This document shows, one piece after another, positions 1-64,000 of a stretch of 64,000 bases of DNA (positions within the stretch are counted from its first letter, which is position 1; each line of letters starts with the position of its first letter). The stretch is from NCBI RefSeq assembly GCF_008329945.1, contig NZ_CP035807.1, forward strand, positions 3,596,001-3,660,000, given 5' to 3'. Below the pieces are notes generated by a model. That model was not told the origin of the DNA. It ran no database searches and was given only the letters and a program-made list of their open reading frames with translations. The position numbers were made by a program, and so were the translations under genes. The stretch comes from Thiospirochaeta perfilievii. Lineage in GTDB: Bacteria > Spirochaetota > Spirochaetia > DSM-2461.

Positions 1-142
1 GAAAATAGTGAATCATTGTAATAGTATTAAACTTTTCATTTATAATATCAAAAGAATCATATTCTATATTTAATAAGTAGGTTTGAATTTTAATATTTCT
101 TGCTTTAGCTATATTTTTAATTTTATTAAGAGCTATTTCAGA
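1..142 (-). pseudogene. Class I SAM methyltransferase fragment, cut by IS66 and by the window edge
   Basis: The minus strand is open from 142 to the left edge and reads SEIALNKIKNIAKARNIKIQ and onward to a FNTITMIHYF-like segment. This resembles the stretch of small class I SAM-dependent methyltransferases (TehB/Methyltransf_25 type) after the SAM-binding loop: 'SxxALxKAxxxAxxxNI', then an acidic strand, then 'FDxIxxxxxF'. The N-terminal half with the glycine motif is missing because the reading frame runs into the terminal repeat of the IS66 element at 144. The rest lies outside the window. Family assignment rests on a short match and is tentative. Confidence 0.45.
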
Positions 143-143
143 G

Positions 144-170
144 GTAACCGTCAATTTAGTATGCCCTTAA
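144..170 (+). repeat. Left terminal inverted repeat of IS66 copy 1
   Basis: It starts GTAACCGTCA and ends near TTAA. It matches the start of copy 2 at 2475 (GTATCCGTCA) and, inverted, the right end at 4753-4779. GTAA/GTAT-type ends are characteristic of IS66 elements. Confidence 0.7.
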
Positions 171-212
171 AAAAATAAATAAAATATTACACCCTTAAGT
201 CCGAGGGATAAT

Positions 213-518
213 ATGAAAAGTCGAAAGAGCCACGAAGAGTGGAAATTATTAGTATCAGAGTTCAATAAATCAGGCCAGTCAGTTGCAGCTTTTAGTAGAG
301 AAAATAACCTAAAAGCATCAACTTTTATTTATTGGGTTAAAATGTTCTCTATAAATACTGAAAAATCAAATTTGGTTAAGATAAAACCTAAAACGAGTAA
401 TTCTAAGAAAACTCATGATATTAAAATTATTGTTAATGATACAAAGATTGAGATCTGTGGAGTTATAAATTCAGATAAAATTAGTAAAATAATCGCTGTA
501 CTAATGGAAGTTAACTGA
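213..518 (+). CDS. tnpA: IS66 accessory protein TnpA (copy 1)
   Basis: A 101-residue basic protein with an N-terminal helix-turn-helix of the IS66 OrfA/TnpA type. The motif runs 'HEEWKLLVSEFNKSGQSVAAF...KASTFIYWVK' over about residues 7-43, and the C-terminal half ends in a small strand-rich segment. It is required with TnpB and TnpC for IS66 transposition, probably as a DNA-binding factor. The stop codon overlaps the tnpB start (ATG at 518), suggesting translational coupling. It is clearly related to but not identical with the second tnpA at 2543. Confidence 0.9.
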   Translation: MKSRKSHEEWKLLVSEFNKSGQSVAAFSRENNLKASTFIYWVKMFSINTEKSNLVKIKPKTSNSKKTHDIKIIVNDTKIEICGVINSDKISKIIAVLMEVN

Positions 519-865
519 TGTTTTTAGACCTAACTAAAATATCAATCTTCGTTCGCCCTGGATCAACAGATATGAGATCTCAGATTAATGGGTTATCAGT
601 TTTAGCTGAAAGTGAAATGAAATTAGATTCTGGTTCTGGAAGTTTATTTTTGTTTTGTAGCAAAAACAGAAAAAACTTGAAATGTATATACTGGGATAAA
701 AATGGTTTTGCAATGTGGCAAAAGAAACTCGAGAAAGATAAGTTCCCATGGCCACAAACGGCAGATGATGCAGAAGAGATAACTTTAGAACAATTAAAAC
801 TTCTATTGTCTGGTATAGATTTTTGGAAAGCCCATAAAGAAATATATTTTAAAGAGATGAATTAA
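518..865 (+). CDS. tnpB: IS66 accessory protein TnpB (Orf2, PF05717-like; copy 1)
   Basis: A 115-residue protein with the hallmark IS66 Orf2 motifs: 'VRPGSTDMRSQINGL' near the start, 'GSGSLFLFCSKNRKNLKCIYWDKNGF' in the middle and 'LLSGIDF' near the end. This is the usual length for the family. The protein is essential for transposition of IS66 elements but its biochemical role is unsettled. The tnpA stop and tnpB start overlap at 518; tnpC begins 42 bases downstream. It is intact and strongly similar to the second copy at 2836. Confidence 0.93.
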   Translation: MFLDLTKISIFVRPGSTDMRSQINGLSVLAESEMKLDSGSGSLFLFCSKNRKNLKCIYWDKNGFAMWQKKLEKDKFPWPQTADDAEEITLEQLKLLLSGIDFWKAHKEIYFKEMN

Positions 866-906
866 AAGGGTTTTATAATCTTTTATAAAATTGTAGTATT
901 TACTCG

Positions 907-2475
907 ATGGGCGGAATAAAAAAACAGGTAATCCCTGAAGAAATATCTACATATATTGAGTCTCTTGAAAACTCAAATAAATCTCTTGAAAATAGGGTTA
1001 AAATACTAGAAGAAGAGTTGCGTCTCGAAAGAGTAAAGAGATTTGGAAAATCTAGTGAAAAGGTTACACCTTTACAATCTGAATTATTTGATGAGTTTGA
1101 GCAAACCGCCTTGGATATAGAAGAAGAGGATGAACCTGAAGTTATATCTATTCCAGCATATAATAGAAAAAAGAAAGGTCGAAAACCTATAGATCCATCC
1201 CTACCTAGAAAACAAATCATTCACGATATATCAGAAGATGATAAACAGTGTGCTTGTGGATGTCAGATGGTTAAAATTGATGAAGTAGTAACAGAAAGGG
1301 TACAGATTATTCCTGAAAAGTCTTATGTAGAACAACATATAAGACCAAAATATGCCTGCAGGAATTGTGAAGGTTCAGGAGATGAAGATAAACCAACTTT
1401 TAGAGTTGCTCCTGCACCACCATCATTGATTTCAGGAAGTATAGTGACTGGTGGTCTTCTTGCTTACATCCATACAAATAAATTTTGTGATTACCTGCCA
1501 TTTTATCGGCAAGAGAAAAGATTTGAGAGGTATGGGATTCCGATAAGCAGACAGAATATGTCAAACTGGACTATAAAAGCTTATAGAAAATTAAAAGGTC
1601 TTAATGATATTATGAAAGATCACATAAAGACTGGTACATATCTTCAAATGGATGAAACAGTCCTCAAAGTTCATGGGGAAGTTGGTAAATTAGATTCTAG
1701 TAACTCTTACATATGGGTCACCTGTGGTGGGCCTAAAGACTCAAGTATAGCTCTCTATGAATATAATAGATCTCGAAGTTCAAAATATATTAAAGATTTT
1801 ACTGAAGGCTTTTCTGGGTTTTGTCAGTCAGATGGTTTCCCAGGTTACAATGCCGTTTTTAAAAATAGTGACAAAATAACACATGTAACATGTTTAGCAC
1901 ATTGTCGGAGAGAGCTTTACGATGCCTATAAAGCTTCTAAGCAACTAAATAAGTCTAATGTTGTAATTAATAAAATTCAAAAGATATATGTTGTAGAAAA
2001 ACAACTTAGAGATAAGAACCTCAAACCGGAAGAATTTGTAGCAGAAAGAAAGAAGTTAGCGACACCATTACTTGATAACCTAAAAGACTGGCTTGATAAA
2101 AAGGCTATAAATATTAGACCAGAAAGTAAATTGGGGAAAGCTGTAAAATATACATTAGGCCAATGGGATAAAATGATAAATTACCTTGATTGTGCAGAGC
2201 TTACTCCAGATAATAACGCTGCGGAGAGAGTGGTAAAACCACTTGTTATGGGTCGTAAAAATTTTTTATTTTCGGGTAGTCCTGAAGGTGCGGATGCATT
2301 ATGTTTTTTCTACTCTTTAATTGAAACGGCAAAATTAAATGATTTAAATCCATACGCATATTTAAAATGGTTATATGATAAGGCTCCATTATTACCAGAA
2401 GGCTCCTCATTAGAAGAATTAGCTCCATGGAAATGTGATCCAATAGAAGTTAATAAAATTATGTTACCTTCTTAG
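907..2475 (+). CDS. tnpC: IS66 transposase TnpC (copy 1)
   Basis: A 522-residue DDE transposase. An N-terminal coiled coil (residues 12-45) with a 'KRFGKSSEK' motif is followed by a Cys cluster (CACGC near 117, CRNC near 152) that probably binds zinc. The DDE core has Asp250 in LQMDE, Asp310 in CQSDG and Glu441 in NNAAERVVKP. The C-terminal 'NFLFSGSPEGA' is typical of IS66. The last two codons and the stop differ from copy 2: the TAG stop at 2473-2475 shares its G with the first base of the next element's terminal repeat. Possibly still functional as an enzyme, but its own right end is gone. Confidence 0.93.
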   Translation: MGGIKKQVIPEEISTYIESLENSNKSLENRVKILEEELRLERVKRFGKSSEKVTPLQSELFDEFEQTALDIEEEDEPEVISIPAYNRKKKGRKPIDPSLPRKQIIHDISEDDKQCACGCQMVKIDEVVTERVQIIPEKSYVEQHIRPKYACRNCEGSGDEDKPTFRVAPAPPSLISGSIVTGGLLAYIHTNKFCDYLPFYRQEKRFERYGIPISRQNMSNWTIKAYRKLKGLNDIMKDHIKTGTYLQMDETVLKVHGEVGKLDSSNSYIWVTCGGPKDSSIALYEYNRSRSSKYIKDFTEGFSGFCQSDGFPGYNAVFKNSDKITHVTCLAHCRRELYDAYKASKQLNKSNVVINKIQKIYVVEKQLRDKNLKPEEFVAERKKLATPLLDNLKDWLDKKAINIRPESKLGKAVKYTLGQWDKMINYLDCAELTPDNNAAERVVKPLVMGRKNFLFSGSPEGADALCFFYSLIETAKLNDLNPYAYLKWLYDKAPLLPEGSSLEELAPWKCDPIEVNKIMLPS

Positions 2476-2501
2476 TATCCGTCAAAACTATATGCCATTA
2501 A
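2475..2501 (+). repeat. Left terminal inverted repeat of IS66 copy 2
   Basis: It begins GTATCCGTCA and ends near CCATTAA, aligning with the left end of copy 1. It also supplies the last base of the stop codon of the upstream tnpC. Confidence 0.7.
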
Positions 2502-2542
2502 AATATTTTGAAAAGTGATTCATCCTCTATTTGGGAGGATTT

Positions 2543-2836
2543 ATGAAATCGAAATATACTTTAGAAGAAAGAAAACAATTAGTTATAGAACAACAAAAAT
2601 CAGGTTTAACAATAACAGAGTTTACTAAACAAAAAAATATTAAACAAACAACCTTTCAGAATTGGCTTAGGAGATTAAAAGAAACAGAGTCAGAAAAGTT
2701 TGTGAAAGTTAAATTGAAATCAGAGAAACCTTTAGAACCAACGCTGCTAATGATAAATAGTATTAAACTAGAGATTCCCGCCACAGTATCATCTTCAAAG
2801 ATAGCTCAGATTATTTCTGTGATAAGAGAGATATAA
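2543..2836 (+). CDS. tnpA: IS66 accessory protein TnpA (copy 2)
   Basis: A 97-residue IS66 TnpA with a helix-turn-helix ('LEERKQLVIEQQKSGLTITE...TTFQNWLRRLK'). I place the start at ATG 2543 because a strong GGGAGGA Shine-Dalgarno sequence lies just before it; the longer reading from TTG at 2531 would run through that ribosome-binding site. The stop overlaps the tnpB ATG at 2836. The role is as for copy 1. Confidence 0.88.
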   Translation: MKSKYTLEERKQLVIEQQKSGLTITEFTKQKNIKQTTFQNWLRRLKETESEKFVKVKLKSEKPLEPTLLMINSIKLEIPATVSSSKIAQIISVIREI

Positions 2837-3183
2837 TGATACTAGATTTTACAAACCTATCTATATATGTAAGACCTGGAGTAACAGATATGAGAAAACA
2901 AATAAATGGCTTATCTGTACTGACAGAAGACGAAATGGGAATGGATTCCGGTTCAGGAAGCCTTTTTCTATTTTGTAGCCGTAACAGAAAAACATTAAAG
3001 TGTATTTACTGGGATCGAAATGGATTCTGTATGTGGCAAAAAAAACTAGAAAAAGATAAGTTCCCATGGCCAATGACTGAGGAAGATGCTCAAGAAATAA
3101 CTTTTGAACAGTTAAAGCTACTTTTAGATGGTATTGATTTTTGGAAAGCCCATAAAGAAATAAAGTTTAAAGAAATGAACTAA
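2836..3183 (+). CDS. tnpB: IS66 accessory protein TnpB (Orf2; copy 2)
   Basis: A 115-residue IS66 Orf2 protein of exactly the same length as copy 1. It shares 'VRPGVTDMRKQINGLSVL', 'DSGSGSLFLFCSRNRK' and 'KDKFPWPMTEEDA'. It is coupled to tnpA through an overlapping start and stop and is followed 43 bases later by tnpC. It is intact. Confidence 0.93.
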   Translation: MILDFTNLSIYVRPGVTDMRKQINGLSVLTEDEMGMDSGSGSLFLFCSRNRKTLKCIYWDRNGFCMWQKKLEKDKFPWPMTEEDAQEITFEQLKLLLDGIDFWKAHKEIKFKEMN

Positions 3184-3226
3184 AGGGGTTTTATAATTAT
3201 TATTAAAATTGTAGAATTCTTTTGTA

Positions 3227-4756
3227 ATGACAGATATTAACAAGCAGGAATTACCTGAGGAAGTTTTAAAATATATAGATTCTCTTGAGAATAAGGTTAC
3301 TCTTTTAGAAGATGAACTTCGCTTATTAAGAAGTAAACATTTCGGCAAATCTAGTGAAAAGATGCCTCTTCAAAAAGAACTCTTTGAGGAGTTTGAAGAA
3401 ACTCCAATGGAAGAGGAGCCTGATGAAGAGATTATTGTTTCTGAATATAAAAAGAAAAAACCGGGAAGAAAGCCTATCAGTGATGAACTTCCAAGAAAAG
3501 ATATAATTCATGATATTTCAGAAGAAGATAAAAAATGTGCTTGTGGTCATGAGCTTGTGAAAATAGATGAGGTTGTAACTGAGAGAATTCAGGTTATACC
3601 TGAAAAAGTATATGTAGAGAGACATATAAGACCTAAATATGCTTGTAGAAACTGTGAAGGTTCTGGAGATGAAGAGAAACCAGTTTTCAGAATTGCTCCT
3701 GCAGCTCCATCATTAATACCCGGTAGTATAATAACAGCAGGACTTCTTGCTTATATCCTGACTAATAAAATTTGTGACTATCTTCCATTTTATAGGCAGG
3801 AAAAGAGATTTGAACGGTTTGGAATCCCAATAAGCCGACAAAATATGTCTAGTTGGACTATAAAAGCATATAAAAAGCTTCAAATACTTTATGATATTAT
3901 GAAAACCCACATAAAAACAGGTAATTATCTCCAGATGGATGAAACCGTTTTAAAAGTTCATGGAGAAGATGGGAAATTAGATTCAAGCAATTCATATATC
4001 TGGGTCTCCCGTGGAGGTCCAGTAGGCTCTGAAATTGTTTTATATGAATATAATAGATCGCGTAATGCCAATTATATAAAGGATTTCACACAAGGATTCT
4101 CCGGCTTTGTCCAGTCTGATGGATATCCCGGGTACGATAAAATATTTAAAGACAATGATGATATTATTCACGTAGGCTGTTTAGCTCATGCAAGGCGTGC
4201 TTTGTACGATGCTTATGTTGCTTCTAAACAGAAAAATAAGTCTAATGTTGTAATAAATAAGATCCAAAAGATATATAACGTAGAAAAAAAACTAAGGGCT
4301 AAGAATATGACTCCAGGTGAGTTTATTGCAGACAGAAGAAAGCAGGTTGAACCTCTTTTAGAAGACCTTAAAAAATGGTTGGACAAGAAGGCTGTAAATC
4401 TTCGACCAGAAAGTAAGCTCGGAAAAGCTGTGAAATATACTCTTGGACAGTGGGATAAAATCATTAACTATCTAGATTGTGCTGAACTAACTCCAGATAA
4501 TAATGCTGCGGAGAGAGTCGTAAAACCTATGGTTATGGGTAGACGTAACTTCTTATTTTCTGGAAGTCCTGAAGGAGCAGAATCTCTATGTTTTTTCTAC
4601 TCTATAATTGAAACTGCTAAACTTAATGGGTTAAATCCATACGCGTATTTAAAGTGGCTTTTTGAAAATGTAGTTTTACTTTCAGAAGGTGAATCGATGG
4701 AACACCTCACCCCTTGGAATTGTGATATGGTAGAAGTTAATAAGATTATGCTTTAA
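3227..4756 (+). CDS. tnpC: IS66 transposase TnpC (copy 2)
   Basis: A 509-residue DDE transposase with a coiled-coil N terminus, a Cys cluster (CACG near 104, CRNC near 141) and the catalytic triad Asp238 (LQMDE), Asp298 (VQSDG) and Glu429 (NNAAER). The reading frame ends at TTTAA 18-20 bases before the right terminal repeat, the normal IS66 spacing. It is slightly shorter than copy 1, mainly in the N-terminal coiled coil. All parts needed for an active element are present. Confidence 0.93.
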   Translation: MTDINKQELPEEVLKYIDSLENKVTLLEDELRLLRSKHFGKSSEKMPLQKELFEEFEETPMEEEPDEEIIVSEYKKKKPGRKPISDELPRKDIIHDISEEDKKCACGHELVKIDEVVTERIQVIPEKVYVERHIRPKYACRNCEGSGDEEKPVFRIAPAAPSLIPGSIITAGLLAYILTNKICDYLPFYRQEKRFERFGIPISRQNMSSWTIKAYKKLQILYDIMKTHIKTGNYLQMDETVLKVHGEDGKLDSSNSYIWVSRGGPVGSEIVLYEYNRSRNANYIKDFTQGFSGFVQSDGYPGYDKIFKDNDDIIHVGCLAHARRALYDAYVASKQKNKSNVVINKIQKIYNVEKKLRAKNMTPGEFIADRRKQVEPLLEDLKKWLDKKAVNLRPESKLGKAVKYTLGQWDKIINYLDCAELTPDNNAAERVVKPMVMGRRNFLFSGSPEGAESLCFFYSIIETAKLNGLNPYAYLKWLFENVVLLSEGESMEHLTPWNCDMVEVNKIML

Positions 4757-4779
4757 CTGCCCAAGAAAATGACGGATAC
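4753..4779 (-). repeat. Right terminal inverted repeat of IS66 copy 2
   Basis: Read on the minus strand it begins GTATCCGTCA and ends GGCAGTTAA, matching the left repeats at 2475 and 144. It marks the right boundary of the IS66 block. Confidence 0.75.
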
Positions 4780-4781
4780 TA

Positions 4782-5000
4782 AAGAAAGAAGAAACATATT
4801 CATATATTGAACAGAGGGTCCGAGATGTGTCTTCTGGGGCTAATTTATTCTCAAAAGGATCAATGAATTTAATACACGATGCTTCTAATGGTGTTATGAG
4901 GGTTATTAATAATATGGCTAGGAATGCTTTATTTAAAGCTCATCTATCAAATTCACCAATAGTAGAAAAAGAGCATGTTCAGGCTGTTCTAAGTCGCTAA
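4782..5000 (+). pseudogene. C-terminal remnant of an ExeA/TniB-like AAA ATPase
   Basis: A frame of 72 codons opens immediately after the IS66 right end and stops at TAA 4998-5000. It contains 'EETYSYIEQRVRDVSSGAN', 'LFSKGSMNLIHDASNGVMRV', 'INNMARNALFKAH' and 'VEKEHVQAVL'. This is the pattern of the C-terminal lid of ExeA/TniB-type ATPases, which often partner DDE transposases. Walker A and B parts are absent. No start codon or ribosome-binding site precedes it, so it is a decayed end of a mobile-element helper gene whose 5' part was removed. Confidence 0.6.
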
Positions 5001-5017
5001 ACTTAGACATTAATTTT

Positions 5018-5043
5018 AAAGCGGGATTTCCCGCTTTATTTTT
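5018..5043 (+). terminator. Intrinsic terminator after the ATPase remnant
   Basis: A nine-pair stem AAAGCGGGA / TCCCGCTTT (5018-5026 with 5029-5037) with a tight loop is followed by ATTTTTT. It sits 18 bases after the stop of the ATPase remnant and so belonged to that gene. The stretch 5044-5135 holds no feature I can recognise. Confidence 0.7.
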
Positions 5044-5135
5044 TGCTTAAATTATTTCAGAAATGACAAATGATATATGATTACGGGAAATTAGAGTATT
5101 TAAAGCTATTATTTGTAACAGATTAGTTCGGGAAT

Positions 5136-6877
5136 TTATGCTATTTTAAATCGGGAATCAACATCATCAATCCATATAATTAGTTTTTTATCTTTAGTTT
5201 CTATTTCTTCTAATTTAGCCATAAAATAACAAAAAGAAATTAGACTGCTTTCCCCTTCACTTAAATTATATGCAACATGATCACCTCTTTTAATAACAAA
5301 TCTATAATTTCCTTCACCTTCTTCATGTTCAAGTTTTAAACTATTGTGACCAAAATAATTATTTAAATATTTATTTACTTGATCTGCACCTTTTTTCTCA
5401 TCTTTTGTTTGAGATTTTAACTCTTCAATCCTTCCAAGCTTTTCATTAATTTCTTGTTCGACTAATTCATATTTTTCATACAGCTCTTCATATTCTTTTT
5501 TAATTTTTCTATATAATCTTTTTCATTTTTGTAGTTTATAGAAGTGATGAAGTTATTAACTTCATTTTTTCTAAGAAGTTTACTAGCTAAATCTTGCTTT
5601 TGTGATAATGAATCTGATAAAGAATTACTTTCTGTAAATAATAAGTTAATTGATTTCTTTAACTCTGTAATTTCTTGAGTAAGATTTTTAAAAGGAAGTA
5701 ATTTTGTTTCTTTAAAAGTATTAACTACTCTAGATTCTAGCTGAGATACAACTTGATTTAATTCTTGATTGTAATTTTCTATATTTTTATTTAATTGATT
5801 GTAGAGTTTTAAATACTGATCATGATATGAGCTGTATAAGAGATTAATATCAATAAGTTCATATTTTTCTAGTTTTAAATTTTCTATAATTTTTATTTGT
5901 TTTTCTAGTTCATTAATTAATAATTCTGATTCTTTACTGAAATGTGAATCTAATTTTTCCCATAAATCTGAAGGCAAATCTTGACCACAAAATGCACATG
6001 AAGTTCTTTTCTTTTTATGGTGATCAATACCATCTTTGACCCATTTTTGTAATAGCGTATCGTTTAGTAAATCTTGTATCGCTTTTGTTGGGGTTATTTT
6101 CTTGCAGAGTAATTCTTTACATTCTTTAATATTATTACTTATATCAGTATCCGAAATATTTAATAATAGTATATCTTTCTTTATGTTTTCTTTTAATAAT
6201 TTCTTTTTCTCGTCTATTTCATCATCAGTTAATTTGATGTAGCTAGAATTTAATAATTCTTCTATATCATCTTTAATATTTCTTATTTGGTATGTTACCT
6301 TATTATATATCTTAGCATTTTCTTTTATTTCTTTTGCTTTTTGTTTTAAATTTGCTTCTAATTTAGATTCGTTTTGATTATATAACTTTTTTTTCTCAAT
6401 ATAAGCTTCATATTTAATATTTTTCTCTTCGTATAATCCTGAAGCAGGTTCTATTGTTCCTAGTTTTTTATTTAAAGATTCTATTTCTTTTTCAATTTCT
6501 TGATTTGTATCTCCTACTATAGCAAATGGTGAAATAGCTCCTTCTTCATCTATTAAGCATCTAAGATTTCTATTCACAAAATCTGAATTATATACTCTAA
6601 AATGATATTCATGATCCTCTATGTTATTTTGATTAAAGCTATTTCCATCACTAAATGTTAATTGAAACTCAGAATTCAAGTATTTTGGATGAACTTCTTT
6701 TTCTTCAAAGGAATTAAACACTCGAGATAATGTAGTTTTACCAGAATAGTTTCTTCCATAAAAAATATTTAACTTTTCGAAGTTAACTTTATTATTACCC
6801 TTATCTCTGACATGATCGTCCCAAACGAAGTTATTGTATATAGCAAAGTTTTTAATATAATCAATTTTACTTATCAT
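5136..6877 (-). pseudogene. RloC/PrrC-like AAA_13 ATPase with zinc-hook motif, frameshifted and truncated
   Basis: The N-terminal 471 codons (6877-5462) hold a Walker A motif GRNYSGKTT near residue 41, long coiled coils and a CAFCGQDL zinc-hook-like CxxC near residue 293. The frame then stops, but the -1 frame continues without a gap from about 5495 to a stop at 5136-5138. That part carries the ABC signature NLSEGESS and a Walker B-like 'IIWIDD', then breaks off into unrelated residues. Such ATPases (RloC family) act as stress- or phage-triggered anticodon nucleases or related effectors; the nuclease part cannot be shown here. As the outermost member of the leftward integron array, it has lost its attC and 3' end. 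The shift lies at A AAA AAG (5501-5495), a canonical slippery heptamer. Confidence 0.7.
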
Positions 6878-6961
6878 TTTTATTCCTGTTTAAAATATTT
6901 TATTATGCTTTCAACTTTCTGTATACTAATAAATAATTAATTATCGTATTGAAGTATGTTT

Positions 6962-9354
6962 AACGCCCATTTAACCTGCCGATTCGTCACGGAGTGTTGG
7001 CGTGATTTTTGAATGGAGGGACGATTAGTCCTGGAATGGCTGAAAGCAAAAATCATGACAAAGAATCGGACTGGTTCAAATGTTTGTTATGTAGCGCCCC
7101 CAGTTTTGAAATAAGGGGTCTATAAACCCTATTTCAGAAGATTCCTGACGGAGTAAAACTTTGTTGAAGCCGTTAGGCTGAACCCTGCCTGACCGGATCA
7201 TATCATGTAATTATTAAAATAACCAAAGGTAAAAGTTTTGATTTACAGTCCCCTATTTTTCCTTTTTTTATTTTTTTAATATGTTTTAAAATCTCAAATT
7301 TTTACCAGTTAGAATCTGATTATACCCCAATTTAACATTGAGTCGCAAAAGTGCCTACATAACGTCCATTTAACCTGCCGATTCGTCACGGAGTGTTGGC
7401 GTGATTTTTGAATGGAGGGACGATTAGTCCTGGAATGGCTGAAAGCAAAAATCATGACAAAGAATCGGACTGGTTCAAATGTTTGTTATGTAGCGCCCCC
7501 AGTTTTGAAATAAGGGGTCTATAAACTCTATTTCAGAAGATTTCTGACGAAGTAAAACTTTGTTGAAGCCGTTAGGCTGAACCCTGGCTGACCGGATCAT
7601 ATCATGTAATTATTAAAATAACCAAAGGTAAAAGTTTAGACTTACAGTCCCCTCTTTTTCCTTTTTTTATTTTTTTAATATGTTTTAAAATCTCAATTTT
7701 TTACCAGTTAGAATCTGATTATACCCCAATTTAACATTGAGTCGCAAAAGTGCCTACATAACGCCCATTTAACCTGCCGATTCGTCACGGAGTGTTGGCG
7801 TGATTTTTGAATGGAGGGACGATTAGTCCTGGAATGGCTGAAAGCAAAAATCATGACAAAGAATCGGACTGGTTCAAATGTTTGTTATGTAGCGCCCCCA
7901 GTTTTGAAATAAGGGGTCTATAAACCCTATTTCAGAAGATTCCTGACGGAGTAAAACTTTGTTGAAGCCGTTAGGCTGAACCCTGCCTGACCGGATCATA
8001 TCATGTAATTATTAAAATAACCAAAGGTAAAAGTTTTGATTTACAGTCCCCTATTTTTCCTTTTTTTATTTTTTTAATATGTTTTAAAATCTCAAATTTT
8101 TACCAGTTAGAATCTGATTATACCCCAATTTAACATTGAGTCGCAAAAGTGCCTACATAACGCCCATTTAACCTGCCGATTCGTCACGGAGTGTTGGCGT
8201 GATTTTTGAATGGAGGGACGATTAGTCCTGGAATGGCTGAAAGCAAAAATCATGACAAAGAATCGGACTGGTTCAAATGTTTGTTATGTAGCGCCCCCAG
8301 TTCTAAAATAAGGGGTCTATAAACCCTATTTCAGAAGATTTCTGACGAAGTAAAACTTTGTTGAAGCCGTTAGGCTGAACCCTGCCTGACCGGATCATAT
8401 CATGTAATTATTAAAATAACCAAAGGTAAAAGTGTAGACTTACAGTCCCCTATTTTTCCTTTTTTTATTTTTTTAATATGTTTTAAATCTCAATTTTTTA
8501 CCAGTTAGAATCTGATTATACCCCAATTTAACATTGAGTCGCAAAAGTGCCTACATAACGCCCATTTAACCTGCCGATTCGTCACGGAGTGTTGGCGTGA
8601 TTTTTGAATGGAGGGACGATTAGTCCTGGAATGGCTGAAAGCAAAAATCATGACAAAGAATCGGACTGGTTCAAATGTTTGTTATGTAGCGCCCCCAGTT
8701 CTAAAATAAGGGGTCTATAAACCCTATTTCAGAAGATTTCTGACGAAGTAAAACTTTGTTGAAGCCGTTAGGCTGAACCCTGCCTGACCGGATCATATCA
8801 TGTAATTATTAAAATAACCAAAGGTAAAAGTTTAGACTTACAGTCCCCTATTTTTCCTTTTTTTGTTTTTTTAATATGTTTTAAAATCTCAATTTTTTAC
8901 CAGTTAGAATCTGATTATACCCCAATTTAACATTGAGTCGCAAAAGTGCCTACATAACGTCCATTTAACCTGCCGATTCGTCACGGAGTGTTGGCGTGAT
9001 TTTTGAATGGAGGGACGATTAGTCCTGGAATGGCTGAAAGCAAAAATCATGACAAAGAATCGGACTGGTTCAAATGTTTGTTATGTAGCGCCCCCAGTTT
9101 TGAAATAAGGGGTCTATAAACCCTATTTCAGAAGATTTCTGACGAAGTAAAACTTTGTTGAAGCCGTTAGGCTGAACCCTGCCTGACCGGATCATATCAT
9201 GTAATTATTAAAATAACCAAAGGTAAAAGTTTAGACTTACAGTCCCCTCTTTTTCCTTTTTTTATTTTTTTAATATGTTTTAAAATCTCAATTTTTTACC
9301 AGTTAGAATCTGATTATACCCCAATTTAACATTGAGTCGCAAAAGTGCCTACAT
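6962..9354 (-). repeat. Six tandem copies of a 399-bp gene-less integron cassette
   Basis: Units start at 6962, 7361, 7760, 8159, 8557 and 8956 (398-399 bp each). Each consists of a ~130-bp attC (outer arms ATAAC/GTTAT, inner CATTTAAC/GTTCAAATG, stem CCGATTC/GAATCGG, tip GGAC-GATTA-GTCC) and a ~265-bp body. The body has no conserved reading frame. It carries a promoter-like pair near the cassette's 5' end, a hairpin formed by GAAATA..GGG and CCC..TATTTC, and a GTTAGGC..GCCTGAC inverted pair. Units differ by a few substitutions and fall into subtypes: units 1 and 3 match, units 4 and 5 are alike. Confidence 0.85.
7319..7348 (-). promoter_or_regulatory. Promoter-like pair inside the 399-bp cassette (representative copy)
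   Basis: On the minus strand TTGCGA (7348-7343) and TATAAT (7324-7319) are separated by 18 bases. The same pair is found in the other copies, always at the cassette's 5' end and pointing leftwards, in the cassette reading direction. It could start a short RNA through the body and attC, or drive the next cassettes. Confidence 0.5.
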
Positions 9355-9470
9355 AACGTCCATTTAACTTGTTTTACGGCCGGAACGAAGTGAAGGTGTT
9401 GGCGGCTTTCTTGCTTTTTCTGCAAGAAAGATGAAAACAGTAAAATCCAGTTCAAATGTTTGTTATCTGT
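9350..9470 (-). repeat. attC site, variant type, of the satellite cassette
   Basis: The core arms ATAACGTCCATTTAAC and GTTCAAATGTTTGTTAT are kept, but the stem interior differs: GTTTTACGGCCGGAACGAAG on one side and GAAAACAGTAAAATCC on the other. It is the attC of the cassette at 9355-10314. Confidence 0.75.
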
Positions 9471-9760
9471 CGAACAGACAGCTTTTTAATATTTTTTAAG
9501 TTATTTATATATTTCTCTTAAGCTAATTATGCCTGATGAATAAAACTTTCTATCGGAATTGAGTCCTTTACAATTCCCTTTAGTAGATGCTTTTCTTTTT
9601 TCTTGTATAAACTTTCAAGTTTTATTTCCACTATTTATAGAATCAACTATTTCGTGTTGTTTATATTTTGACAATAGCAAAATATAGTCTCACTTTTTAT
9701 ATTTCCTTTTTGGGTTGTAAATTTAAACTGGGCTACACTTTTTATATTATAAATACTGCA

Positions 9761-10053
9761 GGTTAAATTCTAATATCCAACTTCTACAATTTTATCACAT
9801 ATTGCCACAGGGTTACCGTAGGTTTATTTCTAGTATTCAACTTCTACAATTTTATCACATATTGCCACAGGGTTACCGTAGGTTTATTTCTAGTATTCAA
9901 CATCTACAATTTTATCACATATTGCTACAGGGTTACCGTAGGTTTATTTCTAATATTCAACATCTACAATTTTATGACACATTGCCACAAGGTTACCGTA
10001 GGTTAAATTCTAATATTCAACTTCTACAATTTTTTGACACATTGCTACAAGGG
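9761..10053. repeat. Five-copy 60-bp tandem repeat
   Basis: Nearly five copies of a 60-bp unit (core: CTTCTACAATTTTATCACAT, then ATTGCCACAGGGTTACCGTA) follow head to tail with a few substitutions. Because 60 is divisible by three, the + strand stays open as a 20-residue repeat from TTG 9802 to TAA 10072-10074. I see no ribosome-binding site, so I annotate a satellite and not a gene. Confidence 0.85.
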
Positions 10054-10080
10054 TCAAATAAATGTCATTTATAAATAGCA

Positions 10081-10118
10081 AGAGTTTGCACCTTTGCAAA
10101 CTCTCCATCCCTTTTTTT
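10081..10118 (+). terminator. Hairpin with T-run after the satellite
   Basis: AGAGTTTGC (10081-10089) pairs perfectly with GCAAACTCT (10096-10104), and a T7 run follows at 10112-10118, seven bases beyond the stem. It would terminate a rightward transcript. It lies seven bases after the end of the open repeat frame. Confidence 0.45.
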
Positions 10119-10314
10119 CAACTATTCTTTTTGGATTTTTAAATAAATAACTTTTTTTCAATTAACTTTTTAATATGTTTAAAGAATACACCTGGTTAAT
10201 TGATTTTAAAATAATCGAAATTACTCAATTTATATAGGGAAATTTCCTATTCATGTATCATGGATTTTTAATAAACAATATTCGATAAAAATTTATAGTA
10301 TCTAGAGTGCAGAT

Positions 10315-11511
10315 AACGTCCATTTAACCTGCCGATTCGTCACGGAGTGTTGGCGTGATTTTTGAATGGAGGGACGATTAGTCCTGGAATGGCTGAAAGC
10401 AAAAATCATGACAAAGAATCGGACTGGTTCAAATGTTTGTTATGTAGCGCCCCCAGTTTTGAAATAAGGGGTCTATAGACCCTATTTCAGAAGAATTCTG
10501 ACGAAGTAAAACTTTGTTGAAGCCGTTAGGCTGAACCCTGCCTGACCGGATCATATCATGTAATTATTAAAATAACCAAAGATAAAAGTTTAGACTTACA
10601 GTCCCCTATTTTTCCTTTTTTTATTTTTTTAATATGTTTTAAAATCTCAATTTTTTACCAGTTAGAATCTGATTATACCCCAATTTAACATTGAGTCGCA
10701 AAAGTGCCTACATAACGTCCATTTAACCTGCCGATTCGTCACGGAGTGTTGGCGTGATTTTTGAATGGAGGGACGATTAGTCCTGGAATGGCTGAAAGCA
10801 AAAATCATGACAAAGAATCGGACTGGTTCAAATGTTTGTTATGTAGCGCCCCCAGTTTTGAAATAAGGGGTCTATAAACCCTATTTCAGAAGATTTCTGA
10901 CGAAGTAAAACTTTGTTGAAGCCGTTAGGCTGAACCCTGCCTGACCGGATCATATCATGTAATTATTAAAATAACCAAAGGTAAAAGTTTAGACTTACAG
11001 TCCCCTCTTTTTCCTTTTTTTATTTTTTTAATATGTTTTAAAATCTCAATTTTTTACCAGTTAGAATCTGATTATACCCCAATTTAACATTGAGTCGCAA
11101 AAGTGCCTACATAACGTCCATTTAACCTGCCGATTCGTCACGGAGTGTTGGCGTGATTTTTGAATGGAGGGACGATTAGTCCTGGAATGGCTGAAAGCAA
11201 AAATCATGACAAAGAATCGGACTGGTTCAAATGTTTGTTATGTAGCGCCCCCAGTTTTGAAATAAGGGGTCTATAAACTCTATTTCAGAAGATTTCTGAC
11301 GAAGTAAAACTTTGTTGAAGCCGTTAGGCTGAACCCTGGCTGACCGGATCATATCATGTAATTATTAAAATAACCAAAGGTAAAAGTTTAGACTTACAGT
11401 CCCCTCTTTTTCCTTTTTTTATTTTTTTAATATGTTTTAAAATCTCAATTTTTTACCAGTTAGAATCTGATTATACCCCAATTTAACATTGAGTCGCAAA
11501 AGTGCCTACAT
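10315..11511 (-). repeat. Three further tandem copies of the 399-bp gene-less cassette
   Basis: Units start at 10315, 10714 and 11113, each 399 bp with the standard attC and body. At the discriminating positions the unit at 11113 matches the one at 7361 (CTATAAACTC, CCCTGGCTGACC) and the unit at 10714 matches the one at 8956. In the unit at 10315 the body hairpin core is the perfect palindrome GGGTCTATAGACCC. Confidence 0.85.
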
Positions 11512-11640
11512 AACGTCCACTTGAGATGACGGCTTCGAGCCTGGAGCGAAGCGGAAGGATTGGCAACCTACTTGCCCACGAAGTGGAACAGCAAGTAGGA
11601 TGACAAAGAAACGTTCTTCTCCAAGTGTTTGTTATACAGC
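11507..11640 (-). repeat. attC site of the DUF234-ATPase cassette
   Basis: The inner arms here are CACTTGAG and CTCCAAGTG, which still pair with one extra C although both arms differ from the usual CATTTAAC/GTTCAAATG. This compensated change supports selection on the folded site. The ATPase stop codon follows at 11645. Confidence 0.75.
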
Positions 11641-11644
11641 CCCT

Positions 11645-12964
11645 CTATATATATTTATCTAAATTCTGCATTCCAAGTAATAAATATTCTACACTATAGT
11701 CTTTATATTTTTTTAATAATTTTACAGATTTATTTTTTAGATCATTCATTTTAGCTTTATCAAGGTTCATTTTTATTTCGCCAATTATAATTTTTTTATC
11801 AAGATCATTAACAGCAACTAAATCTATTTCATTAAGATTACCACGTTCCCAATAATTTCCAATAATATTAAATTCAGATTTCTCTTTGAAGATCTCTTGA
11901 TACATCTTTTCTAATAATGGGCCTTTATAAACCTGTATATATTTTTCATAATATTTTTTTATATATTCAAAATTATAATTTTCTATTGCAGTTCTATTTA
12001 TTTGTATAAACCTAAACCAAAATTTTAAAAAATTATCTTTTATGTGATACTTTTGAACTTTTCCAGTTGGTTTCGCTCCTACAGGTTTATTTTTATTTAT
12101 TAAGTCATAATCTATTTCTAGTTTTTCTAAATATCCACCAATATTTTTTTCTAGTATAGATTCTATTTCAGAACGAGATGTTCTACCCTCCGACATTAAT
12201 TCTAGTATAGAGAAATAAGTTCCATATTCTTTTCCAAATTCTTCTATTAATATTGTTTTACCCTCATTAATAAATGGAGAATCTTCACTAATATAATAAT
12301 CAATTATTAATTTCTCAGACCATTTTTTATCATTAACTAGTATTTCTATATATCTTGGTATTCCACCAGTAATTAAAAATATTATGAACAGATTTTCAGT
12401 AGTAAAGCTATTATTATCTAACAATATTTGTTTTATTGTTTTTGGAGAAAAAGGTTTTAAGTATACTACCATATCAGCTCTACCAAATAATGGTTCTTTA
12501 CTATTTTGAAATATCTTATGCATTAATGAATATATTGATCCTATAAATATCACTTGCATTTTTGATTCAAACTTATAACTGTCCCATAAATTTTGTAAAT
12601 CAGAATATACAGATGGATTAATGTTATAGAACTCTTGAAACTCATCAATTATTATTACAATTTCTTCTTTCTTAGCTATTTCTAATAAAAGTTTGAATAT
12701 ATCTTTAAAGTTAGATATTTCTCCAATCACTGGATAATCTAGTTTATCTTGTATTGTTGCAACGAATTCTTTACAAAGAAGCTTCTCTGATTTCTTTGAT
12801 ATAAATAAATAAAGTGATTTCTTATTATTAGCAAATTTTGTAGCTAATGAAGTCTTCCCTATTCTACGACGTCCAGTAAGAACAGTCATTTTTGATGATG
12901 AACCTAATGTTGTGTATTGTTTTTCAAGAAACTGTAATTCCTTTTCTCTAGCGTAAAATTTCAT
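11645..12964 (-). CDS. AAA ATPase with C-terminal DUF234/nuclease-like domain (integron cassette gene)
   Basis: A 439-residue protein of the 'ATPase_2 + DUF234' type. It has an N-terminal Walker A GRRRIGKTS near residue 31, Walker B IIIIDEFQEF near 104, a middle winged-helix-like region and the DUF234 pattern 'YHIKDNFLKFWFRFI' near 310. The C-terminal part has NEIDLVAV...IIIGEIK, the spacing of a PD-(D/E)XK-type active site (D, E, K). Family members are common in archaea and anaerobic bacteria; function is unknown, and a nucleic-acid or defence role is inference. It is the only gene of its cassette (11512-13042), reads leftwards and ends five bases from its attC. The ATG start lies 79 bases from the cassette edge. 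Confidence 0.85.
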   Translation of the reverse strand: MKFYAREKELQFLEKQYTTLGSSSKMTVLTGRRRIGKTSLATKFANNKKSLYLFISKKSEKLLCKEFVATIQDKLDYPVIGEISNFKDIFKLLLEIAKKEEIVIIIDEFQEFYNINPSVYSDLQNLWDSYKFESKMQVIFIGSIYSLMHKIFQNSKEPLFGRADMVVYLKPFSPKTIKQILLDNNSFTTENLFIIFLITGGIPRYIEILVNDKKWSEKLIIDYYISEDSPFINEGKTILIEEFGKEYGTYFSILELMSEGRTSRSEIESILEKNIGGYLEKLEIDYDLINKNKPVGAKPTGKVQKYHIKDNFLKFWFRFIQINRTAIENYNFEYIKKYYEKYIQVYKGPLLEKMYQEIFKEKSEFNIIGNYWERGNLNEIDLVAVNDLDKKIIIGEIKMNLDKAKMNDLKNKSVKLLKKYKDYSVEYLLLGMQNLDKYI

Positions 12965-13042
12965 TTAGTTTACCCCTTATAGTAATTGTAACACACATTA
13001 TGATAACTGTCATTACTATAAGAGAGCGTTTAGAGTCTGTAT

Positions 13043-14221
13043 AACGCCCATTTAACCTGCCGATTCGTCACGGAGTGTTGGCGTGATTTTTGAATGGAGG
13101 GACGATTAGTCCTGGAATGGCTGAAAGCAAAAATCATGACAAAGAATCGGACTGGTTCAAATGTTTGTTATGTAGCGCCCCCAGTTTTGAAATAAGGGGT
13201 CTATAAACCCTATTTCAGAAGATTCCTGACGGAGTAAAACTTTGTTGAAGCCGTTAGGCTGAACCCTGCCTGACCGGATCATATCATGTAATTATTAAAA
13301 TAACCAAAGGTAAAAGTTTTGATTTACAGTCCCCTATTTTTCCTTTTTTTATTTTTTTAATATGTTTTAAAATCTCAAATTTTTACCAGTTAGAATCTGA
13401 TTATACCCCAATTTAACATTGAGTCGCAAAAGTGCCTACATAACATCCATTTAACCTGCCGATTCGTCACGGAGTGTTGGCGTGATTTTTGAATGGAGGG
13501 ACGATTAGTCCTGGAATGGCTGAAAGCAAAAATCATGACAAAGAATCGGACTGGTTCAAATGTTTGTTATGTAGCGCCCCCCAGTTCTGAAATAAGGGGT
13601 CTATAAACCCTATTTCAGAAGAATTCTGACGAAGTAAAACTTTGTTGAAGCCGTTAGGCTGAACCCTGGCTGACCGGATCATATCATGTAATTATTAAAA
13701 TAACCAAAGGTAAAAGTTTAGACTTACAGTCCCCTATTTTTCCTTTTTTTATTTTTTAATATGTTTTAAAATCTCAATTTTTTACCAGTTAGAAACTGAT
13801 TATACCCCAATTTAACATTGAGTCGCAAAAGTGCCTACATAACGTCCTATTGAGCAGTTTTACGGCCGGAGTGAAACGGAGGTGTTGGCGCATTATTTGC
13901 TTTTTCTGCAAATAGTGTGAAAACAGTAAAATCTGTTCGAATAGCTTGTTATGTAGCGCCCCCAGTTTTGAAATAAGGGGTCTATAGACTCTATTTCAGA
14001 AGATTTCTGACGAAGTAAAACTTTGTTGAAGCCGTTAGGCTGAACCCTGCCTGACCGGATCATATCATGTAATTATTAAAATAACCAAAGGTAAAAGTTT
14101 AGACTTACAGTCCCCTATTTTTCCTTTTTTTATTTTTTAATATGTTTTTAAATCTCAATTTTTTACCAGTTAGAAACTGATTATACCCCAATTTAACATT
14201 GAGTCGCAAAAGTGCCTACAT
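13043..14221 (-). repeat. Two 399-bp cassettes and one hybrid cassette with a different attC
   Basis: Units start at 13043 (same subtype as those at 6962 and 7760) and 13442 (core AACA instead of AACG, one extra C in the GCCCCCC run). A third unit at 13841-14221 has the same body from GTTATGTAGCGCCCCC onward, joined to a different attC with interior GCAGTTTTACGGCC and inner arms CTATTGAG/TTCGAATAG. The switch falls exactly at the GTTATGTAG box. Confidence 0.85.
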
Positions 14222-14345
14222 AACGTCCAATTAACTTGTTTTTCGGCCGGAGCGAAGCAGAGGTGTTGGCGCATTATTTGCCCACGAAGTGGATCAGCAA
14301 ATAGTGTGAAAACAGAAAAATCCAGTTCAATTGTTTGTTATACTT
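14217..14345 (-). repeat. attC site of the higBA cassette
   Basis: Arms ATAACGTCCAATTAAC and GTTCAATTGTTTGTTAT pair with the usual extra C; CAATTAAC/GTTCAATTG is another compensated variant. The stem interior resembles that of the sites at 9355 and 13841. The higA stop follows at 14355. Confidence 0.75.
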
Positions 14346-14354
14346 CTTACTACA

Positions 14355-15473
14355 TTATCCAAAATTAATTTCACTAGGAAATTTATCTTTTACTTTCTTC
14401 TTATATTTGTTCAGTTTTCGGTAATCAACATACCCTTTGTGTTGTAAAATTCCTAAAATTACAGATTGTTCAATTTTAAGTTTTTTGGAGATTATATTTA
14501 ATTTTTCTTCAGAAAAATACTTAGTATATTGTAATGATTCAGTAATTATTTCTTCCACTCTGAGTAATTCTTCAGCTTTTTCATCAGCTTCTTTTTCTAA
14601 TTGATCATTAGAGTCATTATTTGTTAAATCATCTAAAAAGTACTTATCTTTAAAGTTTGATAAATGTTTTATCACATGTGCTATTTCATGAGCTAAAGTG
14701 AACCAAAAATTATCTATCCTATCATATCTACAAGTGTAAACAATTACTGGATTTTCTTCATCGTAAAAACAAGCTCCATCTAAATAAGTTTTAGTTAAAT
14801 GTGAAAGAACTAAAAATTTTATACCTGCTTGATTTAAATCTGCTATAATTTCATTTATACCATTAGTGGAAACAGTATAACTTGTATAATTTTTAATAAT
14901 TTTATGTAATTTATCCTTATTATACTTAGGTACATTTATAGTTTTTGCCTTCAATAAAGCGATTCTTTGCCAAGTCGTAGAGTAATAATTTGTAAATTCT
15001 TCATTTGTTTTGCTTTGTCTAGCACAATATTTTTTTTCACAATTCTCATATATAGATATATCATTTGGCTTTTTATCCCAAATATTTTCATACAATGACT
15101 CATATCCAGAAGCAGTATTATCTATAGAAAACCAACCTTTTTTTCTAATTTCTGAAACAGGCATGAATTTTCTTATTTTAGCTTTTATTTGAGTTGCTGT
15201 CTCTTTGTCTGTAATAGGTTCCAATTTTAATCTATATTGTGTATCGAGGTTTACCCAAAATTCAGCACTAGTACTAAAGGCATCAGCTAATAATTTAGCC
15301 ACTTTTATAGTTATATGTGCTTTATCATTAATTATTTTACTTAATTGTTTTGGTGATATATCAATTATTTGTGCCAAATCTTCTTGATTCCAACCTCTGG
15401 ATTCAAGGTATTTTTTTATAGTATAACCAGGTCCTATATTAATAAATGGTCTTAGATTACTAACTGTATTCAT
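14355..15473 (-). CDS. higA: HigA-type antitoxin with C-terminal ImmA/IrrE metallopeptidase domain
   Basis: A 372-residue protein. Residues about 15-80 form an XRE helix-turn-helix of the HigA subfamily ('KKYLESRGWNQEDLAQIIDI...SPKQLSKIIN', 'FWVNLDTQYRL'). The C-terminal part has the zinc-protease motif HEIAH near residue 263 and the typical 'FTLAHEIAHVIKHL' context of ImmA/IrrE domains. Long HigA proteins of this kind act as antitoxin and transcriptional autorepressor. The gene lies 18 bases after higB with a good ribosome-binding region (AAGGAGACAAG), so toxin comes first as is normal for higBA. The pair is one integron cassette, and toxin-antitoxin cassettes are known to stabilise integron arrays. 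Confidence 0.9.
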   Translation of the reverse strand: MNTVSNLRPFINIGPGYTIKKYLESRGWNQEDLAQIIDISPKQLSKIINDKAHITIKVAKLLADAFSTSAEFWVNLDTQYRLKLEPITDKETATQIKAKIRKFMPVSEIRKKGWFSIDNTASGYESLYENIWDKKPNDISIYENCEKKYCARQSKTNEEFTNYYSTTWQRIALLKAKTINVPKYNKDKLHKIIKNYTSYTVSTNGINEIIADLNQAGIKFLVLSHLTKTYLDGACFYDEENPVIVYTCRYDRIDNFWFTLAHEIAHVIKHLSNFKDKYFLDDLTNNDSNDQLEKEADEKAEELLRVEEIITESLQYTKYFSEEKLNIISKKLKIEQSVILGILQHKGYVDYRKLNKYKKKVKDKFPSEINFG

Positions 15474-15491
15474 ATCTTGTCTCCTTAATAA

Positions 15492-15800
15492 TTATTGGTA
15501 ATGTTTACTGACTTCATCAATACCAACAATTCCTATAGTTTGATCATCATTTTCCCACTCTATATCAACTTCAAGACGATATTTTCTATTAATCCTAAAT
15601 GAGTGCCTATTTTTAAAACCCTGTAATTTCTCAAAATTTAGTGAAGGTTGATCCCAGAAATCATATATATCTTTTGCCGCATCTATAATACCAACAAGCC
15701 ATATAAAGTCACGTACAATTTCTTCACTTAATTTATATTTTTTACTTTTACCTGTTGTATACAATTTTTCAAGTTTCTTATTAGAGAAATAACATTTCAC
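15492..15800 (-). CDS. higB: HigB/RelE-type toxin
   Basis: A 102-residue RelE/ParE-superfamily toxin of the HigB kind. It has the 'KLQGFKNRHSFRINRKYRLEV' segment (residues 58-78), basic residues typical of ribosome-dependent mRNA interferases, and 'GIVGIDEVSKHYQ' at the C terminus. It would cleave mRNA at the ribosome when HigA is lost. It is the first gene of the higBA cassette. Its upstream region holds inverted TAGGTGTAT sequences that may be the HigA operator. Confidence 0.88.
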   Translation of the reverse strand: MKCYFSNKKLEKLYTTGKSKKYKLSEEIVRDFIWLVGIIDAAKDIYDFWDQPSLNFEKLQGFKNRHSFRINRKYRLEVDIEWENDDQTIGIVGIDEVSKHYQ

Positions 15801-15820
15801 AATTTAATTTTCCTATTAAT

Positions 15821-15887
15821 ACACCTATATGTCAACACGTATTACCTTTTAGGTTAAATTTAGTTGACGTTTTTAATTTGTAGGTGT
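15821..15887. promoter_or_regulatory. Inverted repeat upstream of higB, possible HigA operator
   Basis: Outer arms ACACCTA (15821-15827) and TAGGTGT (15881-15887) and inner arms GTCAAC (15831-15836) and GTTGAC (15863-15868) are inverted copies. Both directions contain TTGAC followed by TAGGTGTAT. A divergent promoter region under one repressor would look like this. It could also be a degenerate recombination site, but it lacks the AAC/GTT outer cores. Confidence 0.4.
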
Positions 15888-15892
15888 ATATT
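15864..15892 (+). promoter_or_regulatory. Rightward sigma-70-like promoter
   Basis: TTGACG (15864-15869) and TATATT (15887-15892) are spaced by 17 bases. It points at the small gene at 16064 and overlaps the right arm of the higB-side inverted repeat. Confidence 0.5.
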
Positions 15893-16063
15893 ATTTTCAT
15901 GGAGTAAAAAAAAAGCTCCACCCATACAAATAATGGAATGAAGCCTGTTTATTAATCTGCAAATTAACAATAACAGCTTAAAATTCTTCTGTCAATTATT
16001 TCAGTTCTTTTAGTGTTACTTCAAGAGTTATTTGTGTTAAGCTTAATTAAAAGGACATATAAA

Positions 16064-16198
16064 ATGGCGAATAAAACAGTACCTGTTAAACCACATAGAA
16101 GGTCAAAGCCTTCTACACCAGCTTATCCTGGCCCAGGAAAGAAACCTGGCCCAAAAACAGTACCAGTTAGACCTCATAGAAGATCTAATCCATCGTAG
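16064..16198 (+). CDS. Small Pro/Lys/Arg-rich protein of 44 residues
   Basis: ATG at 16064 follows AAAAGGAC at good spacing and opens a 44-residue frame. The peptide consists of two copies of TVPV(K/R)PHRRS(K/N)PS around a TPAYPGPGKKPGP linker, so it is very basic, proline-rich and without a membrane segment. I do not recognise the family. A promoter at 15864 and a hairpin at 16204 frame it as an independent unit on the strand opposite to the cassette genes. It lies between higB and intI, so it may belong to the integron platform or be a reversed gene in the first cassette. Low-complexity peptides can be spurious, but the signals around it favour a real gene. Confidence 0.6.
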   Translation: MANKTVPVKPHRRSKPSTPAYPGPGKKPGPKTVPVRPHRRSNPS

Positions 16199-16203
16199 TT
16201 TTC

Positions 16204-16228
16204 GCTGGGTTTTTAATACCCAGCTTTA
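16204..16228 (+). terminator. Hairpin terminator after the 44-residue gene
   Basis: GCTGGGT (16204-16210) pairs with ACCCAGC (16218-16224) and is followed by TTTA. The T-run is short, so termination may be partial. It lies five bases beyond the stop codon. Confidence 0.55.
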
Positions 16229-16300
16229 CTGATTTTCCATATAAAATACGAAATATTAATAATATCTTTGAATTATGACTCAAATATCGATGAAATTTAA

Positions 16301-16440
16301 GTAAGTATAACATATTATATAACTAGTTTTGACATCCTTTTTTAGCAAATGATTACAATATCAACATAAGCCTATTAAAAATAACATTTAATTGAAGCTA
16401 TATAAACAAACTAACTATAGTTGTTATGCGGAAACGTAAA
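16301..16440 (-). other. Candidate attI region
   Basis: For a leftward array the attI must lie between intI and the first cassette. At 16305-16311 GTATAAC reads GTTATAC on the minus strand, the same G^TTATAC start as the ATPase cassette (its right edge at 13042). This makes it a plausible first-cassette junction. A second core-like GTTATGC lies at about 16422-16428 on the + strand. Without a known attI for this lineage the call is weak. Confidence 0.25.
16329..16359 (+). promoter_or_regulatory. Possible intI promoter
   Basis: TTGACA (16329-16334) precedes TACAAT (16354-16359) with a long 19-base spacer, about 100 bases upstream of the intI start. Confidence 0.3.
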
Positions 16441-16458
16441 TAATAAGGGGGGCTAGTA

Positions 16459-17649
16459 ATGGAGATGGAAGAGTTCTTAATATCAAAAGGTGTGCCAAAT
16501 CATAAAATTGTATTTTTTAAATATTGGATCGATTCATATATAAGTTTTATCTCAACAAATAAAAACGTTAATGATAATGTATTTTTTAGTAAATTGGACC
16601 TTACAAGTCCAGCTTGGAAAATATCCCAAGCAAGATTGGCTATAAAATATTATAAGGATTATTCAAATAAAATAGAGAAAAATGATTCAACATGGGATGA
16701 AATCCTATTAAGACTTAAAAATGAATTAACACTTCAGCATAAGTCATTAAATACAAATAAAGTTTATATCTATTGGCTTAAGGATTTTATAAAATATATA
16801 GGAAAGAAGCCAGCAATACACATAAAAGAGCATGATATAAAGCAGTATTTATCATACTTAGCGTCAAGAAGACATGTTTCTGCAGCAACACAACAACAAG
16901 CTTTTAATGCTCTGTTATTTAGTTGTAGATTTATATTAAATATTGAAATAAACGAACTAGTCTCAGTTGTTCGGTCAAAAGCAAAAAAGAAATTACCAGT
17001 TGTACTTACAGTAACAGAAATAAAAGAAATTTTTAATCATATGGAGAAAAATAAACTGTTAATGGTTCAATTGATCTATGGAGCAGGTCTAAGACTTAAT
17101 GAGTGCTTAAACCTTAGAATTAAAGATATTGATTTTAGTCGATCAATAATAATTGTAAGATCTGGGAAGGGAGATAAGGATCGTGAAACTCTATTACCTG
17201 GGTTTTTGACAACTTATCTACAAAACCATATAAGTAGTATTAAAAAGTTATATTTAGATGATAGACATAATATGGTCAATGGAGTTATTCTGCCTGGGGC
17301 CCTTGAAAAAAAGTTCCCAAATGCAGGGAAAGAGTGGTCATGGTTTTGGGTATTTCCTGCAAGTAAGTTATCAGTAGATCCCTTAACAAATACAGTTCGT
17401 AGGTATCATATATATCCAAGTACACTACAAAAATCTTTTAAAGATGCATTAAAAAGATCATTAGTACCAAAGGTAGCATCAATTCATACCCTAAGACACA
17501 GTTTTGCAACTCATCTAATAGAGAACGGATATGATATTCGTACAGTGCAGGAACTCCTTGGTCACAACGATATAAGTACAACAATGATTTATACCCATGT
17601 TGCAACCAAGAATAAACTAGGTGTAATTAGTCCTTTTGATAGGTTATAA
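16459..17649 (+). CDS. intI: Integron integrase IntI (tyrosine recombinase)
   Basis: A 396-residue tyrosine recombinase. It has the catalytic set Arg212 (GAGLRLNE), Lys237/240 (SGKGDKDR), His343 and Arg346 (HTLRHSF), His369 (LLGHNDI) and Tyr378 (MIYTH). Between the Lys and the HxxR box lies the extra block of about residues 268-320 (VNGVILPGALEKKFP, KEWSWFWVFPA, RRYHIYPS). This block distinguishes IntI from XerC/D and is needed to bind folded attC. The N-terminal SAM-like DNA-binding domain covers residues ~80-165. The ATG follows AAGGGGGG. The gene diverges from the minus-strand cassettes, the classical integron layout. All key residues are present, so it is probably active. Confidence 0.95.
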   Translation: MEMEEFLISKGVPNHKIVFFKYWIDSYISFISTNKNVNDNVFFSKLDLTSPAWKISQARLAIKYYKDYSNKIEKNDSTWDEILLRLKNELTLQHKSLNTNKVYIYWLKDFIKYIGKKPAIHIKEHDIKQYLSYLASRRHVSAATQQQAFNALLFSCRFILNIEINELVSVVRSKAKKKLPVVLTVTEIKEIFNHMEKNKLLMVQLIYGAGLRLNECLNLRIKDIDFSRSIIIVRSGKGDKDRETLLPGFLTTYLQNHISSIKKLYLDDRHNMVNGVILPGALEKKFPNAGKEWSWFWVFPASKLSVDPLTNTVRRYHIYPSTLQKSFKDALKRSLVPKVASIHTLRHSFATHLIENGYDIRTVQELLGHNDISTTMIYTHVATKNKLGVISPFDRL

Positions 17650-17657
17650 TGAAAAGT

Positions 17658-18422
17658 CTATATATTTTTCTTTCTTCTAAAAAGTGTATATATGGAGGTA
17701 ATCACTAAAATAACAATTGAAAAAATTGATACGACTATTATAGATTGGAATAATGGCTCAGTTGAACTTCTTTTAATAAATATGCCTAAATATGCCCATA
17801 TTACAACTAGGGCAAATGGGATATTATTATATTGAAGTAACATTAAAGTTGTAATTATTAAACCTATTATTATTAGTATAATTGTCCAAACTACTTCATT
17901 AAGTGGAGATCCGTCCCATCCTAATGTGACAAATAGTGCGGTAAAGTTTGCAATTGTTGCTATTGATATCCATCCCCAATATACACTGTTTGTAATAAAA
18001 AATATTTTTTTTAGTTTGCTCTTATTCATACTTTTTAAATGTCTATCGAATTTAAAGAGTGTATAAAACAATCCTATCATAATAATTAGGGATAATGGGA
18101 CTAGCCGATAATGCCATGATAAAATCCAAAGTATATTTAATATAAAATTTATTCCCAATAAAATATTAAAAGGAACAAGTTTTTTACTAGGGTCCTTAAG
18201 GGAGCTAGCTATATTAGAGAATACTAAAATTGTAAGTAGTATATATATAAGACCCCAGATGGAAAATGTTATACCAGCGGGAACAAATAAGTTAGGGATT
18301 AAATCTGAAAGCTCCCCTGTATTATAATTGTTTATTGGTAAAATGTTTGCTAAAGCATTAGTTAAGATTACTCCTACAAATAAGAGAAGGTTTACAATTG
18401 ATAAAATTTTACTATTCTTCAT
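17658..18422 (-). CDS. TspO/MBR-related tryptophan-rich sensory membrane protein
   Basis: A 254-residue integral membrane protein with about seven hydrophobic segments. The pattern 'ANILPINNYNTGELSD...NLFVPAGITFSIWGLIYILL' is typical of the longer TspO/MBR-like (tryptophan-rich sensory) proteins found in clostridia and spirochaetes. TspO proteins bind tetrapyrroles and hydrophobic ligands; the ligand here is unknown. It converges on intI, leaving eight bases between stops, and so marks the right edge of the integron. An AAAGGAG ribosome-binding site precedes the start. Confidence 0.75.
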   Translation of the reverse strand: MKNSKILSIVNLLLFVGVILTNALANILPINNYNTGELSDLIPNLFVPAGITFSIWGLIYILLTILVFSNIASSLKDPSKKLVPFNILLGINFILNILWILSWHYRLVPLSLIIMIGLFYTLFKFDRHLKSMNKSKLKKIFFITNSVYWGWISIATIANFTALFVTLGWDGSPLNEVVWTIILIIIGLIITTLMLLQYNNIPFALVVIWAYLGIFIKRSSTEPLFQSIIVVSIFSIVILVITSIYTLFRRKKNI

Positions 18423-18470
18423 TTTTATCTCCTTTTATTTTAAGTTTAACCTATCATGCAAGGATTTAAA

Positions 18471-18980
18471 CTAAATATTTTTTATATAGTTTAAAATATT
18501 AAACTTTTCTATTGGAAGATTATTTCTAAGGTATAGAGGATGATGAGGATGACCTTTTTTTGATATTTTTCCTATTGAATAGATCTTATTGTCTTCTAAG
18601 ATTTTACTTAAATCAAATAAACATCTTTTTAAATATTTTCTTTTTTCTATTAAGGTACCCCATGCAACCCAAATATCATAGGAGTTTCCCATAAGAAGTT
18701 CTGAAATAGCTTTTAAATTTTCTCTGTGGATTTTTAAGTCTATGTTTTTGTGTAATTTATTAGGGTCTGTTGCTCGCTGGGGATAAAGATTTATCATAAT
18801 CCAGGAGTCATAACCTAAGGAGAGAGCTCTACTTTTAACAACTCTCAGTGTATTATCAAGTTTGTAAGGTGTCGCAGTACTTGGGTTAACCCCAATACAA
18901 ACTAAAGGGTTTTTTCCTCTTTCTCCTAGGATATACCGGCTTTTATTGTTTAAGGTATTATTATATATCCAATTTCCCAC
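18471..18980 (-). CDS. DUF1643 family protein
   Basis: A 169-residue cytoplasmic protein with the DUF1643 signature: 'RYILGERGKNPLVCIGVNPS' at residues 15-34, followed by 'LDNTLRVVKSRALSLGYDSW', 'NLYPQRATDP' and 'HPHHPLYLR' near the C terminus. The biochemical function of the family is unknown. It follows rlmA by one base on the same strand, so the two are probably cotranscribed. Confidence 0.8.
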   Translation of the reverse strand: MGNWIYNNTLNNKSRYILGERGKNPLVCIGVNPSTATPYKLDNTLRVVKSRALSLGYDSWIMINLYPQRATDPNKLHKNIDLKIHRENLKAISELLMGNSYDIWVAWGTLIEKRKYLKRCLFDLSKILEDNKIYSIGKISKKGHPHHPLYLRNNLPIEKFNILNYIKNI

Positions 18981-18981
18981 T

Positions 18982-19806
18982 TTAAGTTACCTTCTTATAG
19001 ATATCAATTTTAAAATCGCTCTCAATTTCCCATGTAGATTTAGATAGCATAAACTCTAAGGCATCTTCTGATATTTTCCATCCAAATGGTGTCATATCTA
19101 AAAGGTTACGAACTATATTTTTTTCAGTTATCTTCATTGTATAGGTAAGATTATCACTAGATATCTTTTCAAAGTTTTCTGACTCATCTGATTTATTTGA
19201 AAGGTTTAAGACTTCCTTATATATTATCTCTCTTAACTGATATAAATGCCTTTCCCCAGGTGTTACTGTTATTAGATACCCACCCTTTTTTATTACTCTA
19301 TTTAACTCGGTTAAGGATGATGGGGCATATACTCTATACAGTAGATCGATAGAGTTATCTGCTATAGGTAATTCAAAAGCACTTGCTGTACAAAATTGTA
19401 TATTTTTATATCTTTTTGAACCATATTTAACAGCGATCTTAGAGATATCTACTCCATATATTGTATTGTGTTTATTAACGATGTTTTTATCTATTATTCC
19501 GGCATAGTACCCTTCTCCACAGCCTAAATCTAATATGTTTGCACCTGTAATGTTTTCCAATATACTATTTATTTTATCTGATAAGTTTAATGCAAGTCTT
19601 TTATAATATCCTGATTCAAGAAATTCACGTCTTGATAAAAGCATTTTTCTATTATCCCCTGGATCCTTTGTTTTTTTGCTTTTTATTGGCATTAAATTTA
19701 CATAACCCTCTTTTGCTATATCAAAGCTATGATTGTTGGTGCATTTGAATGTTGTATCTATTTTCTGTAAAGGTTTTTTACAGACTGGGCATGTATAAAT
19801 TATCAT
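18982..19806 (-). CDS. rlmA: 23S rRNA (guanine-N1) methyltransferase RlmA-like
   Basis: A 274-residue protein with the RlmA layout: an N-terminal zinc site Cys6, Cys9, Cys22, His26 (CPVCKKPL...CTNNH), the 'GYVNLMP' linker, 'DPGDNRKMLLSRREFLESGYY' and a Rossmann SAM site ILDLGCGEGYY near residue 94. C-terminal 'MTPFGWKIS' also matches. It methylates N1 of a guanine in helix 35 of 23S rRNA (G745 or G748 depending on subgroup, which I cannot decide). It sits one base upstream of the DUF1643 gene. Confidence 0.88.
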   Translation of the reverse strand: MIIYTCPVCKKPLQKIDTTFKCTNNHSFDIAKEGYVNLMPIKSKKTKDPGDNRKMLLSRREFLESGYYKRLALNLSDKINSILENITGANILDLGCGEGYYAGIIDKNIVNKHNTIYGVDISKIAVKYGSKRYKNIQFCTASAFELPIADNSIDLLYRVYAPSSLTELNRVIKKGGYLITVTPGERHLYQLREIIYKEVLNLSNKSDESENFEKISSDNLTYTMKITEKNIVRNLLDMTPFGWKISEDALEFMLSKSTWEIESDFKIDIYKKVT

Positions 19807-20009
19807 CTATGTACTCCATACAGATTAACTTTACTCTTTTTACCCCTTAGGGATAGTTCTTTATACTCTGTAATATGAAATTTATCTATAGGTTTTAGTG
19901 AGTTAATAATTCACCCTTTGTTGATAAAATTCCAGAAGTTAGATCAATAAAGAATTAATTTGATATATGTTTGATTATTATTCCTATGAATAAACATATT
20001 AACCCACCA

Positions 20010-20147
20010 TTAGTTTTTAAAAAAAGGACTACTAATAATGCTTTGATATGTTATTAGATAAGTAAAAATAGAACAAGTTACAAAAGATATGGTTCCAACT
20101 AATATAAGATGTCTTAATTGTTGTTTTAATAACTCTCCATTTATCAT
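20010..20147 (-). CDS. Small membrane peptide coupled to the radical SAM gene
   Basis: ATG at 20147 overlaps the TGA of the upstream radical SAM gene (ATGA), a classic coupled start. The 45-residue product has one hydrophobic segment ('LILVGTISFVTCSIFTYLIT'). If the T7 run just before the stop were six bases long, the frame would continue to 19955 with a second hydrophobic segment (LICLFIGIIIKHIS). So either the gene is a real small membrane protein or it is a longer one with a one-base frameshift. I do not recognise the family. The remaining 19807-19954 holds nothing I can name. Confidence 0.4.
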   Translation of the reverse strand: MINGELLKQQLRHLILVGTISFVTCSIFTYLITYQSIISSPFFKN

Positions 20148-21640
20148 TTTAAATCATTAAAGAAATATGCATGATTTGCATTAAAAATTGGTGGTGTTCT
20201 ATTAAGTATAGCTTTAATCTTTTCTTTTTGTTTCAACTCTTTTTTTAAGAAATCTCTAATATTTTTTCTGTTCCATCCCTTAGGATGGTTAAACCCAGAA
20301 TATAGTGTTAGATCCGCATCTGAGAAATTATATGTATCCTGCTGCCTTGATATTTCGCTGTTAATTGGTAGATTAAATATTGCCATATTTAAATATGTAA
20401 TATAACTATGAAATTTAATTAAAAAATCCATTGTCTTTATTGCAGATTTATAATCCTCAGCAGGAGTTCCAAATAGTATATAAATAAATGTTTTAATTCC
20501 AGCCTCTTTAAGATTTTTAAGAATTATAACTACATCCTGGAGTTCTATCCCTTTGTTCATACTATCTAAAACTTTTTGATCCCCAGACTCTAGTCCAAGT
20601 TTTAACATAAAACAGCCCTTTGTTTTTAGTTTTTTACAAAAGTCTAAATCCTTTAGGTTTGAATAAAATTTAGTAAATCCATACCATGGAATACTATTGT
20701 TAGACTCTGTTATTGCTTTTAATACAGATGGATTTATCTCATTGTCTAAGAAGTGGAAGAGTGTGGGTTTGTATCTTTTTGCTAAGTATGCCATCTCTTC
20801 TATTACTTTTGCGGTTTTTTTTGCTATAAATGGGTTATCTTCAGCCTTTTCCGGGCAAAAAGTACACTTTTTCCAACTACAGCCTAGGGAGCCACTTATT
20901 GGAATTATTCTACCAGGGGAGTAGTATTTATAAAAATCTGTGAAATCATAGTCAGGTTTTAAGGATATTAGTTTTTCTCTATTTGGCTCAATATTTAGAT
21001 ACTCTAAGAGTTGAACTTCCCCAGGACCAATAAAGATTTCATCTACTACACTATTAAACGGATCATCCCAATAGGGTGATTTTACCCATGATGTAATTAG
21101 TCCTCCACCTATAATTATTTTAATATGTGGATAGTTATCCTTTAGATAACCTATTAATGAAAATGTACAAACTGCCTGATTTAAATATTGTAGTGAAATC
21201 CCAATATTTTTAATGTTAGAGTTATCTAACAGTTTTGGTAATCTATTTTTATAATACTCATAAAAGGGATTGTCCTTATAATTTTTAGCAGCCTTAAGAA
21301 GGTCTAAACTTTTTAGGGAGTCATAATCACTACTTAAAAAGTTAGCCATAGTAATAGTGCTTTTATTATCTAAAGTATTGTTTAATCCCCTAGTCAGTTC
21401 AGCGATTACTTTTATATAGGTATCGAAGTTTTTATACCCCTTTGATGTGGTAATTAGGTCGCGATTATGTCTTTTTTTAGGGTTATCTTTAAAGTAAATA
21501 TCAAGTAAGAACTCCTGTCCTTCGTAGTTCATATCAACAATTTTATAATCAACATTATGGGCTTTTAATACGGCTCCTAATATTGGTAAACCACCTGGTG
21601 GTTCACAAGCTTTAGCCACTGGTGGGAAAATTAATAACAT
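20144..21640 (-). CDS. Radical SAM protein with N-terminal cobalamin-binding-like domain
   Basis: A 498-residue protein. The N terminus ('LLIFPPVAKACEPPGGLPIL', then a 'IIIGGGLITSW' strand near 175) resembles B12-binding domains of B12-dependent radical SAM enzymes. The cluster motif is GCSWKKCTFC near residue 254, a CX4CX2C spacing instead of CX3CX2C. It is followed by 'FLDNEINP', 'LKLGLESG' and 'IYILFGTPAED', typical radical SAM barrel strands. The substrate is unknown. The gene stands alone apart from the tiny ATGA-coupled frame downstream; upstream is the ilvC terminator. Confidence 0.8.
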   Translation of the reverse strand: MLLIFPPVAKACEPPGGLPILGAVLKAHNVDYKIVDMNYEGQEFLLDIYFKDNPKKRHNRDLITTSKGYKNFDTYIKVIAELTRGLNNTLDNKSTITMANFLSSDYDSLKSLDLLKAAKNYKDNPFYEYYKNRLPKLLDNSNIKNIGISLQYLNQAVCTFSLIGYLKDNYPHIKIIIGGGLITSWVKSPYWDDPFNSVVDEIFIGPGEVQLLEYLNIEPNREKLISLKPDYDFTDFYKYYSPGRIIPISGSLGCSWKKCTFCPEKAEDNPFIAKKTAKVIEEMAYLAKRYKPTLFHFLDNEINPSVLKAITESNNSIPWYGFTKFYSNLKDLDFCKKLKTKGCFMLKLGLESGDQKVLDSMNKGIELQDVVIILKNLKEAGIKTFIYILFGTPAEDYKSAIKTMDFLIKFHSYITYLNMAIFNLPINSEISRQQDTYNFSDADLTLYSGFNHPKGWNRKNIRDFLKKELKQKEKIKAILNRTPPIFNANHAYFFNDLK

Positions 21641-21660
21641 AATTTAATATATAATAATGA

Positions 21661-21697
21661 TAAAAAAAAGCTACTAGGATTAAACCTAGTAGCTTAT
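21661..21697 (-). terminator. Intrinsic terminator of ilvC
   Basis: On the minus strand AAGCTACTAGG pairs perfectly with CCTAGTAGCTT across a six-base loop and is followed by a T-run (TTTTTTTT). It lies 19 bases after the ilvC stop. Confidence 0.9.
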
Positions 21698-21715
21698 TCA
21701 TGTACTGTATAATAT

Positions 21716-23182
21716 TTAAAGTATTGACTTCATTGCAGTCATATAACCTCTTAGCTTATCTCCAACAATTTCAACTGGATGATTTCTAACAGCTTTATTT
21801 ACTTCAATTAATTTTACATTATCTACACCATTATCTCTATTGTCTAAACCTTTACCAATAACAGATAGGTCAATTTTTTTCATAAAGTCACCTAATAGAG
21901 GTTCACAAGCATTTGCAAAAAGATAACAACCATACTCTGCTGTATCAGATATTACAACATTCATTTCGTAAAGTTTCTTTCTTGCAATTGTATTCGCAAT
22001 AAGAGGAGTTTCATGTAGTGATTCATAGTAGGCAGACTCTGCAATAATTCCGGAGTTAGTCATAGCTTCAAATGCTAATTCAACTCCTGCTTTAACCATT
22101 GCTACCATTAGGATACCTTTATCATAGAACTCCTGTTCAGTTATCTCCATATCTCCAGATGTTGCTTTTTCAAATGCAGTCTCACCTGTAGCCTTTCTCC
22201 ACCCTAATAGGTTAACATCATCATTAGCCCAGTCTTCCATCATAGTTTTAGAGAAGTGACCACTAATAATATCATCCATATGTTTATTAAATAGATCCCT
22301 CATTATCTCCTTTAACTCAACAGATAAGTCATAAGCTTTAATTTTAGCTGGGTTCGAAAGTCTATCCATCATGTTAGTAATACCACCATGTTTTAACCCT
22401 TCTGTTATAGCTTCCCAACCATACTGAATAAACTTAGAAGAGTAACCTTCATCCATTCCCTCTTCAATCATTTTATTATAACAAAGGATGGAACCAACTT
22501 GTAACATACCACAAAGGATAGTTTGTTCACCCATTAAATCTGATTTAACTTCTGCTACAAAAGATGACTGTAGACAACCTGCTCTATCTCCACCTGTTCC
22601 TGCAGCGTAGGCTTTTGCAATATCCCATCCGTCCCCATTAGGGTCATTCTCTCTATGTACTGCAATTAGTGTAGGAACACCAAAACCACGTTTATACTCT
22701 TCTCTAACCTCAGTTCCAGGGGATTTAGGTGCAACCATAATAACAGTTAAGTCTTCTCTTATTTGCATTCCCTCTTCTACAATATTAAAACCATGGGAAT
22801 ATGCTAGAGTTGCCCCTTTTTTCATTAAAGGCATTACTGCAGATACAACATTTGAGTGTTGTTTATCTGGAGTAAGGTTAATAACTAAATCAGCAGTTGG
22901 TAACATTTGGTCATATGTTCCTACTTTAAAACCATTTTCACTAGCATTTAAAAATGATTGTCTCTTTTCTGTTATTGCTGCTGCTCTTAGGGTATATGAA
23001 ACATCTAACCCACTATCTCTAAGATTTAGTCCCTGGTTTAGACCCTGAGCACCACAACCTACTATAACAATTTTTTTGCCTTTAAGCTTTTCAACTCCGT
23101 TGAATTCTGATCTATCCATGAATCGGCATTGGCCTAACTCATTTAACTGTAATCTTAACGGTAATGTATTAAAATAATTCAT
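21716..23182 (-). CDS. ilvC: Ketol-acid reductoisomerase, class II (large form)
   Basis: A 488-residue KARI of the long, E. coli-like class (about 490 residues, against about 330 for class I). The NADPH-binding glycine motif '[16 protein letters not shown]' lies near residue 40, and '[13 protein letters not shown]' and '[19 protein letters not shown]' follow. The metal-binding region '[17 protein letters not shown]' is duplicated in form in the C-terminal knotted domain ('[12 protein letters not shown]'). It converts acetolactate to dihydroxyisovalerate in valine, leucine and isoleucine synthesis. It is monocistronic here, with its own promoter and terminator; no other ilv genes are in the window. 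Confidence 0.96.
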
Positions 23183-23204
23183 AATTTAATCTCCTAATGT
23201 GAAT

Positions 23205-23233
23205 ATAATATTATACTTCAAATGGTGACTCAA
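23205..23233 (-). promoter_or_regulatory. ilvC promoter
   Basis: On the minus strand TTGAGT (23233-23228) and TATTAT (23210-23205) are 17 bases apart. The -10 lies about 23 bases before the ATG, so the leader is short and no long riboswitch or attenuator fits. Confidence 0.5.
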
Positions 23234-23331
23234 TAGATTAAACCCTGTTTCCTAGTGCTATATTAGAAAGACATGATTCCACTTAATGCAACACTAGATT
23301 ATTTTTATCCCTGTAATCGGTATTTATATTA

Positions 23332-24765
23332 CTATTTTAAATATTCAACCAGTTCAATCATATCTTTTGATGGTTTTTTAGTGAATAAACTTACAATAAT
23401 TATAGAGATAAATGAGAGAATAAACCCGGGTAATAGCTCATAGAAGTACTCACCATCAATTTTAATATAGTTTTTTACAATAAAAATTGTAGCTGCTCCA
23501 ACTAATATTCCTGTAATGGCTCCAGCCTTTGTCGTATTTTTCCACAGAAGAGATAAAATAATTATGGGACCAAAGGCTGCTCCAAAACCACCCCATGCAT
23601 AACCTACCATAGATAAAATAGATCCTTTGTCATTAAAAGCTATTAAAAAAGCAATTAGAGCAAAACCTAAAACACCAAAACGACTAATCCAAGCCTTCTC
23701 CTTTTCACCCCTTTTAGAAAAGAATGGTATATCTTCAGTTAAAGATGATGTTAGAACTAAGAGTTGAGAGTCTGCTGTAGACATTACTGCTGCAAGGACA
23801 GCAGCTAATACAAAACCAGAAAATAGTGGATGGAAAAGAGCTGTACTTAGAGCTAAAAATATACGTTCTGAATTTTCTGCTACACCATCTAGTGGGATTA
23901 TAGCATTATAACCTATACCAATAAGACCTATTGTTATGGAGAATATTAGGGATATTACCATCCAACTAACTCCAATTCTTCTAGCTTTTGGTACTGATTT
24001 AACACTATCTATTCCAATAAACCTAGATAAAATATGTGGTTGACCAAAGTATCCAAAACCCCAGGCCATAAGAGAAGCTCCAGTTATTATTGTAGTTTTA
24101 AATGTAAAGGCGTTTGTATTAACACTTTTTATAAGTTCAGTATTATTAGTAATATAATTAAAACCCAATATTACTGTAAAAACTAGAGCTGTTAACATTA
24201 ATAGTCCTTGAATTAAATCTGTCCAACAAACAGCCATATATCCACCTAAAAATGTATATGATACAACTACAAGAGTTGTTATTATCAAAGCAACACTTTT
24301 TGAAGCGTTAAATGTATATGAAAATAGTAGAGTGCCCCCCTTTAAGCCTGATGCTACATATAGTGTAAAAAATATCATTATTACAACTGTTGAGAAAATC
24401 TTTAAAATATTACGACTATCCTCAAATCTATTAGATAGATAAGAAGGTATAGTTACAGCGTCTAATTTTTCAGTAATGACCCTTAGTTTACCTGCAACTA
24501 ATAACCAATTTAGATAAGCTCCAATTGTCAGACCTAGGGAGATCCAGACACCTTCTACAAGACCACTTGCATATACAGCTCCTGGAAGTCCTAACAATAG
24601 CCAACTAGACATATCAGAGGCCCCAGCGCTTATAGAAGTAACAAATGGTCCTAAAGATCTACCTCCTATTATAAAATCCTTATTGTTTTTTGTATTTTTC
24701 AATGAAATATACCCAATAAATAACATAAGACATAGATAAATTCCAAACTGTATAATATTTAACAT
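23332..24765 (-). CDS. putP: Sodium/proline symporter PutP
   Basis: A 477-residue membrane protein of the SSS family with about 13 segments. The sequence 'LGPFVTSISAGASDMSSWLLLGLPGAVY' near residue 40 carries the Na+/proline site of PutP, and 'SADSQLLVLTSSLTEDI' near 330 carries the second Na+ site. It imports proline with Na+. An ARG-box-like palindrome lies 67 bases upstream, and a polar amino-acid ABC operon diverges on the other side. A strong AAAGGAG ribosome-binding site precedes the start. Confidence 0.92.
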   Translation of the reverse strand: MLNIIQFGIYLCLMLFIGYISLKNTKNNKDFIIGGRSLGPFVTSISAGASDMSSWLLLGLPGAVYASGLVEGVWISLGLTIGAYLNWLLVAGKLRVITEKLDAVTIPSYLSNRFEDSRNILKIFSTVVIMIFFTLYVASGLKGGTLLFSYTFNASKSVALIITTLVVVSYTFLGGYMAVCWTDLIQGLLMLTALVFTVILGFNYITNNTELIKSVNTNAFTFKTTIITGASLMAWGFGYFGQPHILSRFIGIDSVKSVPKARRIGVSWMVISLIFSITIGLIGIGYNAIIPLDGVAENSERIFLALSTALFHPLFSGFVLAAVLAAVMSTADSQLLVLTSSLTEDIPFFSKRGEKEKAWISRFGVLGFALIAFLIAFNDKGSILSMVGYAWGGFGAAFGPIIILSLLWKNTTKAGAITGILVGAATIFIVKNYIKIDGEYFYELLPGFILSFISIIIVSLFTKKPSKDMIELVEYLK

Positions 24766-24831
24766 ATTATCTCCTTTTCATATTTTAAATGTATATTACT
24801 AGGCTAAAAAAGTATTTACAACCTAATAAAA

Positions 24832-24845
24832 TGAATAAATATTCA
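24832..24845. promoter_or_regulatory. ARG-box-like palindrome
   Basis: TGAATAAATATTCA matches the ArgR/AhrC half-operator consensus (TGAAT-four A/T-ATTCA) exactly. It sits in the 324-bp divergent region between putP and the amino-acid ABC operon, 67 bases from the putP start. The rest of that region is AT-rich with one clear promoter at 25035. Confidence 0.45.
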
Positions 24846-25034
24846 CTAAAACACAATGTTTTTATTTTTTTTCACAATTATTAATCATACAATAATGTAG
24901 GTTTAAAACTTAATTTTCCGTTAAATAGATTTTTATTTAAAATAATAAAGGTAAATCATTTATAACATTTTAAATATTACGAAAAACATTTCTAAGAGCT
25001 ACATATATGTTAGGTTCCCTATATATAGGATAAT

Positions 25035-25063
25035 TTGACTCTAGTTTTTTATTGATATAAGAT
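25035..25063 (+). promoter_or_regulatory. Promoter of the amino-acid ABC operon
   Basis: TTGACT (25035-25040) and TAAGAT (25058-25063) are 17 bases apart, 26 bases before the ATG at 25090, with AAAAGGAG between. Confidence 0.65.
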
Positions 25064-25089
25064 AAATTTGAAATTAAAAGGAGTAAATA

Positions 25090-25836
25090 ATGAAAAATAT
25101 TATTAAAGGAGTATTTCTAATATTATTAGTATCACTTCTATTTGTAGGTTGTCAAAAGAAGGGTAATGATAAGTTAGTTTTTGCTAGTGATGCAACATGG
25201 CCCCCAATGGAATTTGTAGATGAAGCCGGTGATATTGTTGGTTTTGACATGGACTTAATAGCTGCAGTTGCAGAAGAAGCTGGGTTTGAATATGAAGTTA
25301 AAAATACAAACTGGGATGGTATATTTGCTGGTCTAGCAAATGGAGCCTATGATGGAATTATCTCATCTGTAACAATTACAGAAGAGAGGCAAAAAGCTAT
25401 GAATTTTACTACACCATACATAAACGCAGGACAGATATTACTTCTTAGAGTAGAGACTACATCAGTTGAAAAGATAGAAGATATGGCTGGTATGAAGGTA
25501 GGGACTCAACAGGGAACTACTGGAGATTTTGTTGTTGAAGAGATATCTTCAATTGATAGAAGAGCCTACGACGATATAGGTTTAGCAGTTGAAGATCTAT
25601 TAAATGGAAATGTTGATGGTGTAGTTTGTGACTCTCCAATTGCTGCTGATTATGTAATGAATAACCCCGCCTTTAAAGGGAAACTTAAAATAGTAGGAGA
25701 ACCATTTACAGAAGAGTTTTTTGGAATTGCAGTTCAAAAAAACAACGAAGAATTATTAAAAACTCTTAATGATGCTCTAGATAAAGTAATAGCATCTGGT
25801 AAAAGAGATGAATTAATTAACAAATGGCTGCGATAG
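25090..25836 (+). CDS. Polar amino-acid ABC transporter, substrate-binding lipoprotein
   Basis: A 248-residue lipoprotein with a signal peptide ending in a lipobox (LLFVGC, Cys21), followed by an SBP family 3 fold. The segments 'ATWPPMEFVDEAGDIVGFDMDL', 'GLANGAYDGIISSVTITEER' and 'VGTQQGTTGDF' are diagnostic of GlnH/HisJ/ArtJ-type receptors. It binds an amino acid outside the membrane and hands it to the permease. Specificity cannot be read safely; a nearby ARG box hints at arginine or a related amino acid. Its end overlaps the permease start by 13 bases. Confidence 0.92.
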   Translation: MKNIIKGVFLILLVSLLFVGCQKKGNDKLVFASDATWPPMEFVDEAGDIVGFDMDLIAAVAEEAGFEYEVKNTNWDGIFAGLANGAYDGIISSVTITEERQKAMNFTTPYINAGQILLLRVETTSVEKIEDMAGMKVGTQQGTTGDFVVEEISSIDRRAYDDIGLAVEDLLNGNVDGVVCDSPIAADYVMNNPAFKGKLKIVGEPFTEEFFGIAVQKNNEELLKTLNDALDKVIASGKRDELINKWLR

Positions 25837-26618
25837 ATAAAAATATTAAGAGTCCCCGGATAGATGTTACAGATGGGACTCTTATACCTACAAAGTCAAA
25901 TAGAGGAATATTTAACTCATGGAGAGTATCCCTTGCTGTTGCATTAATTCTAATAACCTATTTAGTTTTTTTTGCAAAAGGTGATTTCAAGGAGATCTTT
26001 TTAGTAGTTTCTAAAGGGATTCCTGTGACATTTCAAGTTACTATTTTTGCAATATTAGGTTCTATTATATTTGGGTTATTTACAGGCTTAGGACAGATAG
26101 CTAGACATAATATACTCAACTTAATTGCGGGAGTTTATGTTGAAGTTATCCGGGGTATTCCCCTATTAGTTCAACTGATATTTATCTATTATGCCCTGGG
26201 TAGGGTTTTTAAAATTGATGGTGCATTAGCTGCAATAATCGCATTATCAATCTGTTATGGTGCCTATATGGGAGAGATTTTTCGTGCTGGGATTCAGTCT
26301 ATTCCTAAGGGTCAGATGGAGGCAGCAATTGCCCTTGGTTTAACAAGAGGTCAGGCTCTAAGAAGAATTATCATTCCTCAAACAATGAAGATAATTATCC
26401 CTGCAATTGGAAATGAATTTATCGCTATGTTAAAGGACTCTTCTTTAGTATCTGTTATCGCCTTAAGGGATATTTTAAGACGAGGAAGAGAGCATATATC
26501 TAGAACTTTTTTGTCCTTGGAAACCATGGCTGTAGTAGCTCTAATTTATCTAATAATAACACTAATTTTATCTAGAGTTGTTGCTATTATGGAAGAGAGG
26601 ATGAATAACAATGAATAG
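25824..26618 (+). CDS. Polar amino-acid ABC transporter, permease (HisM/GlnP type)
   Basis: A 264-residue inner-membrane protein. About 35 N-terminal residues precede five to six membrane segments with the His/Glu/Gln/Arg permease signature '[13 protein letters not shown]' and the EAA loop '[23 protein letters not shown]' that contacts the ATPase. '[19 protein letters not shown]' is typical of the family. A single permease gene implies a homodimer. It overlaps both neighbours (13 and 8 bases). The start at 25824 gives an extended N-terminus, and a later start is possible. Confidence 0.92.
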
Positions 26619-27339
26619 AATTACTATAAAGGATGCATGTAAATATTTTGGTGAAATAAAAGCACTGCAAAACGCTAATCTAACAATTAAATCTGGTGAA
26701 GTGGTTCTAATTATTGGTCCATCTGGTTCTGGGAAAAGCACCCTATTAAGAAGTGTTAATCGGTTAGAAAATCTTACCAGTGGTGATATTTGGGTAGATG
26801 AAGATCATGTGACTGGAGTAAACTCTGATATAAGGAAAATTAGGGAAGAAGTTGGTATGGTTTTCCAAAATTTTAACCTATTTCCCCATTTAAGAGTTAT
26901 AGATAATATTACACTAGCTCCAGAGTTGGTAAAAAAGAGTGATAAAAAACTTACAAAAGATAAAGCTAGAGAGCTTCTTAAAAAAGTAGGTCTTAGTGAT
27001 AAAGAGAATGCATGGCCAAATCAATTATCAGGGGGACAGAAACAAAGGGTTGCCATAGCTAGAGCTCTTGCTATGGAACCAAAGGTAATGTTGTTTGATG
27101 AGCCAACATCTGCTTTAGACCCAGAGATGGTAAAAGAGGTTTTAGATGTTATGTTAAGCCTTGCAAAGGATGGTATGACTATGATGGTTGTAAGCCATGA
27201 GATGGGTTTTGCAAGGGCAGCTGCTGATAGAGTTGTTTTTATGGATGAGGGTCAAGTTGTTGAGGTTGGTAAGCCTAGTGACATTTTTGATAACCCTAAA
27301 GAACTTAGAACTAAAAGGTTTTTAGAGCATATTTTATAA
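26611..27339 (+). CDS. Polar amino-acid ABC transporter, ATP-binding protein
   Basis: A 242-residue ABC ATPase of the GlnQ/HisP/ArtP group. It has Walker [10 protein letters not shown] near residue 35, Q-loop '[11 protein letters not shown]', signature LSGGQKQR near 141, Walker B '[12 protein letters not shown]' and the switch His in 'VVSHEM'. It energises uptake by the preceding permease. Its last 29 bases overlap the 3' end of the convergent TlpA-like gene, which is unusually tight and leaves no room for a conventional terminator. Confidence 0.95.
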
Positions 27340-28132
27340 GAGTATCCTCTGAAATGACACCAGTATGCCTATAAATATAAGTTTTACTATTCTTAGTATA
27401 TATAATTATAGTTGTAGGTATACTCTCAATTTTAAAATAGTCTGATAATACCCCCTTATCATAATAAATAGGAAAAGTTATATTATAATCCTCTATAAAT
27501 ATTGATGGGTCATCTTTTTCAGTTTGTAACATATTTATACCATAAAAATCAACTTTATTTTTATACTCATTATAAAATTTATTAAGGCTAGGTATCTCAG
27601 CCTTACATGGAGGACACCATGTCGCCCAAAAATTAAGTATCACTGTTTTTGATTTTGTTGTATTTATCTGTGTAACTTCAAAATCTTCATCTAAAATTGT
27701 TAATTTCTCAAAGGATTCTATATAATCCATTGATAATTTATTTACATCTACACTATTAACAATTAGAAGAGACAGAAAACACAATAGAATGTATAGGCTA
27801 ACATAGTATTTATATTTTAATTTATTTCTTATAAACTGTATTACAATGTATAAAGCTATAACAATAAATGCAACTTTCTCACCTAGTACTCCACCTTGTA
27901 GGAATAGTAAGCTAGAAGGGTTTTGTATGACAGTTTTGTAATTAGTAAATATTGGAGTTAATTTCCAACTAATAAACCCTAAAAATAGAGTATTGGTTAA
28001 AAGTGTTCCAATCTCCTTTCTTATATCCTTATTACTTATAGTGAAGAAAATATATAATTTAAATATTACTAGGTAAATTAATCCAATTAGTAGAAGTAAT
28101 GGAATTGATAGGTTGAAAATATTTATTATCAT
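27311..28132 (-). CDS. Membrane-anchored TlpA/ResA-like thiol-disulfide oxidoreductase
   Basis: A 273-residue protein. About 125 N-terminal residues form four to five membrane segments. A thioredoxin-fold domain follows with [15 protein letters not shown] near residue 172 (catalytic CPPC) and the cis-Pro region '[10 protein letters not shown]' near 245. It should act on the outer face of the membrane, reducing or oxidising protein disulfides or supporting cytochrome or metal-centre maturation. The N-terminal part resembles prolipoprotein-type or CcdA-like membrane modules only loosely. It is convergent with the ABC operon and overlaps it by 29 bases. Confidence 0.82.
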
Positions 28133-28160
28133 AATAGAAATATATCAAAAGTCATATATA

Positions 28161-28184
28161 AAAAAAAGCCCCCAGTAGAGGCTT
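28161..28184 (-). terminator. Intrinsic terminator of the chemotaxis receptor gene
   Basis: On the minus strand AAGCC...GGCTT closes a loop of nine bases and is followed by TTTTTT. It starts five bases after the receptor stop at 28190. Confidence 0.75.
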
Positions 28185-28189
28185 CCTTA

Positions 28190-30039
28190 TTAAATTAAAT
28201 TGTTTTCTGCTAAATATCTACCATACTCTTTATCTACAGTAGCAATATGCTCTATTAACCATGTAACAACTTTATCCTGGATATCTATTAGGATTAAAGC
28301 TTCATAATCTCCATTTTTAATTCTCTCCTGGATATCTCTAAAGTCATCTTCATACTTTTTATGAAGCTTTTTATGTTGGTCAAGTTTAGGATATTTATGT
28401 TTTTCAAGTAACTTCTCTTCATCCCTAAAGTGGTAATCTATATAATCACTTAAATAGTTACTAATCTCAATTAAGTTGTATTTTTTGTTACGATCTAACA
28501 TTGCTACTAAGAGGGAGTTAATTCTTTTAAATAACTCTTTATGTTCATCATCCATATCTTTTACATCTACAGATAGTAGATCAGACCAGTCTATCTCTGC
28601 TGTAATATCCTTCTCTTTAACATCAACACCAGTATTTAAGTTTTTAGTCTCTAAATATAAAAGACTATTATTATACTTATTCTGATTCCCAAATGCTGAA
28701 ACCATTAGTGATATGGAGTTTAACTCCTCTGTTAAAGATGAAACATTTGAGATGACCTCATCTGTTTTATGGGAAGATATATTAACCTGCTTTATCGAGC
28801 TGCTTATAACCCCTGAACCATTGGATATATTATCCGTAGCATCTTTAACTGAATTACTAGTTGAAACTAATGTTGATACTGATTCTAGAATCTCATTACT
28901 TGCTATAGATAACTCATTCATGGATAGTGAGACCTCTTTTAGAGATGATGCAAATAAATCAACTTCGTGTCTTATAACTTTAAAACTCTTTTGACTCTCA
29001 TTACCAGCTTCAGATGCGAGATAAATCTTATCCCTAGTCTCTTTTAAGCTCTCCCCTATTCTTCCCGCATTTGATCCTGTCTCTTCTGCAAGATTCCTAA
29101 TCTCGTGGGCTACAACTGAGAATCCCTTTCCTGCATCACCAGCATGGGCTGCCTCTATTGAAGCATTCATAGCCAGTAGATTTGTTTGGGAAGCGATATT
29201 ATTGATAATATCAACCATACTCATCATATCTTCTGCTTTAGATAGAATCTCCTGAATAAAATGGTTTGTATTTTCAACTTTTTGACCACCATTATTAATA
29301 AGGGATGTTAGAGTATCCATAGTTGATAATCTTCCCTCACTAATTTTTGCTACATTGGAAATTGATCCCATAATCTCTTCAGTCGATGCACTAGACTGCT
29401 CTATAGCTTTAAACTGAGTTTCAACCTCTATGGTTAACTGGTTAACTGCAGATAGAATATTCTCTACAGATGATGATGCATTACTAACAGCATCTAATAA
29501 CTCTGCACTGTTATTTTTAAGATCACAGATCTCTTCATTAATATTTTTTATTGCATAGGTACTATCCTTAGAGGACTTGTTTAAGTGAAGACTTAAGACT
29601 CTGTTCTTTTGAACAACTTCTGCAATATTTGCCACTGAAGATCTTAGATTTTCTATAAAAGAGTTAAATCCTGAGGATATAATACTTAGTTCACTCTTTT
29701 TGAAACAACTAGTTTTGATGATAATCCATCATTATCACTTTTTAAAACTTTAAACTTATCTGTAACTTCTTTTATTGAACGATTAATACCGAGATAATTT
29801 ATAATCCCTACTATAAGGACAATTAAAGATCCAACTAAACCAATAAGAAAAATAGTTCCCTGAGCCTTAGTTATCTGCCCAACTATCTGTTCTATTATCT
29901 GCTTTTCCTTAGCCCCAAGATTTAATTGTGACATAACAAAAGTTATCTTAGTTAAACTAATATTGGTAACAAAGTTTAATACTATAACAACTATAAAAGT
30001 AAAAAGCGTATACCCTAATATTTTAAATTTTATTTTCAT
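28190..30039 (-). CDS. Methyl-accepting chemotaxis protein with C-terminal hemerythrin domain (apparent frameshift)
   Basis: The 5' frame (30039-29686, 117 codons) encodes two membrane segments and a HAMP-like linker. The 3' frame (29635-28190) encodes the receptor signalling coiled coil, with the hairpin '[20 protein letters not shown]' and 'EIRNLAEET', and a bacteriohemerythrin domain over its last ~130 residues. That domain has the iron ligands His in MDDEHKE, HFRDEE, HxxLH and [10 protein letters not shown]. One extra A in the run at 29697-29701 would join the frames through '[20 protein letters not shown]', so they are one gene. The periplasmic loop is short (~50 residues), so sensing is probably internal, with O2 or NO through the di-iron site. 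Confidence 0.85.
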
Positions 30040-30087
30040 AATATAATTATATACAGAATATGAAAAAGGTCTAGTAAAAACGAACCT

Positions 30088-32049
30088 TTAAGATTGATTA
30101 TCTTTATTGATATCCAATACAAAGTAAAGATGATCCATCTTAATAAATTCCTCTAATTGTTTTATATATAATTGGGTTAAGATGCTATCGTATTTATACA
30201 TATTTGCTAACTTAAAATAGTTAAGAGATTTTACAAACTGTTTCTGATCAATATATTTAATGGCACTTCTAAATGCATCTAAAAAGAGCTTATCATAGTT
30301 ACACTTATTAGATAGAATTTGATAAAGTTTAATAGGCTCTTCTTCATCTTGTAGTAAAACTGTACCTAGACAGACTACCTCATTTAGTTTTAATGATGAT
30401 AGAGTTAATGATTTTTCTGTAATAATCATCTCGACATTAAAAAGGGACTGGAAGTGATCAATTTTATTTAATATTCTAGTTACACTTGATATGGCAGTAG
30501 CCTGTATCCTATTTTCTGAACCTATAGTCCCAAGAACTATCTGGCCAAAATGTATTGATAATCCAATATCCAGTTTTATACTATTTAATACAATATCACT
30601 TATAGATCTACCTGCATTAATTGCATCATCTGGAGAGTTTTTAAATATGACTTTTACTCCATCTCCACCGTAGGATTCAACATAACCGTTAAACTGATCT
30701 ACCTGCTTTCCTATAATTTCATAAAAGCGATTGATTAGGTTAAAGCTCTCCTGGGATGATAATCCTTCAGTTAACTGAGTAAAACCTCTTATATCTATAA
30801 ACATCATTGTGGCAATCTTTATTACTGAGTCTCCAGGTGGTCTATCCTCTAATAGAGTATTTCCTATATCATTTAATATATCCAATGGGACAAACTTAGT
30901 AAAAGCGTCTCGAATATTCCTATTTTTTAACTGTTTAATACGGATGTACTCTTGGAGTTTTTTACTTTCTTGAGCTATGAATATAAATATTACAATTAAA
31001 CTAAAAAGAACAACATAGGATCCTAGTAGATTATAACTTATGTGATCCTGGTAACCTAAAATTATAGATAAAAAGTATAAATTTACTGAAAGAAGAAGTG
31101 CTAAGGACAAGTTTCTTTTATTAAAAAGAGCCTGAAATAGTCTTAAGTTTAAGTATAAAGCTGATATATAAACAATATAGTGTTGTAATAGGCCAATACT
31201 GATAAAATTAGTTATCTTAAATGGAAGCAAGAAAAATATAGAAACAAAAACCATTAGATATATTATCATCTTAGATGTAAAATTCGAGAATTCATAGGGG
31301 TAGAGATATCTTAAAAAAAGAAGTATAAAAACTATTCCATAAATTTCACTAATACCTATAATTCTATAACTTAAAGCCCAGCTGAAATTTGATAAAAAAA
31401 TATTTGAATTTGAGTTTAAAAAGAATAGCCTACTAGCATTTGTTATTGTAAAAAGTGTTATAAATATATTATATCTATTTTTGATATTAACTATGGAAAG
31501 TAAAAAAAAGAGTATAGAGCATATAAATAGAGATCCAATAATTAGATAGTCAAGACTTCTATTTTTTGTATAGATTCTTTGAATATTCCTACTCTCTCCT
31601 ATTAAGATCCATTTATATAGAGACCTATCCATATTTATATAATTACTAAATTCGATAAAGATATGTGTAAAACTCTCCTTCGGGGTAAAGAAGATTATGC
31701 CCTCTTCAATTTTAGGTTTATAGTTAGTCTTTACCTTAGATATAATCCCTGAACTCTTATAAACATTATTGTCTATCCAAATTTTAGATGCTGTAGAAAA
31801 GCCCGATGTATAAATGGCGTAGGATTTTCCTTTAACTAGATTTAGCTCTATAAAGAGAGTTCCATATTTTATACTGTTATTATACTCTTTAAGATTTACA
31901 CCTTTTATCCCTTCTAGATTTATGTTATCACTTTTTACAAAAACATTTTTATATAGTGTAATATCATCTTTACTTACTGTATATGGATCAATATTACTAC
32001 ATGATAAAAATAGGCTTAATAGAGTTAAAGTTAATAATACTTTTTTCAC
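30088..32049 (-). CDS. Membrane class III nucleotidyl cyclase subunit retaining metal Asp residues (C1-like)
   Basis: A 653-residue protein: a lipobox-like signal (LFLSC, Cys17), an extracytoplasmic ~150-residue domain, seven membrane segments (about 168-358, 7TMR-DISM type), a short coiled linker and a class III cyclase domain (about 408-540). Both metal ligands are present: Asp419 in FIDIRGFT and Asp463 in GGDGV. Lost are the base-selecting Lys (Ser459), the transition-state Asn (Arg525) and Arg (Lys529). Alone it should not form a complete active site, but it can supply the metal half. The ATG overlaps the stop of the next cyclase gene (ATGA), so the two are made together. About 110 residues follow the cyclase domain. 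The product is predicted to be cAMP from the partner's Lys/Thr pair. Confidence 0.88.
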   Translation of the reverse strand: MKKVLLTLTLLSLFLSCSNIDPYTVSKDDITLYKNVFVKSDNINLEGIKGVNLKEYNNSIKYGTLFIELNLVKGKSYAIYTSGFSTASKIWIDNNVYKSSGIISKVKTNYKPKIEEGIIFFTPKESFTHIFIEFSNYINMDRSLYKWILIGESRNIQRIYTKNRSLDYLIIGSLFICSILFFLLSIVNIKNRYNIFITLFTITNASRLFFLNSNSNIFLSNFSWALSYRIIGISEIYGIVFILLFLRYLYPYEFSNFTSKMIIYLMVFVSIFFLLPFKITNFISIGLLQHYIVYISALYLNLRLFQALFNKRNLSLALLLSVNLYFLSIILGYQDHISYNLLGSYVVLFSLIVIFIFIAQESKKLQEYIRIKQLKNRNIRDAFTKFVPLDILNDIGNTLLEDRPPGDSVIKIATMMFIDIRGFTQLTEGLSSQESFNLINRFYEIIGKQVDQFNGYVESYGGDGVKVIFKNSPDDAINAGRSISDIVLNSIKLDIGLSIHFGQIVLGTIGSENRIQATAISSVTRILNKIDHFQSLFNVEMIITEKSLTLSSLKLNEVVCLGTVLLQDEEEPIKLYQILSNKCNYDKLFLDAFRSAIKYIDQKQFVKSLNYFKLANMYKYDSILTQLYIKQLEEFIKMDHLYFVLDINKDNQS

Positions 32050-33992
32050 TTCTCATTATCCTCAAGCTTTTTATTTTGGTAGATAAGTCCGAGATAGTAG
32101 TTGGTGGGAGTGTGATATTTATACAGTGATTTAATTCTTGTTAGAACACCTTCTAATTCATATAGAGGACTATAATTAAGCTTTTGCATTGTTAAACTAA
32201 ATAGTTTATCAGCCTCTGTTGGTTCACTGGTATTAACAGAGTATATACCTATGTATTTTATCTTACCTTTAAGTTTTACCCGTCCCATAAACATTAAATT
32301 ATATATAGATTTATTTTTAATCTCGTTATAAACACTTTCGCTAATTAATATATTTTTATCTATTTTATTTGTAAATGAGCTTATCCTACTTGCAGTATTT
32401 ACAACACTGGAGATTACTGTGGCATCTACTCTTTTATTATCCCCTACAATACCAATATATTGATTTCCTAAATGTATTCCTGCTCTAACAACTATAGGAT
32501 TTTGTCCCTTATTAGTTTTATTAAAATCTATAATAGCTTTATTTATCTCTATCATTGCATTAATTCCATCTTCAGGTGAGCCTGGAAAGAGCGCCATCAT
32601 AGTTTCATCAATAAATTTATCTATAAATCCATTATGTTTTTTAATTATGGGAGAGGTTATAGCGTAATACCTATTTAAAAGATCTATACTATACTCTGCA
32701 CTATTAACTCTTACGTATTTTTGAAAGTCCACAATAGTTGCAAAGATTATTGTCATTTTTTTCTCTACCCCATCTCCCTTTTTTATTGTAAGAAGATCAC
32801 CTAAACCAACTGTTTTAAAAAAAGAGATAGGAACAAACTTATATAGGTATTTATTTATTTTTATATTCTCTTGGGTTAGTACTTTATTTTTTTCAATATT
32901 AAGTATCTCATTTCTAAAGATATTATAAAGCATAAAAAGTATAAAAAGCATAAGAGTTATAGACATAATATGTCTCTCTTTTGTATTAAAAAGTACTAGG
33001 CTTATATCATAGAATGCACCGGTACTGATAAAAATCAGGGAAATTAATAATTTAAACGAGTCTTTTAACTTCATCCTTACATAGATTATCAATAAAATTA
33101 TTACAAAGAATATTGTGATAGCACCAGTTACGAAATATGGAAACAAAATATATTTATATATGCTTCCCGGAAAAAAGATTGCTATTATAGGAAAGAGTCC
33201 TGTTACTAAAGAGATTAAATTCAATAACTTTTTATGTGGATTATATGTAAAATAGTTCTTAACAAATAGAATAAATAGACATGGGAGAGAGTAAACACAT
33301 ATATACTCAAGTTTTTGTACTAAATATCCACTTATTTCTGGTAATAGATAGAAGATTAATTTCTCATTTATAACTAAACCTCTAATTGTAAGGGCTAAAC
33401 ATAGTAGAGAGAAGTATAAATTGTACCTATCTGTCTTACTATTGAAAAATAGTATAAGGAAAAATATGGATATAATTAGGGAGGCTCCGGAGAAAAAGGA
33501 GTCCCTTATAAAGTTCTCCTCATGCATTTTTAACATAGAGTAACTACTACCAATAAATGGAGTATTCCGAATTCCACCCACAGGATCATTTTTATTAATA
33601 ATATCTAATTCTAATATGTTTAACCCTTTTTTTAGAGTAATAGGAATATAGTTTACTCGATATTGGTCTTCAAACCAGATTTTAACTCCGTTTAGATAGA
33701 GAGTATATTGGGAATTTACCTGTTTTGGAGTAAGTAAAAAGTTCTCTCTATCCTCGCTTAAAATATTTAATCGATATTTTACACGATTAGTATCTTCCTT
33801 CCATTGACCAGGAACTTTAGAGTATTTTGATGAGCTATCTTCTGTAGTTATAAACCAATTTCCAGATAGGGGAATAGGTTTATTTTTATCTATCTGAGCA
33901 CTTGTTAAGTCTATACTACCATTAACAACCCTAGAGGAGAGTCCGCCAAGTAGGATTATTAGGTAGATAATTAACAGTATTTGTTTTTTCAT
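32046..33992 (-). CDS. Membrane class III nucleotidyl cyclase subunit retaining Lys/Asn/Arg (C2-like)
   Basis: A 648-residue protein with the same architecture as its downstream neighbour: signal segment, extracytoplasmic jelly-roll-like domain, seven membrane helices (about 165-360) and a cyclase domain (about 410-540). Here the metal Asp residues are replaced, by Thr419 in IFATIVDF and Glu463 in FIDETMM. The substrate residues are intact: Lys459, Thr525, Asn532 and Arg536 (VVNTASRI). This is the mirror image of the other subunit; the two domains align without gaps across the metal-site region. It is the first gene of the pair and shares a 4-base overlap with the second. Confidence 0.88.
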   Translation of the reverse strand: MKKQILLIIYLIILLGGLSSRVVNGSIDLTSAQIDKNKPIPLSGNWFITTEDSSSKYSKVPGQWKEDTNRVKYRLNILSEDRENFLLTPKQVNSQYTLYLNGVKIWFEDQYRVNYIPITLKKGLNILELDIINKNDPVGGIRNTPFIGSSYSMLKMHEENFIRDSFFSGASLIISIFFLILFFNSKTDRYNLYFSLLCLALTIRGLVINEKLIFYLLPEISGYLVQKLEYICVYSLPCLFILFVKNYFTYNPHKKLLNLISLVTGLFPIIAIFFPGSIYKYILFPYFVTGAITIFFVIILLIIYVRMKLKDSFKLLISLIFISTGAFYDISLVLFNTKERHIMSITLMLFILFMLYNIFRNEILNIEKNKVLTQENIKINKYLYKFVPISFFKTVGLGDLLTIKKGDGVEKKMTIIFATIVDFQKYVRVNSAEYSIDLLNRYYAITSPIIKKHNGFIDKFIDETMMALFPGSPEDGINAMIEINKAIIDFNKTNKGQNPIVVRAGIHLGNQYIGIVGDNKRVDATVISSVVNTASRISSFTNKIDKNILISESVYNEIKNKSIYNLMFMGRVKLKGKIKYIGIYSVNTSEPTEADKLFSLTMQKLNYSPLYELEGVLTRIKSLYKYHTPTNYYLGLIYQNKKLEDNEK

Positions 33993-34032
33993 TCACAATT
34001 ATTATATAATATTTATGAGTATGAACAAGTTT

Positions 34033-34791
34033 TTATTTACATTTATTGTAGTCATAGGAACTTGTTGATAAAAGTATTAATGCCGGAGTGTAAAAAATCC
34101 ATGTTGAACTTGTTGCAATCTCTTTAAAAATAATATTATCTGCTAATATTCCATAACCTACTGTAAAATCGCATAAGAAGAAAAAAGACATCCCAACTAG
34201 TATCATAATTGAGTTTACTTTTGGAAAATAACCTATTTTAATTGACAACCAAGAGATAAATACAGATAAACAAAGGACTAATGAGTAGAGTGTAAACCCC
34301 CACATTACCATTTGATTATCGATATTACTGTAAAAAACTATTTTTAATAAAAAGATATCTATTATTAGAAGAGTGATCAAAATTATCGATATATAGAGTT
34401 TATCTTTAAGAAAACTTTTAGAGTTAAAGTATTTTTTAATTCCATTGGAATTTCTAAAAGAGATGAGAAGTTGACCAATGGCAAATGTAACAATTCCAAG
34501 GGTTGTATGACCTGTTGTAAATGATAGATCTCCTAAAAATATGGCTATAAATGCAACTCTAATTCTCTTAGAGTCTGTTTTAGTAATAGAGCAGTTATAT
34601 GTAGTAAAAGCTAATAGTAGACATAAAAATGATACAGTTAATTTTAAGAACTTTACAACTCTAAATGAGTCTATATACCTAATTGTATTACTATTAATTA
34701 GAAAGAGTCTTGACCAATCAAGGGATACATAGGACCCAAACAGTATAAACATTATCCCTATAATAATTAAATTTTTTCTTTTTATATTCAT
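34033..34791 (-). CDS. Multi-pass membrane protein, YhhN/TMEM86-like
   Basis: A 252-residue protein with seven to eight hydrophobic segments. 'FLGDLSFTTGHTTLGIVTFAIGQ' near residue 91 and 'SFFFLCDFTVGY' near 205 resemble the repeated 'GD.....F..G...F..GQ' and '..FF..SD' motifs of the YhhN (lysoplasmalogenase-like) family. The match is suggestive, not certain. It lies upstream of the cyclase pair on the same strand, with 40 bases between, so cotranscription is possible. Confidence 0.5.
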   Translation of the reverse strand: MNIKRKNLIIIGIMFILFGSYVSLDWSRLFLINSNTIRYIDSFRVVKFLKLTVSFLCLLLAFTTYNCSITKTDSKRIRVAFIAIFLGDLSFTTGHTTLGIVTFAIGQLLISFRNSNGIKKYFNSKSFLKDKLYISIILITLLIIDIFLLKIVFYSNIDNQMVMWGFTLYSLVLCLSVFISWLSIKIGYFPKVNSIMILVGMSFFFLCDFTVGYGILADNIIFKEIATSSTWIFYTPALILLSTSSYDYNKCK

Positions 34792-34868
34792 ATTTTCTCC
34801 TTTTATAATATTTAGAATTATTGACTAGGGGATTAACAGTTGTCAATTTTTTTATAAATAAAAAAGTA

Positions 34869-34897
34869 TTGATTAGATTCTTATTCCTTTATATCAT
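34869..34897 (+). promoter_or_regulatory. Promoter of the sulP gene
   Basis: TTGATT (34869-34874) and TATCAT (34892-34897) are 17 bases apart, 23 bases before the ATG at 34921. Confidence 0.5.
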
Positions 34898-34920
34898 TTT
34901 TAAACTAATAAGGATGATAA

Positions 34921-36528
34921 ATGAATAACATGTTTAAACCAAAATTTTTTACTCTGCTTAAAAGAGGATTTACTAAAGATCAAGTAGTATCAGATATTCT
35001 TTCTGGTGTAGTTGTTGGAATAGTCGCCCTGCCCCTAGCTATAGCGTTTGCTGTTGCATCTGGTGTCTCTCCTGAAAAGGGTATTATAACTGCAGTAATT
35101 TCCGGTTTTATAATATCATTATTAGGGGGAAGTAGGGTTCAAATTGGGGGGCCAACTGGAGCATTTATTGTTATTGTTTATGGTATTGTAGAGACCTACG
35201 GTATTAATGGACTAATTATTTCCACAATTTTTGCTGGAGTTATTCTTCTTATTATGGGGGTTTTTAAATTAGGAGATCTAATAAAATATATCCCACACCC
35301 ACTTGTTGTTGGTTTTACTACAGCAATTGCAATAATTATCTTTTCAACCCAGATAAAAGATGCATTAGGTTTAAACATAAATAGTGTTCCATCAGATTTT
35401 CTAGGTAAATGGGTTGTTTATTTTAATAATATTAAATCTATAAACATCTATTCTGTAACAATTACAATACTGACAATCATAATAACAGTATGTTCATCCA
35501 GGTATGTAAAAAAAATTCCAGGATCCTTTATTTCAATAATATTTTTAACATCTGTTGTAAGTCTTTTTAAAATACCTGTTAGTACTATAGAGACTTTTTT
35601 TGGTTCAATACCTAATAATATAGAGTTTATTAGACCTCAATTTAGTTGGGATATGTTACATATATATATAAAACCTGCCTTTACTATAGCTATTCTGGGT
35701 GCAATAGAGTCTTTATTATCTGCAGTTGTTGCAGATGGTATGATTGGAGGGAATCATAGGTCAAATACAGAGTTAATAGCCCAGGGAATAGCAAACATAG
35801 TAACACCTTTTTTTGGAGGAATCCCTGCAACTGGAGCTATTGCTAGAACAGCAACAAATGTTAAAAATGGAGGTCGTACACCAATAGCCGGTATAATACA
35901 CTCTATTACTCTACTATTTATTATGGTTTTTCTTGGTAAGTGGGCAAAACTTATCCCCATGGCGACATTAGCTGGAGTATTAATTGTTGTATCATATAAT
36001 ATGAGTGAGTGGAGAACCTTTTTATCCATATTAAAGGGCTCGAAATTTGACTCAGTTATACTTTTAACAACATTTTTCTTGACACTTTTCTTTGATCTGA
36101 CAGTTGCAATTGAAGTTGGTGTTGTTCTATCTGCATTTATATTTTTAAAAAGAATGACTGACTCATGGAATATAGAATTAAAGGATAGGGATTGTGATGA
36201 TATTGATACATATAAAAATCTCCCTAGTGATGTAATTGTTTATGAAATTAGTGGTCCCCTCTTTTTTGCAACGATTAAAGAGTATATAGAAGTATTAAAA
36301 AATAGTGGTATAAACTACTCTAGAATAATTTTACGAATGAGACATGTTCCTTTTATTGATGGTACAGGTCTTCACAATCTAAAGGATATTATTACAAGGT
36401 TAGAAAAAGATAATAAAACAATTTTTATTTGTGATGTTACAGAGAGTATTAAAAATAGCTGTGAAAACAGTATAATTAAGACAGAAAATATTTTTTATAG
36501 GTTTGATGATCTAGTTAAACTTCTATAA
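34921..36528 (+). CDS. SulP/SLC26 family anion transporter with STAS domain
   Basis: A 535-residue membrane transporter. The N-terminal motif 'DILSGVVVGIVALPLAIAFAVASGVSPEKG' (residues 25-54) and 'LGGSRVQIGGPTGAFIVIV' are hallmarks of SulP proteins. 'ALAATGAIARTATN'-like and 'GGIPATGAIART' near 300 follow. A cytoplasmic STAS domain occupies the last ~110 residues ('VYEISGPLFFATIKEYIEVL', 'RHVPFIDGTGLHNL'). Substrates of the family are sulfate, bicarbonate or other anions; the sequence does not tell which. Its stop overlaps the dgkA 3' end by six bases on the opposite strand. Confidence 0.92.
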   Translation: MNNMFKPKFFTLLKRGFTKDQVVSDILSGVVVGIVALPLAIAFAVASGVSPEKGIITAVISGFIISLLGGSRVQIGGPTGAFIVIVYGIVETYGINGLIISTIFAGVILLIMGVFKLGDLIKYIPHPLVVGFTTAIAIIIFSTQIKDALGLNINSVPSDFLGKWVVYFNNIKSINIYSVTITILTIIITVCSSRYVKKIPGSFISIIFLTSVVSLFKIPVSTIETFFGSIPNNIEFIRPQFSWDMLHIYIKPAFTIAILGAIESLLSAVVADGMIGGNHRSNTELIAQGIANIVTPFFGGIPATGAIARTATNVKNGGRTPIAGIIHSITLLFIMVFLGKWAKLIPMATLAGVLIVVSYNMSEWRTFLSILKGSKFDSVILLTTFFLTLFFDLTVAIEVGVVLSAFIFLKRMTDSWNIELKDRDCDDIDTYKNLPSDVIVYEISGPLFFATIKEYIEVLKNSGINYSRIILRMRHVPFIDGTGLHNLKDIITRLEKDNKTIFICDVTESIKNSCENSIIKTENIFYRFDDLVKLL

Positions 36529-36879
36529 CAGATAGGGTAAATAAATAAATACTGCTATTATAATGGAGATTATTACTGATAATAAAACAGCACCCGCACT
36601 TATGTCTAAAATCTTTTCGGCAAGTTCATGGTAATCATCAGTAAAGAGTTTTACTAAAAACTCAATAGCAGTATTAAACAGTTCAGCAACTAAAACTAGT
36701 CCAATAAGAAGAATTATAATCATCCAGTCACTTTTACTAAACTCTAATAAAATAGCTGAAAAAATAACTGAGATTGTTGCAGCAAAATGTATTTTAAAAC
36801 TATTATCCGATGTAAAAGCTATAAATAAACCTTTAAAGGCACACTTAAATTTAAATAAAACACTATTTATTCTATGCAT
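36523..36879 (-). CDS. dgkA: Diacylglycerol/undecaprenol kinase family protein
   Basis: A 118-residue membrane protein with three hydrophobic segments and the DgkA/UdpK motif 'VAELFNTAIEFLVKLFTDDYHELAEKILDISAGAVLL', in which the Glu and Asn residues bind ATP-metal. The N-terminal 'FKCAFKGLFIAFTSDNSFKIHF' is also typical. Gram-positive and spirochaete members phosphorylate undecaprenol or diacylglycerol. It follows the atl gene by ten bases on the same strand. Confidence 0.88.
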   Translation of the reverse strand: MHRINSVLFKFKCAFKGLFIAFTSDNSFKIHFAATISVIFSAILLEFSKSDWMIIILLIGLVLVAELFNTAIEFLVKLFTDDYHELAEKILDISAGAVLLSVIISIIIAVFIYLPYLL

Positions 36880-36888
36880 ATAAACACT

Positions 36889-37203
36889 CTATTCCTTTAA
36901 ATACGTAAAGGCAAATAGATCTAAGTCTATTTTATCATCTTTATCGAATTTAATACCTTCTGCTAGTAGGAGAGCTTTTTGTTCGTTGTAGGTGTTGTAA
37001 TCCTTTATTGATATTTTACCCTCTCTGTTTACAACTCTAAACCATGGGAGATTATATCTATTTGTTTGTGTTTTAAGAACCCATGATACAGCTCTAGCAC
37101 CTCGACTATTTCCTGCAATATTTGCAATAGTTCCATAGGTTACAACACTCCCCTTAGGTATATTTTTAATAATATCAACTATTCTTTTGGTTAGTTCCGT
37201 CAT
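36889..37203 (-). CDS. DNA alkyltransferase-like protein (ATL/MGMT family)
   Basis: A 104-residue protein with the MGMT DNA-binding fold. The reactive Cys of the PCHRV motif is replaced: the sequence is PWFRVV (Trp at the Cys position), as in ATL proteins. These bind O6-alkylguanine without repairing it and recruit nucleotide excision repair. 'VVTYGTIANIAGN' and 'RAVSWVLKTQ' supply the helix-turn-helix and Arg finger. It overlaps the end of lspA by 29 bases. Confidence 0.88.
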   Translation of the reverse strand: MTELTKRIVDIIKNIPKGSVVTYGTIANIAGNSRGARAVSWVLKTQTNRYNLPWFRVVNREGKISIKDYNTYNEQKALLLAEGIKFDKDDKIDLDLFAFTYLKE

Positions 37204-37696
37204 TCTTTAACTTCTGTTCCTCTATGTACTGAAATATAAAAAGAAATATCGCTCCAAAAGTAATAGATAGATCTGCAATATTAAGGATTCCAGTTCTAAT
37301 ATTACCAATCCCAAAATTTAAAAAGTCTGTTACAGCACCTAAGTGTATTGCTCTATCATACACATTTCCAATTCCACCACCAATAATACATGCAATGGCT
37401 ATAGACTGCTTAAAAGAGACATTTTTTCCTAATATCAAGTACAATATCCCAGCTATTATTGCTATTAGTGGGAATAAAACCAAAACAAATGTCTTTAGGG
37501 GTTGGGGTAAATTTGATCCTAGCCCTAGAAATGCACCACTATTTTCAGCATAAGTAAGTATGAAAAAGTCACCTATTACATTAATTATACCCTGTCCCTG
37601 TATATATATACGTGCAAAATATTTTGATATTTGATCGATAGCAAGGTTAAAGATAACCACTACTATCAATACTGAATTAATTCCTTTTTTTGTCAT
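37175..37696 (-). CDS. lspA: Prolipoprotein signal peptidase (signal peptidase II)
   Basis: A 173-residue membrane aspartyl protease with four membrane segments. The catalytic pair is Asp124 (GAVTDFLNF) and Asp142 (NIADLSI), preceded by the conserved 'GGIGNVYDR'. 'TYAENSGAFLGL' near residue 48 is the usual N-terminal motif. It removes signal peptides from prolipoproteins, of which this window encodes several. The 29-base overlap with atl suggests coupling. Confidence 0.95.
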   Translation of the reverse strand: MTKKGINSVLIVVVIFNLAIDQISKYFARIYIQGQGIINVIGDFFILTYAENSGAFLGLGSNLPQPLKTFVLVLFPLIAIIAGILYLILGKNVSFKQSIAIACIIGGGIGNVYDRAIHLGAVTDFLNFGIGNIRTGILNIADLSITFGAIFLFIFQYIEEQKLKNDGTNQKNS

Positions 37697-37721
37697 AAAA
37701 AACCTCTTGATGATTATATAT

Positions 37722-38909
37722 TTAGTTTCTAAGGATGTCTATCTCTACCCTTCTATTATTACTTCGCCCCTCAGGGGTACTATTTGTATCAACAGGAATA
37801 TCCCCGGCTAATCCTTGTATCTCGATACTCTCTGAATCAATATAGTTATTCTCTACTAGATAATCTGCAACAGATCTAGCTCTATTAGTTGATAGAGTAT
37901 TAAGATACTCTTGGTCTATCTTGCCAAAGAGTGCCGTATGTCCTAATACTCTTATATTTATGTCGCCCTGTTCTTTTAATGTTTCTCCAATTCTATTAAG
38001 GTACTTTTTTACACTCTCTCTTAGATTCCAAGACTCAGGATCAAAAAGTAATGAGTTAAATGTAATTCTTATAAAATCATCTTCCTCTGTAACGGTAGTT
38101 TGTGGAGTTGTTTTAAGTTCAGTAAATAAATTTGTAAACTCACTTTTATCTAAGTTATTTTTAGGCCAGCTCTTTGACTTAGTTGTTCCTTTAAAAGTAT
38201 ATTTATCACCGGTTGAAGTATAAAAATCCAGAACGTAAGTATCGTCTACACTGTACGGCCTTCCCAAGTCTAAATCCCAATATAGAATCTGCTTGGAACT
38301 GCTAGATATCTTTATGGGATAAAAGTCTCCCCACTCTAGGTATGGAGTAATTTTTTTAAAAATATTGTAATTTATATCTATTATTGCCATATTTTTATTA
38401 TCAATCTTAGTTAACTCTCTTAAATTATAAAAAACTCTAAATTCAGCAAATATTGTATCATCAATATTAAAACCGTTTTTTAAATTAAAGTACTCTATAC
38501 CATTTGATGTCCAACTATCTCCAACTTTAAGATCTCTTTTAGGGAAGACAGGGACTCCTTTAACCGCGGGAAACGAGTTAGAAGAAAGACTATTAATTTC
38601 ACCATCTAGGAACTGTATTATCTCTCCAGACTCTTTAGTATGTGTTGTATAGTAAACACTTTTCAACCCTTTAGACTCTTGGAAGACGTGTTGATTCAGT
38701 AATAATTTTGCACTCTCTTTATCACTAGATATTATATTAACGCTATATTTATTAAGAATAATACTACTTAATTCAATTCTATTATTAAAAAGAACATTTT
38801 GGTAAACAGTGGATTCAATTCGATAACTCTCATCAAATCTATAATGTAAATCGATACTAAAAATAGTATTTGTAATTACAAAGTAGATAATAAGAAGTCG
38901 AATTTTCAT
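37722..38909 (-). CDS. OmpA-family envelope protein
   Basis: A 395-residue protein with an N-terminal signal peptide (residues 1-18), a ~270-residue strand-rich domain I do not recognise, and a C-terminal OmpA-like peptidoglycan-binding domain (about 285-395). The latter has 'NIRVLGHTALFG', 'STNRARSVADYLVE' and 'SNNRRVEIDILRN'. The usual Asp of GHTD is Ala here, which may weaken diaminopimelate binding. Its ATG overlaps the truB stop by four bases, so it is translationally coupled to the translation-factor operon. Confidence 0.82.
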   Translation of the reverse strand: MKIRLLIIYFVITNTIFSIDLHYRFDESYRIESTVYQNVLFNNRIELSSIILNKYSVNIISSDKESAKLLLNQHVFQESKGLKSVYYTTHTKESGEIIQFLDGEINSLSSNSFPAVKGVPVFPKRDLKVGDSWTSNGIEYFNLKNGFNIDDTIFAEFRVFYNLRELTKIDNKNMAIIDINYNIFKKITPYLEWGDFYPIKISSSSKQILYWDLDLGRPYSVDDTYVLDFYTSTGDKYTFKGTTKSKSWPKNNLDKSEFTNLFTELKTTPQTTVTEEDDFIRITFNSLLFDPESWNLRESVKKYLNRIGETLKEQGDINIRVLGHTALFGKIDQEYLNTLSTNRARSVADYLVENNYIDSESIEIQGLAGDIPVDTNSTPEGRSNNRRVEIDILRN

Positions 38910-39784
38910 CTATTACTCACAAAAAGATATGATGTTTTCCCATTATCTACGTTAATCATAGCTACAAAATTTTTATCTTTAGTAAAGAGTGCTACATCTC
39001 CTGATTTAAACTTTTCTCCACTATCTAAATAAAAAGAGTCTCTCATATGTTTTCCATTTCTTATATCTTTAGCTGCATTATCAGAAATATATGATACCTG
39101 TCGACCTAGATCTGTAATTAAATTATATGGACTTACTAAATTTCTACTTTCAAATAGATCTCCAGTTACAGAGTCATCTATGGAAAATGGACCTACCTTT
39201 GTTCTCTCTAATTTAGTTACATAGGCTAGTGAGCCACTATTTACTCCAAGATCACGAGCTAGAGATCGAATATATGTTCCCTTAGAACAAGATATTTCTA
39301 CATCTAAATCTCTACCATTCCAATTTATTATATTAAAATCGTTTATTGTAATCTCTCTTGGTGGAATTTTTACTTCCTCACCCTTTAGTTTTAATTGATA
39401 CGCTCTACTACCATTAATATGAACTGCAGAAAAGTCTGGTGGTATTTGTGAAATAGTTCCTTTAAAACTCTTATTAATCTCTTTTTTAATCTGATCTATA
39501 GACGGGATAGGTTTCTCACCTATAAAATCACCCTCAGGGTCCAGTGTTGTAGTAGAAGTCCCAAATGTAAAAGTGGCCAGATAGGTCTTATCCATTCCTG
39601 TTATATAAGGTGCAAATTTAGTCATTTTTCCGGTTAAAATAACCAAAAGACCTGTTGCAAACTTATCTAGAGTTCCTGTATGACCAACTTTTTTAGTATT
39701 TAACTTTTTTTTTAATATACCAAGAGCCTGAAAGGATGTTACTCCCTCAGGCTTCTTTAGTAATATCATTCCATCATGACTCAT
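38906..39784 (-). CDS. truB: tRNA pseudouridine-55 synthase
   Basis: A TruB pseudouridine synthase with the catalytic motif KVGHTGTLDKFATGLL, Asp being nucleophile. 'LLKKPEGVTSFQALG' at the N terminus and 'CSKGTYIRSLARDLG' (motif III) follow. It makes psi55 in the T-loop of tRNAs. The frame is open to an ATG at 39805, but that start overlaps rbfA by 32 bases; the ATG at 39784 (MSHDGMILL) is a more likely start, and 39769 is also possible. Length of about 290 is normal. Confidence 0.94.
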   Translation of the reverse strand: MSHDGMILLKKPEGVTSFQALGILKKKLNTKKVGHTGTLDKFATGLLVILTGKMTKFAPYITGMDKTYLATFTFGTSTTTLDPEGDFIGEKPIPSIDQIKKEINKSFKGTISQIPPDFSAVHINGSRAYQLKLKGEEVKIPPREITINDFNIINWNGRDLDVEISCSKGTYIRSLARDLGVNSGSLAYVTKLERTKVGPFSIDDSVTGDLFESRNLVSPYNLITDLGRQVSYISDNAAKDIRNGKHMRDSFYLDSGEKFKSGDVALFTKDKNFVAMINVDNGKTSYLFVSNR

Positions 39785-40133
39785 GATCTGTAACAACTTC
39801 ATCAATTATTTTATTTACTTCAAATCCATGTTCAATTGAATCATCAAAAATAAAATTAAGTTTAGGAATAGTTCGCATATGTAACTTTTTCCCAAGAACT
39901 CCCTGGATAAATCCAGCAGCTCTATTTAAGCCACTTACAGCTTTTATTGCTTTATTGTGGCTTTCAAATGATGATACATATAGTTTTGCATGTGACAAAT
40001 CTTTAGAGACTACAACTTTAGATATGGATACTAAAGTATTCACATTAGGATGTTTTATTATCCCCTTCATAATCATTGTACTTATTTCGTCTCGTATTAA
40101 ACTCTCAACACGACGTATTCTAACATCACTCAC
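39774..40133 (-). CDS. rbfA: Ribosome-binding factor A
   Basis: A 119-residue RbfA with the KH-like fold: 'RIRRVESLIRDEISTMIM', 'VSISKVVVSKDLSHAKLYVS', 'RAAGFIQGVLGKKLHMRTIPKLNFIFDDSIEHG'. It binds the 30S subunit during late maturation. Its start overlaps the infB end by eight bases, and its end overlaps truB, giving a tightly packed operon. Confidence 0.95.
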   Translation of the reverse strand: MSDVRIRRVESLIRDEISTMIMKGIIKHPNVNTLVSISKVVVSKDLSHAKLYVSSFESHNKAIKAVSGLNRAAGFIQGVLGKKLHMRTIPKLNFIFDDSIEHGFEVNKIIDEVVTDHES

Positions 40134-42749
40134 TCTTTAAACTATCTCCAAGTTTTCTTGCTATCTCTCTTACTTCAATAACTTCTAGGATATCTCCTAC
40201 TTTTACATCGGTAAATGATTCTAGACCAACACCACACTCAAATCCTTTTTTAACTTCCTTAACATCGTCTTTAAAACGCTTAAGGGAACCAACAGGACCA
40301 CTATGTGTCATAACGTCATCTCTATAAAGGTTTATTGTACTACCACGTTTAATATAACCGTCTGTAACATAACAACCAGCAACAAAACCAAGTTTAGGAA
40401 CTTTAAATACATCCCTAATTTCAACAGATCCTACAATCTCTTCTTTAAGTTCTGGAGCTAACATACCTTCCATAGCATTTCTAATATCTTCTACACAGTC
40501 GTAGATAATATTATACTTCTTAATTTCAACTTTCTCTTTATCAGCAATTACTTGTGCTTTTGCTGTAGGTCTAACATGGAAACCAACAATAATTGCACTT
40601 GAAGCAGCAGCAAACATAACATTGTTCTCTGTAATTGCTCCTGTAGATGCTTCAATTACATTAAGTCTAATTTCAGCTGTACTAAGTTTCTCTAAAGATG
40701 CTGTTAATGCCTCGACAGAACCGTGTACATCACCTCTAATAATAACTTTTAACTCTTGAACTGATCCGTCCGATATAGAATCGAATAGGTTATCAAGGGT
40801 AATTTTCTTAACATTTCTAGCACTTTCAACTTTCTTAAGTTCTAGTCGTTTTTCACCAAATTGTCTTGAAACTTTTTCACTTTCAGTTACTTGGAAAGGG
40901 TCTCCAGAGTTTGGAACACCTGACATACCTAGAACCTCAACTGGTGTGGAAGGAAGAGCTTCTGTAACTCTATTTCCTCTATCATCAAACATAGCCCTAA
41001 TTTTACCAGAGTAAACTCCTGCTACAAATGGATCACCAACTTTTAATGTACCCCGTTGAACTAATATTGTAGAAACTACACCTCGACCCTGATCAACTTT
41101 TGACTCAATAACTTTACCTTCAGCTTTACAGTCATAGTTAGCATCTAATTCTAACATTTCAGATTCTAACATTACAGCATCTAATAGGTCATCAATACCT
41201 TCACCTTTAAGTGCAGAGATCTGTACAAACTGGTTAGTACCACCCCATGACTCAGACATAATTTCATGCTCGGCTAACTGCTGCATAACTCTTTCTGGAT
41301 TTGCATCAGGAAGATCACACTTATTTACAGCTACAATTATTGGACATTTAGCCTCTTTTGCATGTAAAATCGCTTCTCTAGTCTGTGGCATAACACCATC
41401 ATTAGCAGCAACTACTAATATAACAATATCAGTTACTTGTGCTCCCCTTGCTCTCATAAGAGTAAAGGCTTCATGACCAGGTGTATCTAAAAATGTTATT
41501 CTACCCTTAGGTGTTACTGTTGTATAAGCACCAATATGTTGGGTTATCCCACCTGACTCACCTGCAGCTACAGATGCGCTTCTGATTGTATCTAGTAGTT
41601 TAGTCTTTCCATGATCTACATGCCCCATAACTGTTACAATTGGAGGTCTAGACTTAAGGTCTGCACCATCATCACTATCACCCTCAATAATGGTCTCATC
41701 ATAGAGTGATACAATATTAACATTACAACCATACTCTTCTGCTAGCAGAGTCGCTGTCTCTGAATCTATCTGTTGGTTAATTGTAACCATCATACCCATA
41801 CCCATTAATTTTCCAATTAAGTCTGATGCTTTTAGATTCATTTTTCTAGCCAGCTCTGAAACTGTAATAACTTCCATAATATCAATAGATTTAGGTATTG
41901 GATTTGTATTATTTACAGTTTTTTTCACATAGTTATATGCTTTCTCTTGATTAGCTCTTTTCTTTTTATCATAAGAGGTCTTTTTCTTTGCTTTAAAAAA
42001 TTTCTTAGGTGCTGCCTTAGTTACTGGAGCCGACTCTTTTTCAGCGGGTCTACTACCACCACCTCGATTAAAACCACCACCTTGCCCTGGGCCACGATTA
42101 AAACCGCCACCTTGGGGTCTGTTACCCTGGTATCCACCACCTTGGGGTCTGTTTCCCTGGTATCCACCACCTTGGGGTCTGTTTCCCTGGTATCCACCAC
42201 CTTGGGGTCTGTTACCCTGGTATCCACCACCTTGAGGTCTGTTACCCTGGTATCCACCACCTTGAGGTCTGTTACCCTGGTATCCACCACCTTGAGGTCT
42301 GTTACCCTGGTATCCGCCACCTTGGGGTCTGTTACCCTGGTATCCACCACCTTGAGGTCTGTTACCCTGGTATCCACCACCTTGAGGTCTGTTACCCTGG
42401 TATCCACCACCTTGAGGTCTGTTACCTTGATATCCTCCACTATTGGATTCAGGTCTTCTCTCAAAACTTCCACTCTGTCTAGGACCGGAAGGTCTTCTAT
42501 CAGGACTAAATGATCCTGATTGTCTTGGTGATGTTGGTCTAGAAGGTGAAAATGACCCAGATTTTCTTACTGGATTTCCATCTGCACTATCACTAGATTT
42601 AGCTTTAACCACAACCTTTGGATGGGGTTTTGAAGGACTTTTCCTTCTAACAACAACTACTTTTTTCTTTTCGCTTTTGTTTTCTAAGGGAGTTTCACTT
42701 CTATGTTTTATTATCTCTGCATGTTTTTTTCTTTATTATCTTCACTCAT
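40126..42749 (-). CDS. infB: Translation initiation factor IF-2 (N-terminal frameshift)
   Basis: The uninterrupted frame 42612-40126 (828 codons) has the GTPase domain (GHVDHGKTKLLD, DTPGHEAF, NKCD), domain II repeats and the fMet-tRNA-binding C domain ('GFECGVGLESFTDVKVGD'). It would have to start at a GTG inside the low-complexity region without a clear ribosome-binding site. A better start is ATG 42749 (MSEDNKEK...), nine bases after nusA. That frame stops after 12 codons, but the -1 frame continues perfectly into IF-2. The shift lies at A AAA AAC (42729-42723), a canonical slippery heptamer. The linker holds 11 GGYQGNRPQG repeats. Confidence 0.93.
42121..42446 (-). repeat. Eleven 30-bp repeats encoding a decapeptide in IF-2
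   Basis: A 30-bp unit encoding GGYQGNRPQG is repeated about eleven times with only silent third-base changes (GGG/GAG, TTA/TTT). It is followed by GGGFNRGPGQ-type degenerate copies. Such perfect periodicity allows slippage and copy-number variation between strains. Confidence 0.95.
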
Positions 42750-42758
42750 AAATTATTT

Positions 42759-44210
42759 CTACTCGTCTCCATCTTCTTCATCTTCTACTTCAAAACTTAA
42801 TCCAACACCACACTTAGGACACGCTTCCATATCTAAAGTAATTGGCTCGCCACACTCAGGACATTCAAACTCATCTTCAAATGCTTCTTCTTGGATCTCT
42901 TCATCTTCTTCATACTCTTCATCTACAATTTCAACATTATCTCTAAGGATACCTTCAAGTATTTCTGTATCTTCTTCTGATAATCCTGGGAGTTTAAGAA
43001 GCTCTGCATGATTAGCTGCTACCAATGTCTCAATAAGTTCAATATCATTGTTATGTAAAATCTCAACTAATTTTGGTGTAATACCTGGTAATTCTGAAAT
43101 TAATACAATCTCATCATTATCATCACCAAACAGTGCATTTACAGCATCATTAGCTTCAAATGATATATCCATATCCTCAACTTGTTCTGGAGTTTTAACA
43201 TCAATATTCCAATCTACAAGTCTATTAGCCAACCTTACGTTAAGACCCTGCTTACCAATAGCTAATGATAACTGATCCTCTTCAACAACCGCTAAAGCTG
43301 ATTTTTTATCCCTATCTATTATATAAACATTTGATACCCTAGCTGGAGAGAGAGCATTTTTGATATAAGTTGCAGCATTGGATTCATACTTAACAATATC
43401 AATTTTTTCACCCTCAAGCTCTTTTACTATAGCTTGAATCCTAATACCCTTAAGTCCAACACATGCACCTACAGGATCAACATCATCTCTTAATGATGAT
43501 ACTGCAAATTTAGTCCTATATCCAGGCTCTCTAACAATCTTATGAACTTTTACAGTTCCATCATAAATCTCAGGTACTTCTAACTCAAATATATTTTGAA
43601 CAAACTCGGAGTGTGTTCTTGTAAGAACTATTTGAAGTCCACCCCTCTCTCTATTAACTTCATGAACTAAAGCCTTAATTCTATCACCAGGTCTATAAAC
43701 TTCTCGAGGAGATTGAAATCTCTTTGGAAGAATTCCCTCTGATCTACCTAAATCAACAAAAATGTTACCATTTTTCTCTCTTTGGTAATACCCAATAATC
43801 ATCTCTCCAACTTTATCTTTAAATTCAGAGTACAATGAATCTTTCTGTATATCTCTTAAGTCCTGCTTTGCTTTTTGTTTAGCAGATTGTACAGCTACTC
43901 TATCAAAATTAGATTTGTCTACTGGAATTAGAAGATCATCACCTATTTCACTTTCGCTATTATAGGTTAAAGCATCCTCAAGAGAGATCTCTTCCATAGG
44001 AAAAAGAACTTTTTCTGAAACCATTTTTTGAGCGTAAACCTCAACATCTGTTCTATCTTCATTAAACTTTACTACAGCATTATCACAATGCCCATATTTC
44101 CTTTTGTAAGCTGCTAATAAAAAATTTTCTATTGTTTTTAAAACCAGCTCTTCAGAAATACCTTTTTCCTGCTGTAGTTGTTTAATAGCTTCAGCAAAAT
44201 CTGAAACCAT
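42759..44210 (-). CDS. nusA: Transcription termination/antitermination factor NusA with a zinc-ribbon tail
   Basis: A 483-residue NusA: N-terminal RNA polymerase-binding domain (1-~125), S1 domain ('GEMIIGYYQREKNGNIFVDL'), two KH domains ('GACVGLKGIRIQAIVKEL' and 'LSLAIGKQGLNVRLANRL') and one HhH-like repeat ('GITPKLVEILHNND', 'LPGLSEED'). The tail after ~440 is acidic and contains CPECGEP and CPKCG, a zinc-ribbon-like four-cysteine module not found in E. coli or B. subtilis NusA. It sits between rimP and infB as in most bacteria. Confidence 0.95.
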   Translation of the reverse strand: MVSDFAEAIKQLQQEKGISEELVLKTIENFLLAAYKRKYGHCDNAVVKFNEDRTDVEVYAQKMVSEKVLFPMEEISLEDALTYNSESEIGDDLLIPVDKSNFDRVAVQSAKQKAKQDLRDIQKDSLYSEFKDKVGEMIIGYYQREKNGNIFVDLGRSEGILPKRFQSPREVYRPGDRIKALVHEVNRERGGLQIVLTRTHSEFVQNIFELEVPEIYDGTVKVHKIVREPGYRTKFAVSSLRDDVDPVGACVGLKGIRIQAIVKELEGEKIDIVKYESNAATYIKNALSPARVSNVYIIDRDKKSALAVVEEDQLSLAIGKQGLNVRLANRLVDWNIDVKTPEQVEDMDISFEANDAVNALFGDDNDEIVLISELPGITPKLVEILHNNDIELIETLVAANHAELLKLPGLSEEDTEILEGILRDNVEIVDEEYEEDEEIQEEAFEDEFECPECGEPITLDMEACPKCGVGLSFEVEDEEDGDE

Positions 44211-44226
44211 CGATGCACCTCCTTTC

Positions 44227-44673
44227 CTAGTAATCTAGTTTTCCTTTTCTTATATTATCGATATTAATCTCTATCGATTTATTACTGCTATCTATTAGAG
44301 TAATCACTCCATCTTCGCTCTTAATTAGTTCACCCTTAATATAGTCATCCTCATCAAATGTGAGAACCTTAATTTTATTTCCAATAAATATTGAATACTC
44401 TTCTCTATTTTTAAATGTTCGGGTTATACCTGGGGAAGCTATTTCTAAGTAAAAATCAAAATCTTCTGCTAACATTTCTAATCTAGGGAATAAAACTTTA
44501 TGAACAGCGGCACAGTCATCTAAACTGATCCCATCCCTACTGTAAACAATTACTCCTGCTTTTAGTTTTTTCCCACTTAATCTTTGTAGATTAAAATCTA
44601 CTAAAAAAAAGCCACTTTTTTCTACTACTTTTAATGCAGCATCTTTTAAGATTACGTCAATACTGTCTGACAC
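44227..44673 (-). CDS. rimP: Ribosome maturation factor RimP
   Basis: RimP with its two domains: 'KSGFFLVDFNLQRLSGKKLKAGVIVYSRDGISLDDCAAVHK' and 'DFYLEIASPGITRTFKNREEYSIFIGNKI'. I set the start at GTG 44673 because a strong GGAGGAAA Shine-Dalgarno lies seven bases before it. A longer reading from TTG 44727 would be translated through the leader terminator hairpin. RimP assists 30S assembly. It is the first gene of the rimP-nusA-infB-rbfA-truB operon; 16 bases separate it from nusA. Confidence 0.92.
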   Translation of the reverse strand: MSDSIDVILKDAALKVVEKSGFFLVDFNLQRLSGKKLKAGVIVYSRDGISLDDCAAVHKVLFPRLEMLAEDFDFYLEIASPGITRTFKNREEYSIFIGNKIKVLTFDEDDYIKGELIKSEDGVITLIDSSNKSIEINIDNIRKGKLDY

Positions 44674-44690
44674 TAATTTCCTCCGGCCAT

Positions 44691-44716
44691 AAAAAAAGAG
44701 TCTCCAGCGGGACTCT
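44691..44716 (-). terminator. Leader terminator in front of rimP
   Basis: On the minus strand AGAGTC pairs with GACTCT around an eight-base loop and is followed by seven T residues. The ribosome-binding site of rimP comes directly after. Because the operon promoter lies upstream of it, the hairpin is inside the rimP 5' leader and can act as an attenuator. It also ends transcripts from comF. Confidence 0.7.
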
Positions 44717-44743
44717 TCTAGCTCCAAAATAATAATTTATTTA

Positions 44744-44772
44744 AATATAAGATGAATATTAAATAATGTCAA
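44744..44772 (-). promoter_or_regulatory. Promoter of the rimP-nusA-infB operon
   Basis: TTGACA (44772-44767) and TATATT (44749-44744) are 17 bases apart, near consensus. The -35 overlaps the comF stop codon. Transcription would begin near 44737, some 20 bases before the leader hairpin. Confidence 0.7.
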
Positions 44773-45413
44773 TCTCGATAAAGAGTTATGGAATAAATAG
44801 TCATATTTGAATTTTTAAATAGTTTTGAACATGCATTAATCGTAGCACCTGTAGTAAATACATCATCTAAAAGTATTATAGGCCTATTAGAATCAATTTT
44901 TTTAACAACTTTAAAGCTATCATTAAGATTATTGAATCTCTCTACTCTATTTAGTTTTTTCTGAGTTTTGCTAAATCGTTTTCTTAGTAGGTGTTCAACC
45001 CTTAACCCTCTATATCTTAAAATTTTAAGAATAGGATCTAATTGATAACCATTTTTAATCTTTCTCTTTATTAATGATGTTGGAACAGGACAAATAATTG
45101 GGTCCTCAAAGTTACCCTTTATATAATCAATTATTAACTCTGCATAATAGTATGAGAAAATTATCTGTTTTTTAAATTTATAGAGCTTAAGTATCTCTTT
45201 AGCAACTGAACTGTATAGAAAAAAGGAGTAGTTATTTTTATATTGTATATCTTCTGTAATACACATACTACATTGATCAACAAATAACGACGTAGGGATT
45301 CCACACTTTCTACATACCATGCCTTTTTTCAATGTAGTAGGTTTACAACTATCACATAGAGGATATTTATTATTAGTTTCTAAACCACAAACAAAACAGT
45401 AACTTTCAAACAT
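44769..45413 (-). CDS. comF: ComF family phosphoribosyltransferase-like protein
   Basis: A 214-residue ComF protein. An N-terminal zinc-ribbon has paired cysteines (CFVCGLE, CDSC, CRKCG, CSMC), and the type I PRPP-binding motif IILLDDVFTTGATINAC lies near residue 180. 'CPVPTSLIKRKIKNGYQLDPILK' is also typical. ComF proteins support DNA uptake during competence in some bacteria. It lies 28 bases after mutS on the same strand. Confidence 0.9.
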   Translation of the reverse strand: MFESYCFVCGLETNNKYPLCDSCKPTTLKKGMVCRKCGIPTSLFVDQCSMCITEDIQYKNNYSFFLYSSVAKEILKLYKFKKQIIFSYYYAELIIDYIKGNFEDPIICPVPTSLIKRKIKNGYQLDPILKILRYRGLRVEHLLRKRFSKTQKKLNRVERFNNLNDSFKVVKKIDSNRPIILLDDVFTTGATINACSKLFKNSNMTIYSITLYRD

Positions 45414-45441
45414 ACTATATCTATATATTTAAAATTACTGT

Positions 45442-48030
45442 CTATTCAGATAAAAGCTCTTTTTGCCATTTTGCAACATAATTAATTGCTTCTAATGGTG
45501 TAATTGAGTTAAAATCAATCCCTTTAATAGCATTTAATATATACTCCTCAGAAGAAAAAAGCTCTGTGGCATACAATTTCTTTTTATTACTTGATTTTGG
45601 AATTTCTGACAGCTCTTTTTTAGAGCTACTAGTTATAATATGCTCTAATAACTCATTGGCCCTTTCTATAACTTCATTTGGAACACCAGCTAACTTTGCA
45701 ACATGTATACCGTAGGAGTTATTAGAAGCCCCTTCAATAACTTTTCGCAGAAAAAGTATATCCTTCCCAGTCTCTTTTACTGCCATAGATAGGTTGAACA
45801 TATTATCTTCTTTTAACTCTGTTAGTTCATGATAATGGGTAGCAAACAGGGTTTTTGCTTTAATATTGCTTAATATATACTCACAAATAGCCCAAGCTAT
45901 TGATAACCCATCATTAGTGCTAGTACCCCTACCGACTTCGTCCATAATAACTAAGGACTCTTCTGTTGCTGTTCTTAATATATTTGCAGTCTCATTCATC
46001 TCAACTAAAAAAGTAGACTCACCCCTTGCTAAGTTGTCACTTGCTCCTACTCGGCAAAATATTCTATCCACAATACTGATTTTTGCACTATCTGCAGGAA
46101 CATAGGAGCCTGTTTGGGCCATTAAAACTATAAGGGCTACCTGTCTTAAGTAGGTAGATTTACCAGCCATATTAGGACCGGTAATAAGAGCAAAGTTTCT
46201 GTCTGTAGAGTTAAGTTTTATATCATTTGATATAAACTCTCCTTGGGGTAGATGAGCCTCTACTACAGGATGTCTCCCATTAACTATTTCAAGGGAACCA
46301 CTCTTATTAAGTTCTGGCTTTATATATCCATGTACCGTTGCAGAGTAAGAGAAGGATTGAAGTGTATCTAACTCTCCAATATTAACAGAAAGTGCCATAA
46401 GATTTGTAATCTTATCCTTAACCAAGTCTCTAATCTTTAAAAAGAGAGCTTTTTCTAACTCAACAACTTTTGAGTGAGAGTTATTAATTTCAACTTCTAA
46501 GTCATTTAATTTTTCAGTTGTAAATCTATCACCATTTACTAATGATTGTCGCCTAATAAATGATTCTGGAACTTGGGATATATTAGATTTTGAAACCTCA
46601 AAAAAGTATCCTAAAATCTTGTTATACTTGATTTTTAAGTTATTTATACCTGTTTTTCTCTTCTCTTCTTCTAAATACTCATCTAATATAGTCTTACTTT
46701 GACTCTTCATATTTCGGTATCTATCAACTTCACTGTTGTAACCATTTTTTATTAATTTGCCTTCGGTAATTAGTATGGATGGCTCATCATCAATGGAGTT
46801 CTCTAAAACTGTATATAAGCCTTCTAGAGAACACCTATCTTCAGTGTTTTTAAAGAGGGAGAAATCAGACCACTCTTCAAGAAGTAGATCTATCTCTAAA
46901 GACTCTTTTATCGAGTTTTTAATGGCTATTAGGTCCTTTCCGTGAGCCTTATCCATTGCAACCCTTGAAGTTAATCTCTCGATATCTAAAATATTGCTAA
47001 GTCTATCCCTTAAAGTAGATAACATTGTTTGGGATTGATATATAAACTCAACCTTTTTATGTCTTTTATCTATCTCGGTAATATCTTTTAATGGGTGGGT
47101 TAACCAACGCCTTAAGTTTCTACCACCCATAGGTGACTTTGTATAATCTAAAACATCTAATAGGGTGTAATTTTTACTACTATCCTGTAAATTTCTAATA
47201 ATTTCTAGGTTTTTCTGGGTTGATTCATCTAAGTTTAAGTAGTCTGAATCACTATAGAACTCTAAATTCCTTAAGTGGGGAAGATAAGATTTAGATTTTT
47301 CCGAAATATAATCTAGAATAACTCCAGGTGATAGTAGGGAGATATCACTCTCTTCAAACCCAAACCCCTTTAAAGAGTTAACTTGAAACTGCTGTTTTAA
47401 CCTCTCTATAGATGTATCTAATTGAAATAGCCACTCTGGATACCTATTTAGAAGAAAGGAACAATCTTTTAATATCTGACTTAATGTGTCATCTTCAAGA
47501 AGCGTCTCTTGTAATATTAGTTCTTTAGGAGATACTCTAGCAAGCTCTTTCCTTAACTTATCACTTCTCTCATCCCAAGAGAAACTTGTAGTTCTAAACT
47601 CTCCTGTAGATAAGTCACTGTATGAAAAAGAGAGTCCTTTTTTATCACCACCAAAGGCTGCAATGTAGTTATTACTCCTAGAATCTAAGAACTTTTCATC
47701 TACGATGGTCCCAGGTGTTATAATTTCAACTACTTCTCTTTTTGCAATGCCCTTTCCACCAACAGGCATTTCTACCTGCTCACAGATGGCTATTTTTTGT
47801 CCTTGAGCTAAAAGACGCCCAATATAGTTAGGTGCAGAGTGATATGGGATTCCACACATCTGAACACCTCCCCGTCTTGTAAGTGTTATATTTAACATTT
47901 TACTTACTTCAACAGCATCTTGGTTAAACATTTCATAGAAGTCGCCAAGTCTAAAAAAAAGGACAGATCCCTTGTTCTCAGACTTTAGGCGATTATACTG
48001 TTTCATCATTGGTGTATCATTGGAAGCCAT
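45442..48030 (-). CDS. mutS: DNA mismatch repair ATPase MutS
   Basis: An 862-residue MutS of normal length. The mismatch-reading Phe-x-Glu is Phe31-Tyr-Glu33 (GDFYEMF). The lever and clamp domains follow, then Walker A GPNMAGKSTYLRQ near residue 619, Walker B 'LVIMDEVGRGTST' and the dimer 'TLFATHYHEL'. It recognises mismatches and small loops and recruits MutL. It lies eight bases after yhbY. Confidence 0.96.
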   Translation of the reverse strand: MASNDTPMMKQYNRLKSENKGSVLFFRLGDFYEMFNQDAVEVSKMLNITLTRRGGVQMCGIPYHSAPNYIGRLLAQGQKIAICEQVEMPVGGKGIAKREVVEIITPGTIVDEKFLDSRSNNYIAAFGGDKKGLSFSYSDLSTGEFRTTSFSWDERSDKLRKELARVSPKELILQETLLEDDTLSQILKDCSFLLNRYPEWLFQLDTSIERLKQQFQVNSLKGFGFEESDISLLSPGVILDYISEKSKSYLPHLRNLEFYSDSDYLNLDESTQKNLEIIRNLQDSSKNYTLLDVLDYTKSPMGGRNLRRWLTHPLKDITEIDKRHKKVEFIYQSQTMLSTLRDRLSNILDIERLTSRVAMDKAHGKDLIAIKNSIKESLEIDLLLEEWSDFSLFKNTEDRCSLEGLYTVLENSIDDEPSILITEGKLIKNGYNSEVDRYRNMKSQSKTILDEYLEEEKRKTGINNLKIKYNKILGYFFEVSKSNISQVPESFIRRQSLVNGDRFTTEKLNDLEVEINNSHSKVVELEKALFLKIRDLVKDKITNLMALSVNIGELDTLQSFSYSATVHGYIKPELNKSGSLEIVNGRHPVVEAHLPQGEFISNDIKLNSTDRNFALITGPNMAGKSTYLRQVALIVLMAQTGSYVPADSAKISIVDRIFCRVGASDNLARGESTFLVEMNETANILRTATEESLVIMDEVGRGTSTNDGLSIAWAICEYILSNIKAKTLFATHYHELTELKEDNMFNLSMAVKETGKDILFLRKVIEGASNNSYGIHVAKLAGVPNEVIERANELLEHIITSSSKKELSEIPKSSNKKKLYATELFSSEEYILNAIKGIDFNSITPLEAINYVAKWQKELLSE

Positions 48031-48038
48031 ATTATTAC

Positions 48039-48344
48039 CTACTTTGGAAGATGAAGAACTCTATCTGCTTTATTCTCAAAAGGCTTATAATAAATTGCAA
48101 TATGACCAATAATTCTAACTAAAGAAGAGTCTGTAAATGATTCTAACTCTAGGGATATATCCCTCTTTAACTCTCTATTACTAGCAAATTTAACCTTAAC
48201 TATTTCGTTAAACTTAAATGCTTCATTTGTTGCTTTACCAACACTCTCTGTTAAGCCTTCTTTTCCAATATATACAACAGGCTTTATCCTATGTGAACAC
48301 TTTGTTAGGTAACTTCTTTGAGAGCTTGTTAAATTTGACATCAA
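48039..48344 (-). CDS. yhbY: YhbY-family CRM RNA-binding protein
   Basis: A 101-residue CRM-domain protein: 'LTSSQRSYLTKCSHRIKPVVYIGKEGLTESV' with the GKEG loop in the expected place, and 'VRIIGHIAIYYKP' at the end. YhbY binds precursors of the large ribosomal subunit. It heads the yhbY-mutS-comF run and diverges from rsmE with 77 bases between. Confidence 0.9.
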   Translation of the reverse strand: MMSNLTSSQRSYLTKCSHRIKPVVYIGKEGLTESVGKATNEAFKFNEIVKVKFASNRELKRDISLELESFTDSSLVRIIGHIAIYYKPFENKADRVLHLPK

Positions 48345-48421
48345 TTCTCCTATTTAATAATTATTAATTAAAAATACCCTAAATCCTATAAAAATAATAG
48401 TATCCAGTGTAAAATCAAGGA

Positions 48422-49138
48422 ATGAATTTAATACTTTTTAAAAAAGAAGAAGAGTTAGGTTTTCTTCCTAAAGATGATGCAAGATATAAACACATAATGG
48501 ATATTATAAAAGTTACAATAGGTGATAAACTTGATTTTGGTATAATTGGTGGAAAAAAAGGGAAAATTACAATTACTAGAATAGAAGATAGAGGTTTTTA
48601 CTTTGATTATAATTTAGATAATGATTCTCCTGCCCTCTATCCTGTCACCCTTATAATAGGAACTCCTAGACCCCCAGTTGCTAAAAGACTATTAAAAGAT
48701 CTATCAACAACTGGTGTAGAGAAGATAATAATGTGCGCAACAGATCTAGGGGAAAAGACATACCTATCTAGTAAGTTGTGGAAAGACCAGCAGTATGTAG
48801 AATATATTATCGAAGGAGGAATACAGGGTGAATCAACTCTTCTTCCTGAAATAGAGAGATACTATTCATTAAAAAAAGCTATTGAAAGCATACCATCAGA
48901 TGTGGATAGATTAGCAATGGATAATATATCTCCAGATCTTACTCTATCATCCTATATACCAAAAAGTAAAAACGTTGTTATATGTATTGGCGGAGAGAGG
49001 GGATTTTCTGACAGAGAGCGGAATATTCTAAGGGATAGTGGTTTTTCTATATTTAAAATTGGGGAGAGAGTATTAAGAACCGAAACAGCTTGTCACCACG
49101 TATTAGGTAGTATTTTAACAACTATGGGGTTAATTTAA
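48422..49138 (+). CDS. rsmE: 16S rRNA (uracil-1498-N3) methyltransferase
   Basis: A 238-residue SPOUT methyltransferase. The knot motifs are 'VVICIGGERGFSDRERNIL' and 'FKIGERVLRTETACHHVLGSIL', diagnostic of RsmE. The N-terminal PUA-like part starts 'LILFKKEEELGFLPKDDARYKHI'. It methylates U1498 of 16S rRNA. The 3' end overlaps the convergent endonuclease-family gene by 17 bases. Confidence 0.93.
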   Translation: MNLILFKKEEELGFLPKDDARYKHIMDIIKVTIGDKLDFGIIGGKKGKITITRIEDRGFYFDYNLDNDSPALYPVTLIIGTPRPPVAKRLLKDLSTTGVEKIIMCATDLGEKTYLSSKLWKDQQYVEYIIEGGIQGESTLLPEIERYYSLKKAIESIPSDVDRLAMDNISPDLTLSSYIPKSKNVVICIGGERGFSDRERNILRDSGFSIFKIGERVLRTETACHHVLGSILTTMGLI

Positions 49139-49895
49139 ACCTTACAAAAAGTGGATTATGATCACTATTAGTAGTTTTTAATGCCTTAGGGTTTTGATCT
49201 ATATCTAAACCCTTAAAATAGATATGATCTAGTGTGTTAAAAAATAGAAATTTCTTAATATTTTTACTATAACTATTATTAAAACGTACTTTTTCCAATC
49301 CAATACCTGTTATTATTTTATCTAGAATTTTACTTCTTTTTTTATTCCATGTATTAAAATCACCAGATAAAATAACAGGCCCATTATGGGATTTTATGTT
49401 ATACTCTAACTGCTGAACTTGGGATATAAATTTCCAAAAACCAACAAAATTAATAGCATGAATATTTATTACTAATAACTCCTGATCACATTGAGATATT
49501 CTATACTTTGTTGATAAAAATATTTTTGGAACCTTAATAAACGGTTCAAAGGCGTGGGATTTAGTTACTTCGGAAAAACTATGCTTACCGTGGCTTGCTG
49601 TTAAAACTCCAGAGTGGAGATTTTTAAATAGATCAATAAAATTAGGTGCAAAAATAAAACCGTAATGCTCTGAAAACAGAAGGGATTCTAAACCTTTTTT
49701 GAACTGACACTCCTGTAGTAGTATTATACTAGGATTGTACTTATCTAAAAGAGTTTTAAACTCATTCCTCCAGTTTGAAAAGTTATTTTTTTTTTGAATA
49801 TTCCAATTTAGTAGAGTTATCTCGTCTCTACTAATCTCTTCAACTGAGTAGGTGTGATTTTCAATTAAATAATTTGTCTCATTAAATCTTTTCAT
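49122..49895 (-). CDS. Endonuclease/exonuclease/phosphatase family protein
   Basis: A 257-residue EEP-fold protein. 'LLNWNIQKKNN' gives the conserved Asn, 'IILLQECQ' the catalytic Glu, 'VILSGDFNTWNKKR' the DxN pair and 'TNSDHNPLFV' the C-terminal SDH. All metal and phosphate ligands are present. The substrate may be DNA, RNA, a phospholipid or a phosphorylated small molecule. No signal peptide is seen. It lies after typA on the same strand and is convergent with rsmE. Confidence 0.87.
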   Translation of the reverse strand: MKRFNETNYLIENHTYSVEEISRDEITLLNWNIQKKNNFSNWRNEFKTLLDKYNPSIILLQECQFKKGLESLLFSEHYGFIFAPNFIDLFKNLHSGVLTASHGKHSFSEVTKSHAFEPFIKVPKIFLSTKYRISQCDQELLVINIHAINFVGFWKFISQVQQLEYNIKSHNGPVILSGDFNTWNKKRSKILDKIITGIGLEKVRFNNSYSKNIKKFLFFNTLDHIYFKGLDIDQNPKALKTTNSDHNPLFVRFKLTP

Positions 49896-49957
49896 AATTT
49901 ACTTCAATGTGTACCCAGAAAATATCTAGGTACACACTTATTATAGTATAAATTATA

Positions 49958-51784
49958 TTAATTTTCTCTCTTTTTTGCACCCTTTCGGCCTTGTGCAGAA
50001 AGAATCTTTTTTCTTAGTCTAATAGATTTTGGAGTAATTTCTACCATCTCATCTTCTAAGATAATGTTTATTGCTCTCTCTAAACTCATTGGACTAACAG
50101 GTGTTAATACAACAGCATCATCCTTCCCAGAGGCACGAACGTTTGATAACTGTTTAGCTTTACAAGGATTAACATTTAAATCATGCTCCTTATTTCTAAC
50201 ACCGATAATCATACCCTCATATATTGGAGCTCCAGCTTCAATATAAAGTGTTCCCCGTGGCTCTAAATGGAAAAGAGCATATGGCACAGCAGAACCTGGT
50301 CTATCGGCTACTAAAGATCCAGTTAATCTAGAAGGGATAGCACCTTTATACTCTTCAAATCCAGCTGATATTGAGTTCATTATACCCGAACCCTTAGTAT
50401 CAGTTAAAAACTCATCCCTATAACCTATTAGTGCTCTTGAAGGAACTAGGAAGTCAATTTTACATCTACCTCCGTGCTCAGTCATAAAGTTTGACATAAT
50501 ACCCTTTCTTTTGGATATTTTCTCAATTATTACACCGGAATGGATCTCTTCGCAGTCTATACTTAAATGCTCCATAGGTTCCATTAATTTACCATCTTTC
50601 TTATGACAGATAACCTCTGGTCTACCAACACAAAGCTCAAAACCTTCACGTCTCATCTCTTCGATAATAATAGCCATTTGAAGTTCTCCACGACCTTTTA
50701 CTATCCATCCATCACCATCTTCTGCAGGAACAACTTGAATAGCAACATTATTAAGAGTCTCTTTTTCAAGTCTGGCTTGTAGTTTACTTCCCTGTACAAT
50801 TTTACCCTCTTGTCCTACAAGAGGAGAAGTGTTAATTGTAAATCTCATGGATACAGTTGGCTCTTCAACCTCTAAACGTGGGAGTGGCTCTGGTGCATTT
50901 TCAGCACAGATAGTGTCCCCAATAGAAACATCAGATACGCCGGATAGAATAACAATATCACCTGGCTCTGCAGTTTCAACCTCTTCGTAACCTACACCCT
51001 TATGAACTTGAAGCTTTGAAACCTTAAGAGGTGTTCTATCTCCATTTTTATCAATACATACAAGTTTATCTTTAGCTGTAACAGATCCGTTATGAATTTT
51101 ACCTATGGCTAATCGACCTAAAAAGTCAGAGTAACTTAAATCACATACTAACATTTGGAATGGAGTATTTATATTGTGTGTAGGCCCTGGTATTTCATTA
51201 ATTATTGTATCAAATAAAACATCTAAATTACTTGCTTCATCATCTAAATCTTTTTTTGCAATACCATCTCTTCCAATTGCATAAATTAGAGGAAACTCTA
51301 ACTGCTCGTCTGTAGCATCTAAATCTATTAATAGATCATTAACTTCATCAAATACAACTAAAGGTCTTGCATCACCCCTATCGATTTTATTTATAACTAC
51401 AGTAAGATGTAAACCTAATTTTAGTGCTTTATCTAGAACAAAACGAGTTTGTGGAAGTGGTCCTTCAGATGCGTCGACTAATAAAATAACTCCATCAACC
51501 ATAGATAGAGCTCTCTCTACCTCACCACCAAAGTCAGCATGTCCTGGTGTATCTAAGATATTAATCTTAACACCCTTCCACTCTACTTCACAGTTTTTTG
51601 CTGATATTGTAATCCCCCGCTCTTTTTCAAGATCTTGGTTATCCATTAATCTATCTTGTACAGATGCACCCTCTCTAAAGAGTCCAGCCTGCTTAAACAT
51701 TGCATCTACTAAAGTTGTTTTACCATGGTCAACATGGGCAATTATTGCTATATTTCTTATTTTCTCGTTTTGTCTTATTGGCAC
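49958..51784 (-). CDS. typA: Ribosome-associated GTPase TypA/BipA
   Basis: A 608-residue translational GTPase of normal TypA length: G1 AHVDHGKTTL at residue 15, 'ERGITISAKN' switch, 'DTPGHADFGGEVERALSMVDG', 'NKIDR', EF-G-like domains III and V, and the TypA-specific C-terminal domain ('NVRASGKDDAVVLTPVSPMSLERAI'). It works in ribosome assembly and stress responses. It appears monocistronic. The 249 bases upstream (51785-52033) hold no other gene. Confidence 0.96.
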   Translation of the reverse strand: MPIRQNEKIRNIAIIAHVDHGKTTLVDAMFKQAGLFREGASVQDRLMDNQDLEKERGITISAKNCEVEWKGVKINILDTPGHADFGGEVERALSMVDGVILLVDASEGPLPQTRFVLDKALKLGLHLTVVINKIDRGDARPLVVFDEVNDLLIDLDATDEQLEFPLIYAIGRDGIAKKDLDDEASNLDVLFDTIINEIPGPTHNINTPFQMLVCDLSYSDFLGRLAIGKIHNGSVTAKDKLVCIDKNGDRTPLKVSKLQVHKGVGYEEVETAEPGDIVILSGVSDVSIGDTICAENAPEPLPRLEVEEPTVSMRFTINTSPLVGQEGKIVQGSKLQARLEKETLNNVAIQVVPAEDGDGWIVKGRGELQMAIIIEEMRREGFELCVGRPEVICHKKDGKLMEPMEHLSIDCEEIHSGVIIEKISKRKGIMSNFMTEHGGRCKIDFLVPSRALIGYRDEFLTDTKGSGIMNSISAGFEEYKGAIPSRLTGSLVADRPGSAVPYALFHLEPRGTLYIEAGAPIYEGMIIGVRNKEHDLNVNPCKAKQLSNVRASGKDDAVVLTPVSPMSLERAINIILEDEMVEITPKSIRLRKKILSAQGRKGAKKREN

Positions 51785-52033
51785 GATTTTATCCTTCTGT
51801 CAAATAGAATTTGATTTAACTACGGAAAGATACCCTTATTAGGAGTTAATTACAATAGTAAAAAAAGCAGATGGAGTATATTTTTGAGTATAAAAGGAAA
51901 GATTTGCTTCTAATACAAAAAGTTTTATATAATATTGAAAATTGATGGGAATCTAAGAGATATTATAATATAAATATAGGTAGGGGTGTAGTATAATATA
52001 AAAGCCTAAAGAAAAATCTAAACGGAGTATTTT

Positions 52034-53317
52034 ATGGATAGAAGTAGATTAAAAAGTCAATCAATATATAGTGTTTCAATTAGGAATCATTCAAAAAGTG
52101 GTGATATTCAAGGGTTAATAGATGACCTTCCAAGAATTAAAGATTTAGGTGTAAATATAATATGGATACTACCCCACTATCCTATAGGAAAGGAAAACAG
52201 AAGGGGGGATATAGGGTCACCCTACTCTGTATCAGACTATTTTTCTGTGAACCCAGAATTAGGTGGTTTAAATGATTTTAAAAATTTAATAGATAGATGT
52301 CATGAACATGGACTAAAAATTATAATTGATATTGTATTTAACCACGTATCCTGCGACTCAGTTGTTGTTCTAGAGCATCCTGAATGGATATTACAGAATG
52401 AAAAAAATCAAATGATTGGTAAAATTCCTGACTGGGATGATGTATACGACCTCGATTTTAGTAATAGTGAATTAAAAAATTACCTAATAGAAGTACTACA
52501 TTACTGGGCAGAGTTAAATATTGATGGATTTAGATGTGATGTAGCATCTGTTGTACCTTTAAGTTTTTGGTCTATGGCTAAGGATACACTCTCTAGTGAT
52601 CATAGGGATTTAATCTGGATAGCAGAGAGTGTGGACAAAGAGTTTATATCCTTCATTAGACATAACGGTTATGTATGTCACTCTGATTCAGAATTATATA
52701 ATGTTTTTGACATACTCTATGACTATGATATCCAATACAGCCTAGAGGGCTATATTCAAGGAGATATTCCATTTCAAAAATTTATTGATGAGCGTAGAAA
52801 CCAGGAGATAATATATCCAGTGGATTATCTAAAACTGAGATTTTTAGAGAACAATAACACTATACGTGCTGCAAAACTTATTAAAGATGACTATCTTTTA
52901 ATAAATTGGAAGGCTTTTTCTCTTTTTGAGAAGGGAGTTCCCCTTATCTATGCAGGAGAAGAGTATAAAATATCACAAAAAGTTAATATTCTAAGTAATG
53001 AAACAATAAACTGGACAGATATTGATGCAAGTTTTTACGATATGATTAAAAAGATTTTAAGTATAGACCATATGGATATTGTTAAAAACGGTATATATAC
53101 TATAAACGCCCTTGCAGATAACTGTGTTCACTTACGATATAGAGCAGAGGGAGAGACTCTCCATGGTATATTTAATTTTGGAAAAAAAGACAGGAATATT
53201 AAAGTTGAAGTATTAAAAGGAGATTATCTTAACATTGTAACTGGAGAGAATTTTTCTATAGATCATGAGAAATTGAATCTTAAAAAAGCTCCATATATTT
53301 TTAAATCTATACCTTAA
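52034..53317 (+). CDS. GH13 alpha-amylase-family protein lacking the third catalytic Asp
   Basis: A 427-residue cytoplasmic GH13 protein. Region I DIVFNHVS, the nucleophile Asp169 (GFRCDVAS) and the acid/base Glu198 (WIAES) are present. Region IV, normally NHD, reads LENNNTIR: His and Asp are replaced by Asn274 and Asn275. The third Asp stabilises the transition state and is nearly invariant, so activity may be reduced, altered or absent. The frame has no signal peptide, and a small C-terminal strand domain ends the protein. The upstream region is AT-rich; ACGGAG precedes the start. The substrate is unknown, and the maltose-type ABC operon nearby is a possible functional link. Confidence 0.85.
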   Translation: MDRSRLKSQSIYSVSIRNHSKSGDIQGLIDDLPRIKDLGVNIIWILPHYPIGKENRRGDIGSPYSVSDYFSVNPELGGLNDFKNLIDRCHEHGLKIIIDIVFNHVSCDSVVVLEHPEWILQNEKNQMIGKIPDWDDVYDLDFSNSELKNYLIEVLHYWAELNIDGFRCDVASVVPLSFWSMAKDTLSSDHRDLIWIAESVDKEFISFIRHNGYVCHSDSELYNVFDILYDYDIQYSLEGYIQGDIPFQKFIDERRNQEIIYPVDYLKLRFLENNNTIRAAKLIKDDYLLINWKAFSLFEKGVPLIYAGEEYKISQKVNILSNETINWTDIDASFYDMIKKILSIDHMDIVKNGIYTINALADNCVHLRYRAEGETLHGIFNFGKKDRNIKVEVLKGDYLNIVTGENFSIDHEKLNLKKAPYIFKSIP

Positions 53318-53341
53318 GGATTATTTTCATTATAATACTGT

Positions 53342-53689
53342 ATGAACATTTTTAAACAATTATGGATTTTAACACTTTTTTATATTTTAGGTGAGAGTTT
53401 AGTACGCTTTATTCCATCACCTTTACCAGGAAATGTAGTAGGTTTTTTGCTAATGTTTATGGCTCTTAAATTTAATTTAGTCCCAGAAGAGAAGATATCT
53501 ACTGTTTCAAACTTTTTTCTTAAAAACCTAGCTATTCTTTTTATACCTGGAGGAGTAGGTTTAATTACAGTAATTCACCTCTTTAATGGGAATATATTAA
53601 AAATAATTCTAATACTTTTAATATCTACTACCATAACCCTGCTATCTACCGCCTTTACTATCTTATTAATTGAAAGGATAAAAAAATGA
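53342..53689 (+). CDS. lrgA: CidA/LrgA family membrane protein
   Basis: A 115-residue protein with four membrane segments and the LrgA/CidA pattern 'PSPLPGNVVGFLLMFMAL' and 'FFLKNLAILFIPGGVGLI'. These holin-like proteins pair with LrgB/CidB and influence autolysis or export of small metabolites such as pyruvate. It is ATGA-coupled to the next gene. Whether it is the Lrg or the Cid type cannot be said from sequence alone. Confidence 0.88.
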   Translation: MNIFKQLWILTLFYILGESLVRFIPSPLPGNVVGFLLMFMALKFNLVPEEKISTVSNFFLKNLAILFIPGGVGLITVIHLFNGNILKIILILLISTTITLLSTAFTILLIERIKK

Positions 53690-54351
53690 ATTATATATTT
53701 TTAACCATAACCTTCTATATAGTTTTTACTAAACTTCAACAAAAAACTAAGATACCACTTCTTAACCCTGTACTACTCTCTGTAGCTTTTTTAATATTAT
53801 TCTTAAAAGTAACAGGGATAACCTATGAGGAGTACTTAACTGGAGGTAAGTTTATATCCATATTTTTAGGTCCAGCTACTGTCGCCTTAGCCCTACCACT
53901 CTATAACAATTGGGATATCCTAAAAAAAAGGGGTTTAGTCTTAATTATCGGTATTTTAGTAGGTTCCATAGTTGCAATTACATCGGTATGGTTTTTATCG
54001 AAACTCTTTGGGGTTAATAGTGAAATAACCCTAAGTCTACTACCTAAAAGCATAACAACTCCAATTGGTATGGAGGTTTCAAAGAAGATTGGAGGAATCC
54101 CCTCCCTAACAGTATCGGTTATTGTTTTAACTGGAATTTTAGGAAATATACTAGCTCCTATATTATTTAGACTTTTTAATATTAAAGACTCTGTTGCTAT
54201 AGGTGCAGCCCTTGGAACTTCCGCCCATGCAATAGGTACTTCAAAGGCTATAGAGTTAGGTGAAGTAGAAGGGGCTATTAGTGGCGTATCTATAGGAGTT
54301 GCAGGCCTAATTACATCACTAATAATCCCTTTATTACTACTAATATTTTAA
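53686..54351 (+). CDS. lrgB: LrgB/CidB family membrane protein
   Basis: A 221-residue multi-pass membrane protein with LrgB motifs 'NPVLLSVAFLIL', 'LGPATVALALPLYN', 'LLPKSITTPIGMEVSKKIGG' and 'GTSAHAIGTSKAIELGEVEGAISGVSIG'. It is the partner of the preceding LrgA. It is convergent with the sugar permease gene with no spacer (54351/54352). Confidence 0.93.
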   Translation: MNYIFLTITFYIVFTKLQQKTKIPLLNPVLLSVAFLILFLKVTGITYEEYLTGGKFISIFLGPATVALALPLYNNWDILKKRGLVLIIGILVGSIVAITSVWFLSKLFGVNSEITLSLLPKSITTPIGMEVSKKIGGIPSLTVSVIVLTGILGNILAPILFRLFNIKDSVAIGAALGTSAHAIGTSKAIELGEVEGAISGVSIGVAGLITSLIIPLLLLIF

Positions 54352-55209
54352 TTACTCTTTTACTGAACCCATAGTTAATCCAGAAACAAGGAATCTTGAA
54401 CTCTTGTAAAAAAGGAATACTACAGGAATTGAAATTAATACGGACCCCGCAGAGTATTGACCCCACGCTGTCTGATACTGACCTTGCAGATCTCTTAAAC
54501 CTAGAGTCCATGGATGCATTGTAGACTTTCTTAACATAATTGAAGCTAACATAAACTCATTCCATGAAGACATAAAGTTAAAAAGAAACGCTACAGCTAA
54601 AGCAGGAAGAGTTAAAGGTAATATTATTTTAAAGAAGATATACATTTTAGGTGCACCATCGATCTCTGCTGCCTCTTCTAAAGACCTGGGTATAGTGTCG
54701 TAATACCCTTTTAAGATCCAGATACTAAATGGAACAGCTTGAACTGAGTAGGCTAATATAATTCCAGAATATGTATTAACCAGACTTAATTTAGTTGCAA
54801 TAATAAAAAGAGGAATTATTAACATAGCTGCAGGAATCATTTGTGTCCCTAATAAAAATAGTAACAGAGCACTTCTTCCTCTAAACTTCCATCTAGAAAC
54901 AGCATAGGCTGAGAATGCAGCGATACTCAAACCAATAACAGCTGTAATTAGAGTAATTATTGCTGAGTTCCAAATCCATAAAAAGAATTTTCCATTACTA
55001 ATTAAAGTTATGTAGTTATCCCATGTTGCATCTAGTGGTATTATTCTTAAAGATGTAGACAGTAGTCTATCTCCAGGTCTTAAAGATACTGATATGATTC
55101 TTAATATAGGAAATATTGTTACCACTGAAAAAACTATCATTACAATTTGCTTAATAATTGATTCAATTAAAGTATCTTGTTGTATTAAAGGTGTTGAGTT
55201 TTTTTTCAT
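54352..55209 (-). CDS. Maltose-type sugar ABC transporter, permease (MalG-like)
   Basis: A MalG-family permease with six membrane segments and the EAA loop 'RSLEEAAEIDGAPKMYIFFKIILPL'. 'LLLFLLGTQMIPAAMLIIPLF' and 'WNEFMLASIML' are typical. The frame is open to 55236, but ATG 55209 (MKKNSTPL) lies one base after the upstream permease's stop and is the better start. It forms the channel with the MalF-like partner. No cognate ATPase is in the window, so a shared MsmK/MalK-type ATPase elsewhere is likely. Confidence 0.93.
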   Translation of the reverse strand: MKKNSTPLIQQDTLIESIIKQIVMIVFSVVTIFPILRIISVSLRPGDRLLSTSLRIIPLDATWDNYITLISNGKFFLWIWNSAIITLITAVIGLSIAAFSAYAVSRWKFRGRSALLLFLLGTQMIPAAMLIIPLFIIATKLSLVNTYSGIILAYSVQAVPFSIWILKGYYDTIPRSLEEAAEIDGAPKMYIFFKIILPLTLPALAVAFLFNFMSSWNEFMLASIMLRKSTMHPWTLGLRDLQGQYQTAWGQYSAGSVLISIPVVFLFYKSSRFLVSGLTMGSVKE

Positions 55210-55210
55210 A

Positions 55211-56230
55211 TCAATCCCCCACGGCCTTAAGAGCACCGGTTTTTTTCATATAAATTATGCTTATTCCAAAAAGAATAAAGAATATAACTAAAGCAAATGC
55301 TGCTGCAAAACCATACTGATTATAAGTAAATGCCGCACGATACAGGGCTGTTACTAGAATATCAGATGTTTCTAACATAAACTGGTTAATAAAATACGGA
55401 ACATTAAAGTTATTAAATGTCCATATAATTCCAAGCATTACAGATGGAGCTAAAACAGGTTTAATAAGAGGAATTGTTATTTGAAACAGTCTTGTTCCCT
55501 TACCTGCACCATCCATAGCTGCAGCCTCATAATACTCTGATGGAACACCCTGTAAGGCTCCTAGACATATTACCATCATAAATGGGACACCCATCCAGAT
55601 ATTAGTAATATTCATAGCGACAAAGTTCCAGAAACCATCTGTCATCCAAGGAATAGCAGCTGCATCTCCAAATAAACGTCTTAATATAATATTAAAAAAA
55701 CCATACTCTGAGTGGAACTCACCTCTCCATGTTAAACCTGAGATTACAGGAGGCATGGCCCATGGAAGAATAAGAATACCCTTGTACAACTCTTTAAATC
55801 TAATTTTCGAGTTAAGTATAAGTGCTAACATTAAACCTAAAACAACATGGAATGTTACCTGAATTGCTGTCCATAATACTGTCTGAAACAGTAGTGGCCA
55901 GAATGTCATTTTTTTTAGTATTTTAGTTGTGAACACTCTTTTTATATTATCAAAAAAATATGTAATACCAAATGATGGATCTTTAAAATGGTGAAGATTC
56001 ATATTACTAAATGATAATACCAGTTCATAAATTAAGGGAATAACGATTAATAAAAATAAACCTATAACAGCTGGAGCTAACAACATACCTGTTAATGCTT
56101 TATCGCCTGCTTTGAGTACTTTATTATAAACCAAAAAAATCACTGCTTCAACTATTCCAAATGCAATTAGAATCAGTGCTAGTGTTATTCCAATCTGCGA
56201 AAGACTTTTCGCTACGATTTCGAAGCTCAT
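55211..56230 (-). CDS. Maltose-type sugar ABC transporter, permease (MalF-like)
   Basis: A 339-residue MalF-type permease. N-terminal membrane segments are followed by the transport domain with 'PWAMPPVISGLTWRGEFHSEYG', the EAA loop 'PSEYYEAAAMDGAGKGTRLFQITIPLIKPV' and 'NNFNVPYFIN'. AAGGAG precedes the ATG. A hairpin lies between the upstream binding-protein gene and this start, so expression should be lower than that of the binding protein. Confidence 0.93.
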   Translation of the reverse strand: MSFEIVAKSLSQIGITLALILIAFGIVEAVIFLVYNKVLKAGDKALTGMLLAPAVIGLFLLIVIPLIYELVLSFSNMNLHHFKDPSFGITYFFDNIKRVFTTKILKKMTFWPLLFQTVLWTAIQVTFHVVLGLMLALILNSKIRFKELYKGILILPWAMPPVISGLTWRGEFHSEYGFFNIILRRLFGDAAAIPWMTDGFWNFVAMNITNIWMGVPFMMVICLGALQGVPSEYYEAAAMDGAGKGTRLFQITIPLIKPVLAPSVMLGIIWTFNNFNVPYFINQFMLETSDILVTALYRAAFTYNQYGFAAAFALVIFFILFGISIIYMKKTGALKAVGD

Positions 56231-56250
56231 GTTGACGTTCTCCTTAAATA

Positions 56251-56271
56251 AAAGGGGCTTTATGCCCCTTT
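56251..56271 (-). terminator. Intercistronic hairpin between the sugar-binding protein and permease genes
   Basis: AAAGGGGC (56251-56258) pairs with GCCCCTTT (56264-56271) over a five-base loop; on the minus strand TTTATTT follows. The imperfect T-run suggests partial termination or 3'-end protection of the binding-protein mRNA, the arrangement known from malE-malF in enterobacteria. Confidence 0.65.
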
Positions 56272-56278
56272 ATTCTAA

Positions 56279-57502
56279 TTATTGTTGTGCAGCGATACCT
56301 GCTACAGCAGACTCTTGCATTAACTCTGCAGCATCAGCAGGTGAAATATTACCAGCTAAAACTTGAGCTAATTCAGGTTTAATACCATCCCATACTGCTC
56401 TCATTTCAAGAACTGTAGGCATTGGAGTTCCAACTTCTAACTGATATGAAGAACCTTTTAAAATTGATGACTCTTTAATTTTTGGTGCATCATATGCAGC
56501 TTTTAAACCAGGTAGTCTATTAAAATCATTAACCTGTGAGTATTGAACATCTTTTGAAGTAAAAAACTCTATTAACTTAGCAGCAGCTTTTGCTTTTGCA
56601 GCATCAATATCTTTTGGTACCATTAAGTAGATACCAGCAGTATATGGAGCAGGCCATTTTTTAGTTGCTGAAACCATAGGAATTCTTGTAACTCCTAATT
56701 TATCACCAAATAATTTTTCATAATCACCTAAAGACCAGTCACCGTTAATTATCATAGCAGCTTTACCCTCTTTAAAAAGTGTATCAGCAGCGTTATAGTC
56801 ACACTCTTGAGGCACTATAGCGTATTTATTTTTAAGATCAGATACAAATTGTAAAGCGTTAACCATCTCTTTAGTATTTAATGTTGGAGTAACTCCATCA
56901 GCAGCAAATACTTTACCATTAAAACCACCTAACCAAGGAACAAACCAGAATGGCTCTGTTTGGTTATATACTAATCCATACATATCGTCAGTAGTTAACT
57001 CAGTACCCATAGCAATTAACTCATCAGTTGTAGTTGGAGGAGTTTGAATTAAATCCTTATTATATATTAACATTAAATGGTTACCACTAGACATTGGAAC
57101 AGCCCATGAGCCTTCTGCAGTTGTAACAGTCTCAACAAATTTTGATAAGTCTACAAGACCATCAACGGATTGTATTAAATCTGCAGTTAAAAATGGTCCA
57201 GCATGGTCAGAAACTGTCCATAATAAGTCTGGTGTTTCACCTGCTAATGAAGCGGTTTGAAAATCCTCTCTTAATTCATCAACAGTTGTTTTTTTAACAA
57301 CTTCAACAGTTATAGTTGGATTCTCAGCCATGAACTGCTCGATAAGTGCCATAGTCCACTGTAATGTCCCATCAGCATCCCCTTCTTTAGTCCACATTTC
57401 TATACTAACATTTCCATCTGAAGCAGCTTCAGTGTTTGAGTTAGCAGACAAAAATTGAAAACTCATAAGTACTGTTAAAATAAACAGAATAGCTTTTTTC
57501 AT
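56279..57502 (-). CDS. Maltose/maltodextrin-type ABC transporter substrate-binding protein
   Basis: A 407-residue SBP family 1 protein with a signal peptide (residues 1-20, cleavage near LSANS). Diagnostic segments are 'IEMWTKEGDADGTLQ', 'GETPDLLWTVSDHAG', 'AAMIINGDWSLGDYEKL' and 'APYTAGIYLMVPKDI'. It has no lipobox Cys, so it is probably a periplasmic or released protein, consistent with a diderm cell. It is the first gene of the operon, with a near-consensus promoter and a LacI-type operator-like site upstream. Confidence 0.92.
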   Translation of the reverse strand: MKKAILFILTVLMSFQFLSANSNTEAASDGNVSIEMWTKEGDADGTLQWTMALIEQFMAENPTITVEVVKKTTVDELREDFQTASLAGETPDLLWTVSDHAGPFLTADLIQSVDGLVDLSKFVETVTTAEGSWAVPMSSGNHLMLIYNKDLIQTPPTTTDELIAMGTELTTDDMYGLVYNQTEPFWFVPWLGGFNGKVFAADGVTPTLNTKEMVNALQFVSDLKNKYAIVPQECDYNAADTLFKEGKAAMIINGDWSLGDYEKLFGDKLGVTRIPMVSATKKWPAPYTAGIYLMVPKDIDAAKAKAAAKLIEFFTSKDVQYSQVNDFNRLPGLKAAYDAPKIKESSILKGSSYQLEVGTPMPTVLEMRAVWDGIKPELAQVLAGNISPADAAELMQESAVAGIAAQQ

Positions 57503-57538
57503 TTAAATATCTCCTTTTATTTACTAAATGATAAGTTA

Positions 57539-57567
57539 ATCTTAGTTTCACAAAAGGCAGATGTCAA
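57539..57567 (-). promoter_or_regulatory. Promoter of the sugar ABC operon
   Basis: TTGACA (57567-57562) and TAAGAT (57544-57539) are 17 bases apart on the minus strand, about 37 bases before the start codon. Confidence 0.75.
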
Positions 57568-57594
57568 AAGTTTTTTTTAATATACCCGAAAAAA

Positions 57595-57609
57595 GGCAAG
57601 CGTTTTCAT
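57595..57609 (-). promoter_or_regulatory. LacI/GalR-family (cre-like) operator candidate
   Basis: ATGAAAACGCTTGCC on the minus strand matches the CcpA/LacI-type consensus WTGNAANCGNWNNCW at all but the last position. It lies about 28 bases upstream of the -35, a place more usual for activation or looping than simple blocking. Confidence 0.4.
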
Positions 57610-57613
57610 AAAT

Positions 57614-57952
57614 CTATTCTTCTTCTTCTAAAAGGTTTAGAATTTCTTGAAAATCGACCTTACTGTCGACACTTAAATCTTTAATTAATAACCATAATAC
57701 GTTACTTACTTTATATACCTGTAGGTCCTCATCTTTTTTCATCAAATAGATGTCATCAGTAACAACATCCCCCTTAACTCCAACAATTTTAAAATGTATA
57801 TCCCCACTACTTGTTTTACCAATCTCTATAACACCGTTACTATTACTTAGACTGTATACACCTGCATAGTTGGTTTTACTCCAGCTAAGCTCTCCCCTTT
57901 CTGTTCTTAAAACTAGATCATTCATAATTTTAATATTCTCTATTCTATCCAT
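57614..57952 (-). CDS. Hypothetical protein, 112 residues
   Basis: I do not recognise this protein. It is acidic, has no signal peptide or membrane segment, and shows alternating strands in the middle ('GVYSLSNSNGVIEIGKTSSG', 'DIHFKIVGVKGD'), suggesting a small beta domain with helices at both ends. It lies 14 bases after the SH3b lipoprotein gene on the same strand, so it belongs to the htrA-uvrB-lipoprotein transcription unit. AGAAATT precedes the ATG. Confidence 0.7.
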   Translation of the reverse strand: MDRIENIKIMNDLVLRTERGELSWSKTNYAGVYSLSNSNGVIEIGKTSSGDIHFKIVGVKGDVVTDDIYLMKKDEDLQVYKVSNVLWLLIKDLSVDSKVDFQEILNLLEEEE

Positions 57953-57966
57953 ATAATTTCTCCCTA

Positions 57967-58335
57967 TTATTTAAACATTTTTGATGCTGTAGATGCCTGT
58001 TCTTTTGATTCATAAATACTCAAATTTGAGCCTCTAACCCAACCTTCAACATCATCTAACACCGTATAAAACCAGTAGATATCTTCTCCCTGTTCTGTAG
58101 TAGAATATTCAGAAGATTTTATAATCTTAACAATATCTCCCTGCCTAAAAGCAGAACTGATTGCATCTTCTTCATCTGGGCTTTTCCTTACCCGAATATA
58201 GGGATATTTTACAACACCCCACCTACTATTACTACTTACAACAGATGTTTCTGGTAAGTTAATATCGATCTCTAGAACCTCTTTTTTACATGAAATTATA
58301 GAAAATAGAGTTAATATAATTAATAATTTCTTCAC
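57967..58335 (-). CDS. SH3b-domain lipoprotein
   Basis: A 122-residue lipoprotein with lipobox FSIISC (Cys16). An SH3b-like domain follows (about 40-110): 'VKYPYIRVRKSPDEEDAIS', 'FRQGDIVKIIKSSEY', 'WFYTVLDDVEGWVRGSNL'. Such domains bind peptidoglycan or peptides. The start overlaps the uvrB stop by four bases. Confidence 0.82.
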   Translation of the reverse strand: MKKLLIILTLFSIISCKKEVLEIDINLPETSVVSSNSRWGVVKYPYIRVRKSPDEEDAISSAFRQGDIVKIIKSSEYSTTEQGEDIYWFYTVLDDVEGWVRGSNLSIYESKEQASTASKMFK

Positions 58336-60320
58336 TTACTATCCCTTAGCTTAACTATCTCATCTCTTAATACAGCGGCTTCTTCGAATTCCATTCTTTT
58401 TGCATGCTCCATCATCTCATTTTCTAACGCCTTAATAAGTCTCTTTTTCTGTTTAGGATCTAGAAGGTTTGTACTATCTTTTAATACTTTTATATTTTCA
58501 AACTCAGCACCCTTTCTTTTATCTAGCTCTCTTTCAAGGATATCCTTAATCGCTTTTTTTACAGTTGTAGGAGTTATACCATGCTTCTTATTGTACTCTT
58601 CTTGTATCTCTCTTCTTCTCTTAGTCTCTTTTATTGCAACCTTCATAGCATCAGACATTTTATCAGCATACATAATAACGTAGCCTTCGGAATTTCTAGC
58701 AGCCCGACCAATTGTTTGAATAAGAGATGTAGTAGACCTTAAAAAGCCTATTTTATCAGCATCCATAATAGCAATCAATGATACTTCTGGTAAATCTAAT
58801 CCCTCTCTTAAAAGGTTTATACCTATAAGCACATCAAATTTACCCTCTCTTAGCTCTTTTAAAATCTCAACCCTTTCAAAGGTTTTAATATCGGAGTGTA
58901 GGTATTTTACTTTTAAATCTAGGGAACAGAGATACTCTGTCATATCCTCTGCCATCTTTTTTGTAAGAGTAGTAATTAATACCCTCTCATTCTTTTTAAT
59001 ACGGATATTTATCTCTTTATATAGATCCTCGATCTGACCGTCAGTTGGTCTTACATTTATTATAGGATCTAAAAGACCTGTAGGTCTTATTAGTTGCTCT
59101 ACGACCCTTGAGGATAGTTTTATCTCTTTAGGTGTTGGAGTTGCAGAAACAAATATTTTTTGTGGTGTAATTCTATCAAACTCTGGATATTTAAGAGGTC
59201 TATTATCCAGGGCTGAAGGTAGTCTAAAGCCGTAATTTACAAGATTGTTTTTCCTCGACCTATCCCCCTCATACATAGCCCCTATCTGGGAGACTGTAAC
59301 ATGGGACTCATCGATTATTGTTAAAAAGTCCTTAGGAAAGTAGTCTATTAAAACTGCTGGTCTCTCATCAATTACTCTTCCTGATAGAATTCTAGAGTAG
59401 TTTTCAATACCAGAACAGTAACCCATTTCCCTCATCATATCTATATCATAATTAGTTCTAGTCTCTATTCTCTGGGCTTCTACAAGTTTATTTTGGGATT
59501 CAAAAAACTCAACCTGTCTTTTTTTCTCTTCTTCTATTAGATCCAGGGCTGATAAGACCTCATGCTCTTCTAATACAAAGTGTTTTGCAGGGTAAATCTC
59601 ACAGGAGTCAATCTCATCTAAAACATCCCCAGTAAGTGGATGTATTTTCTTTATAGAAGCGATATCATCCCAGTCATACTCGATTCTATATGCTAAATCT
59701 TTAAGGTATGCAGGATATATCTCTAAGACATCCCCTTTTATTCTAAAGGATCCCCTATCAGGGGTATAATTATTACGTTCATACTGTAATGTTATTAATT
59801 GTTTTGCATATACATCGATATTTTTAGGTTGATCCTTAGAAATTTGTAATCGTAGATCAAAAAAAGCTTTAGGGTTACCTAAACCATATATACAAGAGAC
59901 TGTTGCAATTACAATAACATCCTTTCTCTCCATTAGCGATGCAGCTGTAGAGAGCCTTAATCTATCTACCTCATCATTTATAGATGAATCCTTCTCTATA
60001 AAAAGATCCTTAGAAGGGACGTAAGCCTCTGGTTGGTAGTAGTCATAATATGAAACAAAATACTCTACTGCATTATCAGGAAAGAACTCTTTAAACTCCC
60101 TATATAGTTGAGCTGCTAATGTTTTATTATGGGAAACAATAAGGGTCGGTTTTTGAACATTTTCAATTATTTTAGCCATTGAGAATGTTTTACCTGAGCC
60201 AGTTACTCCCTTTAGTGTTAAATATTTCTCTCCATTTAATACCCCCTCTGATAGTTCTTTAATTGCAGGGCCTTGATCCCCTGAAGGAGAGAATGGGGAT
60301 TTCACAATAAATTTTGCCAT
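58332..60320 (-). CDS. uvrB: Excinuclease ABC subunit B
   Basis: A 662-residue UvrB of usual length: Walker A GVTGSGKTF at residue 38, the damage-probing beta-hairpin 'YFVSYYDYYQPEAYVPS' near 94, DEAD-like 'TIIDESHVT', helicase motif VI 'QTIGRAARNSEG' and a C-terminal UVR domain ('KALENEMMEHAKRMEFEEAAVLRDEI'). It verifies lesions in nucleotide excision repair. The ATL protein at 36889 could feed lesions to the same pathway. It follows htrA directly (60321/60320). Confidence 0.97.
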   Translation of the reverse strand: MAKFIVKSPFSPSGDQGPAIKELSEGVLNGEKYLTLKGVTGSGKTFSMAKIIENVQKPTLIVSHNKTLAAQLYREFKEFFPDNAVEYFVSYYDYYQPEAYVPSKDLFIEKDSSINDEVDRLRLSTAASLMERKDVIVIATVSCIYGLGNPKAFFDLRLQISKDQPKNIDVYAKQLITLQYERNNYTPDRGSFRIKGDVLEIYPAYLKDLAYRIEYDWDDIASIKKIHPLTGDVLDEIDSCEIYPAKHFVLEEHEVLSALDLIEEEKKRQVEFFESQNKLVEAQRIETRTNYDIDMMREMGYCSGIENYSRILSGRVIDERPAVLIDYFPKDFLTIIDESHVTVSQIGAMYEGDRSRKNNLVNYGFRLPSALDNRPLKYPEFDRITPQKIFVSATPTPKEIKLSSRVVEQLIRPTGLLDPIINVRPTDGQIEDLYKEINIRIKKNERVLITTLTKKMAEDMTEYLCSLDLKVKYLHSDIKTFERVEILKELREGKFDVLIGINLLREGLDLPEVSLIAIMDADKIGFLRSTTSLIQTIGRAARNSEGYVIMYADKMSDAMKVAIKETKRRREIQEEYNKKHGITPTTVKKAIKDILERELDKRKGAEFENIKVLKDSTNLLDPKQKKRLIKALENEMMEHAKRMEFEEAAVLRDEIVKLRDSK

Positions 60321-61523
60321 CTATTTCTTCCGTGTTGATAATTTAATCTTAGTTTCTATCAGTCTATTACCTCTGATATATTTAAGACTAACAGATTCTC
60401 CTGGTTTTGTATCCTGTAATGCTGTAAATAAATCTGAAATTGTTTCTAGTTTATAACCATTTAATGATGTAATAATATCTCCACCTAAATATTTTACACT
60501 ATTTTTATAACGGATAGCATCTCTTTTATCACCACCTTTAAGCCCAGCATCCCAGGCATTACCACCTTTTATTACACTAGAAATAAGAATACCCTTTTCT
60601 GTCTTTAGGTTTGCATATCTAACAAGGGCTGGGGTTAACTCTATGGGATCAATATCGATCCACCCTCTACGAACTTCCCCATAGGTAATTATCTCATTAA
60701 CTGATCGTTTTGCACTATCTATTGGTAGTGCAAAACCAATTCCATCTGAACCTCCACTTTTAGAGTAGATCATTGTATTAACCCCGATCATTTTTCCTGT
60801 GGAGTCTAGTAGTGGACCACCTGAGTTTCCAGGATTTATTGATGCATCAGTTTGTATCATATCTAACATTAAATAACCTGAGTTATTGTGTAGAGGCCTA
60901 CCGGTACCTGATATAACCCCGGTTGTAAGGGTTCTATCAAATCCAAATGGATTTCCAATGGCTAAAACCTTTTGACCTATGGCTAAATCATTTGAGATAC
61001 CAAAGGGTATAACTGTTAACTCTTTCCCCTTTGGATCAAACTTTATAACTGTTAAATCATTTTCAATATCTGTACCAACAACCCTTCCTTCATATTCAGA
61101 TCCATCATAGAGGGTTACAAATACTTCATATACGTTCTCTATTATGTGATAGTTTGTTAAAATATATCCATCTTGACTTATAATTGATCCTGAACCTGTT
61201 CCACTATCCTTTGGTACTACTTCAAAGGCCCAATTGTAGGAAAGGGTTTTTGTTGTAATATTTACTACAGCTCTATTTAGTGTTTTATAGATATCCATGT
61301 TATTTAACTCTTCAGGTGAGAGCTCACTTCTATTGGCTATACTTTTTACAGTACTCTCCCTATCTGTAAACTGAAAACTGTTTAAAGCTGTAATGTCCCT
61401 GGCTAAATTACCTAAAAGCTTCTTTTTATAAGATGCCTCTACTACTCCAGATAAGACTAATAATAGGGTTAGAATAATAATTGAGAGTATTATACTCTTA
61501 AGGGCTTTTTTACTAATATTCAT
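60321..61523 (-). CDS. HtrA/DegP-like membrane-anchored serine protease
   Basis: A 400-residue protein: one N-terminal membrane anchor (residues 10-28), a trypsin-like domain with the triad His126 (TNYHIIEN), Asp156 (ENDLTVIK) and Ser234 (NPGNSGGPLLD), and one PDZ domain (about 300-395, 'GGDIITSLNGYKLETISDL'). The single PDZ and the anchor resemble DegS or Gram-positive HtrA more than DegP. It degrades or senses misfolded envelope proteins. It heads the htrA-uvrB-lipoprotein unit and diverges from the radical SAM gene by 49 bases. Confidence 0.92.
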   Translation of the reverse strand: MNISKKALKSIILSIIILTLLLVLSGVVEASYKKKLLGNLARDITALNSFQFTDRESTVKSIANRSELSPEELNNMDIYKTLNRAVVNITTKTLSYNWAFEVVPKDSGTGSGSIISQDGYILTNYHIIENVYEVFVTLYDGSEYEGRVVGTDIENDLTVIKFDPKGKELTVIPFGISNDLAIGQKVLAIGNPFGFDRTLTTGVISGTGRPLHNNSGYLMLDMIQTDASINPGNSGGPLLDSTGKMIGVNTMIYSKSGGSDGIGFALPIDSAKRSVNEIITYGEVRRGWIDIDPIELTPALVRYANLKTEKGILISSVIKGGNAWDAGLKGGDKRDAIRYKNSVKYLGGDIITSLNGYKLETISDLFTALQDTKPGESVSLKYIRGNRLIETKIKLSTRKK

Positions 61524-61572
61524 ATTTGACTCCTTAGATAGAATTTTAATACAAAAAATGATAAATTAAAGT

Positions 61573-63084
61573 ATGAATATAATTTTAACAACACTAAATG
61601 CCAGATATGCCCACACATCAATTGCTCTTCGTTACCTCTACGCTAATCTTAAAGAGTACCAAAGGGAGACAGAGATTCTCGAATTTACAATTAACGATAA
61701 TATCCACGAAATAGTGGAGAAATTACTTAAAAATTCACCTTCAGTTATAGGTATCGGCGTATATATATGGAATGCATTAGAAGTTTCTACAATAATTGAC
61801 ATTATTAAAAAGGTATCACCAGAGACTATAGTAGTCCTAGGAGGACCTGAGGTAAGTCATACACCCTACAGAGTAGACTTTTCTAAAGCGGACCATATTA
61901 TTATAGGTGAAGGAGAGAATAAGTTCTACAATCTTATAGACAGTATAAAAAGAGGATTAATCATAGATAAAAGCGTTGATAATGAGGGGGTTCCTGTTCT
62001 AAGTTCCTTAAACATGCCATATGAGTTCTACAGCGATCATGATATACAAAATAGAATAATTTATGTTGAAGCTTCTAGGGGATGTCCATTTAAATGTGAG
62101 TTCTGCTTAAGCTCTATTGATAAAAAAGTAAGGGATTTTGAAATTGAAAAACTACTTAATGAGTTTCAAAAACTTTGGGATAGAGGAGCAAGAAACTTTA
62201 AGTTTATAGATAGAACCTTTAACTTGAATATTGAAAAAAGCAATAAGGTATTGGATTTTTTCCTAGGTAAAGATGATGGGTTTTTGGTCCACTTTGAAGT
62301 GATACCTGAGTTCTTCCCCAAATCTATAAAGGATAAAATAACAGAGTTTAAACCAGGAACGATTCAACTAGAAGTGGGAATACAAACACTAAATGAGGAT
62401 ATAGCATATAGAATTAATAGAAAAATGGACTTTGAAAAAATTGAAGAGAATTTAAGATTTTTAGAGGAACAAACAGATGCCCATCTACATGTAGATCTAA
62501 TTATTGGCCTACCTGGTGAGAGTTTAGAGAGCTTTGCAGATAACTTAAATAGACTGGGGGATATGACTAATTGTGAGATACAGTTAGGTGTTTTAAAAAA
62601 GCTGTCAGGAACAACTTTGGATAGACATGACAAGACCTATAAAATGATCTATTCTGACCTACCTCCCTATGAAATTTTACAAAATAGTGATATCCCATTT
62701 TTAAAAATGCAGGAGATGAAAAGATTTACCAGATACTGGGACCTAGCATTTAATAGCGGAAATTTTAAACAGACTATAAAAAAATTATGGATAGATGGAG
62801 ATATCTTTTCTGGATTTTATAAGTTCTCAACATGGATTTATAACAGAAGTAAAACAACTTATCAGATATCTTTAAACAGACTCTCTGAGTACTTATTTGA
62901 GTATTTGACTGAAGTATTAGATTTTAATAAAACAGAGATTGCGGATATAATGGTTGCTGATATAACTAAGATAAATGGTAGAAAACTCCCTGGGTTTTTA
63001 CGGGAGTTTGCTACGTACATACCACCTATTAACAAAGGTGGAAATAAAGATATTGGAAAAAGGCAGGCTAGACACAGGGATTAA
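61573..63084 (+). CDS. B12-binding-domain radical SAM protein with DUF4080-like C terminus
   Basis: A 503-residue protein. The N-terminal ~150 residues form a cobalamin-binding-like Rossmann domain ('IGVYIWNALEVSTII', 'VVLGGPEVSH', 'IIIGEGE'). The radical SAM motif CPFKCEFC (canonical CX3CX2C) lies near residue 175, with 'FKFIDRTFNLN', 'LEVGIQTLN' and 'VDLIIGLPGES' following. The C-terminal region resembles DUF4080, found in many clostridial and spirochaete B12-radical SAM proteins of unknown substrate. Its last four bases overlap the convergent regulator gene. Confidence 0.88.
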   Translation: MNIILTTLNARYAHTSIALRYLYANLKEYQRETEILEFTINDNIHEIVEKLLKNSPSVIGIGVYIWNALEVSTIIDIIKKVSPETIVVLGGPEVSHTPYRVDFSKADHIIIGEGENKFYNLIDSIKRGLIIDKSVDNEGVPVLSSLNMPYEFYSDHDIQNRIIYVEASRGCPFKCEFCLSSIDKKVRDFEIEKLLNEFQKLWDRGARNFKFIDRTFNLNIEKSNKVLDFFLGKDDGFLVHFEVIPEFFPKSIKDKITEFKPGTIQLEVGIQTLNEDIAYRINRKMDFEKIEENLRFLEEQTDAHLHVDLIIGLPGESLESFADNLNRLGDMTNCEIQLGVLKKLSGTTLDRHDKTYKMIYSDLPPYEILQNSDIPFLKMQEMKRFTRYWDLAFNSGNFKQTIKKLWIDGDIFSGFYKFSTWIYNRSKTTYQISLNRLSEYLFEYLTEVLDFNKTEIADIMVADITKINGRKLPGFLREFATYIPPINKGGNKDIGKRQARHRD

Positions 63085-64000
63085 TCACTCTTTTTTAGAA
63101 ACTCATCCTCTAGGTCATAATCATGGATTTTTCTATGTAGTGTTTTCCTTCCAATTCCAAGGATTTCACTGGCCCTGCTTTTATTTCCATTCTCAACCCT
63201 TAGGGTTTCGGATATAATTATTTTTTCAGCTTCCGCCATTGTGATTCCTAGTGGTATAGATATGCTATTTTTCTCAGGTCTATCCCTAACAATAGATGGT
63301 AGATCATTTACTGTGATAATACCATCACTGGCAAATACTACAGCACTCTCAATAGTATTTCTTAACTCACGGATGTTACCTGGCCAATCATAGCTACTAA
63401 TAGCTCTAAGGGCTTTTTATCAATACCATTTATACTTTTTTGATTCTCCAGGGAAAACTCTTTAATAAATGAGCTAACTAGTAGAGGAATATCCTCCTTT
63501 CTCTCCCGTAGTGGTGGAATATGAATATTTACTACATTTAACCTATAAAAAAGGTCCTCTCTAAATGCTCCTTTTTTTATCTCTTCCTGTAGATCCCTAT
63601 TTGTGGCAGTAATAACTCTTACATCAACATCAATGGCCTCTTGCCCACCAACCCTCTCAAAAGTTCTCTCCTGTAAAACCCTAAGTAGTTTAATCTGAAT
63701 AGAGGAGTTTATCTCACCTATCTCATCTAAAAATATAGTACCACCATCTGCTAGCTCAAACCTTCCCTTTTTTGTAGCCGTAGCTCCAGTAAAAGAACCC
63801 TTCTCATGTCCAAATAACTCACTCTCTAAAAGGCTCTCTGACAGGGCTGCACAGTGAACATTTATTAAAGGCTCATCTCTTCTTGATGATAATAAGTGTA
63901 GAGAGTTAGCAACAACTTCTTTACCTACACCACTCTCTCCAGTTATTATAACTGAAGCCTTAGTGTCCGCCACTTGGTTAATTAGCTCTAACAGTTTAGT
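63081..64000 (-). CDS. Sigma-54-dependent transcriptional activator (partial, apparent frameshift)
   Basis: The gene enters from the right edge. The AAA+ domain has Walker A GESGVGKE, the sigma-54 contact loop [12 protein letters not shown] and Walker [12 protein letters not shown]. The frame stops at 63362, but the -1 frame continues through [11 protein letters not shown] into a Fis-type helix-turn-helix ('[20 protein letters not shown]') and a stop at 63081-63083. One extra A in the run 63414-63418 would join them. The N-terminal sensor or receiver domain lies outside the window. It activates sigma-54 promoters of unknown targets. Confidence 0.9.

Follow-up and report, generated by a model that had tools for sequence, protein, structure and literature searches.

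Two overlapping genes of Thiospirochaeta perfilievii, here called A and B, very probably encode an obligate heterodimeric class III adenylate cyclase resembling the C1/C2 type, with two sensors and one active site. They lie on the minus strand of the window, the stretch of 64,000 nucleotides analysed here. The residue split between the two proteins, its conservation in several pairs, the linkage of the genes, the purifying selection in close Treponema pairs and the natural B-A fusions are observed. From them we infer that A dimerises with B and that the pair produces cAMP, senses ligands and has a single-site stoichiometry.

On this strand, the reading frames place gene B first (33992-32046, ATG at 33992, 648 amino acids) and gene A second (32049-30088, GTG at 32049, 653 amino acids). 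B is the C2-like subunit and A the C1-like one. Their overlap consists of the four bases GTGA (32046-32049, minus strand), with the start of A within the stop of B. These coordinates and the four-base overlap had been given by the initial annotation, and both are borne out, the strand being minus. The overlap likely couples the translation of A to that of B, and an overlap of the same length is common to the pairs L075, L076 and L077. About 40 bases upstream of B, there is a gene for a membrane protein of 252 amino acids (34033-34791, minus strand) with no Pfam match at E 0.001, and it is not found beside the L075 or L077 pairs. The region 28190-30039 (minus strand) holds an ORF of 117 amino acids with two hydrophobic stretches (30039-29686). 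It is followed in another frame by an MCP/hemerythrin ORF of 481 amino acids (29635-28190), and the reading frame of the latter extends without a stop upstream of the GTG start. This looks like one chemotaxis receptor split by a frameshift, or like an assembly error.

Each of the two proteins presents a signal sequence, an extracytoplasmic domain, 7TM (predicted in the case of A) and a class III cyclase domain. Both exceed the curated cut-off of PF00211 (Guanylate_cyc, 21.9 bits): B with 58.2 bits and A with 23.7 bits (E 4e-5), a weak match that passes nevertheless. In sequence searches, the cyclase domains of A and B both align with class III adenylyl cyclases of known structure. B matches 7TMR-DISM_7TM (PF07695, E 5e-18). 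A has no PF07695 match at E 0.001. Its AlphaFold2 model (mean pLDDT 83) shows a beta-rich N-terminal extracytoplasmic domain, then a helical membrane bundle and a cyclase fold, and class III cyclases are the nearest solved structures. The bundle is consistent with 7TM. The proposal that each arm carries its own 7TM and extracytoplasmic part agrees with the family match of B and with the predicted model of A.

The catalytic residues are divided between the two genes. We describe each site by six letters, in the order first metal Asp, Lys, second metal Asp, Thr, Asn and Arg. The code of B is TKETNR and that of A is DSDTRK. B has Thr419 (32736-32738) and Glu463 (32604-32606) in place of the first and second metal Asp. 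It retains the base-selecting Lys459 (32616-32618) and Thr525 (32418-32420), and the transition-state Asn532 (32397-32399) and Arg536 (32385-32387). It also has Lys575 (32268-32270), the equivalent of the triphosphate-binding Lys, at a position that we take to be K1065 of mammalian C2. A retains the metal Asp419 (30793-30795) and Asp463 (30661-30663). Ser459 (30673-30675) replaces the base-selecting Lys, while Arg525 (30475-30477) and Lys529 (30463-30465) replace the transition-state Asn and Arg; all these codons are on the minus strand. The residue calls of the initial annotation are all correct, and the base-selecting Thr, absent from it, is retained in A too (Thr518). It had also given the same residue numbers to both domains. 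This holds through 463; beyond it, the numbers in A are 7 lower than those in B. Neither polypeptide has a complete catalytic set, as A lacks Lys, Asn and Arg, and B lacks both metal Asp. Read from sequence only, the set is complete across the two: Asp419 and Asp463 of A with Lys459, Thr525, Asn532 and Arg536 of B.

In the proposed mechanism, the A/B cyclase would be class IIIb-like, with Lys/Thr base selection. A would supply both metal-binding Asp, and B the base-selecting Lys and Thr, the transition-state Asn and Arg and the triphosphate Lys. One composite site would form at the A-B interface. The mirror site would be dead and could be regulatory. With a signal sequence, an extracytoplasmic domain and 7TM in each subunit, two sensors would converge on one site, and neither subunit would signal alone. 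Other combinations of A and B may keep a weak residual activity, because the change from Asp to Glu at position 463 of B is conservative and A retains Thr518. Thirteen matches to cNMP-binding domains are present in the genome, and these proteins are possible cAMP effectors.

The same split is present in the nearest relatives. A second pair in the same genome (G000:C1:152587-156497) reads SKETNR/DSDTRY for B/A, and a pair of the same genus (L075) reads TKETNR/DSDTRA. Identity to the window proteins in these two pairs is 38% for A and 43-47% for B, and their genes have the four-base overlap too. The replacing residues are themselves conserved: Ser459 and Arg525 are invariant in the three A proteins and Glu463 in the three B proteins. 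In the tree, the branching of A and B is congruent and the window copy branches first in both, so the two genes were duplicated together and passed on as one unit. L077 and L075 have common neighbours, named here by inspection: PHP-like and phosphoglycerate-mutase-like genes upstream and YebC-like and RuvC-like genes downstream. In a scan of genome contigs, the only pair closely related to these was L177 (Spirochaetales bacterium SZUA-382), the other matches being distant cyclase domains. In G099, the B profile matches a single cyclase domain, and there is no pair. The L076 pair reads NKDTNR/DRDTTQ, and its placement in the tree is not firm. The other PF00211 cyclases of the T. perfilievii genome retain D, D, N and R, apart from a single isolated and degenerate copy, an unpaired 7TM cyclase with the code DKNISQ (L079, 3659-5536; G000:C1, about 1010660-1012530), likely a pseudoenzyme.

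We surveyed 7TM-cyclase loci across the class Spirochaetia and the family, finding the cyclase domains by profile and reading the six positions. The loci were picked for their resemblance to A- and B-type proteins, so the following counts are not a random sample; many of the pairs also share descent. Same-strand adjacencies number 43. Of these, 28 are composite-site pairs, 14 are pairs without a complete site, and one is a chance adjacency. The last (L259) was rejected as a pair, as its neighbour is a different kind of cyclase. All 28 composite-site pairs present exactly one composite site and have the B-type gene 5' (28/28); 18 have the four-base overlap and two are fused. Adjacent pairs with the same split, which the initial annotation had proposed to search for in spirochaete genomes, recur in this set. 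Relatives in which both genes are complete, so that the losses would look like independent decay, were also looked for, and no surveyed pair has two self-sufficient partners.

Unpaired domains are self-sufficient in 55 of 70 cases. The 15 exceptions comprise four from two interrupted pairs (L268 and L329, whose A ORF is shortened and which were left out of the pair counts), four near contig ends (L333, L336, L353, L356), two of one multi-domain type (L271, L272) and five isolated ones (L079, L083, L097, L293, L363). It follows that 8 of these 15 are members of interrupted or contig-end pairs. The isolated L293 (3890-6124) is an unpaired 7TM cyclase with the code EKNTNR, in which both metal Asp are gone. 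In the pairs L343-L345, the gene order is reversed, with the A-type gene 5', and the base-selecting Lys of B is replaced by Asn.

The split in the window pair exceeds chance, because the other PF00211 cyclases of the genome, with one isolated exception, retain D, D, N and R, the split is kept in further pairs, and 28 pairs hold a composite site. A duplicated homodimeric cyclase might have decayed neutrally in each copy and given a coincidental split; both genes are divergent, and A matches PF00211 weakly (E 4e-5). This explanation is scarcely credible to us, given that three pairs, 38-47% identical, share the split and its invariant substitutes, and that the 28 complementary pairs include none with two complete partners. 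The substitution rates also argue against it. In close Treponemataceae (Treponema) pairs with a composite site, dN/dS is 0.07-0.19, for A and B alike. These estimates refer to the close Treponemataceae pairs, the divergence among the three pairs from the window genus being too high for them.

On the other hand, 14 Treponemataceae pairs lack any complete composite site and their genes are still adjacent. Among Treponema pairs, both partners are degenerate and still adjacent in L341, L346-L352, L354 and L355. In those tested (L348/L350/L352), dN/dS is 0.13-0.23. The tested site-less pairs are then also under purifying selection, so adjacency and conservation alone do not require catalysis. These maintained pairs are the main caution against reading function from conservation. 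They speak for a different account, in which both proteins are pseudoenzymes, a pair of 7TM receptors that binds nucleotide or signals by contact and makes no cAMP. Likewise, a solved P. aeruginosa structure, titled 'class III adenylyl cyclase-like ATP-binding protein', can be superposed on the two cyclase domains of the fused model described below, and it suggests that tandems without cyclase function can exist. Nevertheless, in the window lineage and the 28 pairs, one composite site has all its residues and the other site decays. A pseudoenzyme would have no need to conserve a complete composite site, which counts against this account, and we judge it unlikely.

The division of conserved residues extends beyond the six positions. 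We compared 23 pairs by blocks with 24 singletons as reference. In the metal block 419-463, residues conserved in singletons are retained in A and lost in B. In the block 518-536 and the [KR]GK motif, they are retained in B and largely lost in A. Two extra positions, presumably the equivalents of mammalian K1065 and R484, played no part in defining the A and B classes. The first is Lys or Arg in 20/23 B, 10/23 A and 23/24 singletons, and the second is Gly in 23/23 A, 3/23 B and 24/24 singletons.

Two Treponemataceae genomes carry B and A in one frame: L266 (1269 amino acids) and L267 (1310 amino acids). By eye, the L266 junction contains no in-frame ATG, GTG or TTG from the end of the B domain to the membrane helix of A, and this speaks for a real fusion. 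In L267, an in-frame ATG stands where A starts and A-runs lie nearby, and this fusion could be an assembly error. We modelled residues 392-1310 of L267 with AlphaFold2 (pLDDT 69, pTM 0.56, 9 alignment rows), discarding alignments with B rows on the A half, as judged by identities and invariant columns. The model superposes on C1/C2 of human AC9 over both cyclase domains (Z 34.6, 3.2 A, 413 residues). It is compatible with a C1/C2 dimer but does not prove one, because the program was trained on mammalian structures.

The fusions also bear on the choice of partner. A and B might each pair with a different protein, such as a self-sufficient 7TM cyclase from another locus of the genome, and act as regulators. 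Further class III cyclases are indeed present, including a self-sufficient 7TM relative at C1:1751854. However, the genes overlap, the pair was duplicated together, and B is fused to A in two relatives, which makes separate partners very unlikely. The heterodimer of A with B, already proposed by the initial annotation, is supported by the lack of surveyed pairs with two complete partners, by the conserved substitutes and by the low dN/dS in Treponema. The natural B-A fusions and the block-wise division of conserved residues add to this support, and the finding of split pairs is broader than was then stated.

To place the origin of the split, we built a full-length tree without the catalytic columns. 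A and B are sister groups inside three lineages, with singletons between the lineages. The support is 78 in the window genus (with long branches), 65 in the T. denticola-type group and 100 in a second Treponemataceae group. AU tests on the full-length data reject a single A clade (p 2.5e-5) and a single B clade (p 4e-105). The tree of the sensor and 7TM parts agrees, with A and B as sisters within lineages. The sequences therefore favour, rather than prove, several origins of the split in spirochaetes. It is also conceivable that the heterodimer arose once, in an ancient A/B duplication, and that gene conversion or convergence hides this single origin. The cyclase-only tree has poor resolution, and those of its branches with good support are compatible with one origin. 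Set against the AU tests and the sensor/7TM tree, we find a single origin rather doubtful, although it deserves consideration. We lean towards several independent origins: spirochaetes would have evolved half-site heterodimers of the C1/C2 type several times, by tandem duplication and reciprocal loss, and fused the halves at least once, as animal membrane adenylyl cyclases did. Some lineages would then have moved on to a pseudoenzyme receptor.

The closest likeness among known systems is to mammalian AC1-AC9. In both, the metal Asp come from one domain and the base-selecting residues, Asn and Arg from the other. Both have two membrane domains, with one catalytic and one degenerate site that in the window pair are predicted, and the fused Treponemataceae model superposes on AC9. 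The window pair differs in being two polypeptides, with single chains in the relatives L266 and L267 only. It has 7TM and large extracytoplasmic domains, whereas the mammalian enzymes are 6TM, and its base selection is by Lys/Thr instead of Lys/Asp. Moreover, its C2-like part comes first, and its origin would be independent. The unpaired 7TMR-DISM cyclases of Spirochaetia share the architecture and are the nearest tree relatives of the window pair. Unlike it, they have a self-sufficient DKDTNR site and are presumably homodimers. Rv1625c/Cya and other bacterial class III cyclases are also membrane-anchored, but these are homodimers with two equal sites (PMC9552081, PMC9433096), while the window pair divides its catalytic residues between two genes. 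Soluble guanylyl cyclase alpha/beta and the fungal NeoR/RGC are class III enzymes of two different subunits; they are eukaryotic and produce cGMP. RGC1 and RGC2 retain all catalytic residues, and split-residue heterodimers have been described in eukaryotes (PMC8815786). The P. aeruginosa protein (6YII) is also bacterial, and its chain covers the two cyclase domains of the fused model in the alignment (Z 27.3). Compared by title and structural alignment, it differs in being an ATP-binding protein by title. Its alignment indicates that tandem cyclase-like proteins are not wholly unknown in bacteria.

We found no report of a bacterial half-site heterodimer in the literature, which is weak evidence of novelty as subscription papers were mostly outside the coverage. 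Class III cyclases of bacteria are described as homodimers. According to a 2022 review, no fused dimer of this class is known from bacteria, and what is gained by duplicating and fusing the domains is raised there as a question (PMC9552081). The spirochaete loci offer the intermediate states: homodimer, split heterodimer, fused heterodimer and dead pair. With these states available, the question of duplication and fusion becomes testable in bacterial proteins.
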